Shown: positions 1 to 64,000 of the stretch, in pieces
Position numbering within the stretch: the stretch's first letter is position 1
How the letters are laid out: each line of letters opens with the position of its first letter
Origin: Spirochaetota bacterium
Lineage (GTDB): Bacteria > Spirochaetota > JAAYUW01 > JAOAHJ01
NCBI GenBank assembly: GCA_026415295.1
Contig: JAOAHJ010000023.1
Location: forward strand, 62,001-126,000
DNA: 64,000 nt
Reading direction: 5' to 3'
Made by a program: the position numbers and the translations under genes
The notes under the pieces: model-generated
Seen by the model: the letters and a program-made list of their open reading frames with translations, nothing else
The model's database searches: none
Told to the model about the DNA's origin: nothing

Positions 1-539
1 ATTGTATAAAAGAATTTTATTCTTTCAGCTCTTTTATTATAAAGTGTATCAAGTGTTTCTTCCAATTCTTTAATACATATACCATCATCTTCAAGAGTAA
101 CTCCAATAATATTAGCCTTGTATGAATTAAAAGCACTTAATCCTCCAAGATAAGATGGCCTTTCTGTAATAATTTTATCACCTGGATCAATAAATATTTT
201 TCCTACTATATCTAATGCTTGTTGAGATGCAGAAACTACAAGTAAATTATTAACAGTTAATGGCATTTTCATCTGCTTGCTAATTCTTTCTGTTAATAAT
301 TTTCTAAGTTCACCGTATCCTTCAGTTGCTCCATATTGTAAAATTTTAGCTCCCTCTCTCTCTATTAACTTATTTATGATAGGGATAAGATCATTTACTG
401 GAAAAGTTTCTGGGGCTGGTAATCCACCTGCAAAAGAAATAATTTCAGGTTTTTCTGTTAACTTTAGAAGTTCTCTAATAACAGATTTCTTCATTATCTT
501 CGAAACAGATGAAAAAAATTCATCATAATTAAAGCCCAT
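1..539 (-). CDS. PLP-dependent aminotransferase, class I/II (MocR/LysN-like), 3' end missing
   Basis: Only the first 179 codons are inside the window; the gene runs off the left edge. The reading frame begins at ATG 537-539 (MGFNYDEFFSSVSK) and is preceded on the minus strand by AGGAGTAACTT, a good ribosome binding site lying inside the end of the upstream lytic transglycosylase gene. The visible part has ISFAGGLPAPETFP and QYGATEGYGELRKLL, which are characteristic of fold-type I aminotransferases of the 2-aminoadipate/aromatic (LysN, ARO8-like) group, plus SASQQALDIVGK and DPGDKIITERPSYLG of the cofactor-binding domain. The catalytic lysine would lie beyond the edge, so the substrate cannot be judged. 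Only 3 bases separate it from the upstream gene, so the two are probably cotranscribed. Confidence 0.85.
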   Translation of the reverse strand, partial: MGFNYDEFFSSVSKIMKKSVIRELLKLTEKPEIISFAGGLPAPETFPVNDLIPIINKLIEREGAKILQYGATEGYGELRKLLTERISKQMKMPLTVNNLLVVSASQQALDIVGKIFIDPGDKIITERPSYLGGLSAFNSYKANIIGVTLEDDGICIKELEETLDTLYNKRAERIKFFYT

Positions 540-542
540 AAG

Positions 543-1577
543 TTACTCCTTAATAGATTTTTTTAAAAAACTCTTAAGTCCTAAATTAATGTTTCTGCTT
601 GCCAATTTAAAGATATTTTTCTCGTTTAAGCTTCTTTTTGGGAAATAAACAGAAATTAATTCAAAGTTTGAAAAAAAGTTAGACTCTCTTTGAATCTCTG
701 AGTTTATAATAGAATATTCTAAGACCAAAGTAGTCCCCTCAGGTATATAATAAGATTTTAAATGTGGATTAAACTCTTTTATATATTCTATTATTTTAAT
801 ATTATTTTTCAACTCTTTTTTTAAATCCAAAAATTTTTTTGATTTGTAAACAACATATAAACTATCAGATTCTACAATTGATTCTATTAACTTTGAATTA
901 TTTCTTGCCCACATAATCAATCCATAAAATTTTGGAACATACTCTTTTGTTTCTTTAGGAATAAAATTTTTATCAGCTAACTCCCAAAAATTTTTACTAT
1001 TACCAGTTTTTATAGCAACATTTAATCTACCATGCCCACAATTATATGCTGCTAAAGCAAGATCTAAGTTCCCTTTATAATAATTATACAAATATTTAAA
1101 ATGTTTTGTAAACCCATAAGTCGAAGAAATTAAATTTTTTCTTTCATCAATATATTGATTGTTATTCAAACCTAGCAAAAGTCCAGTATATTCCATAAAT
1201 TGCCACAAACCTGAAGCTCTAGCAGAGCTTAAAGCATGAGATTTAAATTCTGATTCAATGTATGATAAATATATAAACTCAGAAGAAAAACCTCTATCTA
1301 CTAAAATATCAGAAACTATATTATAATAAATGCTAAAACTTTTTAACCTTTTAATAAAATATTCTTTATATTCATTTTCAAATTTTTTATAATATTTTCT
1401 AATTTCATTATTATTTTCATCAAAATTTATTTTTATAAAAGTATCATTTTTATAATCATAATTAAAATTCAGCAAATTGAAATAATCATGGGATTTATTT
1501 ATATAATAAACATAGTATAATGTAATTATAAGTAGAAGTATTAAAAACAAAAGAAAAAATACCTTTATTTTTCTCAT
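543..1577 (-). CDS. Membrane-anchored lytic transglycosylase (SLT / MltD-like)
   Basis: A 344-aa protein with one N-terminal hydrophobic segment (about residues 5-26), best read as an inner-membrane anchor or uncleaved signal; no lipobox cysteine is seen. The SLT goose-type lysozyme domain spans about residues 90-200. The catalytic glutamate is in YIESEF (about E108), followed by SGLWQFM (122-128) and AAYNCGHGRL (176-185), all family hallmarks. Such enzymes cleave the MurNAc-GlcNAc bond of peptidoglycan with formation of 1,6-anhydroMurNAc. The C-terminal 120 residues contain no clear LysM repeat. The start is ATG with AAAGGATTAAG upstream. Peptidoglycan remodelling in the periplasm is the likely role; a link to flagellar assembly is possible but not shown. 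Confidence 0.88.
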   Translation of the reverse strand: MRKIKVFFLLFLILLLIITLYYVYYINKSHDYFNLLNFNYDYKNDTFIKINFDENNNEIRKYYKKFENEYKEYFIKRLKSFSIYYNIVSDILVDRGFSSEFIYLSYIESEFKSHALSSARASGLWQFMEYTGLLLGLNNNQYIDERKNLISSTYGFTKHFKYLYNYYKGNLDLALAAYNCGHGRLNVAIKTGNSKNFWELADKNFIPKETKEYVPKFYGLIMWARNNSKLIESIVESDSLYVVYKSKKFLDLKKELKNNIKIIEYIKEFNPHLKSYYIPEGTTLVLEYSIINSEIQRESNFFSNFELISVYFPKRSLNEKNIFKLASRNINLGLKSFLKKSIKE

Positions 1578-1715
1578 CTTAATCCTTTTTTTTTTAATTT
1601 GACAAACTTATTAATTATTGCAATTATTTTTTTTTTAAATATAATTTAATCAAAATATTAATAAATAATAATTTAAAATTAATAACTAATTTATATTTGC
1701 TTAATTGGAGGTAAA

Positions 1716-2573
1716 ATGGATATAAGAAATATGAAACTTGAAAGTGGATGGTATCCAAAAGATAGTATTTCCATTAAAGAAAAATTTAAACAACTTGAAT
1801 TAAATTATAAAAAATTAAAATTTGATTTTAAAGAAAAAAATAAAAATATAAACCTTTCTATTCTTCCTCATGCTGGATGGTTCTTCACTGAAGATTTAAT
1901 ATTTAATAATTTAAAATTAATTTCTGAACTAAATCCACAAATTGATGTTATAATTATAATTGGTGGACACCAAGATGATATGGGGGTTCCCATAATCTTA
2001 AATTATAAATATCTTTCAACCCCCCTTGGCAATATTGAATGTTTAACAGAATTAATTGATAAAATTAAAGTAACATTTAATATGAAAGATGAAAATGATT
2101 ATATGTTTGATAACACTATTGAGATTTTTTTACCATTTATTAAATATTTGTTCCCAAATTCAAAAATTGTATCATATTATCCATTAGCTAATGAAAAAGC
2201 TTTTCTTATTTCAGACTATATCTACAATGAATTAAATAATAATAGATTAAACTTTATTGCAATTGGCTCTGCAGATCTTACTCATTATGGACCAAATTAT
2301 GGTTTTTCTCCTGCTGGAGTTGGACCTAAATCTTTTGAATGGGCAAAAGAAAATGATTTTAAGTTAATTAATTATTGTTTAAAACTTGATTTAGAATCTA
2401 TTTTAGCAAATTATAAAGAAATGAAGTTTACATGTTCTCCTAACTCTATAATTTCAATAATTAACTTTGCAAAACTCTTAAATAAAAATGAAGGATTTTT
2501 GATAGAATATTCAAACTCCTATTTAAAAATGAAATCATCTTCATTTGTAGGTTATGCATCAATTGTTTTCTAA
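1716..2573 (+). CDS. MEMO1/AmmeMemoRadiSam system protein B family
   Basis: A 285-aa protein of the Memo family, related in fold to extradiol dioxygenases. The residues that bind metal in human MEMO1 appear to be present: His in PHAGW (H52), His in GGHQD (H85), His in ADLTHYG (H190) and Cys in KFTCSPNS (C240). Bacterial members are often encoded with AMMECR1 and a radical SAM protein (the AmmeMemoRadiSam set); neither partner is in this neighbourhood, so it may act alone here or the partners may lie elsewhere. The start is ATG 1716 with TTGGAGGTAAA immediately upstream. It is the first gene of a plus-strand group with the tRNA methyltransferase and two MutS-like genes, although a promoter sequence precedes the next gene. 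The biochemical role of bacterial Memo proteins is not settled. Confidence 0.85.
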   Translation: MDIRNMKLESGWYPKDSISIKEKFKQLELNYKKLKFDFKEKNKNINLSILPHAGWFFTEDLIFNNLKLISELNPQIDVIIIIGGHQDDMGVPIILNYKYLSTPLGNIECLTELIDKIKVTFNMKDENDYMFDNTIEIFLPFIKYLFPNSKIVSYYPLANEKAFLISDYIYNELNNNRLNFIAIGSADLTHYGPNYGFSPAGVGPKSFEWAKENDFKLINYCLKLDLESILANYKEMKFTCSPNSIISIINFAKLLNKNEGFLIEYSNSYLKMKSSSFVGYASIVF

Positions 2574-2620
2574 TATTAATTTTTTAAATACAAAAGTATT
2601 TTATTAAAAATAATAATAAT

Positions 2621-2648
2621 TTGACATTTAATTAAATTTTTATAAAAT
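2621..2648 (+). promoter_or_regulatory. sigma-70-type promoter for trmI
   Basis: TTGACA at 2621-2626, a 16-base spacer and TAAAAT at 2643-2648 match the vegetative consensus well. Transcription would begin around 2655, leaving a leader of only about a dozen bases before the ATG at 2667. This fits the absence of a clear Shine-Dalgarno sequence there. Predicted by eye only. Confidence 0.5.
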
Positions 2649-2666
2649 TTCAAAAAAATATCTTCT

Positions 2667-3437
2667 ATGAACAATATAGATCCAAATGAATTTATTTATC
2701 TTTATAATTCTGAGAATGCAAATTATTTTTTAAAATATATTCCAGGCTTGAACTTCACATGTCATAAAGGAAATTTTATTTTCCCTGAAAATTTAAAATG
2801 GGGCGAAATAATAACAACTAACAAAGGGTACAAATTTTTTGTATTAAAGCCTGGAATAATTGAATTTTCAATGAAAGTTAAGAGAAAAAATACTATAATT
2901 TATCCTAAAGAAGCATCAAGAATCATTTTTGAACTGTCAATATTTCCAGGCAAACAAGTTGTTGAAATAGGCACCGGCTCAGGAGCTTTTACTTACATTC
3001 TTTCAAAATATGTAGGCAAAGAAGGAATGGTCTACACTTATGAAAAAGATAAAGAATTTTTAGAAAATGCTATTAATAATTTAAAAAAATATGATTTAGA
3101 TTTTAATAATATTATTTTTCATAATACTGATGCTTCAAAAGAACAAATTATTGAAAAAAACATTGATGCTGTTTTTGTTGACATTCCTGAACCATGGACA
3201 GTTGTAGAGAATGTTTACAATTGTTTAAAACCTGGATGCCCTGCTGGTTTTCTCAGTCCTTGTATTGAGCAAGTCCAAAAATGTGTAGAGAAAATGTATG
3301 AAATTGGATTTAGAAATATTAAAACTTTAGAACTTTTCGAAAGATACTTAAGAGTAAAAAAAGATATGACAAGACCCCTTGAACATATGATTGGACACAC
3401 AGCATATTTATATTTTGGATATAAAATTACTATTTAA
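2667..3437 (+). CDS. trmI: tRNA (adenine-N1)-methyltransferase, TrmI type
   Basis: A 256-aa SAM-dependent class I methyltransferase of the TrmI/Gcd14 family, which makes m1A58 in the T-loop of tRNA. The N-terminal small beta-barrel region (about 35-75) is followed by motif I VVEIGTGSGAFTY (98-110), then YTYEKDKEF for the SAM ribose-binding acidic residue and VFVDIPEPW (169-177), which corresponds to the family's catalytic DxPxPW segment. Length is normal for bacterial and archaeal TrmI. m1A58 by TrmI occurs in archaea, actinobacteria and many thermophilic bacteria, and is absent from E. coli. The start ATG lacks a Shine-Dalgarno sequence, but a promoter sits just upstream. It ends 9 bases before the first MutS-like gene, so cotranscription is likely. 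Confidence 0.88.
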   Translation: MNNIDPNEFIYLYNSENANYFLKYIPGLNFTCHKGNFIFPENLKWGEIITTNKGYKFFVLKPGIIEFSMKVKRKNTIIYPKEASRIIFELSIFPGKQVVEIGTGSGAFTYILSKYVGKEGMVYTYEKDKEFLENAINNLKKYDLDFNNIIFHNTDASKEQIIEKNIDAVFVDIPEPWTVVENVYNCLKPGCPAGFLSPCIEQVQKCVEKMYEIGFRNIKTLELFERYLRVKKDMTRPLEHMIGHTAYLYFGYKITI

Positions 3438-3446
3438 TTAAGTCAC

Positions 3447-4994
3447 ATGCCTTTAAGTTTATTAAATTTAGACAGAGAACCAACCTATTTAAATTATTCT
3501 AAAGAAACTATAAAAGATTTAATGCTTGATAAAACATTTGAAAACATAATTTATGATAAAAAATATGAATATATTAAGGAGTACTATTTTAAACCTTTAA
3601 ATGATTTAGAATATATTGAATACAGAAAGAATATTTTTAGTGATATAATTAGGTTAAAATTAAAAGAAAAAATTATAAAATTTAATGTAAATATAGAAAA
3701 AAGTTTAAGCTATTTTAATTTTAGTCAAAATCTTCATTACAATAATTTCAAAAAAATATTTTTTTTAAAATCAGCTTTAATATATTGCAATGAAATTATT
3801 GAGTTTGCTAATTATATTAATAATTTCGAATTTAACTCCATAGGTTTAATCAATTTAAAAAATTATTTAAACAACTATATAGAAAATGAAGGCTTTAAAA
3901 AGTTTTCAAAATATGCTTTTGATCTAGAAAATGAAATTAAAAGTATTAAATTTATACTTATTATTGATTATGGAAAAATCACTGTTAAAAAATATAAAAG
4001 TTATCCTCCTTATAAGGATAAAATTTTTAAAACATTTAATAATTTTATTTGTAAAGATAACAATATTTCTGAAATTAAAATCCTTGGTGATAATTTTATC
4101 TTAACAAATACAAATGTTAACCATATTGAAGAAAATATCTTAAAATTAGTATTTAAATTGTACCCCCAAATTTTTAGCAAGCTAAATAATTTTTCTGAAA
4201 ATTATTTTAACTTTTTTGACTCAACTCTGATAAATATTTCACAAGAAATTCCTTTTTATTATTTATATATTGAAATCATTGAAAAACTTAAAAATAAAAA
4301 TCTATCTTTTTCAATCCCTGAATTGAACAAAAAAAACAAAATTGAAAAGATTATAAATTCATTTGATATTAATTTAGCTATTAATTCAATAAATAAAGAA
4401 AATAAAATTGTTTTAAATAGTTATTATTTAGAAAATAATAAAAATGTTATTTTAATTTCAGGTCAAAATGGCAGTGGTAAAACTACCTTTGCCAGAATGA
4501 TTGGACAAGTCCATTATCTTGCATCTCTAGGCTTACCTGTTCCTGGGGAATATGCATATATATTTATTCCAGATTCTATATATACCCATTTTGAAAAAGA
4601 AGAAAATGTAATCGATATTAAAAGTAAACTTGAAAATGATTTATATAGAACTAAAGATATTATATGTAAATTATCAAATAAAAGTTTAATTATATTAAAT
4701 GAAATATTTTCATCAACTACATATTTTGATGCTCAAATTCTAATAAATAAAATATTAAATATTTTAGATAAAATTGATTGTGTTTCTATCTGGGTATCTT
4801 TTGTTATAAATCCTTTTATTTACAATCAAAAAGTAATAAGCATGGTTTCTCAAGTTAATGAAAGCAATCCCGGAATTAAAACATTTAAAATTATTATTAA
4901 TGAACCAAAAGAAAAAGCATATGCTAATTTTATAACTAAAAATTATAATTTAACTTTTGAAGATATTCTTAAAAGATTTAATAGCAAAATATGA
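3447..4994 (+). CDS. MutS-related ATPase, first of a tandem pair
   Basis: A 515-aa protein with the MutS core and ATPase region but no N-terminal mismatch-recognition domain and no Smr domain, so it is not MutS or MutS2 proper. Walker A is GQNGSGKTT (about 339-347), and THFEKEENVIDIKSKLEND matches the segment after Walker A that MutS-like families conserve. The Walker B region reads ILNEIFSSTT (about 416-425), with Asn where MutS has Asp. The C-terminal block ISMVSQVNES...KTFKI...KAYANFITKNYNLTFEDIL is shared with stand-alone MutS-like proteins. The position of the switch histidine is SFVINPF, without His. The next gene overlaps by 4 bases, so a heteromeric complex is plausible. The DNA substrate is unknown. 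Confidence 0.8.
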   Translation: MPLSLLNLDREPTYLNYSKETIKDLMLDKTFENIIYDKKYEYIKEYYFKPLNDLEYIEYRKNIFSDIIRLKLKEKIIKFNVNIEKSLSYFNFSQNLHYNNFKKIFFLKSALIYCNEIIEFANYINNFEFNSIGLINLKNYLNNYIENEGFKKFSKYAFDLENEIKSIKFILIIDYGKITVKKYKSYPPYKDKIFKTFNNFICKDNNISEIKILGDNFILTNTNVNHIEENILKLVFKLYPQIFSKLNNFSENYFNFFDSTLINISQEIPFYYLYIEIIEKLKNKNLSFSIPELNKKNKIEKIINSFDINLAINSINKENKIVLNSYYLENNKNVILISGQNGSGKTTFARMIGQVHYLASLGLPVPGEYAYIFIPDSIYTHFEKEENVIDIKSKLENDLYRTKDIICKLSNKSLIILNEIFSSTTYFDAQILINKILNILDKIDCVSIWVSFVINPFIYNQKVISMVSQVNESNPGIKTFKIIINEPKEKAYANFITKNYNLTFEDILKRFNSKI

Positions 4995-6511
4995 AAATAA
5001 GACTTTTATTTAAAGAAAAAGATTTCATTGAAAAATTTTTTTATAATTTAAATGACTTAAAACTTTCAGAAAAAATAAATGATGTTTCTTTGGAAAGACT
5101 AAAAGATTTAGGATTAGAAATTGTTTTATCATATATGAGTAAAAATGATAAAACAATTTATGAAGTATCTAAATTCTTATTCTGCAATATAAAAACTAAT
5201 GTTGAGACAATTAGATATAGACAAGAAATATTAAAAGACATTATAGTAAATAGAGAATTGATAAGAAAAATTTATGACATTACTTTTAAAGTAAAAGAAG
5301 AAAAAATAAAAAATTGGTTAGGAATTTTTGGAATAAAAACACCGTCAAATATCGTATATAATTCAAGGGAACTTTTACAAATATTTATTTTATATTTAGA
5401 AAAACTAAGAGATATTGCAAAAGAAAATATTAATAAATTTAAATCTTCTGGATTAAAAAATTTTTTTACTATGTTATTGGAAAATTTTAGTGACTCAAAT
5501 TTACTTGAATTAAAGCAAATGTTAAATAATTTAAAATTTGAAAAAGGATTATGTGCCTCTGCAAAAATTATAGAAAATATTGATCTTTTTAATTATGAAT
5601 TAGTTTATCTTGAAGAAAATATGAATTTTAATATACTAAAACAGAAAAACAGTTTTTATTTTAAAATAAATCCAAAAGATGAAGCTGGAGCTAAAATAGT
5701 TGAAAGCATAAAAAATACAATATTGAAAGATATTGCTAATATACTATACAATGCATCATTAAATATCGAATTATTTTTTAATAAACTTCAAATAGAATTA
5801 TCTTTCTATATAGGAGCATTAAATCTAATTGAATTTCTCGAACAAAATAATTATTACTATTGTTTTCCTGATCCATTAAACAGTATTTCAAATAAAATTG
5901 AATTCGAAGATCTATTTGATCTGAGTCTTTTTTTAGTAACTAAAACAAAATTAGTTGCTAATTCATTTAAATCTGATAATAAAAACATATTTATAATTTC
6001 AGGTGCTAACAAAGGAGGTAAAACTACTTTTTTAAGAAGCATAGGTATAGCTCAAATCCTTATGCAATCTGGGCTTATTGTGCCGGCTAAGTTATTTAAA
6101 AGTAATATTTATTCAGATATATTAACCCATTTTAAAAAAGAAGAAGATAAAAACCTTACTAAAGGTAAATTCGAAGAAGAAGTTTGCAGAATAAATAATA
6201 TTATATCTAATCTTAAATGTCCTTCTTTACTTTTATTTAACGAATCATTTTCATCGACAAATGAAATGGAAGCTTCTGAAATAGCTTACAATATAATTTT
6301 AGCTTTGTCTCATTTAAATAACACCATATTTTATGTAACACATCTTCATTCTCTACCAACAATGTTAATAGATAACAACAGAACATGTTTTTTAATTGCA
6401 GAAATTTTGAACAACAAGAAAAGAACTTATAAAATAATAGAAGGAGCTCCTTCTAAAACTTCTTATGCTATTGATCTACTTGAAAATATTTTCAAATCTT
6501 TACTTAATTAA
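4991..6511 (+). CDS. MutS-related ATPase, second of a tandem pair
   Basis: A 506-aa paralogue of the preceding protein, with its ATG inside an ATGA overlap, indicating translational coupling. Walker A is GANKGGKTTFLRS (about 338-350), then THFKKEEDKNLTKGKFEEEV, then Walker B LLLFNESFSST (about 413-423), again with Asn replacing the first acidic residue. Unlike its neighbour it keeps a histidine in YVTHLHSLP, as in canonical MutS. The N-terminal half is predicted helical, has the lever/core character of MutS domains III-IV, and lacks the mismatch-binding Phe-x-Glu motif. Together the pair looks like an asymmetric two-subunit DNA-binding ATPase rather than a mismatch sensor; this is inference from the motifs. 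Confidence 0.8.
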   Translation: MKIRLLFKEKDFIEKFFYNLNDLKLSEKINDVSLERLKDLGLEIVLSYMSKNDKTIYEVSKFLFCNIKTNVETIRYRQEILKDIIVNRELIRKIYDITFKVKEEKIKNWLGIFGIKTPSNIVYNSRELLQIFILYLEKLRDIAKENINKFKSSGLKNFFTMLLENFSDSNLLELKQMLNNLKFEKGLCASAKIIENIDLFNYELVYLEENMNFNILKQKNSFYFKINPKDEAGAKIVESIKNTILKDIANILYNASLNIELFFNKLQIELSFYIGALNLIEFLEQNNYYYCFPDPLNSISNKIEFEDLFDLSLFLVTKTKLVANSFKSDNKNIFIISGANKGGKTTFLRSIGIAQILMQSGLIVPAKLFKSNIYSDILTHFKKEEDKNLTKGKFEEEVCRINNIISNLKCPSLLLFNESFSSTNEMEASEIAYNIILALSHLNNTIFYVTHLHSLPTMLIDNNRTCFLIAEILNNKKRTYKIIEGAPSKTSYAIDLLENIFKSLLN

Positions 6512-6553
6512 AAAATCTAGTATATTTGCAAGATAAATCTTCTTTAATAAATA

Positions 6554-7027
6554 TTATTTTCTTTCTTTAATATTTAAACCAAATTCTCCAGTGTATTCTT
6601 CTTTTGCACCCCAAACAAAAATATATACTTTATCCCCTTCTGCTTTAACAACAGCAGCTGGTTTATTCTTATCTTGAGGAGTATATCCACCATCTCCTAA
6701 AGTTTTCGAAGTATTTGGTTCAGTATATATTTCCTTTGGATAAGCTGTATCTTTTGTTTCACCTTTTCTAACCTGAAACCAGAGAGCTTTTAATGTAAAA
6801 TCTGAATTATAAGAATCATAAAGCCATATTTCGTAAGTTTTACCTTTTACAGCATCAAAGAAGAATAAAAATTCTCCACCTTTCTCCATTTTAAATTTCA
6901 ATAATTTACCAATTTCTACTTTTTGAGCAGAAGTTCTACTTTGAGCTAATGTAGAAATTGAACTAAAAATAGTTAAAAGAGCAAACAAAAGTACAAAAAT
7001 GGTTAAAAATAATTTTAATTTTTTCAT
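6554..7027 (-). CDS. Secreted 157-aa protein sharing a domain with the adjacent YfcC transporter
   Basis: I do not recognise a named family. The protein has a classical signal peptide (Lys-rich start, hydrophobic core about 5-26, probable cleavage after STLAQ) and a single beta-rich domain of about 115 residues. That domain is clearly homologous to the extra C-terminus of the transporter at 8642-10567. Shared blocks include KTYEIWLYDSYNS / KTYEIYLIDSFNN, FTLKALWF / FTLKAIYF, EIYTEP / DIYTEP, GGYTP, KPAA, and YTGEFGLNIKE / YSGTFGLMIKE. The pattern of a chain of beta strands with GKTYEI weakly recalls pre-peptidase C-terminal-like sandwiches. GGAGG lies upstream of the ATG. It is divergent from the cyanophycinase gene, so it likely belongs to the same functional unit, perhaps as a periplasmic ligand or polymer-binding protein. 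Confidence 0.75.
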   Translation of the reverse strand: MKKLKLFLTIFVLLFALLTIFSSISTLAQSRTSAQKVEIGKLLKFKMEKGGEFLFFFDAVKGKTYEIWLYDSYNSDFTLKALWFQVRKGETKDTAYPKEIYTEPNTSKTLGDGGYTPQDKNKPAAVVKAEGDKVYIFVWGAKEEYTGEFGLNIKERK

Positions 7028-7273
7028 AATAACACTCCTCCAAAATATTTTTAATAACTATCTATAACTACTATAATATATATAAAAAATATTTCAATAT
7101 TTTTTATTTTTTATTAATAAATTTTAAAAATCAAATTTTATTATTTTTTTTTTTATTATTATTATATTATTTTTATTTTATATTATTGATTATTTGTTAA
7201 ATTTTGTTAATATTTTTATAAGTTGATAGTTTTCTCAAATAAAAAAATATTAATAAATTTTTGGGAGGAAATA

Positions 7274-8614
7274 ATGAAAAAAAAACAGTTTCTTTTTACT
7301 ATACTGATTATAACTTTTATTTTTATTATTTCATGTAAAATGCCTCAATCATCATTTAAAATCACTTATGGCGAAAATAAAGGATCTCTTGTTATTATTG
7401 GTGGTGCATTAAAATCTACTAACAAAAGTGTGTATAACAAAATTATTGAACTAGGTGGAGGTATTTTTAAAGCTAAAGTAGCTATTTTCCCTACTGGTTC
7501 AGGCAATCCAGCAGACTCAGGTTCATATTACAAGTCTGTTTTTATGAATTATGGAATACCAAGAGAAAACATATGGGTTGTTCCTCTTGCAAAAAAAGAT
7601 GATCCTTTAACAACAGAGATTAATGAAAAAAACTGGGCTGAAAATGCAAAACCTGAAAATGCTATTAAAATAGCAAATAAATTAAAAAAATACAATATTA
7701 TTTTTTTTACGGGTGGGGATCAAATTAGAATTAGAGATTTATTAATGGATAGAGCTGATGGTAAATATGTTGATAATGCTATCTTAAAAGCAATAAGAGA
7801 AATCTACAAAAAAGGTGGTGTTATTGCAGGAACTTCAGCAGGAGCTGCAATTATGACAAGCCCAATGATAGGTGGTGGAAATAGTCTTGGAGCTATGCTA
7901 CAAGGTTTTACCTCTATTGATAATTATGATATACCAGATGATCAAAGAGTATTTATTACAGATGGACCTGGTTTTTTACAGAAACCTGAAATTGCTATCG
8001 ATCAACATGCTATAAAAAGAGGCAGATTTGGAAGATTAATTGTTTCAATGATAGCAAATAACCAAAAACTAGGATTTGCAGTGGATGAAAATACCGCTTT
8101 AATTATAAGAGGTAACATAGCTGAGGTTGCTGGAGAATCAGGAGTTTTAATTATTGACCTTTCTGAAGCTAGTTATTCAAATAGTTTTCCTCTATCAGCT
8201 AAAAATATTAAAATATCTTATATAGAAGAATTAGATATATATGATTATGTAAATAAAAAACTAATTAAAAAAGCTTATTACAAAACATTACCAACCAAAA
8301 ATAATGAATATTATACTCATCTTACAAATATTTCTGCTGCAATTTTAGAAGCTGATGTTATTAAAAGACTTTTAATAGAAGATTTAGTTGATCATGCAAA
8401 TAATGATTTTGTTATTGCAATTGCTTTTGATGGCCTTGGAAAATTAAAAGGAATAAAGCCAGGAACTGGCGTTAAATTAATATTTAGAAAAGGTTCTGAT
8501 ACAAACGGATGGGGTGGAAGAGACCTTATATCTGGTGAATGGAAGACTTCTGTATTTAATGTTTACCTTGATATTGAACCCACTCAAGTTTCAATAAAAG
8601 GTGTTAATCAATAA
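7274..8614 (+). CDS. Lipoprotein cyanophycinase-like serine peptidase (S51)
   Basis: A 446-aa protein with a lipoprotein signal: MKKKQ, a hydrophobic core and FIISC as lipobox, so it should be exported and lipidated. I place the start at ATG 7274, preceded by GGGAGGAAATA; a longer in-frame start at 7223 would put a non-signal extension in front. The peptidase S51 core shows GSLVIIGGALKS, KVAIFPTGSG, IIFFTGGDQ and GVIAGTSAGAAIM, the last containing the nucleophile serine (about residue 188). Cyanophycinases cut the multi-L-arginyl-poly-L-aspartate polymer to beta-Asp-Arg dipeptides; extracellular forms exist in heterotrophs. The C-terminal 130 residues extend past the S51 core. A transporter gene starts 27 bases downstream, so hydrolysis and import of product are probably linked. 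Activity on other beta-aspartyl peptides is possible. Confidence 0.85.
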   Translation: MKKKQFLFTILIITFIFIISCKMPQSSFKITYGENKGSLVIIGGALKSTNKSVYNKIIELGGGIFKAKVAIFPTGSGNPADSGSYYKSVFMNYGIPRENIWVVPLAKKDDPLTTEINEKNWAENAKPENAIKIANKLKKYNIIFFTGGDQIRIRDLLMDRADGKYVDNAILKAIREIYKKGGVIAGTSAGAAIMTSPMIGGGNSLGAMLQGFTSIDNYDIPDDQRVFITDGPGFLQKPEIAIDQHAIKRGRFGRLIVSMIANNQKLGFAVDENTALIIRGNIAEVAGESGVLIIDLSEASYSNSFPLSAKNIKISYIEELDIYDYVNKKLIKKAYYKTLPTKNNEYYTHLTNISAAILEADVIKRLLIEDLVDHANNDFVIAIAFDGLGKLKGIKPGTGVKLIFRKGSDTNGWGGRDLISGEWKTSVFNVYLDIEPTQVSIKGVNQ

Positions 8615-8641
8615 AAATAAAATATTTTAAAGGAGTATATT

Positions 8642-10567
8642 ATGGTAGCAAATAATAAAAAGTATAATACAATAAACTCTTATGCAATTATTTTTTTTAT
8701 TGTTATTTTTATATGGTTACTTACTTATATTATACCAGTTGGAAAATTCGAAAATAGAGCTCAATATTATTTTGACAAAAAGCATCAAGAATTGAATATT
8801 ATAAATGTTATAGATCCTGATTCTTATGAAATGTTAATAGATGCTAATGGTAAACCACAAAAACTTGAAGTTCCTATTTTTGGAGAATTTACCGGTATTG
8901 GATTACTTAACTATATATTTGAAGGTGGTAAATCTGCTGTATCTATTATCCTTTTCATTCTTATTGTTGGTGGTTCTTTTGGCATTATAATGAAAACTAA
9001 ATCAATTGATGAAGGTATTTTAAGTATAATCAACAAATTTAAAAGTTTTGATATAATATTAATACCTATTTTATTTTTCCTCTTTTCCTTAGGTGGAGCT
9101 GTATTTGGAATGGGAGAAGAAGCTATCGCATTTGCCATTATTGTTATCCCTATTTTAGTATCTTTAGGATATGATGCAGTACTTGGAGTATTAATAACTT
9201 ATGGTGCAACACAAATTGGATTTGCAACATCATGGATGAATCCTTTTTCTCTAGTTATTGCCCAAGGTATAGCTAATGTTCCTATTTTATCAGGAGCAAC
9301 ACTCAGAATTATTATATGGTTCCTTTTTACAATAGGGGGAATAATTTTTTGTATTATTTATGGAAATAAAATTAAAAAGGATCCTTCAAAATCGCTAAGC
9401 TATGATACTGATAATGAGTATTTCAGAAAGCAATTAAATTCTAATAATATTGAAACTAAATTTACAATTGGTCATCTTTTAATTATTTTAACACTATTTA
9501 TTGGTATTATTTGGATAATTTATGGTGTTGTTGTAAAAGAATATTATATAGGAGAAATAGCTGCTCAATTTTTTACAATAGGTTTAATTTCAGCAATCAT
9601 AGCTTTAATATTTAAGTTAAATAATATGAATATAAATGATGTATGTGATGCTTTTATTACTGGTGCTAAAGATTTACTACCAGCCGCATTAATTGTAGGA
9701 ATGGCTAAAGGTATAATTATCATTATGACATTAGGAAATCCTTCTTTAAGTGCAACTTCTCCAAATATATTAAATACAATACTTTTTTATACTGGTAATT
9801 CTTTGAAAAAGCTTCCTACTTTTATTACTATATTTTTTATGTATCTATTTCAATCAGTATTTAACTTTTTCGTACCATCTGGTTCTGGGCAAGCATCTTT
9901 AACTATGCCAATATTAGCACCTATTGCCAAAATGTCAAACATTTCAAGGCAAACTGCAATACTTGCATTTCAATTTGGAGACGGTTTTACAAATTTAATA
10001 GTCCCAACATCAGCTGCTTTAATGGGAGTTTTAGCAATAGCTAAAATAGATTGGTCAAAATGGTTTAAATTCATGTTAAAAATTCAAATTGCTATTTTCA
10101 TAATCTGCTTTTTCATTCTTTGTTTTACAACTATTCCATTTTTTGCTAAAGCTTTAGGGAGTGATTGGATTGAACCAGAAATGATAATTAATCAACAATT
10201 AAAGAAAGAGGTAAAGCCTAATGTTTTATATGAATATAATTTACCCGAAAAAAATGAATTTTACATAAAAATAAATGTTAATGAAAATAAAACTTATGAA
10301 ATATATTTAATAGACTCTTTTAATAACTCTTTCCATAAGACAAAATTTACATTAAAAGCAATATACTTCGAAATATATAATAAAAATAAAACTGAAATAT
10401 ATAAAGATATTTATACTGAACCCGCAAAATCAGGAGGTTATACTCCAGAATCTGAAAAACCAGCAGCTATAATCACTCCAAAAGAAAATGTTATTTATAT
10501 TAGAGTTAAAGGTGATAAAGATATTTATAGTGGAACATTTGGTTTAATGATCAAAGAAAAAAAATAA
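8642..10567 (+). CDS. YfcC/DcuC-family transporter with an extra C-terminal domain
   Basis: A 641-aa integral membrane protein. Residues 1-510 have the YfcC pattern: WLLTYIIPVGKFE at the first helix, LFILIVGGSFGIIMKT, FSLGGAVFGMGEEAIAF, FNFFVPSGSGQASLTMPI and GDGFTNLIVPTSAALMGVL. I count about 12 membrane segments. YfcC members are secondary transporters thought to handle basic amino acids, peptides or dicarboxylates. After the last helix, residues about 525-641 form a soluble domain that typical members lack and that matches the secreted protein at 6554-7027. The gene follows the lipoprotein cyanophycinase with AAAGGAG before its ATG, and a strong terminator follows. I infer uptake of beta-Asp-Arg, arginine or related peptides. 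The side of the membrane carrying the tail is not certain. Confidence 0.82.
   Translation: MVANNKKYNTINSYAIIFFIVIFIWLLTYIIPVGKFENRAQYYFDKKHQELNIINVIDPDSYEMLIDANGKPQKLEVPIFGEFTGIGLLNYIFEGGKSAVSIILFILIVGGSFGIIMKTKSIDEGILSIINKFKSFDIILIPILFFLFSLGGAVFGMGEEAIAFAIIVIPILVSLGYDAVLGVLITYGATQIGFATSWMNPFSLVIAQGIANVPILSGATLRIIIWFLFTIGGIIFCIIYGNKIKKDPSKSLSYDTDNEYFRKQLNSNNIETKFTIGHLLIILTLFIGIIWIIYGVVVKEYYIGEIAAQFFTIGLISAIIALIFKLNNMNINDVCDAFITGAKDLLPAALIVGMAKGIIIIMTLGNPSLSATSPNILNTILFYTGNSLKKLPTFITIFFMYLFQSVFNFFVPSGSGQASLTMPILAPIAKMSNISRQTAILAFQFGDGFTNLIVPTSAALMGVLAIAKIDWSKWFKFMLKIQIAIFIICFFILCFTTIPFFAKALGSDWIEPEMIINQQLKKEVKPNVLYEYNLPEKNEFYIKINVNENKTYEIYLIDSFNNSFHKTKFTLKAIYFEIYNKNKTEIYKDIYTEPAKSGGYTPESEKPAAIITPKENVIYIRVKGDKDIYSGTFGLMIKEKK
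10215..10564 (+). other. Domain duplicated between transporter C-terminus and secreted protein
   Basis: This stretch encodes about residues 525-641 of the YfcC transporter. Its translation aligns along almost its full length with the mature part of the secreted protein encoded at 6554-7027, with conserved KTYEI, DS(Y/F)N, FTLKA, IYTEP, GGYTP, KPAA and FGL.IKE blocks in the same order. Either a gene fusion or a duplication of a secreted module onto a transporter produced it. The domain itself has no family name I can give with confidence. Confidence 0.75.
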
Positions 10568-10609
10568 ATTTATCAATTAATTAAAATTAAAAATATACTT
10601 AAAAAATTA

Positions 10610-10640
10610 GGGTTGCCTTTCACAGGCAACCCCTTTTATT
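10610..10640 (+). terminator. Intrinsic terminator after the cyanophycinase-transporter pair
   Basis: GGGTTGCC (10610-10617), a 7-base loop and GGCAACCC (10625-10632) form an 8-bp GC-rich stem followed by CTTTTATTTTATTTT. It is the clearest plus-strand terminator in this part of the window and closes the 7274-10567 transcription unit. Confidence 0.9.
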
Positions 10641-10716
10641 TTATTTTCATCAAATTAATATTTAATAATTTTTTAATTATGTATACTATAAATATAAAAT
10701 AATTATTTAACTATTT

Positions 10717-11382
10717 TTAATTTTGTAAAATAGAATTTACTTTAATCACTTTTTTATTTTTAACAAAAAATTGATATGAATATATATTGCCAAATTCATC
10801 AATTCCATATCTACCATATAACCATATTTCAACAGTAGAATCATTTTCATCAAGAGAAATACTATCTGGATACCCAAGTTCAAATTCAAGATCTTCAGTA
10901 GATTTACCAAGTTCATCAAATTTTTCTAAATAGTAATGATCAAATGATTTATACTGGGAAGGATGCTGAAATACTTTTTCTGCATTAAACATTATATTCT
11001 TTGCTTCTTCAGTATTTTGAAAATACCATTGCTCAATCTTTTCATCATATTCCATTTCTATATAATTTCCTTTAAAATTGATTTTTACAACTCTATCAAA
11101 ATCATCAGAATAACTATCAATTTGAACTATATAAAGATTTTTTTTAATTTCTAATATTTGAAAAGTACCAGCTCCATTGTATCTATAGCCTTCCTTTCTA
11201 AATTTCCCATCTTTAAAAAACTCTATTGTATAAAACAAATTTGAACCTGGTAATTTATAATACCACTTTCCTATAAGCTTATTTTCTACTTTTTTATTAC
11301 AAGAATAAAAATTTGTAAATACAAACAAAATGATTAGAATTATTAGTATATTATTAACAATGTTATTTTTGAGTAATTTCAT
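10717..11382 (-). CDS. Lipoprotein with lipocalin-like and BamE/SmpA-like segments
   Basis: A 221-aa predicted lipoprotein: hydrophobic residues about 10-27 end in NFYSC, a plausible lipobox. The first half (LIGKWYYKLPGSNLFYTIEFFKDGKF ...) looks like the small beta-barrel, lipocalin-like domains common in secreted bacterial proteins that begin with a GxW motif. The second half contains EDLEFELGYPDSI...EIWLYGRYG...FFVKNKKVIKV, which recalls the BamE/SmpA fold (helix, GxP, then strands with W.Y). No catalytic motif is seen. ATTAAAGGATGG precedes the ATG. It is transcribed alone, with about 290 bases of gene-free AT-rich DNA upstream. The function is unknown; an outer-membrane-associated envelope protein is likely. 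Confidence 0.7.
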   Translation of the reverse strand: MKLLKNNIVNNILIILIILFVFTNFYSCNKKVENKLIGKWYYKLPGSNLFYTIEFFKDGKFRKEGYRYNGAGTFQILEIKKNLYIVQIDSYSDDFDRVVKINFKGNYIEMEYDEKIEQWYFQNTEEAKNIMFNAEKVFQHPSQYKSFDHYYLEKFDELGKSTEDLEFELGYPDSISLDENDSTVEIWLYGRYGIDEFGNIYSYQFFVKNKKVIKVNSILQN

Positions 11383-11669
11383 AAGTCCATCCTTTAATAT
11401 ATTATTATAGTTTTTTATTGTACTAAATTATAATTAATAATTATAAATAATTAAATTTATATTTTCTTAATTAAAAACAATTTTTAAAATAATTCAACAA
11501 TATATTTTTAAATTATTTTATAAACAATAAAATAAATTTTGAATTTTATTAATAGGCTAAATATTTATCTATATTAAATTTTTTTATTAATTCAAATTAT
11601 TTATTTTTTAATTTAATTTTTAATTTTCTATATATGTATTATTTTATTCATTTAAAAATATATTTAAAT

Positions 11670-13118
11670 CTATTTATATGATACACCAGAAATTATATTT
11701 TTAAACCTAGCAGGAGATGCTCCATGTGTCATTCTCATAATTTGAGCTGGTTGTCCCTTACCACAATTCATTACACCCCAACCTACCCAATGATTTTCAT
11801 TCGCAATCATATCACATGACTGCCAGAATTCAGGGGTTATTCCTTGATAAGTAGGATTTTTAACAACTTCTTTTATTTTACCATTTTTTATTACATATCC
11901 AATTTCACATGTGAACTGAAAATTAAGTCTCATCTGATCTATACTCCATGTTTTAACTCCATCTACATAAACACCATCATCTGTTGCTGAAATAATCTCA
12001 TCAAATTCTTTATCCCCAGGAAGTAAAGAAATATTAACCATTCTTATGATAGGAATTGAAGAAAAAGAGTCAGCTCTATTACATCCAAAACTTCTTTCAT
12101 ATCCTGCATAATGACAAAATTCCCTATTTGTTAGATAGTTTTGATATAATCCATCCTTAACCAAAAACCATCTTTGAGCTCTAACACCATCATCATCATA
12201 ACCAAAAGTTCCAAGCCCATTTGGTAAAGTTGAATCTGCAACAATATTTACAATATTTGAACCATAATGAAAATTTTTAAAAATATTAGTTTTTAAAAAT
12301 GAAGATCCTGCATAGTTTTCTTCCATTCCGAGTACCCTATCAAGTTCTGAAGGGTGTCCACAAGACTCATGAATTTGTAAGGCAAGTTGAGAACCACCAA
12401 TTATAAGATCTCTTCTTCCGTATGGTAAATCTTTAGCTGTTAATAATGATACTGCTTCCTCTCTTATTCTTTCAGCATTTTCTAAAAATTTTAAACCCTC
12501 TATTATTTCCCATCCACCTTGGCAGAATTGTCCTTCAAAAGATTGAGGATAAGACCTTCTTTGGACTATTCCACCTTCAATAGCTGTTGCTGAATATCCT
12601 CCCCCAGAGACAAAAAAAGTTTGTTTTATCATAGAACCTTCTGAATTAGCAAAATATTTTATCTCTTTCTCAAAACCAAGAGTTCCTTCTGCTATTTTTA
12701 TTTTTTCATCTTTTCTTAATATTTTATCAACTTCGAGTAATAATCCTAATTTTTTATCGAATGAAACCTTAAATGGATCAACTTGAATTAATGTTTGCCA
12801 AACATCATTATAAGGTGGTTCATAAGCTAATTCAACATATTTATTTCTTAAATAAGATGAAGATTTAGCTATTTGACATGCATATTTAGTTATTCTATCT
12901 ATTTCTTCTTCATTTAAAACAGAAGAAGCAGCAAACCCCCAACCACCATTAACAATAACTCTTACCCCAAAACCTAATTTAGTATAATATTTATAATTAT
13001 CAACAAGGCCATTTTTAACTTTAATCCATTCACCAGTAGTTTCAATAATTCTAATATCAGCATAACTTGCCCCATTTAATTTAGCCAAATTCAATGCTCT
13101 ATATAAATAATCTTTCAT
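11670..13118 (-). CDS. tldD: Metalloprotease TldD
   Basis: A 482-aa member of the U62 peptidase family, full length for TldD. The zinc-binding motif HESCGHPSE (about residues 248-256, HExxxH) is present and the C-terminus ends in the conserved GKGQPAQIMRMTHGASPARF. TldD pairs with TldE (PmbA) in a heterodimer that degrades unfolded peptides; in E. coli the pair matures microcin B17 and degrades CcdA antitoxin. Here tldD lies downstream of tldE, with 63 bases between them on the same strand and AAAGGAG before the ATG, so both subunits are made from one unit. Only TldD carries the catalytic metal site. No peptide-natural-product gene is seen nearby, so a general peptide-turnover role is most likely. 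Confidence 0.93.
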   Translation of the reverse strand: MKDYLYRALNLAKLNGASYADIRIIETTGEWIKVKNGLVDNYKYYTKLGFGVRVIVNGGWGFAASSVLNEEEIDRITKYACQIAKSSSYLRNKYVELAYEPPYNDVWQTLIQVDPFKVSFDKKLGLLLEVDKILRKDEKIKIAEGTLGFEKEIKYFANSEGSMIKQTFFVSGGGYSATAIEGGIVQRRSYPQSFEGQFCQGGWEIIEGLKFLENAERIREEAVSLLTAKDLPYGRRDLIIGGSQLALQIHESCGHPSELDRVLGMEENYAGSSFLKTNIFKNFHYGSNIVNIVADSTLPNGLGTFGYDDDGVRAQRWFLVKDGLYQNYLTNREFCHYAGYERSFGCNRADSFSSIPIIRMVNISLLPGDKEFDEIISATDDGVYVDGVKTWSIDQMRLNFQFTCEIGYVIKNGKIKEVVKNPTYQGITPEFWQSCDMIANENHWVGWGVMNCGKGQPAQIMRMTHGASPARFKNIISGVSYK

Positions 13119-13181
13119 ATTTATCTCCTTTATTTTTAAAATATTTTTCTCTTAAAACTCTATTTAATTAATTGATTATTG

Positions 13182-14510
13182 TTAAAAATTTGTTACTGAA
13201 GTAAAATTAAAATCTTTTATTTTAGCATATGGAACTTCAATAAAACTCATTTCAAAAAAAGAAACATTTTTTAGTTCTGAACTTAAAACTTCTATTCTTT
13301 TAATAGCTTCAATAATTGATTCAGTGAATCTTAGGTTGTTGGTTGCTCCAACAATTTCTCCATTTTCTATAAGGAAAACCCCATCTCTTGTCATTCCAGT
13401 AACTGAAAGTTCCATAGGATCTATAATATTCATATAATGAAAATTATTAATAAATAATCCTTTTTTTGTATTTTTAATAATTTCTTTATAAGCTGTATTA
13501 CCTTTTTCTACTTTTGGGTATATAGGGAAAACTTCTTGAGATGGAATTGAAAACCCATTTCCTGTATTTGGGACATTTAACTTTTTAGATAAATATCTAT
13601 TTGTTAAAATTGTGCAAGGAATTCCATTTTTAATTAAATATTTAGTTTGAACTGGTATTCCTTCGAAATCAAATGTATAAACTGGATTCCCATTATTTAA
13701 TGGATCATCTATTAAATTAAAAAAATCAGGAAATATTTTTTTATTTAATTCTTTAACAAGAAAGGTTCTATTTTCAAGAAAATATTTACCAGAAAAAGAA
13801 AACCATAACATATAACTTAAAAACTCGCCAAAAGCATCAGGGGTTAATATTACATCATATCTTCCTTCTTTTATATTTATCTTGTTATTCATCCAATTTA
13901 ATTTCTTTTTTATATTTTCATAAATCTCTTTTGGATTAAAATTTTTCTCATCGAAGCCTCCAATTTCTTCTCTTGTAAAATTTTCTCCCTTTTTAGAAGA
14001 TATTGAAAAACTAAAAGTACCATTTATATTTTCTCCATAAAGATTTTTGGAGTTAGAAAAAATTAATTTTTGTTTATTATTTGAAATTATACCAGCTGAA
14101 ACAATATTTTCTTCTTTAAGCTTATTAACTATTTCTGCTACATTATCGGCTTTCCATTGTGGAGTAATATTTGAAAGTTTTTCATCAAAACTAATTTTTG
14201 TTTCATAAACCTTATTTCCCTCAAGTGGAAATAATCTTTCATCCTCAGGCTGAAGATCTATAATTTTCTCCAATTTATTATATGCATTTTTAATAGAAAC
14301 ATCAGAAAAATCACTAATATAAATAGAAGCAGTTTTTTTACCTTTAATAACTCTAATTTCAGCTGTTAAATTTCTTGATGAAACATTTTGACTTATCTCA
14401 TTGTTTCCAAATCTAGTTAGTTCTTTAAAATCCTCATAATATGTAACCTCAGTTTCATCAAATTTTGAAAATGAAATTATCTTATCAACTAATTTTTTTT
14501 CATTAAACAT
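13182..14510 (-). CDS. pmbA: TldE/PmbA subunit of the TldD/TldE protease
   Basis: A 442-aa partner of TldD. Recognisable features are the N-terminal domain with NLTAEIRVIKGKKTASIYI, the central DVILTPDAFGEFLSYML, and the C-terminal FHYMNIIDPMELSVTGMTRDG and VGATNNLRFTESI blocks typical of PmbA. As usual for TldE, the HExxxH zinc motif is absent; the subunit shapes the active site and peptide channel. It is the first gene of the pair, with TTTAAGGAGTAAT before the ATG. Upstream lies about 500 bases of gene-poor sequence that contains the flagellin promoter on the other strand. A promoter for this gene should lie near 14511-14600, but I could not single one out. Confidence 0.9.
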   Translation of the reverse strand: MFNEKKLVDKIISFSKFDETEVTYYEDFKELTRFGNNEISQNVSSRNLTAEIRVIKGKKTASIYISDFSDVSIKNAYNKLEKIIDLQPEDERLFPLEGNKVYETKISFDEKLSNITPQWKADNVAEIVNKLKEENIVSAGIISNNKQKLIFSNSKNLYGENINGTFSFSISSKKGENFTREEIGGFDEKNFNPKEIYENIKKKLNWMNNKINIKEGRYDVILTPDAFGEFLSYMLWFSFSGKYFLENRTFLVKELNKKIFPDFFNLIDDPLNNGNPVYTFDFEGIPVQTKYLIKNGIPCTILTNRYLSKKLNVPNTGNGFSIPSQEVFPIYPKVEKGNTAYKEIIKNTKKGLFINNFHYMNIIDPMELSVTGMTRDGVFLIENGEIVGATNNLRFTESIIEAIKRIEVLSSELKNVSFFEMSFIEVPYAKIKDFNFTSVTNF

Positions 14511-14816
14511 ATAATTACTCCTTAAAATAAAATTAAAATTTAATTAAATAAAAATTCTTAATTTTTGTTTAAGCTTTTATTAAATTTGAAATTAAAATAC
14601 AACAATTTATAAAAAAAACAATTAATTTTTTTTAACTATCTATATAAAAATAATAAGGCATTAAAATTAAAAGCTAAAATTTTATATTTTTTAATGAACA
14701 ATAAAACTTTAATTTAAAAAGCTATATTATTAAAAGTAGAGCTAAATAATTTTGAAAAATTTTTCAAAATTAAATGAACAATTTATTGAAAAATTTTAAA
14801 AATATTTTTTTTAATT
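14511..14816. other. Gene-free AT-rich divergent intergenic region
   Basis: Between the pmbA start and the flagellin promoter I find no open frame with a ribosome binding site and no GC-rich hairpin. It is dominated by A/T runs and presumably holds the minus-strand pmbA promoter. The segment TTTGAAAAATTTTTCAAA around 14751-14768 is an 18-bp perfect palindrome of A/T-rich sequence; it could be an operator, but the base composition makes it only a weak hint. Confidence 0.4.
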
Positions 14817-14844
14817 TAAAGATTTAAAAGTATATATCCGATAT
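14817..14844 (+). promoter_or_regulatory. sigma-28 (FliA/WhiG)-like promoter of the flagellin cluster
   Basis: TAAAGATT at 14817-14824, a 12-base spacer and TCCGATAT at 14837-14844 resemble the sigma-28 consensus TAAAGTTT-N11-GCCGATAA, with the diagnostic CCGAT core. It is the only CCGAT with a correctly placed TAAA that I noticed upstream of a gene in this window. The position, about 170 bases ahead of the first flagellin gene, fits late-class flagellar control. Confidence 0.7.
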
Positions 14845-14875
14845 CTTGAATAGAAATTTTTAAAAGGAGGAATAA

Positions 14876-14908
14876 ATGGCAGAATTTAAATTTCATTTAC
14901 TATTGTAA
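14876..14908 (+). CDS. Possible 10-aa leader peptide upstream of flagellin
   Basis: ATG at 14876 follows a near-perfect Shine-Dalgarno (AAAAGGAGGAATAA) and opens a 10-codon frame, MAEFKFHLLL, closed by TAA at 14906-14908. It lies between the sigma-28-like promoter and the flagellin gene, about 100 bases upstream of the flagellin start. It could be a regulatory leader peptide, a ribosome stand-by site, or a remnant. Ribosome binding here looks as strong as for flagellin itself. Whether the peptide is made is unknown. Confidence 0.4.
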   Translation: MAEFKFHLLL

Positions 14909-14979
14909 TATTTTTACTACATTTATTATTTCGTATATCTAAAAAATACTTTAGTTAAAAATTAAAAAAAATTTTAAAA

Positions 14980-15010
14980 ACAAGGATGTAAAAAAATTCA
15001 AGGAGGAGGG
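14980..15010 (+). promoter_or_regulatory. Paired CsrA-like GGA sites in the first flagellin leader
   Basis: ACAAGGATGT at 14980-14989 equals the core of the CsrA consensus (ACARGGAUGU). A second GGA-bearing segment, TTCAAGGAGGAGGG at 14997-15010, contains the Shine-Dalgarno of the flagellin gene. Two sites with the proximal one masking the ribosome binding site is the arrangement described for the Bacillus hag leader, and CsrA control of FlaB is reported in Borrelia. Confidence 0.55.
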
Positions 15011-15011
15011 T

Positions 15012-15869
15012 ATGATAATAAATCATAACATATCTTCTTTATTTGCTAATAGGCAATTAAAGTTTAACACCTGGAATGTTAACAAAGAAATACAAAAACT
15101 ATCTTCAGGTGAAAGAATCAATAATGCTGCTGATGATGCATCAGGTCTAGCAGTATCAGAAAAGATGAGATCTCAAATAAGAGGTCTTTTGCAAGCTGAA
15201 AAAAATGCTGAAAATGGAATTTCATTTATTCAAACAGCTGAAGGATACTTAATTGAAACAACTGAAATTCTTCAAAGAATAAGAGAACTTGCTGTTCAAT
15301 CAGCAAATGGAATCTATTCTGAAGATGACAGAATGCAGATTCAAGTTGAAGTTGAGCAATTAGTTGATGAAGTTGATAGAATAGCTTCTCATGCTCAATT
15401 TAATGGAATGAATATCTTAACTGGAAGGTTTGCTGATGTATCTAAAGGTGGAACTCCTGTTGCATCTATGTGGTTCCATGTTGGAGCTAATATGGATCAA
15501 AGAATAAGAGTTACAATTGGAACAATGACTTCTAAAGGTTTAGGAATTAGAACAATCACAGGATCAGCTTTATCAATTTCAACTGTTGAAAAAGCAAACA
15601 TGACTATAGGACAAATAGATAAAGCTTTACAATTAGTTTCAAAACAAAGAGCTGATCTTGGTGCTTATCAAGAAAGACTTGAATTCTTAAGTAAAGGTCT
15701 TTTAATTGGAGCTGAAAACATGCAAGCTGCTGAAAGTAGAATAAGAGATACAGATATGGCTTTAGAGATGTCTTATTTTACAAAAGATCAAATTTTAGTT
15801 CAATCTGCTACAGCAATGCTTGCACAAGCTAATGCTCAACCTCAATTAATTTTAAGACTTTTAGGATAA
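15012..15869 (+). CDS. flaB: FlaB-type flagellin, first copy
   Basis: A 285-aa core flagellin of the spirochaete periplasmic flagellum. It starts [16 protein letters not shown] like FlaB proteins and has the D0/D1 signature [24 protein letters not shown] cut only slightly from the consensus. The C-terminal D1/D0 helix contains [14 protein letters not shown] and ends in LRLLG. There is no large D2/D3 surface domain; the middle (about 135-180) is short, as in other spirochaete FlaB proteins of about 286 aa. No signal peptide is present, as expected for export through the flagellar type III apparatus. The strong GGAGGAGGG ribosome site and a sigma-28-like promoter indicate high, late expression. 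It ends 37 bases before a strong terminator, so it can be transcribed alone. Confidence 0.96.
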
Positions 15870-15902
15870 TATTTTCTAGTCTGCCATTTATTCATTATAA
15901 AA

Positions 15903-15934
15903 GGTATAGGAGTTTCAAACTCCTATACCCTTTT
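15903..15934 (+). terminator. Terminator after the first flagellin gene
   Basis: GGTATAGGAGTTT and AAACTCCTATACC (15903-15915 and 15917-15929) are perfect 13-base inverted repeats around a single C, flanked by A's on the left and CTTTTATACTTTT on the right. This is a textbook intrinsic terminator, separating the first flagellin transcript from the second. Confidence 0.92.
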
Positions 15935-15969
15935 ATACTTTTAAAAGCTCTTTAAAATTTTTATATTTT

Positions 15970-16059
15970 CAACCAGGATTGGAGGATAAATTTTAATTTA
16001 ATTTTTTCTTTTTTATTCTCTTTTCCTGGTTGTTAAACTGCTTTGCACGTGGGCAGTTT
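15970..16059 (+). promoter_or_regulatory. Two inverted repeats in the leader of the second flagellin gene
   Basis: CAACCAGGA (15970-15978) pairs with TCCTGGTTG (16024-16032), enclosing 45 AT-rich bases, and AAACTGC (16035-16041) pairs with GCAGTTT (16053-16059). Both are exact. They sit between the terminator of the first flagellin and the start of the second and may stabilise or regulate the mRNA. No sigma-28-like promoter is evident in this stretch. Confidence 0.5.
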
Positions 16060-16071
16060 GCAGCCTTATAA

Positions 16072-16092
16072 GAGGAGATTTTACAAGGAGGG
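16072..16092 (+). promoter_or_regulatory. Paired GGA motifs in the second flagellin leader
   Basis: AGAGGAGAT at 16071-16079 and TACAAGGAG at 16082-16090, the latter matching the CsrA consensus UACARGGA, lie directly before ATG 16097 and overlap the ribosome binding site. The spacing is similar to that in the first flagellin leader. Confidence 0.45.
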
Positions 16093-16096
16093 TGGT

Positions 16097-16963
16097 ATGA
16101 TAATTAATCATAATCTTTCCAGCTTGTTTGCTAATAGACAGGTTAAATTCAGAAACTGGGAGATTCAGAAGAACATTGAAAAACTTTCATCCGGAGAGAG
16201 AATCAATAAAGCTGGTGATGATGCTTCAGGATTAGCTGTTTCTGAAAAAATGAGATCTCAAATTAGAGGATTAAGACAAGCTGAAAGAAATATTCAATCA
16301 GCTGTATCATTTATGCAAACTGCTGAAGGATACTTAGCTGAAACAACAGAGATCTTACAAAGAGCAAGAGAACTTGCAATTCAAGCTTCAAATGGAATTT
16401 ACACAGAAGATGATAGAGCTCAAATTCAACTTGAAATAGCTCAACTTGTAGATGAAATTGATAGAATTGCATCTCATGCTCAGTTCAATGGTTATAATAT
16501 TCTTACTGGAAGATTTGCTGCTGAACCTACAACAAGCCAAACAAATTCTATTCAGCAACCTGTCTTCTTTCATGTAGGCCCAAATATGGATCAAAGAGAA
16601 TATGTAACCATTGGTACTATGACTGCAGCTGGGCTAGGTATCATAAGTAGTACTGGAGAAACAATATCAGTTTCAACAGCTGATAAAGCAAATCTTTCTA
16701 TTGGAGTTATTGATAATGCCTTAAGAAAAGTAACAACACAGAGAGCTAAGCTTGGAGCATATCAAAACAGATTTGAACAAGCTCTATCCGGGGTTTCTAT
16801 TGCAGCAGAAAACCTTACAGCAGCTGAATCTCAAATAAGAGATACCAATATGGCTGAAATAATTTCTGAGTTTACTAAAAATCAGATAATTATCCAGGCA
16901 GGTACATCAATGCTTGCACAAGCAAATAATATACCTGCCCTGGTTCTTCGGCTTTTAGGCTAA
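16097..16963 (+). CDS. flaB: FlaB-type flagellin, second copy
   Basis: A 288-aa FlaB paralogue. I choose ATG 16097 ([15 protein letters not shown], with ACAAGGAGGGTGGT upstream); the frame is open back to 16043, but the extra 18 residues have no place in the family. It carries [35 protein letters not shown] and [13 protein letters not shown], and ends LVLRLLG. The variable middle contains an insert ([18 protein letters not shown]) that differs from its neighbours. Spirochaete filaments are built from several FlaB isoforms, so a structural role in the filament core is likely. It follows the first flagellin's terminator, and about 120 bases separate it from the third copy. Codons and flanks are noticeably richer in G+C than the surrounding genes. 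Confidence 0.95.
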
Positions 16964-17009
16964 GTTAGCGGATTTCAATCTTCCCTTCCAATTAATTTAA
17001 TTTAATACC

Positions 17010-17053
17010 TGGGAGAAATGATGGTGATTGGCTAGCCCACATCTTTTCTCCCA
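17010..17053 (+). promoter_or_regulatory. Leader hairpin before the third flagellin gene
   Basis: TGGGAGAAA (17010-17018) and TTTCTCCCA (17045-17053) are exact 9-base inverted repeats, with further inner pairing (GATG/CATC and the GGCTAGCC palindrome at 17030-17037). No T-tract follows, so it is not a standard terminator; an mRNA stability or processing structure between the second and third flagellin genes is more likely. Confidence 0.55.
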
Positions 17054-17076
17054 AAGGAATAAATCAGGGAGGGAGG
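17053..17076 (+). promoter_or_regulatory. Paired GGA motifs in the third flagellin leader
   Basis: AAAGGAAT (17053-17060) and CAGGGAGGGAGG (17065-17076) precede ATG 17083. The proximal one contains the Shine-Dalgarno. The match to the CsrA consensus is poorer than in the first two leaders, but the two-site layout is kept. Confidence 0.35.
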
Positions 17077-17082
17077 TTTTAT

Positions 17083-17895
17083 ATGATAATTAATCACAAC
17101 ATGTCCGCTAATTTCGCCAATCGTATGTTGAAAGCACAATACAGAGGCTTTACAAAATCTCTTGAAAAATTATCCTCCGGAGAGAGGATAAATTCTGCAG
17201 GGGATGATGCCTCTGGGCTTGCTGTATCTGAAAAATTAAGATCTCAAATAAGAGGATTGATACAAGCTGGTAAAAATGCTCAAAATGGTATCTCTTTTAT
17301 TCAAACTGCTGAAGGTTCGCTCCAGGAGGTTCATTCGATACTTTTAAGGACTAGAGAATTGGCTATACAGGCTGCAAATGGAATCTATTCAATTGAGGAT
17401 AGAAACCTAATCCAACTTGAAGTTGCTCAGCTTGTTGATGAAATTGATAGAATTTCTACAACAGCTGAATTCAATAAATTCAAGATCCTTGATGGAAGCT
17501 TGAAATCATTGAGACTTCATGTTGGACCAAATGCAGATCAAGCCTTCTCTATTCCTATTAGTACAATGACCTCACGTGCCCTGGGGCTTGAAGGCATATC
17601 TATTTCAACTGTAGAGAAAGCAAATGAAGCTATTGGTAGAGTTGATAATGCCGTAAATATAATTTCAACTCAAAGAGCTTCTTTTGGTGCAGCTCAAAAT
17701 AGGTTGTTTCATACAGTTGCTTCTCTTGAACAAGCTGCAGAGTCTCTACAGGGGGCAGAATCTCTTATTAGAGATACAGATATGTCTTCAGAAATTTTAG
17801 AATTTACTAAATACCAGCTCTTAACGCAATCCTCAGCATCAGTATTAGTTCAGGCTAATCTGATGCCAAATATTGTGCTTCAACTGCTTGGCTAG
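17083..17895 (+). CDS. flaB: FlaB-type flagellin, third copy
   Basis: A 270-aa flagellin, the shortest of the three. MIINHNMSANFANRML opens it, [20 protein letters not shown] and VDEIDRISTTAEFNK follow, and AESLIRDTDMSSEI and IVLQLLG close it. The middle loop is minimal (DGSLKSLRLHVGPNADQ), so it is almost pure D0/D1. With the two other copies it should form the filament core in the periplasm. The start ATG has GGGAGGGAGG 6 bases upstream. A GC-rich terminator follows at once. The G+C content and the use of C- and G-ending codons (TCC, GCC, CTC, AGG) are higher than in typical genes of the window, which suggests expression-driven codon choice or a different history. Confidence 0.95.
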   Translation: MIINHNMSANFANRMLKAQYRGFTKSLEKLSSGERINSAGDDASGLAVSEKLRSQIRGLIQAGKNAQNGISFIQTAEGSLQEVHSILLRTRELAIQAANGIYSIEDRNLIQLEVAQLVDEIDRISTTAEFNKFKILDGSLKSLRLHVGPNADQAFSIPISTMTSRALGLEGISISTVEKANEAIGRVDNAVNIISTQRASFGAAQNRLFHTVASLEQAAESLQGAESLIRDTDMSSEILEFTKYQLLTQSSASVLVQANLMPNIVLQLLG

Positions 17896-17902
17896 CCATT
17901 TG

Positions 17903-17940
17903 GGGGGAAGTTTAATTACTTCCCCCTTATTTATTCTTTC
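17903..17940 (+). terminator. Terminator after the third flagellin gene
   Basis: GGGGGAAGT (17903-17911), loop TTAATT and ACTTCCCCC (17918-17926), then TTATTTATTCTTTC. It is a strong 9-bp stem that closes the flagellin cluster. Confidence 0.92.
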
Positions 17941-18082
17941 TTAAATCAATTTTAAGAGATAATGTATAAAATTAAAAAAATATAAACTTAATTTTATCCA
18001 TTTTAAACTTGATTTTTAATTATTTAATATTTATAATAATATCAAATTTGAAATTTAATAAATTTAGTAAGGTTTAAAGTCT

Positions 18083-20227
18083 ATGAAATTAAGATTAAAA
18101 TATTTATTATTATCTGTTATTTTGCCTATATCTATTATAATAATAATATTTTTTCTTCTTTATATAAATATTTCAAAAAACTTTTATTCATATGTAATAT
18201 CAAGATATCAAAAAGAAGCTGAAATGATTGAGTTAACAATAAGAAAATATCTTTTTGATAAAGTTAATAAATTAATATCTTATTCAAATACATATGATGT
18301 TTATTATTTATTAAAAAATATAAACTACCGAGAAGAAGAAAAATTTGTTAATGATAAAGAATTTAATTCATATAAGATTACTACAGAAAAATTTGCAAAA
18401 AGTGATAAAGACATTCAATTCTTATACACAGGATCTCCATTAACTAAAACAGTTTATTCCTTTGTAGTTATTGGTTTACCTAAAGATTTTGATTGTACCT
18501 CTAGACCTTGGTATCAAGGAGCTATTAATAATAAATCTTATTTTATAACTGATCCATATATTTCTGCTGATGCAAATAAAACATTTATACTTTCAATTTC
18601 CTATCCAGTTTTTGAAAAAGAAAATATAATCGGTGTAGTTGCAATTGACCTTGAAGTTAATTATATTTCAAATTATTTTAATGAATATAAAATTGGCCAA
18701 AAAGGGCATATTTTTCTTTTTAATAATAATGGCAAATTAATTTTGTATCCAAAAAATAAAGAGTATGTAGAAAACAACTTGTTTATTAAATACCTTAAAA
18801 ATGGACTTGAAAAATTCAACGATATTTTACTAAAAAATGAAAATGGAATAATTGAAGATGCAATTATTGATAAAGAAAAATCTTTTGTATTTTTTAAAAG
18901 TATTGAAGGTACTGAACTAAAAATTGGAATGATTGTTAATAAATCTGAAGTTTTAAAAGATTTTAATACAACTATTAAGTTAATAGTCTATATTTTTATA
19001 GCCTTAATAATTATTTTATTTATAATTCTTCAATTATCTTTCGTAAATATTTTTAAAAAGCCCATTTATAAAATTAAAAATAAGTTTGAAGAAATAGCTG
19101 AAGGTGAAGGTAATTTAACTATAAAGCTTGACCATAAATCAGATGATGAACTTGGTGAAATATCTAATTTATTTAACAAATTTCTATCTTCTTTAAATTC
19201 TATTATTTATAAAATAAAAAATGAAACACATAATTTGATTGAAAAAGCATTTACTCCTTTATCTGTTAATATTGAGGAAACATCTTCTGCAATAAACCAA
19301 ATATCTTCTAACCTTAATTCTACATTTAATATTTTTAACAGCCAAATTGAAAAATTAAAATTAATAACAAATAATATAAACCAATTAACTAATTCATTTA
19401 AAAATTTATCTGATCTTATAGAAAAAGAGAATTCAAACATATCCATATCTTCAGCTTCTATTGAGCAAATGGCATCTAATATTAATTCAGTATTTAATAG
19501 TGCTGATAATTCTACTAAAAGTGTTAAAGAACTAAAAGAATCTTCAAATTTTGCCAAAGAAAAAATTGATAAAGTTCTTAACTTACTAGAAAATATTTTT
19601 AGGGATTCAGAAAAACTTTTAGAAGCAAATAAAATTATACAATCTATCTCTGATAAGACTAATCTTTTAGCTATGAATGCAGCTATAGAAGCAGCTCATG
19701 CTGGAGATGCTGGTAGAGGATTTGCTGTTGTTGCAGATGAAATTAGAAAATTAGCAGAAGTTTCTGCAGATCAATCTAAATCAATTGAAAATAATTTAAA
19801 GAATATAAAAGAATCTATAGATATTGTATATAAATCTTCTAAAGAGACTGTATCAGCTTTTGATGAAATAATTAAACATATAAATAATGTTGAAAAAATA
19901 GTAGAAGATGTAAAAGTTTCTATGGATGAACAAAATAAAGGAAGTAAAGAGATTTTAAATTCAATAAAAGAACTAAAAAATATTTCAAATAATATTGAAA
20001 ATATAACTAAAAATATGGAAACTTATACAGATTATATAAATAATGAAATAGAATCCTTTTATAAATTTAATGAAGAACTAAAAATATCATTTGATGAAAT
20101 AAAAACTGGAAATAATGAGATCAATATATCTATTAATAATATATCTAAACTTAGCTCTTTAAGCAAAGAAAGACTTCTTGAAATAAATAAAATAATTTCT
20201 AAATTTATTGTAGATGAAAAAAAATAA
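18083..20227 (+). CDS. Methyl-accepting chemotaxis protein with dCache sensor
   Basis: A 714-aa chemoreceptor. Hydrophobic segments at about residues 7-28 and 295-318 flank a periplasmic sensor with the dCache_1 pattern [20 protein letters not shown] and [23 protein letters not shown] region follows (about 318-375, with [17 protein letters not shown]), then a long coiled-coil signalling domain whose hairpin tip is [20 protein letters not shown] / [16 protein letters not shown]. This tip binds CheA and CheW. The ligand is unknown; dCache domains often bind amino acids or other small metabolites. The ribosome site is poor (AGTAAGGTTTAAAGTCT). It follows the flagellin terminator, and comF overlaps its end by 14 bases. 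Confidence 0.92.
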
Positions 20228-21122
20228 TTTAAGAGTCACTAAGATTAATATTATAAAAGGTATATTATTAGCTATAAAAAAAATATTTTTATTAATTAAT
20301 AAAATAATAGATAAACTTATCCTAATATATGCTGATAATAAATGTTTCCTTTGTAATAATAAAGATAAAGTTTCTTCAATTTTTAATTTTTCAATCTGTT
20401 TTGATTGTCTAAATAAAATTATTGCTTTTCATGATATTAAAAACAATTGTAATTTTTGCTATCACCCTTTACCTAATAATTTTATCTATAATCAGAAAGG
20501 ATGTTCAAATTGTAGCCATCTTTTTACTAATAAAACTTCATTTTTCGTTAAAAATATATCACTTCTTCCGCTAGATTATAGTAACAGAGATAATATTATT
20601 GAAGCAAAATATTATAAAAACGATATCTATCTTAAATATATTATAGCAATTTCAAATTATATTTTTTCTAGAAATGACCATATTGTAAAATATTTTACTA
20701 ACTGTGACTTTATAACTTGTGTACCAATATCTTTTAGAAAGAAAATATTAAGAGCATATTCTTTACCTCAAATATATTCAAAATTTTTATCAAAGAAATT
20801 TAATAAAAAAGTTTATAATATTTTCACTGAAAAAGGATTAAAATATACTCATTTAAAAAAGGAGAGTAGGTTTGAAATAGATAAAGATAGATACTTCCTT
20901 AAAAAAAATAAACTTAAAAAATTAATACAAAAATTTTTTCAATATAGTAAGGAATTAAAAATAATTATTATTGATGATATTTTTACAACAGGATCAACAA
21001 TAAATTATTTATCAGAATTATTAGAAAGTAACATAAAAGAAATATTAAAAGAATTAAATATTAATGAGTTTACAATTAACATTTATGCTTTTACTATTTT
21101 TAGAAAAGTAAAAAATAGTTAA
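20214..21122 (+). CDS. comF: ComF-family phosphoribosyltransferase-like protein
   Basis: A 302-aa ComFC-type protein, longer than the usual 220-240 aa because of an N-terminal extension. Zinc-finger-like cysteines occur in [21 protein letters not shown] and CSNCSHLF. The PRPP-binding loop is [15 protein letters not shown] near the C-terminus, as in type I phosphoribosyltransferases. ComF is needed for DNA transformation in Bacillus and Haemophilus and may act at the DNA-uptake step; whether this organism is competent cannot be told from one gene. The ATG lies within the end of the preceding chemoreceptor gene, so translation is probably coupled. The convergent trxB gene ends 16 bases beyond. 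Confidence 0.85.
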
Positions 21123-21137
21123 AAATTTATTAAAATT

Positions 21138-22055
21138 TTATTTTTGAACATATTTATAGGCTTCATACGCTGCTAAGGCACCTTCTCCTACAGAAATAGT
21201 TACCTGTCTCAATTCTTTTTCCACAACATCTCCACAAGCATAAATACCACTAACATTTGTTTTCATATTTCTATCAACTTTTATAAAACCTTCATCTGAT
21301 AACTCAACTTTACCTTCAAATATTTTAGTATTTGGGAGGTGGCCAATAAATATAAAAACTCCATCAATTGATAAATTTGAAATTTCCTCTTTATTATCAG
21401 CTAAAATTTTCTTTATTTTAACACCTTTTATTAATTGTTCACCATAAAACTCAAGTGGAACACAATTAAATAAAATCTTAATTTTGTTATTATTAAAAAC
21501 TTTTTCTTGTAATATTTTTTGACCTTTAAATCTATCTCTTCTATGAATCAGATAAACTTTTTCCGCCCATTTACTTATTATTATTGACTCTTCCAATGCT
21601 GTATCTCCTCCACCAATCACAGCAACCTTTTTCCCTTTAAAAAGTGGGCCATCACAAGTTCCACAAAAAGAGATCCCTCTGCCGATATATTCTTCTTCAC
21701 CTGGAATAAACAATCTTTTTGGATAAGCTCCTGTTGAAATGATAACAGTTCTTGAGCTATATTGATTTTCATTTGTTTTTACTATCTTAATTTCTTTACT
21801 AAAATCAACATCTATAACTTCTTCATAAATAATTTTAGCGCCAAATTTTAAAGCTTGTCTCTCCATTTTTTGTGAAAGCTCATAACCAAATATAGGTTCA
21901 TCGAAGCCTGGATAATTTTCTATTGACTCTGTTAAATTTATTTGACCACCTGCTGCTTGTTTTTCTAATACTAAAGTTGAAAGACCAAATCTAGCACCAT
22001 ATATAGCTGCTGTTAAGCCCCCAGGACCTCCGCCAATTATTATTAAATCATACAT
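21138..22055 (-). CDS. trxB: Thioredoxin reductase
   Basis: A 305-aa low-molecular-weight flavoprotein. The FAD-binding Rossmann motif IIIGGGPGGLTAA is at the N-terminus, the redox-active disulfide is in FCGTCDGP (about residues 132-139), the NADPH motif VIGGGDTALEE follows, and GIYACGDV closes the FAD site. It transfers electrons from NADPH to thioredoxin. The residues RRDRF after the second Rossmann motif fit the usual HRRxxFR NADPH 2'-phosphate contact. The start is ATG with AAGGATGATACAGT upstream. It is the last gene of a minus-strand run, 62 bases after the yjbQ homologue. No thioredoxin gene is seen nearby. Confidence 0.93.
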   Translation of the reverse strand: MYDLIIIGGGPGGLTAAIYGARFGLSTLVLEKQAAGGQINLTESIENYPGFDEPIFGYELSQKMERQALKFGAKIIYEEVIDVDFSKEIKIVKTNENQYSSRTVIISTGAYPKRLFIPGEEEYIGRGISFCGTCDGPLFKGKKVAVIGGGDTALEESIIISKWAEKVYLIHRRDRFKGQKILQEKVFNNNKIKILFNCVPLEFYGEQLIKGVKIKKILADNKEEISNLSIDGVFIFIGHLPNTKIFEGKVELSDEGFIKVDRNMKTNVSGIYACGDVVEKELRQVTISVGEGALAAYEAYKYVQK

Positions 22056-22117
22056 ACTGTATCATCCTTGATTTTTATTAATTAATTAAAGACAGTTTAA
22101 AAGAATATAATAAAAAA

Positions 22118-22513
22118 TTAACCATTAATAATTTTAACCCAAACTTCTCTTTCTCTTGGACCATCAAATTCACAAAAAAATATATCTTGCCATCTGCCAA
22201 GCATTAAATTTCCATTTTCAACTATTACAACTAAATTATTTCCAATTAAGCTTGCTTTAATATGAGCATCAGAATTTCCTTCGATATGTTGAAAATTGTA
22301 ATTTTCAGGAATAAGTTTTCTTAAGTAATTTAATATATCAGATTTAACATCTGGATCAGCATTTTCATTGATTGTTATAGCAGCAGTTGTGTGAGGGATA
22401 TGGAGTAAAATAATACCATTCTTAATATTATTCTTTCCCAAAATATTTCTAATATGAGAAGTAATACTTATCATCTCTTCTCTTTTGTTTGTTTTAATTC
22501 TAAATATTTCCAT
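22118..22513 (-). CDS. YjbQ/UPF0047 family protein
   Basis: A 131-aa protein of the widespread UPF0047 family. It shows the conserved HIPHTTAAITINENADPDV, EGNSDAHIKASLIG and LGRWQDIFFCEFDGPRERE blocks in the expected order and is the normal length. Some members are described as having weak thiamine-phosphate synthase activity, hence the annotation secondary thiamine-phosphate synthase; the physiological role remains unclear. Conserved His and Asp/Glu residues suggest a metal site. It lies between ctp and trxB on the same strand with short gaps (31 and 62 bases), so all three probably share a transcript. AAATTAGGATT precedes the ATG. Confidence 0.9.
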   Translation of the reverse strand: MEIFRIKTNKREEMISITSHIRNILGKNNIKNGIILLHIPHTTAAITINENADPDVKSDILNYLRKLIPENYNFQHIEGNSDAHIKASLIGNNLVVIVENGNLMLGRWQDIFFCEFDGPREREVWVKIING

Positions 22514-22544
22514 TTTTTAATCCTAATTTAAATATTAAATTCTA

Positions 22545-23930
22545 TTATTTTATTAATTTTTTCATCTCTTCTATAGCTCTTATTAATTGAGGATCAAAAT
22601 CAAGATTATAAAACATATCTACATTATTAATATTAATTTGATTAAAAATTAAATATCTTAATAAATAATCACTTAATTTCAACCCTTTACTATTTAGTTC
22701 TTTTTTAAGGTTTTCAAAATCTTGTGTAGAATAATTTTTTCCATATTCTTTAACAAATTTTTTAATATAACCATCCTGCAAAATTCTTGAAACTATTGTC
22801 TTCTCTTGATCTGTAAATTCTATTCCTTTTATTTCTATATCAGGAGATACACCTTGTTTATGTATAGGATAATTTCCTGGTGTAAAATATTGTGAAATTG
22901 TTAGAAATAAGGCACCACCATCCCTTAAATAAAATATTTGTTGAACTACACCTTTGCCAAAAGATTTAACACCTAAAATTAAAGCTCTTTTATAATCTTT
23001 CATAACTGCAGCAAAAATTTCAGAAGCTGATGCTGATCCATTATCAATTAAAACAATAATAGGAAATTTTTTGTCAACAAGTACTCCTTTATTTCCAGTA
23101 TACTTTTCTTCGAGATTTTTATTTCTTCCCTTAGTATATAAAAGTAACTCATCATCAAAAAAATAATCAAGAATATTTATAACTTCATAAAGATAACCCC
23201 CTGGATTTCCTCTTAAATCGATAATCAAACCTTTAATATTTTTATTTAGAAGATTCTCTAAATGTTTCTTAAAATCTTCTGAAGATCTTTCTCCAAACTG
23301 CTCAATCTTAATAAATCCAATATTTTTGTTTAAAACATCTGATTTGACAAATTCTATTTTTATAACTTCTCTGACAATATTAAATCTTATTAATTCATTA
23401 ACTCCTTCCCTTTTTATAGAAATTTGAACTTCTTTCCCAGGTGTTCCCCTTAACATACCAACTACAGCATCTAAAGAAAGGCCTTCTATATTTTTTCCAT
23501 CAATTTCAATAATTTCATCCATTGGTAAAATACCTGCTTTAGCTGCTGGATACCCTGGAATTGGTTTTAAAATATAAATTTTTCCATCTCTTTCTCCCAC
23601 CCAAGCTCCGATACCTCCAAACTCACCGCTTAAACTTTCCATTCTCTTTTTAAGTTCATCTTTATTGTAATAGTCAGAATATGGATCATTTAAAGAAGAA
23701 ACTATACCTTTCTTAGCCCCTGAGAGCAAAATTTCATTTGAAGGAGGTTCTATATAGTAATTATTCTTAATAATACTAAAAATTTCCTGCATTTCTAATA
23801 TATTATTAAAATCCGTAGAAAATTGTTTTGGTCTAATAAAATTTAAACTATTAGATAATATACTTATAAGTAATAAAATAAAAAACAAAATAGCTAATGT
23901 TTTCCAAATTTTTGTTTCATTAAAATTCAT
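22545..23930 (-). CDS. S41 family C-terminal processing peptidase (Ctp/Prc)
   Basis: A 461-aa periplasmic serine protease. An N-terminal hydrophobic segment (about 10-29) exports or anchors it. The PDZ domain (about 95-180) has FGGIGAWVGERDGKIYILKP and PAAKAGILPMDEIIEIDGK. The S41 catalytic core shows GLIIDLRGNPGGYL, the serine in DNGSASASEIFA (about S302) and the lysine in GVKSFGKGVVQ, with the Ser and Lys about 25 residues apart as usual. Ctp proteases trim exported proteins at their C-termini; in Borrelia a CtpA homologue processes outer-membrane proteins. About 80 residues extend beyond the core. GGAG lies 10 bases before the ATG. Upstream is a 210-base gap with no clear promoter. Confidence 0.92.
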   Translation of the reverse strand: MNFNETKIWKTLAILFFILLLISILSNSLNFIRPKQFSTDFNNILEMQEIFSIIKNNYYIEPPSNEILLSGAKKGIVSSLNDPYSDYYNKDELKKRMESLSGEFGGIGAWVGERDGKIYILKPIPGYPAAKAGILPMDEIIEIDGKNIEGLSLDAVVGMLRGTPGKEVQISIKREGVNELIRFNIVREVIKIEFVKSDVLNKNIGFIKIEQFGERSSEDFKKHLENLLNKNIKGLIIDLRGNPGGYLYEVINILDYFFDDELLLYTKGRNKNLEEKYTGNKGVLVDKKFPIIVLIDNGSASASEIFAAVMKDYKRALILGVKSFGKGVVQQIFYLRDGGALFLTISQYFTPGNYPIHKQGVSPDIEIKGIEFTDQEKTIVSRILQDGYIKKFVKEYGKNYSTQDFENLKKELNSKGLKLSDYLLRYLIFNQININNVDMFYNLDFDPQLIRAIEEMKKLIK

Positions 23931-24144
23931 AATTATGAACTCCTTATATTCTTAAAAATAAATTATCATTATATTTCTTTTTTTAGTTTTATTTTCAATA
24001 TTCATTTTAGTTATCTTTTTTATTTAATAAAAGAAAGTTTAAAATTTTATAAAAAAATTTATATTAATATTACATTATATTTTTTCTTAATCAAATATAA
24101 ATTAAAATGAATATTTTGTAAATTAATTTATTTATTAAGAAAAT

Positions 24145-26853
24145 TTAGTAATAAAAAATATCATTCTCTTCAAATATAGATTTTGGAAAATATTGAAAAC
24201 TGTCCATTAGAAAAAGATCTCTTTTTATATCAGGATGTAAAACACTTAAAGAATTTATATAACTCTCTGAATTTACTACAGCATTTGGATTCAGCCATGA
24301 ATATTCTTCTTTAGATTTAAGAAAATATTTTAATGCTTGATTCGCATAATCTTTATTTTTAGTTTCTTTATAAAGGTTGTAATAAGCTACACCAATATTA
24401 TTATATAGACTTGCTAAATTTAATAAAGTATTTCTAACATCTGGATTACTAATATCTATTTTTTTTACTTTATATTTATTTAATTCCCAATATCCTATAG
24501 CAGCCTGAAAATAACCAATTGCAAGTTCAGGTTGATTTAGCTTTATAAAATTAAGTCCAAGTGCATGCTTTAAATTAACATTATCAAGGTATTTATTATG
24601 CAAAAATATAAATGTCTTTAATGAATCAAGATAGTTTCCAAGTTGATATTCTATCCACCCTAATATATAATCAAGATAATCAGAACTATATCCATAGTTT
24701 TTAGCTAATTTCATATATTCATATGCTTTTTTATAATCATTTATTTCAAAATACATTATTTTTCCTAAATTATAATAAGCTTTTGCAAATGTTTTATCTT
24801 CTGATATTGCAAGATTAAACTTTTCTGAAGCTAAAGAACTGTCTTTATATCCTTGATAACCAAAATTTATAATTATTTCACCTTGAAGATTATATATATA
24901 TGGCAAAAGATTTTCTGTTGCTTTATTTGTTTTAACTAATCTTTCAGCAATTTGTAAATTTTTCATTGAAAGATTTACATCTTTTCTTTTAATATAATAA
25001 ACACCAAGAAAATAGTAAGCCTTTGGATATTCTTTTCTTTTCTTTAAGACTAGTTCTACTATCTCTTTTCCTTCAGTATCATAATTATTTCTCATTAGTA
25101 AAAAGGCATATTCAGTAAAAACTACCTCATCAATAAAATTTTTATCTTTCTTCTTTATTTTATTATAATAAATATCACTACTTTTTAAATCTTTTAACTG
25201 AACATAATTTTTTAATATACCAAGTAAAAATTCTATCCTTTCCCCAATAACTCTATTTCCATCCTGATATACAATAATAGCATCTTTATAATTTCCTAGC
25301 CTTTCATATTTTTTAGCATATTCTAAATAAAGTCTAGGGTCCTTTGCAAACTTAACATTTGCATAAAGTGATTCCAATTGTTTCAATGCTTCATCTGTTT
25401 TCCCCATTTCAAAAAGTGCATCTGAAATTTTAAAATAAAACCTTATATCATCTGGATAAAAAACAAGTCCTGGATTTTTTAAGATATCTATGGCAATATT
25501 AAAATATTTTCTATTAATAAGTTCATCTGCATACTTAAGAATCCATTCTGGATATAATTTTGTTTTTGTAGCAATTCTAAAGTTTTCCATTGCTTTTTCT
25601 ATTTTTTCTTCTTTTAAAGCTTGATAACCAATCTGGTAATATTTTTTTGCTTCTTGTGGTATATAAATATAAAAGTAAAAAAGAACAAGAAATATCATTA
25701 AAGTAAAAAATGAGATTGCAGTCCACTTTATATAAGGCCAAAGAATTTCAAATTGAGAAGGAATATATATCTGTTCTTCAACTTCTGCTTCAGGAGTAAC
25801 TTTTATGTTAAGAGTCTTTTCAAGATAATTAACTACACTTTTATAAGGAGCAAAGGTAATAAGCATATCTAGTAAAGTTTTCAATTCATCAGGAGATAAA
25901 GCATCATTTAAAATAAGATTTTTTATATTTTTTGAAAGCCAAACTGGATAGGTTTTTAAAGCTGTTTTTATAGCCTCAAGATCATCATCTGTTAATTCTA
26001 TATCATATTCTTGCTTTCCTGCTTCTTCCTCTGTATAAGCAATTTCAGAGAGGTCTGTAAGATCTATAACTTCATCTTTATATGATGGTATTTCTTTTTT
26101 TACAGATGTCTTTTCTTCAGCTTTTTCCTTTTCTAATGTGCCTAATTCATCAAGAGTCAATTCACTTTCTTCAATAGAAAAAGCTTCTTGTTCAGCAATT
26201 TTTTCTTCTTCTGGAAATTCAAACTTTTCTTCTTGACTCAATTCACTCTCTTCAATCTCAGCTATTTTTTCTTCTTTCAATTCCTCCTCTTTTTGAAGCT
26301 CAGATTCTTCAATAAATTGTTGTTCTTCAAATTTCGAAGTCTCTTTCTCTGGAGATTTATCAAGCTCCTCTTCTTTATATAAATCCGAAATATCAATTTC
26401 CTCAACTTCTCCTTTTACTTCCTCTTTGCTTTCAATTTTTTCCTCAATAGTCTGCTTCTCTAAATTTTCGCTTCCTATAACCTCTTCTCTTTCAGGAGCT
26501 TTTTCAAATTCCATCAAACTTTCAAGCTCCCCTAATCCACTTTCTTCAATTTCACCAAGGCTTTCTTCTTCTATTTTTTCTTCTTCTAAGCTTTCTTTTT
26601 CTTCAATAAAAGGCAGTTGTTGACTTTCAAACTCTTCATGTTTGGCACTTATTTCCTCTGTTTGTAAAGATTTTAAATCATCTCCTAAAATATTATCAAG
26701 GTTTAATTCTTTTTCTAAATCCTCTTCTATATTTAAATCTTTCTTTATTGTATCTAAAAATTCTCCAGATTCTTTAGAAATCTTCTTTTCAATATCACTA
26801 ATGGTTCCTTCTCCTAAATGCTCTAAAATTTTATAAACCTTGTCTATTCCCAT
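24145..26853 (-). CDS. Acidic-N-terminus, single-pass TPR protein resembling flagellar collar protein FlcA
   Basis: A 902-aa protein in three parts. Residues about 15-275 are low-complexity and very rich in Glu and Lys. A short conserved block follows: IELTDDDLEAIKTALKTYPV / WLSKNIKNLILNDALSPDEL (about 285-330). One transmembrane helix (TAISFFTLMIFLVLFYFYIYI, about 376-397) leads to a roughly 500-residue periplasmic array of TPR-type helical repeats (for example KAMENFRIATKTKLYPEWIL, FAKAYYNLGKIMYFEINDYK). This layout, and the conserved block as I remember it from Treponema homologues, matches the spirochaete periplasmic-flagellar collar protein FlcA (BB0326 in Borrelia), which helps assemble the collar and stators. 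The assignment is from memory of the architecture and needs a profile search. Confidence 0.55.
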   Translation of the reverse strand: MGIDKVYKILEHLGEGTISDIEKKISKESGEFLDTIKKDLNIEEDLEKELNLDNILGDDLKSLQTEEISAKHEEFESQQLPFIEEKESLEEEKIEEESLGEIEESGLGELESLMEFEKAPEREEVIGSENLEKQTIEEKIESKEEVKGEVEEIDISDLYKEEELDKSPEKETSKFEEQQFIEESELQKEEELKEEKIAEIEESELSQEEKFEFPEEEKIAEQEAFSIEESELTLDELGTLEKEKAEEKTSVKKEIPSYKDEVIDLTDLSEIAYTEEEAGKQEYDIELTDDDLEAIKTALKTYPVWLSKNIKNLILNDALSPDELKTLLDMLITFAPYKSVVNYLEKTLNIKVTPEAEVEEQIYIPSQFEILWPYIKWTAISFFTLMIFLVLFYFYIYIPQEAKKYYQIGYQALKEEKIEKAMENFRIATKTKLYPEWILKYADELINRKYFNIAIDILKNPGLVFYPDDIRFYFKISDALFEMGKTDEALKQLESLYANVKFAKDPRLYLEYAKKYERLGNYKDAIIVYQDGNRVIGERIEFLLGILKNYVQLKDLKSSDIYYNKIKKKDKNFIDEVVFTEYAFLLMRNNYDTEGKEIVELVLKKRKEYPKAYYFLGVYYIKRKDVNLSMKNLQIAERLVKTNKATENLLPYIYNLQGEIIINFGYQGYKDSSLASEKFNLAISEDKTFAKAYYNLGKIMYFEINDYKKAYEYMKLAKNYGYSSDYLDYILGWIEYQLGNYLDSLKTFIFLHNKYLDNVNLKHALGLNFIKLNQPELAIGYFQAAIGYWELNKYKVKKIDISNPDVRNTLLNLASLYNNIGVAYYNLYKETKNKDYANQALKYFLKSKEEYSWLNPNAVVNSESYINSLSVLHPDIKRDLFLMDSFQYFPKSIFEENDIFYY

Positions 26854-26971
26854 AAAGATTAACCCCTATACCCCTAAATTTTAATAAAATCAAAAAAAAA
26901 ATAAAGTTTATTTATTAATTAATAATTTACATATCAAAAAAAAAATATAAAATAGTAAAAAATAATTTCAT

Positions 26972-28576
26972 TTGGAGAAAATTATTATTGAATTAAATAA
27001 ATCTATATGTAAAATAATATTTATTTTTTATTTTCTTTTTTACTTTTTGATATCAATTATTCTTTTACCAATTTTTCTTATAATCGACCTATTATTTAAT
27101 ATCAATAGAAAAGATTTAACTTTTTTTATTTATTCAAGGTATATTTTTCCTTTAAAATTAATTTTTAAAAAATTAAATAAAAATATTTCAAAAAATAATA
27201 ATATTTTTATTTTTGCAACATCAGCTGGAGAATTAAAAACTATATCCAATAGTATAAATAAAGTAAATTTATACACTAAATACAACATAATTTTCTTTTA
27301 CACCTCATTAACTGCTAAAGAATACTCTCAAGAGATTAATTTTATAAACCAAAATTTTTACCTTTTTCCTGATAATTTCCTTTATAATTTAATATTCTTT
27401 TTTAAATTTAAACCAAAAAAAATATACTTTTTTGAAAGTGAAATTTGGCCAGGAATTTTAATTTTTTCAAAGATTTTTAAAGCAACTTCATTTTTTTTAC
27501 AAGCAAAATTACCTGATAACATAATTTTAAGTTTTTTATATCTTTTTCTTATTTTAATCTTATTCGATTTCATTATTCCTCAAGATAAATTAGAAGAAGA
27601 GAAAATAATTAAACTAACAAATTTTTTAAAAAGAAATAAAAAAATAAATAGTTATAATTTTTTTAATACAAAAATATTAGAATCTTTTAATTTTAAGTTA
27701 TCTATAAATTTTAACAAAACTAATCCATATTTTCTAGAATCAATATTTAACAATAAAATAAATTTAATTACCTTTGCTTCAACTCACGCAATTGATGAAC
27801 CTATTTTTTTTGAATTTATAAACATATTCTTGAGCATGGATTCATTTTCTAAATATAAAATTAATCATTATGAAAATTCATATAGAAATATATTCGTAAT
27901 AGTTCCAAGACATCCTCAAAGAGCTAATGAAATAAATAATGCTTTGAATAAGTTTTTTAAAAGTAAAAATTCTAATTTTACTAATATTAAAAATCTTTCT
28001 GAACTCAAAAACTTTCTAAATTTAGTTGAAAATATTTTTATTAATGAAAATAATATTGATAAATATCAAGATTCTAAAATAAATTACTATAATATATTGA
28101 ATAAAGCTATTCAAGAAATCGATCAACAAAATCTTATTATAATATGTGATAAATTTAATATTCTTAAAAACATTCTTGCAATTACAAAAATAACATTTTT
28201 AGGTGCAACTTTTTTTTGGCATGGTGGTGGACATAATATTATAGAACCTTTAATTTACAATAATCTCCTAATTTGTGGCCCTTATCTATTAAATCTTAAA
28301 GATATTTTTGAAGAAGTTTCAATAAAATTTGGAAAATCTTTAATATTTACCCCACCTGATGCTACAAAATTTATACAAAAAAAATATTTAAAAAAAAAGA
28401 TAAATTATAATAAAAATATTATTTATATAAATAATTATGATGACTTCATTAATTTAATATTAAATTATCTTCTAAATATAAATAAAAACAATATGAGTTT
28501 CAACAATTTGTACACTTATTTTGAAAATCTTGACAAAAAAAATTTTGACAAATTAATTAAAATATTTGATTTATAA
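26972..28576 (+). CDS. waaA: 3-deoxy-D-manno-octulosonic acid (Kdo) transferase
   Basis: A 534-aa GT30-like glycosyltransferase that attaches Kdo to lipid A. An N-terminal membrane segment (about 13-38) is followed by IFATSAGELKT, corresponding to the family's H.(S/A)VGE motif with its catalytic Glu, then FFESEIWPGILI, IVPRHPQRANEI and FLGATFFWHGGGHNIIEPL, which bind CMP-Kdo. The family usual is about 420-430 aa; here the middle has extra AT-rich, Asn/Lys-rich loops. There is no ATG near the start: the first possible codon is TTG 26972, but GGAG at 26974-26977 would serve a rare ATT start at 26984 or 26987. Presence implies a Kdo-containing lipopolysaccharide, as in Leptospira and unlike Treponema or Borrelia. 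It is convergent with gmk. Confidence 0.8.
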   Translation: MEKIIIELNKSICKIIFIFYFLFYFLISIILLPIFLIIDLLFNINRKDLTFFIYSRYIFPLKLIFKKLNKNISKNNNIFIFATSAGELKTISNSINKVNLYTKYNIIFFYTSLTAKEYSQEINFINQNFYLFPDNFLYNLIFFFKFKPKKIYFFESEIWPGILIFSKIFKATSFFLQAKLPDNIILSFLYLFLILILFDFIIPQDKLEEEKIIKLTNFLKRNKKINSYNFFNTKILESFNFKLSINFNKTNPYFLESIFNNKINLITFASTHAIDEPIFFEFINIFLSMDSFSKYKINHYENSYRNIFVIVPRHPQRANEINNALNKFFKSKNSNFTNIKNLSELKNFLNLVENIFINENNIDKYQDSKINYYNILNKAIQEIDQQNLIIICDKFNILKNILAITKITFLGATFFWHGGGHNIIEPLIYNNLLICGPYLLNLKDIFEEVSIKFGKSLIFTPPDATKFIQKKYLKKKINYNKNIIYINNYDDFINLILNYLLNINKNNMSFNNLYTYFENLDKKNFDKLIKIFDL

Positions 28577-28586
28577 AATAATTTAT

Positions 28587-29183
28587 CTAACTTCTTATGC
28601 TATTCTCTTCTAGACAATTCTTAACTAAGTAATTTTCTATTAAATTTTTTATTTTTTTATATGATTCTTCAAGATTATCATTTATTACAACATGTTTAAA
28701 AAAATAAGATTTTTCTATCTCTTCTTTTGCTTTTTTAATTCTTATATTTATTTGATCCTCTGTATCTCCTTTTCTATTTCTTATTCTTCTTTCAAGTTCT
28801 TCGATAGAAGGGGGCATTATAAATATTGATAATACATTAGGATACATATTTATAATTTTTTCACTCCCTTGAACATCTAACTCAAGTAAAATATTTTTTC
28901 CAGAATCAATAATATTTTTTATATAACTTTTAGAAGTACCCTTAAGATGTCCATAAACATTCGCCCATTCAATAAATTCTTCATTTCTAATCATTTCTAA
29001 AAACTTCTCCTCACTAACAAAAAAATAATCTCTGCCTTCAACTTCATCATTTCTTTTGGGTCTTGTATTATAAGAAACAGAGAAAACAAGTCTATCACTA
29101 AAATCTCTTTCTATCATTTTTCTTATTGTAGTTTTACCACTTCCTGAAGGTCCAGAAATTAAAATAATCTTACCCTTTAGCAT
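28587..29183 (-). CDS. gmk: Guanylate kinase
   Basis: A 198-aa enzyme converting GMP to GDP with ATP. The P-loop GPSGSGKTT lies about 10 residues from the start, followed by FSVSYNTRPKRNDEVEGRDY for GMP binding, EWANVYGHLKGTS, and ILLELDVQGS, all in family order. I choose ATG 29183, which gives the length and N-terminus of known enzymes (MLKGKIILISGPSG); the frame is open to a TTG at 29228, which would add 15 residues. Neither start has a convincing Shine-Dalgarno. It follows the glycosyltransferase gene by 78 bases on the same strand. Confidence 0.92.
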   Translation of the reverse strand: MLKGKIILISGPSGSGKTTIRKMIERDFSDRLVFSVSYNTRPKRNDEVEGRDYFFVSEEKFLEMIRNEEFIEWANVYGHLKGTSKSYIKNIIDSGKNILLELDVQGSEKIINMYPNVLSIFIMPPSIEELERRIRNRKGDTEDQINIRIKKAKEEIEKSYFFKHVVINDNLEESYKKIKNLIENYLVKNCLEENSIRS

Positions 29184-29261
29184 ACTTTTTACCAATATTG
29201 TTAATCTATTTTTAAATTTTTTATTCAAAAATTTAAATTCTTATTTTTAAACTAATTAAAA

Positions 29262-31007
29262 TCATGTCAAATATTTTATAACATTTTCAGTAATTGCTTC
29301 CCAACCTAATTTATTTGATAAGCTTTGAAATTTAAATAGGAGATTAAACCTTTCTTGATTGTTTTTTGGCAAAACATTAAAAATAATATTTGCCATTTTA
29401 TTAAACAACCTTCTCTCAATTAAAAACCTAGTTTCTTTATTTAAGGATAATGGATCAATTTTATTTTTTTCTAAATCCAAATGCCCTTCGCCTATAAAAT
29501 CAAAACCAATAAAAGGTAATATTCCTTTTTCATTATTAAAAGAACATTTTAACAAATAAAAAGCTCCACAAGAAGTAGATAAAAAACTAAATCCTCCAAA
29601 AGGTATTGTTTCAAGCTGAGCAATACCAAATGGCTCGTAAATAGAAAAACCAATTTCAGCATCTGATCCTACTCTAAAATGCAAAAACTCAGCCTTTTCA
29701 GAAACTCTAAAACCACACTTTCTTCTTGAAAAACCAAACTGATTTATAAATATTCCTTTTATAGCTTTTGATTTTTCATTAAAAACTTCTAAAAAACTAT
29801 TGATTTCAATTTCCATACCAACTAAATCAGGCCATCCCTCTTTGTGATAAACTGGCCAACCATACTCTTTTTCCATATTAAATATTTGAGATGAATCCCT
29901 TCCAGTACCTATTAAAGATGAAAGAAGCAAAAAAAATCCCTTACCCCCTGCACTTTTAACAATTTCATCCAACTCAAAAAGAAAGGTAAAATCCCTGTAA
30001 AATGCTTTACTTGGAACCATTCTAGCTACATGAGTAAATATAAAATCAGGCTCAAAATTAAAAAGATTTTTACAATAATCAATAAGAATATTCCTTGATT
30101 CTTCTTTTTCTCTTTGCTCTATAAATTTTATTGGTATACCATTATAAACAACTTTAACTTTGCTTTTATCAATTTCTGGATTTAGATATATATATTCATC
30201 TCTAACTAAATCAGAAACAGCATATATTAAGTCAAATTGTGTAGTCTTTTTAATAAGTATAGTTCTAGGATTTTCACTTTGTTGAGGATATCTTTGTAAA
30301 AGATCTACATTGTTTTTTTTGTCTTCTTCCATTTTAAGGTAAAATGATATATCATGGCCTTCAATCTTTTCTATTATAGATCTGACAGGTGATATCTCAT
30401 GCGCATAATATATAGTCTTAGATTTATAAAAGGAAGGTTTTAAGAGAGTTGAAAGACAGGAAATAATCCCCATAAATTCATGAGAAAAGTGATAAAACTC
30501 ATTTGACTCACCATATAAAGCTTGCAATAATTCAACATAAGGAATCCCTATTCTTAAATATTGTTCATAATCCCAATCTGATTCAAATTTAATAGATTCA
30601 AGTTTAAATCTTTCCCACAACTTATACTTAAATATATCTATCTCATTTTTATTCATTCCATTTATATCTACTAAAAGAATATCAACTTCAAGACTTTTTA
30701 GTGGATTAAACTCATTTGACAATATTCTTTTACCATAAATAATATTTATATTATATTTATCAATAATTGGTTTAAATCTATTTTCATAATTATCTTCATC
30801 ATAGTAATCTCTATTTGAATAAAATACTTTTCCACCCTTTCCTAGTTTTGAAAAAATATCTCCTGGATTATAGAACAAAGGACCATAAAGAAGAGTTTTA
30901 TTAAAAAAGTTTTTATATCTGTCTGAAGAACATAAACCATTTAAGACAGAACCAATACCTCCTATCTTTTGAACAGCCTCATGAGTTATATGTACTCCTA
31001 TTTTCAC
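29262..31007 (-). CDS. Glycogen/starch synthase-like glycosyltransferase
   Basis: A 581-aa GT-B enzyme. The N-terminus MKIGVHITHEAVQKIGGIGSVL resembles the ADP-glucose-binding KxGGIG loop of GT5 glycogen synthases. KVVYNGIPIKFI and FIFTHVARMVPSKAF start the second Rossmann domain, and SIYEPFGIAQLETIPFGGFS is the EPFGxxxxE nucleotide-sugar motif. It is longer than bacterial GlgA (about 480 aa) and diverges in the middle, with a segment (EINSFLEVFNEKSKAIKG) I do not recognise. Substrate could be ADP- or UDP-glucose; glycogen storage is one option, an envelope polysaccharide another. GGGAGAATTT precedes the ATG, and the next gene downstream is gmk. No other glycogen gene is in the window. Confidence 0.75.
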   Translation of the reverse strand: MKIGVHITHEAVQKIGGIGSVLNGLCSSDRYKNFFNKTLLYGPLFYNPGDIFSKLGKGGKVFYSNRDYYDEDNYENRFKPIIDKYNINIIYGKRILSNEFNPLKSLEVDILLVDINGMNKNEIDIFKYKLWERFKLESIKFESDWDYEQYLRIGIPYVELLQALYGESNEFYHFSHEFMGIISCLSTLLKPSFYKSKTIYYAHEISPVRSIIEKIEGHDISFYLKMEEDKKNNVDLLQRYPQQSENPRTILIKKTTQFDLIYAVSDLVRDEYIYLNPEIDKSKVKVVYNGIPIKFIEQREKEESRNILIDYCKNLFNFEPDFIFTHVARMVPSKAFYRDFTFLFELDEIVKSAGGKGFFLLLSSLIGTGRDSSQIFNMEKEYGWPVYHKEGWPDLVGMEIEINSFLEVFNEKSKAIKGIFINQFGFSRRKCGFRVSEKAEFLHFRVGSDAEIGFSIYEPFGIAQLETIPFGGFSFLSTSCGAFYLLKCSFNNEKGILPFIGFDFIGEGHLDLEKNKIDPLSLNKETRFLIERRLFNKMANIIFNVLPKNNQERFNLLFKFQSLSNKLGWEAITENVIKYLT

Positions 31008-31034
31008 AAATTCTCCCTGAATTTATATTAACTT

Positions 31035-31709
31035 TTAATATTGTTTTATTATAGTTGATATTTCAGCATCTTGGGTTTTTGAAACTTCTTTATTATAATA
31101 ATCAATATATGCAATATACTTATCATTAAATTTAACCTGTAAATCAAAAGATATAGATGCTGCAAATAATGGAGATAGAATTATTTCATACTTATCGTTA
31201 TAATTCCTATAGTATGGTAAATCTTCCCTTTGAGTAGGACCATATTTTTCATGCAATACTTTTTTAACTTCTAAAAAAAGCTTTTCAAGAAAACTTCTTG
31301 TAGTCTTAGTCATCAATGTATAAGTAATTTTTATAAATATTGGTTCCTTCTTTTCATTAAAAAAAATATAAACACTTTCATTATAAGTTTGATACTGTTT
31401 TTCAAATATAAGTAAAAATTTCCCAAAAATAGAATTTATCTCTTTCTCAGTAAATTTATAACCATTATTAGTAGCTCCAGATTTTAATGCATCATAATTT
31501 TTTGAAAAAGAAAAGAACCCATATGTAAATTCAGTAGGTGTTTGAGTTTTTTGTGATGCCTGAGAACTAGTTTGAGATGTCCCTGTTTGTTGTCCAGAAG
31601 TTCCTGTAGATTGTGCTTCCAATAAAAAATTGAATTGACAAACTATAATTAATAGTAAAAGTATAACAACATATAAAAGCTTTATTTTTTCTTTTATTAT
31701 AATTTTCAT
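31035..31709 (-). CDS. Secreted hypothetical protein
   Basis: A 224-aa protein I cannot place. It has a hydrophobic N-terminal segment (about 10-29) ending near LLEAQS, which looks like a signal peptide. A low-complexity Gln/Ser/Thr linker (about 35-58) follows, then a roughly 160-residue domain with alternating strands and a helix (FTEKEINSIFGKFLLIFEKQ, LEKLFLEVKKVLHEKYGPTQ, SLFAASISFDLQVKFNDKYI in paraphrase). The YGxP-like turn and the helix-strand pattern recall small periplasmic proteins that compare predicted and observed values, but no family emerges. It lies 28 bases upstream of the glycosyltransferase and 76 bases downstream of a chemoreceptor on the same strand. AAAAGG precedes the ATG. 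Probably periplasmic. Confidence 0.6.
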   Translation of the reverse strand: MKIIIKEKIKLLYVVILLLLIIVCQFNFLLEAQSTGTSGQQTGTSQTSSQASQKTQTPTEFTYGFFSFSKNYDALKSGATNNGYKFTEKEINSIFGKFLLIFEKQYQTYNESVYIFFNEKKEPIFIKITYTLMTKTTRSFLEKLFLEVKKVLHEKYGPTQREDLPYYRNYNDKYEIILSPLFAASISFDLQVKFNDKYIAYIDYYNKEVSKTQDAEISTIIKQY

Positions 31710-31784
31710 ATTTATCAGCCTTTTAATGTTTTTTAAGTTTTATTAAGTATTTAAATATATTTTTTAATAATTAAATATTCTGTT

Positions 31785-34214
31785 TTAAAAATCTTCACTT
31801 TCTTCTTTTAACCTTATTTTTTTATCATCTGAATTATCTAAATCTGGTAAATCACTTATAAACTCCTCTGGTTCTTTTAAATTCTCTTCATCTTTTAAAT
31901 CCATATTATTTTTTGATTTTTTTTCAATTTTTTCCTTAATTTTTTGTAACTTTTCTCTTCTTTGTTTAACTTTATCATCTCTTAATGGGGTAATTTTTTC
32001 TTGTTCATCTGAAGTATCTTTGTTCTCTTTTTTCTTATAAGTAAGAGCTTTTAGCTCTTCCTCTTTAACTAAAATATTAATTTTCTCTTCCCCTTCTTTT
32101 TCAAGTTTAAAGAAATCAATCTCTTTTTCGTTTCTTTCAGATAATTCTTTAATTGTAATGCCTAATTTAGAAATGTTATTAATAGAAGAATTTATATTTG
32201 ATATACCATGATCTATCTCAGTAATGCTTGTCTTTACTTCAGCACTTATTGTATTTAATTTCATAATTGCTTCATTTATCTGCTTTGTTCCCTCAGACAT
32301 TTCATAGCTTGATGTTTTTACAATTGAACTTATTTCATTCATTTTTTTAAGAGCTTCCAAAACCTGTTTCCCTCCTTCATTTTGCTCAATCATAGCCTGT
32401 CTTACTTCTGCTACAACATTATCTACAAACTTTACATTTTCAGATAACTTATCAAAAGATTCATTTACATTTTTAGAAGTTAAAACCATTTTATCTATAT
32501 TGGTTTTTATCTCTTTTAAGTTTTTTTCAACTTCTTTTGACTGATTCCCAGCAATCTCAGCCAATTTTCTTATCTCATCAGCAACAACTGCAAAACCTCT
32601 ACCTGCATCTCCAGCATGAGCTGCTTCTATAGCTGCATTCATTGATAAGAGATTAGTTTTATTCGCTATGCTTATAATAAGGTTATTTGCTTCAAGAAGT
32701 TTTTCTGATTGTTTTGCTATTAAATTTATAATACTTTGCAACTCAATTACACTCTTTTTACCTGTTTCAGAAGACAATACAAGATTATCAACTGATTCTT
32801 TAGCTTTATTTGAAGAAGTTGTAACTGATGCAATATTTGCAATCATCTGTTCAACAGCAGATGATGATTCTGTTATGCTTGCAGATAGATCTTCAACAAG
32901 TTTTGAAAGATTTTCAATACTCCTTGTCATCTGCTCAACTGAAGCTGTTGTCTGAGTTACTGATGTTGCTTGGCTATCTATCTCTTCTGATGTATGTTTT
33001 ATATTCGATGTAATTTGATTTATAGAAGCTGCTATTTGTGAAAGATTTACAGATAAAGTTTCAGAAGATTTTTTAAGTTCAGTAGACTCTTTTTTAAAAC
33101 TTCTAATAACTTGATTTAGTTTTTCAATTGTGAGATTAAAGTTATAAATTATATTGCCAAGTTGATCCCCTGATTTTAGCATAATATATGATGAGAGGTC
33201 CCCTGATGAAAGTCTTTCTAAACCAACAAACAAAGCTTTAACTTTCCTAATTATTTGTTGATTAATAGTTATAATTAAGAAAACAAGAATTATTATAATT
33301 GATAATGCTGTTTCTATAATAGAGTTTCTTATTAATATAGTAGCTATTTCTTCGACTTCTTTCTTATTTATTGTCGCTGCAATAAAAAAATCAAACTTTT
33401 TTGATAAGTTATAAACACAAAATTTAGGTGTACCTTTATAAGTATAAGGAACTATTCTATTTGTCACATTATCTTCCAATTTATAAGTATTTGTTATCTT
33501 TATATAAAATTCCTCTTTTTTTACATCATTCCATAGCAACTCATTTTTTACATGAAAAAGTGTAGCTCCATCATATCCAAGAACAAAAAAATATCCAGAT
33601 CTACCTATTTTATGTTTCCCAAAAATCTGTTTTCCTGCTTCAAAAAGATCAATTATATAGATAACATAAATCTTTTCTTCATTTTCTCTCTTTCTTTCAA
33701 AACTTCTTACAATTATTGGATTATTATTTAATTCAGATTTAAAATAGTTTCTTGGTGTTAAATTACCTTTTAAAATTTCATTAAAATAATCTCTATCTGA
33801 AATATTTATTCCTATTCTATCATTCAAATTACTCCACAACACTTTTCCAGTCGACTCTGCAATTATGTATTCTCTTATAAATTGGTATTTTGAAACTAAT
33901 GTATAAATTCTTTCTCCAACAGCACCAGTATCTGGTCTTCTCCCATTTATGAAATCATTAAAATGCTGACCTGTTGAAATTAACGAAATAATAAAATCAA
34001 AAAACTCTATATTTTCATCAAAATTCTCAACAACATATTTAACTTTTTCATACATTTGCTCAAATCTTAATTTTTTTGTCTCTGATCTAACAAGATTCTC
34101 TATTGGTAAAATTAAAACTAAAGCAAAAATTAAAATAAAAAAGAAAAGCATAAAATTTATTTTTAAGCTGATAGACAAACCTTTTTTAAATTTATGAAAT
34201 TTACTATTTTCCAT
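31785..34214 (-). CDS. Methyl-accepting chemotaxis protein with long charged C-terminal tail
   Basis: An 809-aa chemoreceptor. I choose ATG 34214 ([14 protein letters not shown]), which has GGAGGTAAAT directly upstream; the frame is open 7 codons further. A first membrane helix (about 18-40), a dCache-type periplasmic sensor with [19 protein letters not shown], a second helix near 290-313 and HAMP precede the signalling coiled coil with tip [20 protein letters not shown] and [16 protein letters not shown]. About 110 residues follow the signalling helices; they are rich in Lys and Glu, and no CheR-binding NWETF-type pentapeptide is at the end (it ends EESEDF). Ligand unknown. The DUF362 gene ends 26 bases upstream of the Shine-Dalgarno region, so cotranscription is likely. 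Confidence 0.9.
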
Positions 34215-34260
34215 ATTTACCTCCATTTTATACAAACAATTAATATAATATAATATTTAA

Positions 34261-35331
34261 TTATATCTCATATATTTTATAACTTATATCACCTATTCCT
34301 TTTTTATAACAATAATCTATAAGTTTATAGTAGTCAATATTTTTTCTAAATTCTATAAAAACATCTTTACCTGAAAATTCTTTTAATATATCAACTGATG
34401 CCTTATCAATAGCAACAGGGTCATATGAAAAAAGTATTCCTACATCAGAAGCAAGGGGATATTCTGAAAAATCCATACAATCACAATTTGGAGTTATATC
34501 TACTATAAAATTAATATAGAGAATTTTTTTATTTAATTCTTTTATATAATAGTATGTTACTTCCCCCATTTTTTCAAGAAATCTTTCAATAGATTCATTC
34601 CATAATATTCTTAAAGCTCCCTTTTTGCAAACTACTATACAATCAGCACACCCTATACAACTTTCATAATTAAAATTTGCAATTTTTTTTCCATCAACTA
34701 CTTGAAAAGAAATTGCACCAGATGGGCAATATTTAATGCATAAACCACATCCTATACACTTTTCTTTATTTAAAGTTGGTTTCACATCTCCATGCATCTG
34801 TTGTTTTGTTGATCTGGGGGCAAAGCCCATACAAATATTCTTTATTGCCCCTCCAAAACCTGCTGCAATATGTCCCTTTATATGTGATACAACTACAATC
34901 TCATCAGAGTTGTAAATATCTCCTGCTATCCATATTTTTTTAAAAAATTTGGAATCTTCAGTATTTATCTCAACCCTATTATTCGATCTTAATCCATCGG
35001 CTATTATAATCGGTACTCCGGTAGAATCATACCCAAATCCATTGTAAATTGCTGAGTTTAGAAAGTCTACAGCATTCGTCCTTGCTCCTCTATAAAGAGT
35101 ATTTGTGTCTGTTAAAAACACCTTACCACCTTTATTTTTAATATTTTCAACTATTCTTCTAATAAAAACAGGTCTTATATAACTTGTATTTCCAAGCTCT
35201 CCAAAATGCACTTTACATGCAACTATAGAATCTTTAATTATATTATATTTTATTTTATCAAAAGCATTATCAATATAGTTTAGAACAGATTTATTAATTT
35301 TTCTTAAATTAATAAAATAAACTTCACTCAT
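34261..35331 (-). CDS. DUF362 protein with two 4Fe-4S clusters
   Basis: A 356-aa iron-sulfur protein. The DUF362 region with DSIVACKVHFGELGNTSYIR and HIKGHIAAGFGGAIKNICMG surrounds a ferredoxin insert with two CxxCxxCxxxC motifs, CIGCGLCIKYCPSGA and CIGCADCIVVCKKGA (about residues 190-250). Homologues with the ferredoxin domain are common in anaerobes; their substrate is not established, although some relatives act in electron transfer or cofactor metabolism. The presence of low-potential clusters fits an anaerobic or microaerophilic life style. AGATAGGTTATT precedes the ATG. The downstream chemoreceptor gene starts close by; aspS is divergent upstream. Confidence 0.85.
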   Translation of the reverse strand: MSEVYFINLRKINKSVLNYIDNAFDKIKYNIIKDSIVACKVHFGELGNTSYIRPVFIRRIVENIKNKGGKVFLTDTNTLYRGARTNAVDFLNSAIYNGFGYDSTGVPIIIADGLRSNNRVEINTEDSKFFKKIWIAGDIYNSDEIVVVSHIKGHIAAGFGGAIKNICMGFAPRSTKQQMHGDVKPTLNKEKCIGCGLCIKYCPSGAISFQVVDGKKIANFNYESCIGCADCIVVCKKGALRILWNESIERFLEKMGEVTYYYIKELNKKILYINFIVDITPNCDCMDFSEYPLASDVGILFSYDPVAIDKASVDILKEFSGKDVFIEFRKNIDYYKLIDYCYKKGIGDISYKIYEI

Positions 35332-35409
35332 AATAACCTATCTTTTAATAACTTTTATTATTTATAAATATATTTAATATTAAAATTATTAAAAATCAAA
35401 TAGAATTAT

Positions 35410-35437
35410 TTGACAAAAGGATAAAATTAAATATATT
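35410..35437 (+). promoter_or_regulatory. sigma-70-type promoter for aspS
   Basis: TTGACA at 35410-35415, a 16-base spacer and TATATT at 35432-35437 closely follow the consensus. Transcription would start near 35444, about 25 bases before the aspS ATG. Confidence 0.6.
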
Positions 35438-35468
35438 TGGTTAAAAAATGATATAGGAACAGCTAATT

Positions 35469-36887
35469 ATGAAAATACTCAAAGTCGAAGAAAAATCAAT
35501 AAAATCAAATTTCTATCCATTAATAAATCCTTTTTCAGAAATAAATAGAAATTTTTTGCCAGAACTCTTAAACTTTTCATATCAAAATATTGACTATATT
35601 AAAATCAACGATGAAGTTAATTTAAAAGGAGCTATACATAGGATAAGATTACTACCAAACGTATGTTTTATTATATTAAGAACAGATAGATCTTTAGTCC
35701 AACTAATAGTTGAAGAAAGTGATTTTAATAAATTAAATATAAATAACTTTATTGAAGGTGATTTCATTGAAGTTAAAGCAAAAAAGAGAGAAGCACAACT
35801 TAAAGACAAATCTATATTTCCTAACAATTTTGAGTTTTTAGTAACTGAAATAAAATTAATCCATAGACCAAAAGAGGTTCCACCATTTGAAATAAATAAA
35901 AAAGAGTTAAATGTTAAACCTGACACAGAATTTGATTACAGACCTATAAGTTTAAGACATCCTAAAAAAAGAGCCATTTTTAAGATAGCAGAAGCAATCT
36001 CAAATGCTTTTGGATTTTACCTTTCATCTCTTGGTTTTACAAGAATTCATACTCCAAAAATTGTTTTTGCTGGAGCTGAAGGTGGTACAAATATATTTAA
36101 ACTTCCATATTTTGATAAAGAAGTTTTTCTTGCCCAATCTCCACAATTTTACAAACAATATGGAGTTGGAATATTTGGTAGAGTTTATGAAATTGGCCCT
36201 GTATTTAGAGCAGAAAAACATAATACTTCAAGACATTTAAATGAATATATTTCTCTCGACTTTGAAATGGGATATATTGATTCTTTTTATGATGTAATTC
36301 AAATTGAGATCGGATTTTTAAAATTTCTTTACAGTTATTATTTGCCAACTTTTTATAAATTTGAAATAAATCTACTTGATATAAAACTCCCAGAAACAGA
36401 TAAATTTCTTGCACTTACTATTAAAGAGATTCATGAAATAGTATTTAATGAAACAAAAAAAGACTATAGAAATGAACCAGACCTTTCACCAGATGAAGAA
36501 AAATATATTTGTGATTGGGCATACAAAAATTATCAAACAGAATTTGTTTTTGCTACAAATTTCCCAACTTCTAAAAGACCATTTTACACAATGGAAACAA
36601 AAGATGATCCATCAGTAACAGAATCTTTTGATCTCTTATTTAGAGGACTTGAAGTTACTACTGGAAGTCAAAGAATTCATGACTATGATATGCAGGTTGA
36701 GAAACTAAAAAGATTTGGATTAAATCCAGATGATTTTGAATCTTATCTTCAGATACACAAATATGGAATACCTCCACATGGCGGATTAGCAATAGGTCTT
36801 GAAAGATTAACTGCAAGAACAATAGGTCTTGAAAATGTTAAAGAAGCTTCAATGTATCCAAGAGATATTAATAGAGTTACACCATAA
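35469..36887 (+). CDS. aspS: Archaeal-type aspartyl-tRNA synthetase (probably Asp-tRNA(Asn)-forming)
   Basis: A 472-aa class IIb synthetase of the archaeal/eukaryotic AspRS2 form, without the large GAD insertion of bacterial AspS (about 590 aa). The N-terminal OB anticodon-binding domain covers about 45-145. Motif 2 is GPVFRAEKHNTSRHLNEY, and GGLAIGLERLTARTIGL is motif 3; GSQRIHD identifies the Asp rather than the Asn enzyme. At the place where tRNA(Asp)-restricted archaeal enzymes have Trp (GWVW in Thermococcus), this protein has GAIH, and His there is typical of non-discriminating enzymes. It may therefore charge tRNA(Asn) too, for conversion by GatCAB. The ATG has GGAAC only as a weak ribosome site. 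Confidence 0.88.
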   Translation: MKILKVEEKSIKSNFYPLINPFSEINRNFLPELLNFSYQNIDYIKINDEVNLKGAIHRIRLLPNVCFIILRTDRSLVQLIVEESDFNKLNINNFIEGDFIEVKAKKREAQLKDKSIFPNNFEFLVTEIKLIHRPKEVPPFEINKKELNVKPDTEFDYRPISLRHPKKRAIFKIAEAISNAFGFYLSSLGFTRIHTPKIVFAGAEGGTNIFKLPYFDKEVFLAQSPQFYKQYGVGIFGRVYEIGPVFRAEKHNTSRHLNEYISLDFEMGYIDSFYDVIQIEIGFLKFLYSYYLPTFYKFEINLLDIKLPETDKFLALTIKEIHEIVFNETKKDYRNEPDLSPDEEKYICDWAYKNYQTEFVFATNFPTSKRPFYTMETKDDPSVTESFDLLFRGLEVTTGSQRIHDYDMQVEKLKRFGLNPDDFESYLQIHKYGIPPHGGLAIGLERLTARTIGLENVKEASMYPRDINRVTP

Positions 36888-36936
36888 TAAATTAAAAAAT
36901 TAACTATATCATAAATATTAAAATTTATTTGATTCA

Positions 36937-36985
36937 AAAATATAAATATTATTTATATTTTATTTTAAATAATTTTTTATTAATT
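36937..36985 (+). terminator. Possible weak A/T terminator after aspS
   Basis: AAAATATAAAT and ATTTATATTTT (36937-36947 and 36951-36961) are inverted repeats around ATT, followed by a T-rich stretch to about 36985. The stem has no G-C pair, so termination is only a possibility. Confidence 0.25.
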
Positions 36986-37005
36986 TTACTAAATAGAGAG
37001 AATTT

Positions 37006-38469
37006 ATGGAAAAATTTGTAAATTTTGAAGGTTTGACATTTGATGATATACTTATTCTTCCTCAGTATTCAGAAATTTCACCATCTAAAGTTGATGTCAA
37101 AACTAGTTTACACGAAAAAATTAATTTAAACATACCTTTACTTTCTGCTGCTATGGATACTGTTACTGAATCTGAAATGGCAATTGCTCTTGCATGCCAA
37201 GGTGGTATTGGAATAATTCATAAAAACATGTCCCCAGAAGAACAAGCAAAAGAAGTTTATAAAGTTAAAAGGTTTGAGTCAGGGATAATTAATAATCCAA
37301 TAGTGGTACATCCTGAAACAAGGTTAAAAGAAGTTTTTTTAATAATGAAGGAAAATAATATCAATGGGTTTCCAGTTGTTGACAAGGATATGAAACTTGT
37401 AGGAATGCTTACAAATAGGGACATTAGATATATTGAAGACGAAAACCTCGAAGTTTATAAAATAATGACTCCTTTCGAAAAACTTATATATGCTTATGAA
37501 CCAATTAATCTTGAAGAAGCAAAAAATATAATGAATAAATCCAAAATTGAAAAATTACCAATTATAAATAAAGATAGAGAACTTAAAGGACTTGTAACAT
37601 ATAAAGATATACTTAAAGAAATAAATTATCCAAATGCATCAAGGGATTCAAAAAATAGACTTCTCGTAGGTGCTGCTGTTGGAGTTGAAGAAGATGCCAA
37701 AAGGAGAGTTCCCTTATTACTTGATAATGAATGTGATTTAATAGTTGTAGATACTGCACACGGACATACAAAAAATGTTGGAAATACTATAAAATGGATA
37801 AAAAAAAATTTCGAATGTGTTGTTGTTGGAGGTAATATTGCAACTTATGAAGCTGCCCTATTTTTAAAAGATTGTGGAGCCGATGTTGTTAAAGTTGGAA
37901 TAGGACCAGGTTCTATTTGTACAACAAGAGTAGTGGCAGGAATTGGTGTTCCACAATTAACTGCTATTCTTGAAGTTTCAAAAGCTCTAAAAGGTTCTAA
38001 TATAAAAATAATAGCTGATGGTGGTATTAGATACTCTGGAGATATTGTAAAAGCAATAGCAGCTGGGGCTCATGCAGTTATGCTTGGAAACCTATTTGCT
38101 CAAACTGAAGAAGCCCCTGGCGAACTTATACATATCGGGGGGAAAAGATATAAAATATATAGAGGAATGGGTTCAATAGATGCTATGATTAAAGGAAGTA
38201 AAGATAGGTATTTTCAAGATTCTGTTGAAAATGAAAAACTTGTTCCAGAAGGAATTGTTGGATCTGTCCCCTATAGAGGAAAAGCTGAAGATCTTATTTT
38301 CCAACTTATTGGAGGGCTTAAATCAGGAATGGGTTATATAGGAGCTAAGAATTTAGAAGAACTAAGGGAAAAATCAAAATTTATCAAAATTACTAATTCA
38401 GCATTAAAAGAATCCCATCCTCATGATGTAGATATAAGGAAAGAAGCACCAAACTATTTTTTAAATTAA
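37006..38469 (+). CDS. guaB: IMP dehydrogenase
   Basis: A 487-aa enzyme oxidising IMP to XMP with NAD, the committed step to guanine nucleotides. The TIM-barrel start has [12 protein letters not shown], two CBS domains lie at about 95-205, and the catalytic loop [15 protein letters not shown] carries the active Cys (about C305). [15 protein letters not shown] and [10 protein letters not shown] are the phosphate-binding and flap elements, and [14 protein letters not shown] belongs to the mobile flap. Length and order are standard. GAGAGAATTT precedes the ATG. Its product feeds GMP synthesis; guanylate kinase is elsewhere in the window but not in an operon with it. Confidence 0.96.
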
Positions 38470-38527
38470 CAAATTCTATTTAAAAAAACCAGCTTAATAA
38501 GTAAATATAAAATTTTCCTAAAAAGTA

Positions 38528-39424
38528 TTACCAGTGAACTTTGAGGATTACTTTAGATCCATTATTTTCAAAAGAAAGTTCGTCAAATATAATTTTAACC
38601 ATATAAAGTCCTCTACCAAAATATGTAGACGTATTATACAAATTTTTTATATCTTCTTTATTCAAAAAACCTTTCCCATTATCCTCAATAATAAAAATTG
38701 CATAATTTTCATAAAATTTCTTATTAATGTTAACATATTTTTTCTCTTTATTTACTATTTCAGCCCTTTTTTTGAACTCTGATTCCAATTTCCCCTCAAT
38801 AATAAGCCTCTGCTTTTCCTCTGGTGTTATACCCAAATTTCCATGTTCCATAGCATTTGTTATAATCTCTGAAAGCCCTACAACTAAAGAATTTATTCTT
38901 GTATCAGGCAAAATATCTACCAATTCTTCAACACACCAATAAGAAACTGGCAAAATATTATCTAAATCATTTTCGATTGTTATATTAGCCTCAAGATATT
39001 TATACTTTATGCTTTTTTTACTTTTCTGTTTTTTCTCTATAATAATAGGAATAATTCTTTTAATATATCCTATAAATTCTCTCCAATTAACTGGCTTCTC
39101 AAAAAATTTATCAACACCTAGATTTATTAATTTGATAAGAGTTGTTTCTTCAATATAGCCAGATATAACTATTATAAAATTGACTAATTTCTTTTCCTTG
39201 AGTTTTTCTATTATTTGTATTCCTGATAATTTTTTTGTAAACCTTATATCTATAATCAATATATCAATTAAAGCTTTCGATATTTCAATCTCGGAAAGAA
39301 ATTCATAAAACTCATCATCTGTTGAAATTGTCTTAAATTCTATATTCTTTAGTATAGAAAAAATATTATTAGCTATACTACAAAGTGACTTATCATCATC
39401 AATAAATAATATTTTTATACTCAA
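38528..39424 (-). CDS. Response-regulator receiver fused to a HATPase domain
   Basis: A 298-aa regulator. The N-terminal receiver domain has the acidic pocket ILFIDDDKSL (D9-D11), the phospho-acceptor in LIIDIRF (D59) and the switch Lys in FFEKPVN (K110). The second half is a GHKL ATPase of the anti-sigma/RsbW kind: EIITNAMEHGNLG is the N box, IIEDNGKGF the G1 box, and FGRGLYMVKIIFDEL the G2 region. There is no phospho-accepting histidine domain, so it is not a normal histidine kinase. A phosphorylation-controlled switch kinase or anti-sigma partner is likely. It overlaps the upstream PAP2 gene by 4 bases, so translation is coupled. Confidence 0.82.
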   Translation of the reverse strand: MSIKILFIDDDKSLCSIANNIFSILKNIEFKTISTDDEFYEFLSEIEISKALIDILIIDIRFTKKLSGIQIIEKLKEKKLVNFIIVISGYIEETTLIKLINLGVDKFFEKPVNWREFIGYIKRIIPIIIEKKQKSKKSIKYKYLEANITIENDLDNILPVSYWCVEELVDILPDTRINSLVVGLSEIITNAMEHGNLGITPEEKQRLIIEGKLESEFKKRAEIVNKEKKYVNINKKFYENYAIFIIEDNGKGFLNKEDIKNLYNTSTYFGRGLYMVKIIFDELSFENNGSKVILKVHW

Positions 39425-40437
39425 ATAATATCCTTTTTATTATTTAAATTTTTATTATAAATAATATAATAACTTTTATCAATTTTTATAAATTTAGTAA
39501 AATATTTACTAAATATTTCGTTTAATTTTTCATAGTATTTATATAAAAGAGGAACATATTCATAAAGGATAATGCCAAAAAATATTCCTCCCAAAATATC
39601 AACAAAATAGTGAGCATAAATATAAATAGTTGATAAAAATAAAGTAACAGTAAAAGGAAAATATAAAGGAATTAACCATCTATTTAATTTCCTGTTTAAT
39701 AATAAAGCTATTAATGAAATTGCAACATGAGATGAAGGAAAAGCAGCTCCCCCAAGATTTGCAGTATTAAATATTTTTTTCATAAGATTAGTAAAAAAAT
39801 AACCTTTAAAATGCTCATACCACAATTGATTTAACTCAGAAAAATAAAACTTAGGACCCTTAACAGGAAATATAACATAAAAAATATATAGAAAACAAAA
39901 TGAAGTTGTAGTTAACCACAAACCAAACTGAGCTTGTTTTTCTTTCTTTCTTAAATACAAAAACCACCATCCAGAAGTAATCATAAAGTAGTAAAAAAAA
40001 TATGAGAAAAAAAACAGCTCATTTACCCATCTAACACCATAAAAATCTTTAAATAAATGTAATGCAGGTTGATAATGAAAAATTATATAATCAATATCAG
40101 CAAATATCTTATCTAGTGATTTATTATTGTAGAATAACTGTGATAAAGTAATACATTCATTAAAAAAAATAATATAAAAAGCTTGTGGATAAAAAAATCT
40201 GAAAAATCTTATAAACCTATTTTTACTATTATTTGTTAATTTAATAAAAATTATTTGAAAAATAATAAGAATAATAAAAACAATTGAATAGAATAATCCT
40301 CTATCAATTTTAATATTTAAAAAATTTATTTTTATTTTACCAAAATTAAGAATTGAGTATATAGAAAATATAAAAGAAGTAATTAAAATTGAAATATCAG
40401 TAGGAAAGAAAATTCCATTTAATTCTCTTTTTTCCAT
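39421..40437 (-). CDS. PAP2-family membrane phosphatase/transferase
   Basis: A 338-aa integral membrane protein with about 6-8 hydrophobic helices. The PAP2 signature is present in three blocks: the first is degenerate (GPKFYFSEL near 205-213), the second is GGAAFPSSHVAISL with the catalytic PSSH, and the third is YAHYFVDILGGIFFG with the nucleophile His. The order resembles the inositol-phosphorylceramide-synthase/AUR1-like subgroup, in which the second half holds all catalytic motifs. It may dephosphorylate a lipid phosphate or transfer a phosphate head group to a lipid. No Shine-Dalgarno sequence is visible before the ATG. It is followed, with a 4-base overlap, by the REC-HATPase regulator gene. 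Confidence 0.8.
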   Translation of the reverse strand: MEKRELNGIFFPTDISILITSFIFSIYSILNFGKIKINFLNIKIDRGLFYSIVFIILIIFQIIFIKLTNNSKNRFIRFFRFFYPQAFYIIFFNECITLSQLFYNNKSLDKIFADIDYIIFHYQPALHLFKDFYGVRWVNELFFFSYFFYYFMITSGWWFLYLRKKEKQAQFGLWLTTTSFCFLYIFYVIFPVKGPKFYFSELNQLWYEHFKGYFFTNLMKKIFNTANLGGAAFPSSHVAISLIALLLNRKLNRWLIPLYFPFTVTLFLSTIYIYAHYFVDILGGIFFGIILYEYVPLLYKYYEKLNEIFSKYFTKFIKIDKSYYIIYNKNLNNKKDII

Positions 40438-40498
40438 AAAAATGAATATATTTTTTAATTTACATACAGTGATATTTTTAATACAAAAATTTAATTTA

Positions 40499-41395
40499 TC
40501 AAGTTTTATTTCCTACTAATTTAAACAGATTGCAATATATTTCTATTATATAAATCAACGAATTTACATTAGTAATTTGATTTTTATCATAACTTATAAA
40601 TACACAGTTTTCATTTTTATTTATATTCAAATTTTTATCTATCATATATTCGTTTAAAAATCTCTCATTATAAAGATTTTTAGAAATCGCTATATAAGAG
40701 TAACCTTTATCTAAAACTAAGAATATAAAATCATAATTGTTTAGCCAAAGATCATAAAACAATCTTTTATAAATATCTTCAAAAAAAAATCCATAATAAA
40801 TATTTCTATTATTAATTTTCAAAAAATTAACATTATTTAAATTAAAACTATAATAATTTAAAAAAAGAGTCTCAAAGATAAAGTAAACATAAAATCTTTC
40901 ATTAAAATAGAAATAAGAACAAATATTAAAATTGTAGAGAAACTTTTCTTTCAAATTATAAAAAATTTGAAAAATATCCTTTTCATATTTTCTATCACAA
41001 AAATCTAAAATAATATAACCACAATACTCTGTAAAAAAAAAGTTGTAATTAATTTTATAGAAATATTTATTAAACTCATTTTCAAAAGATTCAAAAAATT
41101 TATTTAATTTAGAAATTAAAATTCTTTTTTTTAAATCTATTTTACAAATTAACCTTTTTTCTATTAAATCTGAAGGAATAAAATCATAGTAATTTGAATT
41201 ACTTATATGTAATTTATTGCCCCCAAAATATATAACTTTTTCTATTTTATATTTATCAATATATCCAATATCAGAAAAATTACTCATTTTCATTGGAATA
41301 AATTGAGAATTTTTTAAAATGAATGTTAGTTTATCATCAAAGTTTAATATTTCTTCAACCTCTGATTCAAATATAATTGAATTTTTAAAAACCAT
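40499..41395 (-). CDS. Hypothetical protein rich in Phe, Tyr and Asn
   Basis: I do not recognise this 298-aa protein. It has no signal peptide, no clear transmembrane helix and an unusually high content of Phe, Tyr, Asn and Ile (stretches such as KYFYKINYNFFFTEYCGYII and NNRNIYYGFFFEDIYKRLFY). The N-terminal 100 residues look like a small beta domain resembling PilZ-type barrels (KLTFILKNSQFIPMKM, KRLICKIDLKKRILISKL), but no RxxxR or (D/N)xSxxG motif is seen. No Shine-Dalgarno precedes the ATG. It is followed 61 bases later by the PAP2 gene. Coding is supported by its length in an AT-rich genome and by regular amino-acid composition. The function is unknown. Confidence 0.6.
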   Translation of the reverse strand: MVFKNSIIFESEVEEILNFDDKLTFILKNSQFIPMKMSNFSDIGYIDKYKIEKVIYFGGNKLHISNSNYYDFIPSDLIEKRLICKIDLKKRILISKLNKFFESFENEFNKYFYKINYNFFFTEYCGYIILDFCDRKYEKDIFQIFYNLKEKFLYNFNICSYFYFNERFYVYFIFETLFLNYYSFNLNNVNFLKINNRNIYYGFFFEDIYKRLFYDLWLNNYDFIFLVLDKGYSYIAISKNLYNERFLNEYMIDKNLNINKNENCVFISYDKNQITNVNSLIYIIEIYCNLFKLVGNKT

Positions 41396-41550
41396 ATTTA
41401 TAATATTAATTTTAATTTTAATTTTATTTCTATATATATTTTAATCAAATTATCTTTGCAATTTTTATTTATATAATTTTTCCAAAAAAATAATTTTTTT
41501 TTAATATTTAATTAACTAAATAAATAATAATTTACTATTTTTCTTGAATT

Positions 41551-42009
41551 TTATTTAATCATATCAGCAGAAACATTAAAAACTCTTTCACAATAAAAAC
41601 ATTTAAAATTTTTTTCTTTTTCATTTTCAAGAATAAACCTTGTTTCAAGATTTTCAACTGTAGAAATACAATTTGGATTAGGGCACCTAATAATATTTTC
41701 AAGAACCTCTGGAAGATTAATTTTTCTTTTCTCTATAACTTTACTATCTTTAATTATATTGATAGTAGCTCCTGGAGCTATTAATGCTAATTTATCTGTT
41801 TCTTTCTTCTCTAGAAATTTATTTTCATATTTTATTAAATCCTTTTTACCCATTTTATTTGAGTCAAGATTCATACCTATTGCAATGAGACCATCAGTTT
41901 TATGTCCTATAATCTCTATTACTTTTAAAGCTTGTGCTGCAGGTATGTGATCTATCACAGTTCCATTCTTGATTTTAAATACTTTAAATTCTCTTTCATT
42001 TGTCTGCAT
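41551..42009 (-). CDS. pyrI: Aspartate carbamoyltransferase regulatory subunit
   Basis: A 152-aa regulatory chain of ATCase. The N-terminal nucleotide-binding domain contains VIDHIPAAQALKVIEIIG and the C-terminal zinc domain has the four ligands in CPNPNC and CFYC (about residues 109-141). In E. coli the subunit binds CTP and ATP and mediates allosteric control of PyrB; it also appears in archaea and some other bacteria. It lies 72 bases downstream of pyrB on the same strand, with TTGGAGGTTTT before the ATG, so both chains are made together. The sequence keeps the domain order and typical length, so CTP feedback is plausible. Confidence 0.93.
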   Translation of the reverse strand: MQTNEREFKVFKIKNGTVIDHIPAAQALKVIEIIGHKTDGLIAIGMNLDSNKMGKKDLIKYENKFLEKKETDKLALIAPGATINIIKDSKVIEKRKINLPEVLENIIRCPNPNCISTVENLETRFILENEKEKNFKCFYCERVFNVSADMIK

Positions 42010-42081
42010 AAAACCTCCAAATTATAATTTAATTCAAATTATAAGATTTTTCATAAAATTCTTCTATAAAAATATAATCTT

Positions 42082-42999
42082 CTACTTAATTGTTCCTAAA
42101 ACAAGACCAAGTAAAGCTTCTCTTACATAAACTCCATTTTCAGCTTGATCAAAATAAATTGCTCTTCTATCATTATCAACTTCAGGAGAAATTTCATCAA
42201 CTCTAGGAAGTGGATGCATTAAATATGTGCTTTCACCTAAATATTTTAAATCTTCTTTAGATATTTTATAAGAACCAGCTACCTTTAAATACTCAATAGG
42301 ATCAGAAAATCTTTCTTTCTGAATTCTAGTACAGTATAAAATATCTAAATCTTTGGAAATTTCTCTAAAATCTTCATGAATATAAAAATTTACATTTTTC
42401 TTTTTAAGAAAATCATAGTAATAATCTGGAACTCTTAACAGCTCTGGAGATATAAAATGAATTTCACAATTATAAAAACTTAAAGCCATTAATAATGAGT
42501 GAATGGTTCTACCAAACTTCAGGTCTCCCATTAGTCCTATTTTTAAATTATTTAAATGTCCTTTAACTTCATTAATAGTAAAAAGATCTAGCAAGGTTTG
42601 GGTTGGGTGCTGGTTTGCACCATCTCCACCGTTAATAATAGGTTTATTTGAAACCTCTGCTGCTCTTCTAGCTGCACCTTCAACCGGATGCCTCATAACA
42701 ATAGCATCAACATATCTGGAAATATTTTTAATTGAATCACTCAAAGATTCTCCTTTTTTTGTTGAAGAAACATCAGATGAAGCAAAACCTATAATTTGCC
42801 CATTTTGTTTTAATATAGCAGTTTCAAAAGATAATCTAGTTCTTGTTGATGGTTCAAAAAATAAAGTCGCAATTATTTTGCCACTTAATGTATTTTTCCA
42901 TTTACCTTCTTTGACTTCCTTACTTTTTACGAGAATATAATCCAACTCTTCTTTATTCATGTCATTTATTGATATTATTGATTTACCTACAAAATTCAT
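42082..42999 (-). CDS. pyrB: Aspartate carbamoyltransferase catalytic subunit
   Basis: A 305-aa enzyme for the first committed step of pyrimidine synthesis, condensing carbamoyl phosphate and aspartate. FFEPSTRTRLSFETA is the carbamoyl-phosphate loop, KKGESLSDSIKN the 80s loop with its Ser and Lys, NGGDGANQHPTQTLLD the second binding segment, and LMHPLPRVDEI the 240s-loop region. The length fits the class that forms a dodecamer with PyrI, and pyrI is directly downstream. AAAAGGAGTTTAT precedes the ATG. The HU terminator lies just upstream, so the pair needs its own promoter near 43000-43060, which I cannot define. Confidence 0.96.
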   Translation of the reverse strand: MNFVGKSIISINDMNKEELDYILVKSKEVKEGKWKNTLSGKIIATLFFEPSTRTRLSFETAILKQNGQIIGFASSDVSSTKKGESLSDSIKNISRYVDAIVMRHPVEGAARRAAEVSNKPIINGGDGANQHPTQTLLDLFTINEVKGHLNNLKIGLMGDLKFGRTIHSLLMALSFYNCEIHFISPELLRVPDYYYDFLKKKNVNFYIHEDFREISKDLDILYCTRIQKERFSDPIEYLKVAGSYKISKEDLKYLGESTYLMHPLPRVDEISPEVDNDRRAIYFDQAENGVYVREALLGLVLGTIK

Positions 43000-43059
43000 A
43001 TAAACTCCTTTTTTAATAAATTTCCAAATTTTTTAAAATGGGGAAAAAATATTTAAAAA

Positions 43060-43086
43060 AAAACCAGACCCATTAGGGTCTGGTTT
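43060..43086 (-). terminator. Terminator of the HU gene
   Basis: On the minus strand, AAACCAGACCC (43086-43076), loop TAAT and GGGTCTGGTTT (43071-43061) form an 11-bp stem followed by TTTTTTAAATATTTTTT. It starts 7 bases after the HU stop codon and separates HU from pyrB. Confidence 0.93.
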
Positions 43087-43092
43087 GAAAAA

Positions 43093-43368
43093 CTATTTTA
43101 CAATTTCCCTTAAGTCTTTCCCAGGAACAAACTTTGGTACTTTTGTTGCAGGAATTTTAATTTTTTGACCAGTTTTAGGATTTCTTCCTTCTCTAGCTTT
43201 TCTTTCAACTACTTTGAAAGTACCAAATCCAACAAGTTGAACAGTACCTTTTTTCTTAAGTTCACCTTTTACAACATCAATAAAAGCATTAATAACATCT
43301 TCTACAATCTTTTTGCTTGGAGCATCTGCTTTTTTCTTAATAGCAGCAATTAAATCTGCTTTATTCAT
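43093..43368 (-). CDS. hup: HU/IHF-family DNA-binding protein
   Basis: A 91-aa histone-like protein of normal HU length. The start MNKADLIAAIKKKADAPSKK, the turn VQLVGFGTFKV and the arm region AREGRNPKTGQKIKIPATKV with the conserved RNP tip are all present. HU is an abundant nucleoid protein that bends DNA. The ATG has TAAGGAGATAAT upstream, a consensus promoter (below), and its own strong terminator, so it is a one-gene unit with high expression expected. It could not be told from IHF by sequence alone, but a single-gene homodimeric HU is the simplest reading. Confidence 0.95.
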   Translation of the reverse strand: MNKADLIAAIKKKADAPSKKIVEDVINAFIDVVKGELKKKGTVQLVGFGTFKVVERKAREGRNPKTGQKIKIPATKVPKFVPGKDLREIVK

Positions 43369-43404
43369 ATTATCTCCTTAAGGATTTTTTAGCTTTCTAA
43401 AATT

Positions 43405-43433
43405 CTTTTAACTCAAAAAACTATATTTGTCAA
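43405..43433 (-). promoter_or_regulatory. sigma-70-type promoter of the HU gene
   Basis: On the minus strand, TTGACA (43433-43428), a 17-base spacer and TAAAAG (43410-43405) match the vegetative consensus, with a perfect -35 hexamer. The start codon is about 40 bases downstream. Confidence 0.6.
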
Positions 43434-43481
43434 GTTTTTTTTTAAATTATTTTAAAAAATATTATTGTTTTTCTGTAAAAA

Positions 43482-46430
43482 TTAATAATTTTTTAATTCT
43501 TTGTGAATTTCTTTTCTATAAATAAAAGAAAGAGAGTAAAAATTTCCACCATTTTTTATATTTAATATATCATTAATAACAACTATATTTTTATTTGTTA
43601 AATATTTCTTAAAAAAATCAAAATCTTCTAAATATAGTTTATTTATATTAAAATATTTTTTATTTGTAACTAAGCCTATTGCTTTTAGAAATTCTTTCTT
43701 TAATGAAATTGAACTAATTGAAATTTTATTATTTTTAATTTTTTTACCAAAGTTATCATTTAAAAAATTATTCATAAAGTTTTCTATTTTAAATTCTTCC
43801 TTTTTGTTTATCCAAAAGTTATTTCTTACCCATCCTTCTTCATTTATTACTCCATCAATTAATATTTTTTCTTCATATAAATCAATATGCTTTTTAATCT
43901 TAAACGGGGTAAAAATATCATCTGAATCAAGAAAAAAAATTATATCACCGGTAGATTTTTTTATACCTATATTCCTTGCATATGAGACACCAAAATTATG
44001 TTTTAATTTAATTATTTTGAGATTTTTCATTAATAAATTCTTGATATACATATATAAAATTCTATTTTCATTATAACTTATATATATATTTTTTTTTACA
44101 TCTTTGATTATTCCACAAAATTTAAAAATTGAATTATACTGATCTTTTAACCAACCTGGAAAGTTTGAAGCAAAAATATAATCAATAAATTTATCAAATT
44201 TTATAAGATAATTATTTTTTATAAAATGTTTTCTTAATTTTTTTATTACTGTATTTGCTTTAATAATTTCTGAACCATCATCAACTATTAATATCTCAAA
44301 ATCAATATAATTAATTTTTTCATCTTTTTTATTATTTTTTTCTCTTAACTTAAAGAATTGATTAATAAAAATAGATTGGAAAAAAATTGAATATAGACAA
44401 AATAAAAATAATTTATACCTATTATAAAAAGGTATAATAATAGATATTTTTTTTATTTTATTTGAAACTAAATTATTAAATTTATAATTAAAACTTATTT
44501 TGGAATCAAATTTATTTGAACTTTTATAGTTACTATTATTAATGGTGATGTAAAAACTATTTTTTTTTCTAAATAATAAAAAATAAATTAAATCATAAAA
44601 ATTGTTGAAATGAAAAGTAAATTCAGAATTTAAAATATAATCAACAAAAATTGAAACAATATTATAAATTTTTTCACTTAATTTATCATTATTATTATCT
44701 TTAAAAAAATGCTCAAAATTAATAATTTGGAATAAATTCTCAGTTTCTTTATAATTTATAAAATAAAATTTTTTATCGTTTATAATTTTGCCAACTTTTA
44801 TAATAGATAAAGTTTCTCTTTTTAATTGGTTATTTTTAGAAATATAATTTAAATCACTATACTTAGTTTTTTCCAAAATACTATTTAAAAAATTATTCAA
44901 TTTAAGAATATTAAAATTTTCTATAAATTTTTTATAAAAAAAATTTAGCAAAAAATTGAATAATCTTTCAAAATTGTAAAAAACAAAAATTTCTTCCCTT
45001 GACAAATTAAAATCCTTGAAATTTAAGAATGTACTTCTAAAAGCTTCTTTTTTCTTATAAAAAAGATTTTCTTTCTGGGAAGGTGTAGGATAATAGATAG
45101 AAATCCCTATGTTGTTACCAGAAGAAAGTATAAATAAAAAATTATTAAAAACTTCAATAATATTTTGATTTTTAAATGGTGTAATAAAAAATATTTGAGA
45201 ATCAATTTTATATTTTTTTAGTAAATTAAGTATAATGTTACGACTTTTGAAGCTATCATTATCCTTATCATTGAATTCATTAATAATTTCACTTTTATCT
45301 AAACTTAAAAAATTTGTAATAAAAGGCCTATTGATCTCTTCTTGAGTTTTTATGCCAACAGATCCAATTGAAAAAGTGATAAATTTTACTATTTTAATTT
45401 TACTTAAAAATTTTAGATCTTTTTCTTCCAAATGATGAAAATTAAACCCATTATAAAAATATAATTCTATTTTTTTATTGAACTCTTTTTGTATTTTTCT
45501 TAAAAGTTCATAAGAAAAATCTTTATCATAAAAAAATGTATCATCATCAATATTAAATTTTGTAAAACCATTTTTATGAGCTATCTCAATTTCCTCAAGA
45601 ATATTATCTATTTCCCTCTTCCTATAAGGTATATTAAAACTTTTGTTATAACAAAAATTACACTTATATGGGCAACCCCTTGAAAAAGTCAAGGAAAAGT
45701 GAGGATATATTTCTGTTATTCTTTTAGCATTGATACCAAAATATTCTTCTAAATTTATAAGAAATTTTCTAAATATATCTTTATTTTTTATTGATTCAAT
45801 CTCAAAATCTTGTGGAAAATTTATTCTAAAATGAATCGAGTATTTCTTTGAAAATAAGTTACTGATATTATCTTTAAACTCTTTTCTCTCAAAATTATTA
45901 TAATTCTCAACAAATTTTTTTATTGAAACATCAGCTTCAAGTATAAATATAAAGTCATATAAATCTTTAATATCAATAATATCTTCATCCTCTTTTTCCA
46001 GATATGAAGATCCAATTCCCCCTGCAACCAAATAACCTTTATAAATATCTCTTATTTTTAATGAAAGTTCATCTCCATAAAAGGAATAAGGATAAGCAAA
46101 ATTTGAAATCCCAATAAAAATAGGTTCCCCTATTTTTTTCATTATATTTTTAATAATCTTTATAGATTCATTTATATCAAAACCAAAATGATAAAATTTA
46201 TTAAAAGAAGAAAAAGAGGAAACATCTTTCTTATAAAATTTTTTTAAATCATTATAGTAGATTGGTAAATCTACTGATTTTTTCTTAAGAATAGACAAAT
46301 CAAGAATCTTTACATCTATACCCATATTTTCCAATATTGAGCCTATTAAAAACAATCCATAGGGGAAATTTCTATTTTTTGTATAATAAAAATCTCTAAA
46401 GTAAGGTTTTATTAAAATAACATTTTTCAT
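43482..46430 (-). CDS. B12-binding/radical SAM protein fused to a GT2 glycosyltransferase
   Basis: A 982-aa protein from ATG 46430 (the frame is open to a GTG at 46457; neither has a Shine-Dalgarno). Residues 1-170 resemble the cobalamin-binding domain that precedes class B radical SAM enzymes (VILIKPYF, PYGLFLIGSILENMGIDV). The radical SAM core starts near 250 with RGCPYKCNFCYNKSF, the three-cysteine 4Fe-4S motif, and KFNIDDDTFFYD. From about residue 660 there is a family 2 glycosyltransferase: ISIIIPFYNRYK, FEILIVDDGSE, and GVSYARNIGIKKSTGDIIFF followed by DSDD. About 250 residues between the two domains I cannot assign. The fusion suggests modification and transfer of a sugar or lipid in envelope biogenesis; the substrate is unknown. 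Confidence 0.82.
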   Translation of the reverse strand: MKNVILIKPYFRDFYYTKNRNFPYGLFLIGSILENMGIDVKILDLSILKKKSVDLPIYYNDLKKFYKKDVSSFSSFNKFYHFGFDINESIKIIKNIMKKIGEPIFIGISNFAYPYSFYGDELSLKIRDIYKGYLVAGGIGSSYLEKEDEDIIDIKDLYDFIFILEADVSIKKFVENYNNFERKEFKDNISNLFSKKYSIHFRINFPQDFEIESIKNKDIFRKFLINLEEYFGINAKRITEIYPHFSLTFSRGCPYKCNFCYNKSFNIPYRKREIDNILEEIEIAHKNGFTKFNIDDDTFFYDKDFSYELLRKIQKEFNKKIELYFYNGFNFHHLEEKDLKFLSKIKIVKFITFSIGSVGIKTQEEINRPFITNFLSLDKSEIINEFNDKDNDSFKSRNIILNLLKKYKIDSQIFFITPFKNQNIIEVFNNFLFILSSGNNIGISIYYPTPSQKENLFYKKKEAFRSTFLNFKDFNLSREEIFVFYNFERLFNFLLNFFYKKFIENFNILKLNNFLNSILEKTKYSDLNYISKNNQLKRETLSIIKVGKIINDKKFYFINYKETENLFQIINFEHFFKDNNNDKLSEKIYNIVSIFVDYILNSEFTFHFNNFYDLIYFLLFRKKNSFYITINNSNYKSSNKFDSKISFNYKFNNLVSNKIKKISIIIPFYNRYKLFLFCLYSIFFQSIFINQFFKLREKNNKKDEKINYIDFEILIVDDGSEIIKANTVIKKLRKHFIKNNYLIKFDKFIDYIFASNFPGWLKDQYNSIFKFCGIIKDVKKNIYISYNENRILYMYIKNLLMKNLKIIKLKHNFGVSYARNIGIKKSTGDIIFFLDSDDIFTPFKIKKHIDLYEEKILIDGVINEEGWVRNNFWINKKEEFKIENFMNNFLNDNFGKKIKNNKISISSISLKKEFLKAIGLVTNKKYFNINKLYLEDFDFFKKYLTNKNIVVINDILNIKNGGNFYSLSFIYRKEIHKELKNY

Positions 46431-46756
46431 AATAAGTTTTTTTGACAATTTTACCACATAAAAATATTAACTAAACTATATAATAAAATAATATAAATTA
46501 TAGAAAATAAATAAAAAATTATTATAAAAAATAATTTTAAATAAAAAATTGATCAAAAAAGTTTAATAATATAATTTTATAAGTTTAATATTTATCTCAA
46601 AATTATTGAATTATTCTATAACTCTATTTATAATTTTTTTGTTTTATTGTCAAATAAATTTAAATTTTACAAAATATTTTAAACTTGAAAAATTAATTTT
46701 TTTTAATAGATTATTAAAGTAATTGGTATTATTCATTTAATATATTGGAGTTAATT
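46431..46756. other. AT-rich divergent region between the fusion gene and apt
   Basis: No gene is visible here. On the plus strand TTGACA (46442-46447) with TATTAA 17 bases on (46465-46470), and a weaker TTGTCA (46647-46652) with CAAAAT (4670-75 of the same hundred), are possible promoters for apt. The rest consists of A/T runs without GC-rich hairpins, so no riboswitch is suggested. Confidence 0.35.
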
Positions 46757-47293
46757 ATGACCAACTTAGAAAAAATACTCGATGATAATATAAGAAAAAT
46801 TCCAGACTTCCCCAAAAAAGGGATTTTATTTTATGATATAACTTCCATTCTTATGAATCCATATTGTTTAGAACTTATTATTAATGAAATGGAAGACTAC
46901 TATAAAAACATTAAAATTGATGCAGTTATTGCAGCTGAATCTCGTGGTTTTCTCTTTGCCTCACCATTTTGTCTTAATAAAAAGTTACCACTAATTCTTG
47001 CTAGGAAAAAAGGAAAACTACCTGGGGAAACTATTTCAAAAACATATACTTTAGAATATGGTGAAGCTACAATAGAAATTCATAAGGAAGACTTAAAAAA
47101 AGTTGATAATATTTTAATTATAGATGATTTAGTGGCAACAGGTGGAACTTTAAAAGCTATAGCAGATCTTGTAGAAGAAAATGGTAAAAAGGTTATTGGT
47201 ATTTTTTGTGTAATAGGTTTACCTTTTTTAAACTACAACAAACTTTTGGGAAAATATGATGTAAAAACACTTATTAACTACCACTCAGAATAA
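46757..47293 (+). CDS. apt: Adenine phosphoribosyltransferase
   Basis: A 178-aa purine-salvage enzyme making AMP from adenine and PRPP. I place the start at ATG 46757, with TTGGAGTTAATT upstream; an in-frame TTG at 46745 lies inside that ribosome site. IPDFPKKGILFYDITS, AVIAAESRGFLFASPF, LPLILARKKGKLPGETIS and the PRPP loop ILIIDDLVATGGTLKA are diagnostic. Full length. It is followed by a 230-base gap and then rpmH, so it seems to be transcribed alone. Salvage of adenine would complement the guaB and pyrimidine genes elsewhere in the window. Confidence 0.95.
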   Translation: MTNLEKILDDNIRKIPDFPKKGILFYDITSILMNPYCLELIINEMEDYYKNIKIDAVIAAESRGFLFASPFCLNKKLPLILARKKGKLPGETISKTYTLEYGEATIEIHKEDLKKVDNILIIDDLVATGGTLKAIADLVEENGKKVIGIFCVIGLPFLNYNKLLGKYDVKTLINYHSE

Positions 47294-47524
47294 AAACTTG
47301 ACTAAATAAAAAAATAATTTATTTTTGATACACAGAAATAATTAGTAGTAGAATAAAATAAAACAATTAAATATAATAATAATATTATTATTATAAACTA
47401 AAAAACAAATATTAAAAATTAATTAATAAATAATAATCTAATTTATGAATTGTAAATTGAAAAAAGAAATAATACTTTTTATAAATCAATAATATTATAA
47501 ATTAATTGTAATAGAGAGGAGAAT

Positions 47525-47680
47525 ATGAAAAGAACTTATCAACCACATAATACTAAAAGATTAAAGACTCATGGATTTAGAAAAAGAATGCAAGATAAAG
47601 ATGGAAGAAAAGTTTTATCAAGAAGAAGAAGAAAAGGAAGAAAAGTTTTAACTGTTTCATCCGTTAAAAAAGCAAAATAA
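47525..47680 (+). CDS. rpmH: 50S ribosomal protein L34
   Basis: A 51-aa basic protein beginning [20 protein letters not shown], the nearly invariant start of bacterial L34, and containing [19 protein letters not shown]. The family is usually 44-47 aa; here the C-terminus has a few extra residues (TVSSVKKAK). GAGAGGAGAAT precedes the ATG. It opens the conserved rpmH-rnpA-yidD-yidC-jag-mnmE cluster. In many bacteria dnaA is upstream of rpmH and the origin is close; here apt occupies that side. Confidence 0.96.
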
Positions 47681-47885
47681 ATTTTGTATAAATTTAAATA
47701 AAAATAAATTATTTTTAATTATAAATTAAATATTAAATTATAATTTAATTTCCTTTTTATTTAAAATCTTCAACATTTTTGTTTGATTTATTTATATAAA
47801 TATAATATTTAAATTGTTTATAAATAATAATATTAAATGTAAAGTATATTTTAACACAATTTATAAAAATTCTAAAATTAAAATA

Positions 47886-48218
47886 ATGTTAAATTTTAAA
47901 TTTAATAAAAATGAACATTTAAGAGATCCTATTTTAATAAACAAATTAATAAAAAATAAAATAAAATTTAAAGGTAATTTTTTACATATTTATTATAATA
48001 AAAATTATGAACTTTCATCTAAGATGGCAGTATCTGTATCTAAAAAACATGGCAATTCTGTGATTAGAAATTATTATAAAAGAATAATAAAAGAAGTTTA
48101 TAGAAAAAATAAATATTTATTAAAAAATAATTATAATTTTCTTTTTGTGTTAAAAAATAAACCAAACAATTACAAAGAAATTGAAAATGAGATTTTGCAA
48201 TTATTTGAAAAATTATAA
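47886..48218 (+). CDS. rnpA: Ribonuclease P protein component
   Basis: A 110-aa basic protein that helps the RNase P RNA cut the 5' leader from tRNA precursors. The block AVSVSKKHGNSVIRNYYKRI corresponds to the family RNR signature (R.....NR.KR), with the usual second Arg replaced by Tyr. I choose ATG 47886, giving normal length; the frame extends back to a TTG at 47814, which would add 24 residues that do not match the family. There is no Shine-Dalgarno for either. It overlaps yidD by about 32 bases and has rpmH upstream, the standard arrangement. Confidence 0.85.
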   Translation: MLNFKFNKNEHLRDPILINKLIKNKIKFKGNFLHIYYNKNYELSSKMAVSVSKKHGNSVIRNYYKRIIKEVYRKNKYLLKNNYNFLFVLKNKPNNYKEIENEILQLFEKL

Positions 48219-48489
48219 AAAATATATACCTAATTTTATTAACTTATTAAATAAAACATTTTTCTTTTTAAGCAATTTAATTAATAGCTTTTTCATTTTA
48301 TTAATTATTTTTTATAAAAAGTTTATTTCAATACATTTATATCCTTCTTGTAAATTCATACCTTCTTGTTCAACATATGCTTATGAAGCATACAAAAAAT
48401 ATAATTTCATTAAAGCAACTATATTAACTTTAAAAAGAATATTAAAATGTAATCCATTTAACAAAGGAGGATATGATCCTTTACCCTAA
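48187..48489 (+). CDS. yidD: Membrane protein insertion efficiency factor YidD
   Basis: A 100-aa protein; the normal family is 70-85 aa, so the N-terminus is extended by about 25 hydrophobic residues. The signature region is complete: YPSCKFIPSCSTYAYEAYK and LKCNPFNKGGYDPLP, with the three cysteines expected. YidD helps YidC insert membrane proteins. The ATG at 48187 lies inside rnpA; the frame is open to a TTG two codons earlier. The overlap with rnpA is typical, and yidC follows after about 160 bases. Confidence 0.92.
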   Translation: MRFCNYLKNYKKYIPNFINLLNKTFFFLSNLINSFFILLIIFYKKFISIHLYPSCKFIPSCSTYAYEAYKKYNFIKATILTLKRILKCNPFNKGGYDPLP

Positions 48490-48646
48490 TTTTTTTAAAA
48501 TAGATCATTTATTTTATAATAGTTTTTTAATAAAATAATACCATTATAACACTAAACAAAAAATTATAATAAATATAACTATCACAAAAAAACCAATAAA
48601 TAAAAAAATTAATATAAATAAAATATATTAACAATAAGAGGTAAAA

Positions 48647-50347
48647 ATGCAAAAAAATTTCATTTTATTTATGGTATTGACATTTATATTTACATTATTA
48701 TATTTTACATTTATTGTTCCGAAATTTTTTCCAGAATCACAAATTACAAAACAATCTCAAAATGAACAAATTTCAAAAAACCAAACTAAACAATCCAACC
48801 AAAATGAAACACCAAATATTAATAAAGAGGAAACAAATAAAATTGAAAGTAAAAATGATGAATTAGTCAAAAAAGAAATAATAAAAAATTTTCCAGAAAA
48901 GCTAATTAATCTTGAAAACGAGAATATCCTAGCAACTTTTTCATCTATAGGAGGTAAACTTATCCATTTTGAACTTAAAAATTTTAAATCTGACAAAATT
49001 TCAAATAATAATATGATAATTAACAACAAAAAGGAACCAAACATATCACCTCTTGAAAGTTGCTTTATATCTCTAAACAATATGCAAAAAGTTGAATCTA
49101 TAGACTTTGAAGTTATTGAAGAGAAAAAAGATAGAATAGTATTTAGGAAAGTTATGTCTGATGCTAACAATAATCCAATAGAATTTATAAAAATAATAAC
49201 TCTCGGTAAAGATGATTTAGAAATTGATTTGCATTTTAATGGACTTAATAATAATATACCTATATTAAATGATAATAATTATATTAACTTTTTAAGTTGG
49301 GGATATACTTTAGGGCCATCAGACATTATTGAAAATAGAAATAATAAACAAGAAGTTTCTTTCTATTTCGGTGATACTTATAAAAAACTCAATTTAAAAG
49401 ATAGAAACATAGAGACTATAAATAATTATAAATGGATTTCAGTATCCAACCTCTATTTCACTTTTATTTTAAAAAGAAATGATACTCTAAAATATAATTT
49501 ATATTTAACCCAATTTAACAAAAATGAACATGAGATCATAATAGCACCACAAAAATTTGAATTAATAAAAAATGAATATAAAATAAATGTTTATTTTTTA
49601 CCCAAAAAAAGATCTACTCTTTCTTCTATAGACAAAAGTTTTACACACATTGTAAATTATGGAGGAATATTAAATCCTATTGTAATCTTTTTTAATGCAA
49701 TTTTAGAATTTTTATACAAATTTATTAAAAATTATGGAATAGCAATAATATTAGTATCTCTATTAATAAAAATAGTTCTTTATCCATTAACAAGAAAATC
49801 AATAATTTCAATGAAAAAAATGGCAGAGCTTTCACCTAAAATTCAAGAAATTCAAAACAGAAATAAAAATAACCCCCAAAAAGCACAAATTGAATTATCA
49901 GAACTTTATAAAAAAGAAGGTGTAAGCCCCCTGTCTGGTTGTTTACCAATTTTACTACAACTTCCATTTCTTATTGCTTTTTATAATTCAATTATATATA
50001 ATTTAAATTTAAGAAATGCAAAATTTTTATGGATTAAAGATTTATCATCCCCTGATGTTCTATTTAAACTAAATTTTAGTATTCCTTTTATTGGTAATGA
50101 AATAAGACTTCTACCCATAATAATGATAATAGTATCAATTGTTCAAACAATTATCCAATCAAAAGGACAAGTTTATACTACTCAAGAGCAAAAAACCCAA
50201 TCACAAATAATGTCGTACCTTATGCCTATACTTTTCTTTTTTTTATTTTATAATTTTTCAAGTGGACTTGTACTTTATTGGACCACACAGAATATTTTCT
50301 CAATTATTGAAAATTATATAACAAATATTAATAATAAAAAATCATAA
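48647..50347 (+). CDS. yidC: Membrane protein insertase YidC
   Basis: A 566-aa Oxa1/YidC insertase of the Gram-negative type. TM1 (about 4-24) is followed by an Asn/Lys/Gln-rich linker and a large periplasmic domain (about 85-335) that Gram-positive homologues lack. The conserved five-helix core has NYGIAIILVSLLIKIVLYPL, with the Arg of TRKSIISMKKM, then GCLPILLQLPFLIAFYNSI and LMPILFFFLFYNFSSGLVLYW. It inserts proteins into the inner membrane with or without SecYEG. The start is ATG with AAGAGGTAAAA upstream. The jag homologue follows after 30 bases. Confidence 0.95.
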   Translation: MQKNFILFMVLTFIFTLLYFTFIVPKFFPESQITKQSQNEQISKNQTKQSNQNETPNINKEETNKIESKNDELVKKEIIKNFPEKLINLENENILATFSSIGGKLIHFELKNFKSDKISNNNMIINNKKEPNISPLESCFISLNNMQKVESIDFEVIEEKKDRIVFRKVMSDANNNPIEFIKIITLGKDDLEIDLHFNGLNNNIPILNDNNYINFLSWGYTLGPSDIIENRNNKQEVSFYFGDTYKKLNLKDRNIETINNYKWISVSNLYFTFILKRNDTLKYNLYLTQFNKNEHEIIIAPQKFELIKNEYKINVYFLPKKRSTLSSIDKSFTHIVNYGGILNPIVIFFNAILEFLYKFIKNYGIAIILVSLLIKIVLYPLTRKSIISMKKMAELSPKIQEIQNRNKNNPQKAQIELSELYKKEGVSPLSGCLPILLQLPFLIAFYNSIIYNLNLRNAKFLWIKDLSSPDVLFKLNFSIPFIGNEIRLLPIIMIIVSIVQTIIQSKGQVYTTQEQKTQSQIMSYLMPILFFFLFYNFSSGLVLYWTTQNIFSIIENYITNINNKKS

Positions 50348-50377
50348 TCAAAATGTTATAAAGGAGAGCAAATAAAA

Positions 50378-51013
50378 ATGGATGGACAACTTATTTTTGA
50401 AGGGAAAAATCTTGATGAAGCTCTCGAGAAAGCTTCAAATGAATTAAAAATTAACAAAAATATCATAAGGTATAAAGTTATTGAAAAAAAGAAATCAATT
50501 TTTGGTGAAAAAATCTTAATTGCCATAGAAAATTTGAATAATTTAGAAAATCTTGAAGATAAAATTTACAATTTTGTTCAAGAATTCTTTAATTTATATT
50601 TTTCTTTTCTTGAAATAAATGGAAAAGTTGAAAAACCTATTTTTGAAAATAATTATGCAATAATTAAAATAACAACAAATAATGACAATTTATTTTTAAC
50701 AAACCAAGCTGAAGTACTCCTATCAGCACAAAAAATTTTAAATACTATTGGAAAAAATTATATTGGTGTTGAGCCTAGAATAGTACTTGATTGTAAGGAC
50801 TATAGAAAAAAAAGATCTATTATTTTAGAAAAAATTGCTTTAGAAAAAGCCGAAGAAGTAAAAAAATTTAAAAAAGTTTTTGTATTTAAACCTTTAGAAC
50901 CATATGAAAGAAAAATAATTCATATGACTTTGCAAAATCATCCAGATGTTTATACAGAATCTGAAGGAACTAATTTTTATAAAAAGTTAAAAATAATACC
51001 AAAAACTAAATAG
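50378..51013 (+). CDS. jag: Jag/KhpB RNA-binding protein
   Basis: A 211-aa SpoIIIJ-associated protein. The N-terminal Jag_N domain has FEGKNLDEALEKASNELKIN and KKKSIFGEKI; a KH domain occupies about 85-150 (AQKILNTIGKNYIGVEPRIVLDC); the R3H domain is near the C-terminus with FKPLEPYERKIIHMTLQNHP, which includes the RxxxH pair. Jag (KhpB) binds RNA together with KhpA in several bacteria and influences cell elongation or division. AAGGAG precedes the ATG. It is in its usual place between yidC and mnmE, with the mnmE start 7 bases after its stop. Confidence 0.9.
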   Translation: MDGQLIFEGKNLDEALEKASNELKINKNIIRYKVIEKKKSIFGEKILIAIENLNNLENLEDKIYNFVQEFFNLYFSFLEINGKVEKPIFENNYAIIKITTNNDNLFLTNQAEVLLSAQKILNTIGKNYIGVEPRIVLDCKDYRKKRSIILEKIALEKAEEVKKFKKVFVFKPLEPYERKIIHMTLQNHPDVYTESEGTNFYKKLKIIPKTK

Positions 51014-51020
51014 TTTAAAA

Positions 51021-52700
51021 GTGGTCAAAAATAGAGAATATGATATAATTTTTGCTAATTCTTCTGGTGCAGAAAGTACAAAAGCTATATCTATTTTCAG
51101 ATTATCAGGTGGAAGAAATCTATTATTTAAAATACTTAATTTTATTATTTTTTCAAAAAAAATAGAAAACAAATTAATAAAAGATCTACAAAAAAATTCT
51201 AAGGAAGAATTAGAAAATACAAATTTAGAAAATTTTAAAATTAAAAGAATCAGAAAATTGCAAAAACTTATTAGACCAAGATATGCTTATTTTGTTAAAA
51301 TAATAAATCCATTTTATAATAGCCAAATTTTAGAAAGTAAAGAATATGAAGAACTAAAAAAAATAAAACTAATCGATGAAGGAATTTTTATATTTTACAA
51401 AGCTCCTTATTCATATACTGGAGAGAACATGGTAGAACTCTTTGTACATGGATCAAAAATAATTGAATACATCTTAACAAAACTCTTTATTTTAGCAGGT
51501 TTTTCTATTGCAAAAAATGGAGAGTTTACTAAAAGAGCTTTTTTAAATGGGAAAATTGATCTAATACAAGCCCAAGCTATAAATAATTTAATCAACTCAA
51601 AATCTTTAATTTCATACCAAACTTCTTTAAACAATTTACAAAAAAAGTTTTCAAATAAAATTTTTAAAATTAAAAACTACCTTTTTGATGCCATATCCTA
51701 TCTTGAAGCTTCCTTAGATTATCCCGAAGAGGAATTATACGATAATATTGAAATGATTGCAAATATTAAAAATTTATTAAACCAATCATTAAATGAAATA
51801 GATAAATTATTAAAAAATTCATCTTTTTTTAAAATTATTAATGAAGGGATAAAGATTGTTATATCAGGCCCAACAAATACTGGTAAATCTTCATTTTTTA
51901 ATCTTCTTTTAAATGAAGATAGAGCTATTGTTTCCGAAATACATGGGACAACAAGAGACTATTTAGAAGGAAATATAAACATAAAAAATATTGCTATTAA
52001 AATATTTGATTCACCTGGAATTAGAGAATCTTATGATCCTGTGGAAATAATTGGAATTGAAAGAATTCAAAAAATTATAGAAGAAGCTGATCTTATTTTA
52101 TTTTTATTATCACCAGATGAAAAATTAAACAAAAAAAACATTGAAAAAATAATTAATCATAAGGATAAAGTTGTTTTTATATTAAATAAATTTGATCTTA
52201 TTGACAAAGTTGATAATTTTTTAAAAGAGATAAAATTAAATGCAAATATTGAAGATTTTCAAAGCAAATTAACCATTGAAAAATTTTCATTTTTAATCAA
52301 CAAATACATGCATAATACTTCATTTTATGAAAATTTAACTTATAATATTGATTTTATTAAGCAAAATTTTGGTACCAAAAAAATAATAATTCCTTCTTCT
52401 ACTATAGATTCAAAAGAAAAGACAATAGAAATTTTTAATTATCTAATATCTTTTATTTTTAATTTTGATAATATAATTAATGAACCTCCTTATATCCAAA
52501 ATGAAAGAGAAATTTTTTTCCTAAATAACTTAAAACTTTCTATTACAAATTCACTAGATTTGTTAGAAAAAAATCAATATTTTGATATGATTGCTGAAGA
52601 ATTATCTTTAGGTTTGAGAAATATATTGGAGCTTACAGGTGAAGATTACAATGAAACTCTATATGAAAATATTTTTAATAAATTTTGCCTTGGTAAATAG
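51021..52700 (+). CDS. mnmE: tRNA-modifying GTPase MnmE, with insertions
   Basis: A 559-aa TrmE GTPase (usual length about 450-460). The tetrahydrofolate-binding N domain has YAPYSYTGENMVE-like KAPYSYTGENMVELFVHGS, preceded by about 60 extra charged residues. The helical domain carries an inserted G domain with P-loop GPTNTGKSS, IHGTTRDYLEG and FDSPGIRE, NKFDL, and the C-terminal CLGK motif, whose Cys is needed for activity. About 40 extra residues follow NKFDL. With MnmG it makes the 5-carboxymethylaminomethyl or taurinomethyl-type uridine modification at wobble position 34. GTG is the likely start. mnmG itself is not here; the next gene is a PatB-type enzyme 2 bases later. Confidence 0.9.
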   Translation: MVKNREYDIIFANSSGAESTKAISIFRLSGGRNLLFKILNFIIFSKKIENKLIKDLQKNSKEELENTNLENFKIKRIRKLQKLIRPRYAYFVKIINPFYNSQILESKEYEELKKIKLIDEGIFIFYKAPYSYTGENMVELFVHGSKIIEYILTKLFILAGFSIAKNGEFTKRAFLNGKIDLIQAQAINNLINSKSLISYQTSLNNLQKKFSNKIFKIKNYLFDAISYLEASLDYPEEELYDNIEMIANIKNLLNQSLNEIDKLLKNSSFFKIINEGIKIVISGPTNTGKSSFFNLLLNEDRAIVSEIHGTTRDYLEGNINIKNIAIKIFDSPGIRESYDPVEIIGIERIQKIIEEADLILFLLSPDEKLNKKNIEKIINHKDKVVFILNKFDLIDKVDNFLKEIKLNANIEDFQSKLTIEKFSFLINKYMHNTSFYENLTYNIDFIKQNFGTKKIIIPSSTIDSKEKTIEIFNYLISFIFNFDNIINEPPYIQNEREIFFLNNLKLSITNSLDLLEKNQYFDMIAEELSLGLRNILELTGEDYNETLYENIFNKFCLGK

Positions 52701-52702
52701 AT

Positions 52703-54025
52703 ATGAAAAAATATAACTTTAACAAAATTATTAATAGAAAAAATACCTGCTCTATCAAATGGGAAGGTAATAAACTTTTTAATAAAAAAGAAAATCTTAT
52801 ACCTTTATGGGTTGCGGATATGGATTTCCCTATTCCAAAAGAGGTTGTTAGAGAAGTTAAAAAAAGAGCTTCTCATCCAATTTATGGATATACAATAAGA
52901 CCAAATTCTTATTTTGAAACTATTATAAACTGGTTTAATATAAATTATAATTTTAAAATACAAAAAGAATGGATTATTTCAACTCCCGGAATCGTACCAG
53001 CAATTAACTTTGCTATTCAAGCATATACAGAACCTCAAGATAAAATTATAATACAAACTCCTGTTTACTACCCATTTAACGATTCAATCATTAATAACAA
53101 TAGAATTCCTATTCATAACAGTTTAATTTATAAAAAGTTAGATAAAAATAAAGAAGAAAATATTATAAATGAGCTAAAAAAGAGATTTATAAATCAAAAT
53201 TATAAAAAAAAAGGTGAGTTAAAATTAAATTTATATTCATGGTTTATAGATTATGATGACTTAATCAATAAAATTGATGATAAAACAAAAATGATAATAC
53301 TTTGCAATCCTGCAAATCCAGTTGGAAGAGTTTGGACTTTCGAAGAACTTAAAAAGTTAGGAGAAATTTGTCTTGAAAGAAACATTATTGTATTATCAGA
53401 TGAAATACACTGTGACCTCTCTATGCAAAATCATAAATATGTTCCTTTTGCTTCTATCTCTGATGAAATTTCTAATATTACAATAACTTGCACAGCAGCA
53501 AGTAAAACTTTTAATATTGCTGGTTTATATAATTCTAACATAATTATAAAAAATGAAATTTTAAAAAAAAAATATTTACAAGTTTTACTAAAGAATGGAC
53601 TTGGAGCAGCAAATCTATTTGGTATAATTGCAACAGAAGCAGCTTACAGATATGGAAAAGATTGGTTAATTCAAGTAAAGAATTATATCTTTGAAAATTA
53701 TCTTTATACTATCTATACATTTTCTCAGAATCTTCCAGATGCCAAAATTACTTTACTTGAAGGAACTTTTCTTGTTTTAATAGACTTTAATCCATATAAA
53801 GAAAAAATTATTAAAATTATTAATAAAAAATTCCCAAATAATTTACTTGAATTTGAAGATTTTGATAAAATACTCAAGATTTTTTTTGAAGATCTATGCA
53901 ACATATGGGTTGATGAAGGGATTAAATTTGGAAAAGAAGCATCCGGATTTATGAGAATTAACATTGCTACATCAAGATTTATTTTAGAAAAAGCATATAA
54001 AAATATATTTAATTTATTATCATAA
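52703..54025 (+). CDS. MalY/PatB-family PLP-dependent C-S lyase or aminotransferase
   Basis: A 440-aa fold-type I PLP enzyme of the MalY/PatB group, longer than the usual 390 aa. WVADMDFPIPKEVVREV, HPIYGYTIRPNSYFETI, ILCNPANPVGRVWTFEEL, SDEIHCDLSM, and CTAASKTFNIAGL with the Schiff-base Lys (in ASKTF) identify the family. Members cleave cystathionine or cysteine (beta C-S lyase) and some act as aminotransferases. An insert of about 45 residues near residue 150-195 is AT-rich. The ATG lies 2 bases after the mnmE stop, so it belongs to the rpmH-to-mnmE transcript. It converges on the nitroreductase gene; a hairpin of AAAATTGA/TCAATTTT at 54024-54040 between them could be a weak terminator. Confidence 0.85.
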   Translation: MKKYNFNKIINRKNTCSIKWEGNKLFNKKENLIPLWVADMDFPIPKEVVREVKKRASHPIYGYTIRPNSYFETIINWFNINYNFKIQKEWIISTPGIVPAINFAIQAYTEPQDKIIIQTPVYYPFNDSIINNNRIPIHNSLIYKKLDKNKEENIINELKKRFINQNYKKKGELKLNLYSWFIDYDDLINKIDDKTKMIILCNPANPVGRVWTFEELKKLGEICLERNIIVLSDEIHCDLSMQNHKYVPFASISDEISNITITCTAASKTFNIAGLYNSNIIIKNEILKKKYLQVLLKNGLGAANLFGIIATEAAYRYGKDWLIQVKNYIFENYLYTIYTFSQNLPDAKITLLEGTFLVLIDFNPYKEKIIKIINKKFPNNLLEFEDFDKILKIFFEDLCNIWVDEGIKFGKEASGFMRINIATSRFILEKAYKNIFNLLS

Positions 54026-54064
54026 AATTGAATCAATTTTTATTTAAAATTAATTTTAAATCAA

Positions 54065-54613
54065 TTATCTAATCTGCAAGATCTCTTCTAAATTTTTTCT
54101 CTCTGGTCTATTTAGTTCTCTCTCTATTTGATCTTTGTTTAATTTATTATTGTCTAAATTATCATCTTTTTCCCCAATAATTATCAAAGTTATTACTTCT
54201 GAATCATTTTCCAAACCTAGTAATTCTTTTACTTTTTGTGGTGAAAAACCAGCTATAGGATGAGCAACATATCCTAATTCTGTAAACAATAATATTAAAA
54301 ATCCTACAAATATCCCTGTATCAAAAGAATAATAAAACCTATCTTTAATAATACAATCATAATCTTTTTTACTCCAGATTGCCAAAACTGCAGAAGCTTC
54401 ATAACACCATTCATTACCCTTTGAATAAACACTCTTTAATTTTTGAAGAATCTCGTTTGATATGCATGCAACAACTCTCCATGGTTGATTATTAAAACAT
54501 GAAGGTGCAAGAAGAGCCAACTCAACAATTTTTTTTATTTCATTTATATCAATATTCCCTTTCTTTAAATTTCTATAAGCTCTTCTTTTTTCAACTGCTT
54601 CTCTTATATTCAT
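54065..54613 (-). CDS. Nitroreductase-family flavoprotein
   Basis: A 182-aa FMN-dependent oxidoreductase. The start IREAVEKRRAYRNLKKGNID with the Arg-rich FMN phosphate contacts, LLAPSCFNNQPWRVVA, and GYVAHPIAGFSPQKVKELLG, which precedes the final strand (LIIIGEK), match the nitroreductase family. Family members reduce nitro groups, quinones or flavins with NAD(P)H; the true substrate of this one is unknown. AAAAGGG lies before the ATG. It is the last gene of the transporter/beta-galactosidase group, 10 bases downstream of the GH42 gene. Confidence 0.88.
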   Translation of the reverse strand: MNIREAVEKRRAYRNLKKGNIDINEIKKIVELALLAPSCFNNQPWRVVACISNEILQKLKSVYSKGNEWCYEASAVLAIWSKKDYDCIIKDRFYYSFDTGIFVGFLILLFTELGYVAHPIAGFSPQKVKELLGLENDSEVITLIIIGEKDDNLDNNKLNKDQIERELNRPERKNLEEILQIR

Positions 54614-54623
54614 ATAAACCCTT

Positions 54624-56555
54624 TTATATTTTTATTTCAATAATTTCATAAGGTTCAATAATATAATCAAAAAAATTAATTGTTTCGTTATTATAGTTAA
54701 TAACATAAATTTTATCTATTAGTATAAATAGTTCCAGATTTTTTTTATTCAGAATTTTTAAAATGAATTCATCTATATCTAAATCAGAAATATTTTTAAA
54801 AATTTTTTTTAATTTATATATAGGAATCATATTACTTGGTATAAATTTCCTAATAATTTTATTTAATTCAACAGAATTAAAACAAGAGGACAGATAAAGT
54901 GTTTTCTTATCTTCTGAAATAATAAATGGTACTATTATATCCTTTCCTTTGTATTCCAATCTTTCAATCCAGTAATCTCCAGTAATTTCCATTCCATTAT
55001 AACTAAAATTAAAATCTTTTATTGCTCCAAAATCAATTATTTTAAATTCAATATTTCTAAAAACTTTAATTAAACTCTCATTTAAATTTATTCTATTATA
55101 TTGATCTTTAATATCTGTCATACAAGTTACTATAAGATAATTTTTAAATGATTTTATTTTTTCTTTAATTTCATTGTCTAGATAAATTGCATAAGGAAAT
55201 ATTAAAATATCAAATTTATTTAAATTTTCTTCATTTTTAAATATAAATTCAGGTATAAATCCTAAAGATTTAAAGACCTCATAAAAGTTAAAAATTCCTT
55301 CAATATAAGAAAAATCTTTAGATACGCTGTTAATTGAATGAATAAAACTATTTTCATAATCAAAATATATTCCAACCTTATATTTGTTTCCAGAATCTTT
55401 GTTAAATTGATTTAAATTTCCTTTTATTTTTTTTTCTTCTTTATTTATATAAAAATCATGTAAAATTTTTAACCTTGGAGAATCCTCTGTTTTACCATTA
55501 TAATTCAATATAGCATTATGATATTGTTCAGCTCCAAAACTTAAAGCTCTATCTCTAAATATAAGAATATCATCTGCATTGTGTAAAAATCCTTGATAAA
55601 TCCAACACTTTAATATTTCATAGGGATAATACCAATTTCTTTTTTGCCAATTAACCCTTCCTGGTTGCAATTCCATTATTGTAAAAGGTTTCCTTTTTAA
55701 AGAATACATTAATGAATAATTCATAGAAATTAAAGCTGGATTAAAAATATCAGATGGTATATAACTGTCATATGATACAAAATCATATTGCTTTGCCAAT
55801 TCAAAATAATCAATTTCTGTAAAATTTACCATAAAGTTATGAGTTATTGCTTTGTTTGAATATTTTCTTATTAACTCCTCTTGAAAATTGGAAAATTCAA
55901 TTATATTTTTTGTAGTAAATCTATAAAAATCAAGATATTGATGAGGATTTGGTAAAGCATTTGTCTGTTTAGGTGTTTCTATTTGATCAAAACTATTATA
56001 CATTTGTGACCAAAAAACAGTTCCCCATGCTTTATTAAGATTCTCTATAGTTATATATTTATTTTTTAAATATTTTCGAAATTTTTCATCACATTTTTCA
56101 CAATAACAATATGTTGTCCCTTCACAACCAAACTCATTATCTATTTGCCAAGCATATAAAGATTTTGAATCTTTATATCTCTTTATAATCTTTTCCAACA
56201 ATTTTGATATGTATTCTTTATAAATATCACTTGAAAAACAATAGTGTCTTCTAGAACCAAAATTTCTAATAGATCCATCTCTATTTCTTTGTAAAATTTC
56301 TGGATATTTTCTTATAAGCCATGCTGGAGGTGTTGCAGAAGGAGTGCCAAAAATAATTTTCAAACCTAGATTTTCAGAGATATTAAAAACTTTATCAAAT
56401 AGATCAAAATTAAAAATTCCTTCTTCTGGCTCAAATATATCCCAAGCAAACTCACCAATTCTTATTATCTCTATTCCATTATTAATAAAAGTATTTAAGT
56501 CATTCTCAACTCTATTTTCTCCCCAATGTTCAGGATAATATGCAACTCCTAACAT
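54624..56555 (-). CDS. GH42 beta-galactosidase
   Basis: A 643-aa glycoside hydrolase. I choose ATG 56555 (MLGVAYYPEHWGENRVENDL), preceded by AGAGGTATTT; the frame is open 9 codons further to a TTG. The catalytic TIM barrel covers about 1-370: WQIDNEFGCE has the acid/base Glu, and MELQPGRVNWQ the nucleophile Glu (about 295). CYCEKCDEKF marks the metal-binding cysteines of GH42 enzymes. A trimerisation and a beta domain follow. There is no signal peptide, so it acts in the cytoplasm on an imported galactoside. It is the last-but-one gene after an ABC transporter, which suggests that the transporter brings in an oligosaccharide or galactoside. Confidence 0.93.
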   Translation of the reverse strand: MLGVAYYPEHWGENRVENDLNTFINNGIEIIRIGEFAWDIFEPEEGIFNFDLFDKVFNISENLGLKIIFGTPSATPPAWLIRKYPEILQRNRDGSIRNFGSRRHYCFSSDIYKEYISKLLEKIIKRYKDSKSLYAWQIDNEFGCEGTTYCYCEKCDEKFRKYLKNKYITIENLNKAWGTVFWSQMYNSFDQIETPKQTNALPNPHQYLDFYRFTTKNIIEFSNFQEELIRKYSNKAITHNFMVNFTEIDYFELAKQYDFVSYDSYIPSDIFNPALISMNYSLMYSLKRKPFTIMELQPGRVNWQKRNWYYPYEILKCWIYQGFLHNADDILIFRDRALSFGAEQYHNAILNYNGKTEDSPRLKILHDFYINKEEKKIKGNLNQFNKDSGNKYKVGIYFDYENSFIHSINSVSKDFSYIEGIFNFYEVFKSLGFIPEFIFKNEENLNKFDILIFPYAIYLDNEIKEKIKSFKNYLIVTCMTDIKDQYNRINLNESLIKVFRNIEFKIIDFGAIKDFNFSYNGMEITGDYWIERLEYKGKDIIVPFIISEDKKTLYLSSCFNSVELNKIIRKFIPSNMIPIYKLKKIFKNISDLDIDEFILKILNKKNLELFILIDKIYVINYNNETINFFDYIIEPYEIIEIKI

Positions 56556-56625
56556 AAATACCTCTTTTTGAAAATTGTTCAAAATTATTAGAATTTTTTT
56601 TAACTAATTCAAATTGTAACAAATA

Positions 56626-57147
56626 TTATTCAGATTGAGGAGTAGTCTCAACTTCTTCTACTGGAGCTTCAATTATATAAATTGAAGACCATTCTGGATG
56701 ATCCTCATAAAGTGCTGCTAAATTCCATAAATATTGAGGTATATCTTTTTCAAATTCTATATTTTTTTCAATTCTTTTTACTAAATTTTTACCATCATAA
56801 AATTCAAAAATAACATTTTTTTTATGCCATGGTACAACAATTTGTCCAGGAACTCCCACAAAATAAGTTAAAACATTTTCTTTGTAAATTTTCTTTTTAA
56901 AAATTTTAAACCAAATTTTATCCATAACCATCAAGAGAGGACTAGGTTCTACAGCAGAAATTATTTTGCATGTATACTTTGCAGGAATTTCTGTCCCATC
57001 TTTTGCAATAAATTTTTGATTTACAATATTTATAGTATGTCCTTTCCCAATATTATAAAGTGCAACACAAACTAAAATATATAAAATTATGAATATAAAT
57101 CTAATAAAGTTTCTAAAATTAAATATTTTCAATATATTTAATCTCAT
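56626..57147 (-). CDS. Small membrane-anchored protein of the transporter operon
   Basis: A 173-aa protein with one N-terminal transmembrane helix (about 14-33) and a beta-rich outer domain (NIVNQKFIAKDGTEIPAKYT, YFVGVPGQIVVPWHKKNVIF, then VEEVETTPQSE at the end). I recall similar small proteins beside comparable transporters in Treponema, but I cannot name a family with confidence. No catalytic motif is seen. AAAGGGAAG precedes the ATG. It lies between the second permease and the beta-galactosidase on the same strand. An accessory role in sugar uptake, perhaps an assembly or stability factor, is inferred only from its position. Confidence 0.65.
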   Translation of the reverse strand: MRLNILKIFNFRNFIRFIFIILYILVCVALYNIGKGHTINIVNQKFIAKDGTEIPAKYTCKIISAVEPSPLLMVMDKIWFKIFKKKIYKENVLTYFVGVPGQIVVPWHKKNVIFEFYDGKNLVKRIEKNIEFEKDIPQYLWNLAALYEDHPEWSSIYIIEAPVEEVETTPQSE

Positions 57148-57188
57148 ATTTCTTCCCTTTAATTATTCTTTCTAGTACATATTTCTAT

Positions 57189-58361
57189 TTATTTTACTTT
57201 ATTCTTATTAAGTTCATTAAACCTTATAGCCTCTCTCTCTTTCTGTTTTTCTTTAAATCTCTTCCAAGAATATAATACTAAAGCAATAGCTATAATTCCA
57301 TAAGAAACAAAAACTCTGAAATATTCACCAACTTGAGCATTTCCTATTAAATTCTTACCTGCCATAGGAGAAACTATGAACATTAAATGAAACAAAATAA
57401 CTCCAAGAAAAACATTACCAATAGAAGCATTACTAACTGTAGCACCTCCTACTAAAAGAGAAGCAGCAGCAAATTGTCCTGTTTGATCATGGCTATTATA
57501 AGTAGAAAGAGTCCCTATGTTTTGTAAAAATATTATTTGACCAATTGATGCAAGAACAGTAGATATAACAATAGCTATTAATCTAGTTCTATCTGCATTA
57601 ATACCTGAAGATTCCGCGATAAGTCTATCTTGACCTACAGCCCTCATGTCTTGACCAAGTTTAGTTTTAGTAAACCAAATAATAAAAAGACAAAACAAGA
57701 AAATTACTATATAAGTTCCTATTTGTAACTTAATGCCTGGATCAAAATCAGTTTGAAGTATATTAATTGGTATAAGATCATCTAAACATTGTCTTATCCC
57801 TTGTAAATTAACAGCATTTCTAATACCAAATCCTCTTGATAAAAGAATCAATTTATTTCGTATAGGAATAACAGGCCCCATTAAATATAAGACTACAAAT
57901 TGATAAAAACCATTCATAAAAAATCCAAGAATCATAGAAGTAACCATCTCTCTACCTTTTGATCTATTAAGTATATAACCACATAAAAACCCAAGAATAA
58001 CTGAAAATGGAATAGCAATTAAAATAGCTAAAAAAAATCCTGGTAATCCAACAATACTCCAATCTGTGATAAGTATCAATGAAATTTGTCCTGCCATTGC
58101 ACCTAAAACCATAGCAAAATTAATACCCATCCCAGCCATAATAGGTAAAAGAAGCGAAAGAACTAAAAAAGAGTTTCTTGCAAGTCTATTTAAAAGCTCA
58201 TTTACTAAATACTTCCATGAAAAACCAGAAGCAGGAATAGTTATTATTAAAAAAATAATGAACATTATAGGAACAGGGTATGAAATAAAAATCTTTTTAA
58301 GATTTTCATAAAATCTACTTAAAATATTACTTTTATTTATACTATTGATATTTTTATTCAT
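57189..58361 (-). CDS. ABC transporter permease (second)
   Basis: A 390-aa inner-membrane permease of the BPD_transp_2 (RbsC/YufQ-like) superfamily with about 8-10 helices. FLCGYILNRSKGREMVTSMI is the EAA-like contact with the ATPase, and ESSGINADRTRLIAIVISTV and AAASLLVGGATVSNASIGNV are typical of sugar and nucleoside permeases. It pairs with the neighbouring permease as a heterodimer. AGAGGAAAAT precedes the ATG, only 9 bases after the first permease gene. About 30 residues of N-terminal extension are hydrophilic. Its length is in the upper range of the family. Confidence 0.92.
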   Translation of the reverse strand: MNKNINSINKSNILSRFYENLKKIFISYPVPIMFIIFLIITIPASGFSWKYLVNELLNRLARNSFLVLSLLLPIMAGMGINFAMVLGAMAGQISLILITDWSIVGLPGFFLAILIAIPFSVILGFLCGYILNRSKGREMVTSMILGFFMNGFYQFVVLYLMGPVIPIRNKLILLSRGFGIRNAVNLQGIRQCLDDLIPINILQTDFDPGIKLQIGTYIVIFLFCLFIIWFTKTKLGQDMRAVGQDRLIAESSGINADRTRLIAIVISTVLASIGQIIFLQNIGTLSTYNSHDQTGQFAAASLLVGGATVSNASIGNVFLGVILFHLMFIVSPMAGKNLIGNAQVGEYFRVFVSYGIIAIALVLYSWKRFKEKQKEREAIRFNELNKNKVK

Positions 58362-58370
58362 ATTTTCCTC

Positions 58371-59414
58371 TTATCCTCTTACTTTTGTTTTTCTTGTTAA
58401 AGCATAAAGGATCATTCCCATAGATATAATTATTCTAAATATTTCTGACATGTCAGTTTTTAATGCACTATTTATTACTGATGGAGCCATTGTTAAGATT
58501 CCTTGAAAGAGAAAAGCTCCGATTAACACATTTGCTATGGTTGCTTTATGAACAGAAGCTCCTCCAAGTAAGATAGCAGCAACTGCTGGAAAACCCAGAT
58601 AAAAAGGCCCATTGTAAATTTGAATGAAACCATAACTTTGTTCATAAATTATTATACCTATAGCACCTAAAACTGTAGACATTATAACTGAAAGAGTTCT
58701 AATTTTATCTATATTAACACCAGATGCTCTTGCATAGTCAGGATTTGAGCCAACTGCAGTCATAGCAGTACCTGTTTTTGTGTGAAAAAAAGCCCAAATT
58801 AAAAAGCACATTAAAGCAAAAAACAAAAACATTCCTGTAGGGAAATAAAAATTTTCACCAATTCTAAAAGCTAAAATATCAGATAAAGCTGATTGCCAGA
58901 ATTTTTGAACAGATATAGTTGTTCTAAGTCCCTTCCCTGCATATCCCCAAACCATTACTGGGCTTTTAAAAGGCAATAATAACCACAAAATACAGAAAAA
59001 TGAAACAGAAGAAAATCCAACATAAGTTGCGATCATCATCTCATCACCTTTTACTTTATTTAAAAGATTGCCATATGCCCATCCAAATAAAATAGCAAAG
59101 GGTATTGCCATAAAAATTGCAGCAAAAAGACCAAAAATACCTGTTAGATTAAGTTCTATAGATAATAAGGCACCTAAAATACCAGCTAAATAACCAAGAG
59201 GTAAACCAAAATTTAAACCACAACCTGATTGAACCATAGGAACTAAAGCTAGTACCATAGTAGCATTCATACCAACTCTTACAAGAGTATCTGAAATAGA
59301 CCTAGCTAAATTTAGCTTAACAAGTGGTGCACAAGCGAAAAGAATTATTAAAAATATTCCTATAATAATCCTTGGCCATCCTGCTTTTTCTATAAATTTT
59401 TTAATACTATCCAT
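58371..59414 (-). CDS. ABC transporter permease (first)
   Basis: A 347-aa BPD_transp_2 permease, paralogous to the following one. WAYGNLLNKVKGDEMMIATY is the ATPase-contact loop, ARASGVNIDKIRTLSVIMST and FPAVAAILLGGASVHKATIA the conserved C-terminal blocks. I count about 9 hydrophobic helices. It lies 98 bases after the ATPase gene and 9 bases before the second permease, with AAAAGGATAAT before its ATG. Two different permeases with one double ATPase is the pattern of nucleoside (BmpA/Yuf-type) as well as some sugar importers. Confidence 0.93.
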   Translation of the reverse strand: MDSIKKFIEKAGWPRIIIGIFLIILFACAPLVKLNLARSISDTLVRVGMNATMVLALVPMVQSGCGLNFGLPLGYLAGILGALLSIELNLTGIFGLFAAIFMAIPFAILFGWAYGNLLNKVKGDEMMIATYVGFSSVSFFCILWLLLPFKSPVMVWGYAGKGLRTTISVQKFWQSALSDILAFRIGENFYFPTGMFLFFALMCFLIWAFFHTKTGTAMTAVGSNPDYARASGVNIDKIRTLSVIMSTVLGAIGIIIYEQSYGFIQIYNGPFYLGFPAVAAILLGGASVHKATIANVLIGAFLFQGILTMAPSVINSALKTDMSEIFRIIISMGMILYALTRKTKVRG

Positions 59415-59512
59415 ATATTATCCTTTTATTTAATAATTAAACTATTAAAAATTTTTTCAATCCTTGTTAAATATTAATATCATTTAAACTTAAATCTACT
59501 AAATAAATAAAA

Positions 59513-61093
59513 CTAAACTTTTTGTCCAACCATTAATAAACCAAAATCATCTAAGCTTGAATCGGATGGTAATATTCCAGAAACCCTTCCATCATCAACA
59601 ATTGCTATCCTGTCACAAATTGATCTTAGCTCTTCAAGCTCAGATGAAATTATAACTATAGTAGTTCCATGTTCTCTATTATATTCTTTAATTGTTTCAA
59701 GAACCAGTTTTTTAGCACCAACATCAATTCCTCTTGTCGGTTCAGAAACAAAAAGAACCTTTGGGTTTAAAGCAAAAGCCTTTGCAAGACACACTTTTTG
59801 TTGATTCCCTCCTGATAATTCCTGGACATTTTGTTTTGAACTTACACATTTTATTTCAAACTTTTTGATATAATAATTAGCTAGCTCTTCAAGTTCCCTA
59901 TCATTTCTCCACTTTATTAAACCTCCTAGTAAATTTTTAATATATTTATTTTGAATTTGCATTGCAGTAAAACCAATATTCCAATCTATTGGCTCTTCAA
60001 GAAGTAATCCTACGCCTCTCCTATCTTCAGATACAAAAGCAAAACCGTTTTCTATTACTTTTTTAGTATTATTTATATCAATTTTTTTGCCTTCAAAATA
60101 TACTTCACCACCAGATGGATATAATCCCATTATTCCATTAGGTATACCGAGTTTCCCTTGACCAGCCAATCCTCCTATTCCAAATATTTCTCCCTTATAA
60201 ACATCAAAAGAAACATCATAAACATTCTCCCCAGGCATATCGACCCATAAATTTCTAACTTCTAATAAAGGTTTCTCATTATAAGTATTTAAATTTGTTC
60301 TCCTTTTTGCTTCCTCTTTAATCTCCCTACCTACCATCCAATGAACTATCTGTTTCATATCAGTATTTTTAGTTTTTGCCTCACCTACAACTTTACCATC
60401 TCTCAATACAACAATTCTATCTGAAACACTTAGAACCTCATTTAATCTATGACTTATAAAAATTACTGAAATTCCTTTTTTAGCTAAATTTCTTAATGAA
60501 GTTAATAATATTTCTGCTTCTTTCTCAGTTAATACAGCAGTAGGCTCATCTAATATGAGTATTTTCGTAGTTTCCCTTTCCAATTCTCTTGCAATTTCAG
60601 TAAACTGTTTATGACCAACAGGCATTTCTGAAACAAGCATATCTGGATCTATATTAATTCCTAGCATTTCAATTGCTTTGGAAGCTCTATTTCTAAGTTC
60701 AACAAAATCAATAGTTTTCATTCTTTCACCAAAAAGCTCAACTAAGAAATTGTATTTTAATGGTTCCTTATTTAAACAAATATTTTCTTTTGCAGTAAAG
60801 CCAGGTAATAATGAAAACTCTTGATGAACCATTCCTATTCCTGCATTTATAGCTTCAAAAGGTGAATTAAACTCACATTTTTTATCTTCAATAAGTATTT
60901 CTCCCCTATATCCACCAGTTTGATTAATTATTGGCATTCCAAAAAGAATTTTCATTAGCGTACTTTTACCTGCCCCATTTTCACCTACAAGGCCGAGAAC
61001 TTCGCCTTTTTCAAGATATAAATTTACATTGTTTAAAACTACATTTCCAAAAAAATCTTTTGTTATATTTTTCATTTCAAGAATTTTTCCCAT
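59513..61093 (-). CDS. ABC transporter ATP-binding protein, two nucleotide-binding domains
   Basis: A 526-aa ATPase of the RbsA/MglA/YufO type with two domains. The first has GENGAGKSTLMKILF, the signature region PVGHKQFTEIARELERETTK (degenerate) and ILILDEPTAVL. The second has GGLAGQGKLGIPNG, a degenerate P-loop, LSGGNQQKVCLAKA and LFVSEPTRGIDVGAKK, with Ser-Glu in Walker B. Such asymmetry, with one weak P-loop, is usual in this group. It energises import by the two permeases. AAGAGGTATTTTT precedes the ATG. A 290-base gap with a terminator separates it from the lipoprotein gene upstream. Confidence 0.94.
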   Translation of the reverse strand: MGKILEMKNITKDFFGNVVLNNVNLYLEKGEVLGLVGENGAGKSTLMKILFGMPIINQTGGYRGEILIEDKKCEFNSPFEAINAGIGMVHQEFSLLPGFTAKENICLNKEPLKYNFLVELFGERMKTIDFVELRNRASKAIEMLGINIDPDMLVSEMPVGHKQFTEIARELERETTKILILDEPTAVLTEKEAEILLTSLRNLAKKGISVIFISHRLNEVLSVSDRIVVLRDGKVVGEAKTKNTDMKQIVHWMVGREIKEEAKRRTNLNTYNEKPLLEVRNLWVDMPGENVYDVSFDVYKGEIFGIGGLAGQGKLGIPNGIMGLYPSGGEVYFEGKKIDINNTKKVIENGFAFVSEDRRGVGLLLEEPIDWNIGFTAMQIQNKYIKNLLGGLIKWRNDRELEELANYYIKKFEIKCVSSKQNVQELSGGNQQKVCLAKAFALNPKVLFVSEPTRGIDVGAKKLVLETIKEYNREHGTTIVIISSELEELRSICDRIAIVDDGRVSGILPSDSSLDDFGLLMVGQKV

Positions 61094-61334
61094 TAAAAAT
61101 ACCTCTTTTTATATTTAATTATAATTTGCTAACGAATAAAATTAAAATAATTAATTTTAACTAAAAATTAACGCCACTATAATAAATTAATTAAATTCAT
61201 AATAAAAAAAATTACTAATTTTAATAAAATTTTTAATCAAAAATATTATTTTACTACATTAAACCTTACAATTGTCTTATAATTGTTAATAATTAAAAAC
61301 TTTATTTTAAAAATTCTTTAAAAAAATAAATAAA

Positions 61335-61366
61335 AAGGCATAAGAGCTTTTAGCTCTTATGCCTTA
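61335..61366 (-). terminator. Strong hairpin terminator between lipoprotein and ATPase genes
   Basis: AAGGCATAAGAGCT (61335-61348) and AGCTCTTATGCCTT (61352-61365) are perfect 14-base inverted repeats around TTT. On the minus strand the stem is followed by TTTATTTATTTTTT. It lies just after the lipoprotein stop and before the ATPase gene, so most transcripts should end after the binding protein. Confidence 0.93.
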
Positions 61367-61386
61367 TAAAAACCAATTTAATAAAA

Positions 61387-62589
61387 TTATTTAATTTTAA
61401 AATATTTTTCAGGAACTACTTCTTTTGTCATACCAAGATAACCTAAACCAAATACATAAGTGTCTTGATATAATAAAACATGGTTCTTCTTCTGTTCTCC
61501 AGTAGCCATGTCTATATAATATGAACCATTCCATTCAGCACCAGGAGTAAACTTCATATATGCATCCATTAAATCTTTAAAGTTTTCAAGTTTTGCAACA
61601 CCTTCAATTATTCTTTTTGCAAATTCACCTAAACCTGCTGTTGTTGTATAACCATAAGAGTAAGCCCATGTACCCATTCTTTTAGCTCCACCTGCTGCAA
61701 TTACAGCATCTTCAACTTTTTTTAGAATTGCTGGCCAATTTCCTGCTTCTTTAGAAAGATCTATTCCTAAAGCACCAGGATACCCCATTAAAGGTGATGG
61801 TAAATCTGCTTCAACAAAGAAACCCCCAAGTTCAGCAATTCTCTTTAACAATGGTTCAGTATGAGCATCATTTGTACAGAAGAAAGCAGCTTTTTTCCCA
61901 TATTTCTGTAACCATTGTGGTACTTTTTCTAAAATATATTGTTGAGCTCCTGCAACACCTACATCTGTTGTTGGATCTGGAGCTGTTTCAAAAGCAAATT
62001 TTAATCCCAAATCTTTACAAGCTTCTTGCATTATATTTCTTCTTCTTGAAAGAAGTTCATAACTCATATGTCTTGGGAATGAAATATGAACAAAAGTGTC
62101 TGCTCCCATTTTTTTTGCTGCTAAAATAATTAAATAGCCTCTTGCTACATTATCAGCATTAACTGCTAAATCAGCAACACTTTCAATAACATTTGGATCT
62201 TCATGTGGTTCACCAGCAAACAAAAGTATTTTTCTATTCGGATATTTTTCTCTAATTCTTCTAAAAGCTTCAGTAGTTCCTGGAACAGCTTGATTTACAA
62301 TAATTGCTTTCATCAATGGATCATCTGCTAAAGCTACTATTTGAGATATAGTTGTTTCCATTTCTGAAGTAAAATTATCTGGGTAAGTAATATGTTTGAT
62401 CATTCCTCCTTTATCAGCATCACCATAAAGAGCTATCAATGCTTCCGCACCTCTAAGATCATCTTCACTTTGAGATACAGTACCTGTTACAATACCAATG
62501 TGAAATTTAGCTTTTGCAGCTTTTTTGCCACAGGAAAAAGAAAACAAAACAAGAAAAATAACAAGTAAAACTACTAAAAATTTTTTCAT
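61387..62589 (-). CDS. DUF3798 substrate-binding lipoprotein
   Basis: A 400-aa predicted lipoprotein: MKKFLVVLLVIFLVLFSFSC ends at the lipobox Cys (residue 20). The mature part has the periplasmic-binding type I appearance (FHIGIVTGTVSQSEDDLRGA, KILLFAGEPHEDPNVIESVA, VHISFPRHMSYELLSRRR, FFCTNDAHTEPLLKRIAELG, AWAYSYGYTTTAGLGEFA-like end) that I associate with the DUF3798 family. It should bind the substrate and deliver it to the two permeases. The beta-galactosidase in the same gene group suggests a galactoside, while the transporter architecture also fits nucleosides. AAGAAGGAGATTTCT precedes the ATG. A consensus promoter lies upstream and a strong terminator downstream, which should give it excess expression over the other parts. 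Confidence 0.85.
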   Translation of the reverse strand: MKKFLVVLLVIFLVLFSFSCGKKAAKAKFHIGIVTGTVSQSEDDLRGAEALIALYGDADKGGMIKHITYPDNFTSEMETTISQIVALADDPLMKAIIVNQAVPGTTEAFRRIREKYPNRKILLFAGEPHEDPNVIESVADLAVNADNVARGYLIILAAKKMGADTFVHISFPRHMSYELLSRRRNIMQEACKDLGLKFAFETAPDPTTDVGVAGAQQYILEKVPQWLQKYGKKAAFFCTNDAHTEPLLKRIAELGGFFVEADLPSPLMGYPGALGIDLSKEAGNWPAILKKVEDAVIAAGGAKRMGTWAYSYGYTTTAGLGEFAKRIIEGVAKLENFKDLMDAYMKFTPGAEWNGSYYIDMATGEQKKNHVLLYQDTYVFGLGYLGMTKEVVPEKYFKIK

Positions 62590-62627
62590 AGAAATCTCCT
62601 TCTTAAAAGTTTTGAATTGCTACTATC

Positions 62628-62655
62628 ATTTAAATATTATTTAGTAAATTGTCAA
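62628..62655 (-). promoter_or_regulatory. Promoter of the DUF3798 lipoprotein gene
   Basis: On the minus strand, TTGACA (62655-62650), a 16-base spacer and TTAAAT (62633-62628) resemble the vegetative promoter. The -35 hexamer is perfect and the -10 is moderate. The lipoprotein ATG is about 40 bases downstream. Confidence 0.45.
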
Positions 62656-62694
62656 TAATTTTTATAAAAATTATTATTTTATAATAAAAATTAT

Positions 62695-64000
62695 TTAAAA
62701 ATAAAAACTTAATTCAAAAGATATAGTTAGAGGGAAATTTAATTCAAGGGCACTTCTATTATTAACATTAAATTGGTTTTCTCCAAATTCATTTCCAATA
62801 TCTAAAATATTATAAAATGCAATCTTTAAAAAATTATTAATATTAATTATTAAATCTATTCTCCATAAACTATCTTCCCTTGGACCTCCTTTAATTCCAT
62901 ATATATTTTCTGCTTGAATTGTATCAAACAAATAAGCTATTTGGCCTGATGAACTTTGAAATATTCTATAAAAAGAAAATGGTTGGCCATCTTTGTATCT
63001 TATATTAATGTAACACCAAATTTCATCTAATATCCTAAATCCCATAATAAAATTAAAAATATATGCCCTATCATTGTCTGTTCTTCCATAAGAAGTCTTG
63101 TCAAAATATGAATAATAAGTATTAGGATTAGCAAAGGAATAATCAAGAGCAAGTAAATCATTGTTAGAAAATCCATTCCCAAAAGTTGTCACCCCTACTA
63201 CCTGATGGGTTTTAAAAGCTGTTTTAATAAATAATTTTTGATCTATTAAATATATAAGTTCTATTTTCCCAGATATCGAATAATCAAGGTACCTATTATC
63301 ACTATTTTTTAAAATATAATATTTTTCACCTTCTTTATAAAAATAAACTATTGTTTCGTTTATATTTTCATAATACATATACTTATTAATATCATCATCA
63401 AATACTAAAATAAACTTGTTTAATATTATTTTACCTGAAAATTCTAAATTTATTGTAAAGTTATTATTAATGATAAAATCAGTTCCAAAAATTGCTCCAT
63501 AAATAGATGGTAATTTAAGTTTATTATCTACCTTTGTGAATTTACCTCCCAATGTATTTATTAATATAAAATCATTATTGTTATTTTTATAATATACATA
63601 AACATCAAAAAAATTAGGATTTAAATATTTTAAATATTCAAAATTTAAGTATACATTTTGTTTATAAATATAAAAATAAGGAGAAACCTTTTTATCTTTT
63701 TTAATATTAGCTAGTTTTATTTCAAAAAAAGGTGAAACTAAAAATAAATTATTTAATAAATTATTATTCAAATATAAATTTATCCCTAACCCTGCATTAA
63801 TTGATAATATATAGTTACTCAATAAACTTAAATTGGAACTAAAGAATATTTCATTTATTGAATTATAAAATAATTGTTTTTCATAATTTATATTAATTTT
63901 ACCATATTCAGCATTCTGATAATAAATTTTGTTTTCAATTGAATCATTATAATAATTAAAAATAAAAAATGTATTTCTAGTATTAAATTTCAGTTTAAAT
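62695..64000 (-). CDS. Outer-membrane beta-barrel-like protein, 5' end missing
   Basis: The reading frame is open from the stop at 62695 to the window edge (over 430 codons), so the real gene starts outside; the TTG at 63822 is not a credible start. The sequence consists of short alternating strands rich in Tyr, Phe and Asn separated by polar turns (NILDIGNEFGENQFNVNNRS, FNFIMGFRILDEIWCYINIR), and ends LTISFELSFYF with a C-terminal Phe, the pattern of outer-membrane beta-barrels recognised by BamA. I see no TonB box or plug in this part. Function is unknown; a channel, receptor or polysaccharide-related barrel is possible. It lies upstream of the DUF3798 lipoprotein, on the same strand, 105 bases away. 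Confidence 0.7.
   Translation of the reverse strand, partial: FKLKFNTRNTFFIFNYYNDSIENKIYYQNAEYGKININYEKQLFYNSINEIFFSSNLSLLSNYILSINAGLGINLYLNNNLLNNLFLVSPFFEIKLANIKKDKKVSPYFYIYKQNVYLNFEYLKYLNPNFFDVYVYYKNNNNDFILINTLGGKFTKVDNKLKLPSIYGAIFGTDFIINNNFTINLEFSGKIILNKFILVFDDDINKYMYYENINETIVYFYKEGEKYYILKNSDNRYLDYSISGKIELIYLIDQKLFIKTAFKTHQVVGVTTFGNGFSNNDLLALDYSFANPNTYYSYFDKTSYGRTDNDRAYIFNFIMGFRILDEIWCYINIRYKDGQPFSFYRIFQSSSGQIAYLFDTIQAENIYGIKGGPREDSLWRIDLIININNFLKIAFYNILDIGNEFGENQFNVNNRSALELNFPLTISFELSFYF

Follow-up and report, generated by a model that had tools for sequence, protein, structure and literature searches.

To our knowledge, the ways in which scavengers capture cyanophycin, a nitrogen store that is insoluble, and import its products are poorly described. 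A three-gene locus in a Spirochaetota bacterium raises the question of why a transporter encoded beside a cyanophycinase carries, at its C-terminus, a domain that is also encoded nearby as a separate exported protein. We analyzed the locus within a window of 64,000 nucleotides (contig JAOAHJ010000023.1, assembly GCA_026415295.1) and by comparison with other genomes. Our preferred reading, to which we assign a probability of roughly 55%, is that this is a cyanophycin scavenging locus with a PPC-like accessory domain that links enzyme and importer. The new part is the domain: a partial literature search found no description of its family, of its association with S51 peptidases, or of its occurrence on a transporter. 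We know of no description of a capture module of this kind on a YfcC-type transporter.

Organization of the locus

The three-gene arrangement proposed in an earlier note was confirmed: a gene for an exported 157-aa protein on the minus strand lies divergent from genes for a cyanophycinase and a YfcC transporter, which are adjacent on the plus strand. The features are as follows.

6554..7027, minus strand: exported single-domain protein, 157 aa (open reading frame; signal peptide at about residues 1-29 by inspection)
6557..6913, minus strand: free copy of the putative PPC-like domain, residues 39-157 (BLASTP match to the transporter tail, family alignment, predicted beta-sandwich)
7028..7273, no strand: intergenic region separating the divergent genes (sequence; sigma-54 scan)
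7274..8614, plus strand: lipoprotein cyanophycinase, peptidase family S51, 446 aa (TIGR02069, PF03575, matches to solved structures, lipobox IISC by inspection)
8642..10567, plus strand: YfcC-family secondary transporter with a C-terminal extension, 641 aa (NF008611)
10205..10564, plus strand: transporter-tail copy of the putative PPC-like domain, residues 522-641 (BLASTP; transporter model; predicted extracytoplasmic)
11670..14510, minus strand: TldD and TldE/PmbA genes (identity to copies in genomes G001-G003; context, outside the unit)

The start of the cyanophycinase gene was corrected from the sequence. ATG 7274, which replaces an upstream TTG at 7223, is most likely the true start; translation from it gives a lipoprotein signal peptide (IISC) downstream of a good ribosome-binding site. 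A scan found no sigma-54 promoter upstream of the window's cyanophycinase, including the intergenic region 7028..7273, so shared sigma-54 control of the locus is unsupported.

Other genes of the window were also noted. Two neighbouring proteins of about 510 aa (3447-6511, plus strand) match MutS domain V alone, and their N-terminal halves belong to no Pfam family. Between the transporter and TldD, a lipoprotein-like protein of 221 aa is encoded that belongs to no known family (10717-11382, minus strand). By inspection, a tandem trio of flagellin-like genes occupies 15012-17895 (plus strand).

The cyanophycinase

The middle gene had been read as a lipoprotein cyanophycinase, and apart from its start position this assignment stands. 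In profile searches the protein scores 153.9 bits against the TIGR02069 cyanophycinase model (cut-off 126.6) and matches PF03575 and the solved cyanophycinases 7uqv, 3en0, and 7uqw. Its GGDQ, GTSAGA, DQH...RxRxGRL, and DENTA blocks align to 7uqv and 3en0, and the core motif positions are invariant across our S51 alignment (A8). We take these motifs to be the catalytic Ser/His/Glu and the substrate-binding Gln/Arg. Like the extracellular cyanophycinase CphE, the enzyme is predicted to be exported and has S51 motifs; unlike CphE, it has a lipoprotein anchor. Two clostridial relatives of the enzyme instead have a C-terminal LysM domain. The genome also encodes a second S51 protein on another contig (L167, G000:C28, about 6000-6550, plus strand). 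This 388-aa, lipoprotein-like protein lacks the new domain and is of the subtype found in two distantly related genomes described below (G343 and G344).

The YfcC transporter and its tail

The third gene is, as originally proposed, a YfcC transporter (621 bits against NF008611, cut-off 500, covering positions 4-484 of 492). A predicted model resembles the AbgT-family structures YdaH/MtrF and the INDY structures; the free 157-aa protein was left out of the alignment used for this prediction, as it misaligned there. The full-length core is that of a YfcC protein (DcuC family, PF03606), but about 120 residues are added as a tail outside the membrane. The tail starts near residue 522, past the last transmembrane helix. 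A lysine-rich stretch (468-480) precedes that helix, and by the positive-inside rule the C-terminus is predicted to lie outside the cytoplasm, which in a diderm cell would be the periplasm. An extracytoplasmic tail agrees with the remaining copies of the domain, all of which follow signal peptides or lipoboxes. Among those measured, intact YfcC frames beside other cyanophycinases extend no more than 26 residues beyond the core. A domain-YfcC fusion was seen in the window's genome alone among the spirochaete genomes and cyanophycinase loci searched. An apparent 1243-aa YfcC-cyanophycinase fusion (L154) was rejected as a frame artefact, as the enzyme there is read in a different frame, from a start and signal peptide of its own.

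Probable cyanophycin utilization

The earlier note had treated enzyme and importer as one unit, and comparison with other loci supports this as a cyanophycin-utilization unit. In a sample of 80 cyanophycinase loci drawn from several phyla of a named genome collection, YfcC was found within 10 kb of the cyanophycinase in 34, nine of these within 160 bp; restricting the sample to loci with full flanks gives 26 of 54. The YfcC-bearing loci come from Bacillota, Pseudomonadota, Bacteroidetes, Aminicenantes, and others. The isoaspartyl dipeptidase IadA is present in 11 of the 80. The pairing of S51 and YfcC is common, already described, and not new. Specifically, PMC10206079 gives cyanophycin utilization loci as a cyanophycinase, iadA, and a transporter, attributes them to Ben Hania et al., and names strain L21-Spi-D4. 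As in the loci outlined there, the window's genome combines an external cyanophycinase with a transporter and an isoaspartyl dipeptidase, and has no full-length cyanophycin synthetase. Unlike them, the set is split across two contigs, and it includes an extra free exported domain protein and a domain-tailed transporter.

No isoaspartyl dipeptidase occurs in the window's cyanophycinase cluster. Instead, IadA (528.7 bits) is encoded on contig C24 straight after a second YfcC (738 bits), the order there being sigma-54 activator, YfcC, and IadA (L161, G000:C24, 3923-9075). A -24/-12 promoter (TGGCAT-N5-TTGCA) lies upstream of this second YfcC, and the scan also found sigma-54 promoters upstream of YfcC and cyanophycinase genes in Clostridia. 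The best match to cyanophycin synthetase in the genome scored 56.9 bits and none exceeded the cut-off of 850 (the assembly is 96% complete). Given the pathway genes and the lack of a synthetase, the simplest view of the species is that it scavenges cyanophycin from outside, and we consider scavenging by the enzyme, importer, and IadA highly likely.

Two further arrangements were observed. In the clostridial loci L081 and L083, an activator of the type found on contig C24 is located between YfcC and a LysM cyanophycinase. By inspection, the cyanophycinase of some other spirochaetes (L023-L026) is flanked by a sigma-54 activator and an oligopeptide-binding protein, so another type of importer may replace YfcC there.

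A domain shared by exported protein and transporter

The C-terminus of the transporter repeats the domain of the exported protein, as had been noticed by eye. The two are homologous, with 40% identity over 128 aa (80 bits, E 2e-22 in a single BLASTP comparison), far above chance. They are the only copies in the 2.1 Mb genome. The tail retains the conserved motifs of the family. In a tree of 13 domain copies the window's two pair weakly (53/72), so origin by local duplication is no more than likely.

Convincing instances of the domain were found in only six spirochaete genomes among those searched. A two-copy alignment used as query had no match in public genome and viral contig collections, and the exported 157-aa protein is in no plasmid record. 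In three other species of the class (G001-G003) the domain occurs three times within a single exported protein, which is about 440 residues long. Both cyanophycinase and IadA are absent from these sister species. Three species therefore keep the domain without a cyanophycinase, and the domain is not cyanophycin-specific. Each of the four species of the class has TldD and TldE genes close to its domain genes, on the opposite side of the pair in the window compared with G001-G003. The window's TldD and TldE/PmbA share 63-66% and 39-43% identity, respectively, with the copies beside the three-domain genes. These shared neighbours make an ancestral linkage probable.

The three-copy gene of G001-G003 adjoins genes for a response regulator and a histidine kinase (L164, L165, L166). 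The domain could accordingly be an envelope ligand-sensing module, one that feeds the adjacent kinase in the sister species. Against this, tblastn with the G001-G003 loci shows no such kinase or regulator near the window's domain genes, and none was seen beside the domain gene of G343; we regard a sensing role as very improbable.

A profile of 11 domain copies run against 393 genomes of the phylum recovered two more genomes, G343 and G344, both from a distant family (per-genome E 4.9e-12 and 6.9e-12). G344 encodes a 628-aa lipoprotein with S51 in the middle and a copy of the domain at the C-terminus. In G343 the domain by itself makes up a lipoprotein of 184 aa, whose gene is convergent with that of an S51 lipoprotein. 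Thus the recurring linkage that had been suggested holds for S51 peptidases, fused in one genome of the distant family and neighbouring in the other, but not for YfcC. The S51 parts of G343 and G344 score 73 and 61 bits against the cyanophycinase model, below the cut-off, so their substrate may differ. They match solved cyanophycinases, and the positions of the catalytic serine, histidine, and glutamate are conserved in them, as are the arginines.

These findings bear on the main alternative to an accessory role, that a horizontally gained cyanophycinase-YfcC pair landed by an old domain gene and fused with it by chance, the domain having a general envelope role unrelated to cyanophycin. Such an accident would fit the presence of domain genes near TldD/TldE in four species, three of them without a cyanophycinase. 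It would also fit the single observed joining of domain and transporter, as well as the best-scoring outside relatives of the enzyme, which include clostridial loci that also have YfcC. It does not predict that a distant family would again have the domain joined to or beside S51. We estimate the chance of a random gene lying this near S51 at about 0.5% (assuming 2-3 S51 genes in a 2-4 Mb genome, and treating G343 and G344 as one event at worst). Persistence of the family's conserved motifs in the tail also argues against an accident. As only one fusion was seen, and as the domain is used by sister species that have no cyanophycinase, we retain this alternative, and consider it unlikely.

Probable relationship to PPC domains

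No Pfam or NCBIfam model matches the domain. Specifically, PF04151 (PPC) gave no match up to E 10 to the 11 domain copies or the domain lipoprotein of G343, and solved structures searched with a profile of the domain gave matches at chance level only. An AlphaFold2 model made from a two-sequence alignment is of moderate quality (pLDDT 72, pTM 0.71). Its top PDB matches are the collagen-binding/PPC domains of collagenases (TM 0.57-0.61, E down to 2.7e-4, rmsd about 5 A), and the lysozyme inhibitor PliG is also among its fold matches. Compared by hhalign with 26 spirochaete PPC domains, the domain gives a weak, colinear match (pairwise E 0.0012, score 23.6; 60 column shuffles gave no more than 15.1, and reversal 10.1). 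The domain profile also picks up a protein with six repeats assigned to PPC by Pfam (E 5e-8 to 5e-9). The earlier note did not know the domain from any described system, but the fold and the weak profile links place it near the PPC domain found on secreted peptidases. The comparisons point to a divergent PPC-like beta-sandwich that is not a member of PF04151 by profile.

Like PPC domains (including 1nqj and 5sv5; TM 0.57-0.58, query-normalized), the new domain is a predicted all-beta sandwich. It is also predicted to be extracytoplasmic, and is C-terminal on a secreted peptidase in G344. Unlike them, it has its own conserved motifs (D.YN, Y, G..T), is joined to S51, and is found on a transporter and in separate proteins as well. 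The conserved D, Y, and N positions may serve binding. PPC domains have been listed for peptidase families M4, M9, M28, and S8; those of protease E495 bind protein substrates, and another is cited as essential for attaching to insoluble substrates (PMC3327674).

PPC domains have also been proposed to inhibit proteases until they are needed, and those of MCP-03 reduce its catalytic efficiency (PMC3327674). By analogy, the free domain could act on the peptidase in trans much like a pro-domain, regulating or inhibiting it instead of holding substrate. The match to PliG and the occurrence of the free domain as a separate gene by S51 in two genomes are consistent with this role, but it leaves unexplained both the transporter copy and the three-copy proteins that lack S51, and we view it as improbable.

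Proposed mechanism

We prefer the reading in which the domain is a PPC-like accessory of S51 peptidases, which we consider fairly likely. Its likeliest job as an extracytoplasmic accessory of these surface enzymes would be to bind the polymer or the peptidase. The envelope-held S51 lipoprotein would cut insoluble cyanophycin, or a similar beta-linked Asp-Arg peptide, to beta-Asp-Arg. The dipeptide, or the arginine set free, would be the substrate imported by YfcC, and IadA, encoded elsewhere with the second YfcC, would split the dipeptide intracellularly. The domain, present both as the transporter tail and as a free exported protein, could hold enzyme, polymer, and importer near each other and so favor hand-over. 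Capture or tethering that couples enzyme to importer is tentative, and we put it at somewhat less than an even chance. Doubtful, and less probable still, is the broader generalization that this PPC-like family serves largely extracytoplasmic S51 peptidases, as a module on enzyme, free carriers, and importer that couples digestion of insoluble polymers to uptake. How the polymer could meet the transporter depends on which way the lipoprotein enzyme faces, towards the periplasm or towards the medium. Should the domain bind either polymer or enzyme, its fusion to the transporter would demonstrate that digestion and uptake are directly and physically connected. S51 peptidases and a secondary transporter would then join the proteins known to carry PPC-type accessory domains.

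Related proteins in other spirochaetes

A second search, of 394 genomes of the order that contains G343 and G344, added two weak matches and nothing else, one to a PPC-repeat protein and one to a distantly similar domain. Pattern matches in G431 and G461 (f42) were rejected: they are a PPC-repeat protein and a distantly similar domain of a lipoprotein. At L218 a 438-aa protein with two genuine PPC domains (2026-3342, plus strand) is divergent from the S51-domain fusion of G344. At L227 (7679-8812, minus strand), the C-terminal domain of a lipoprotein has the DSYN and G.F motifs of the new domain and seems to stand between that domain and PPC.
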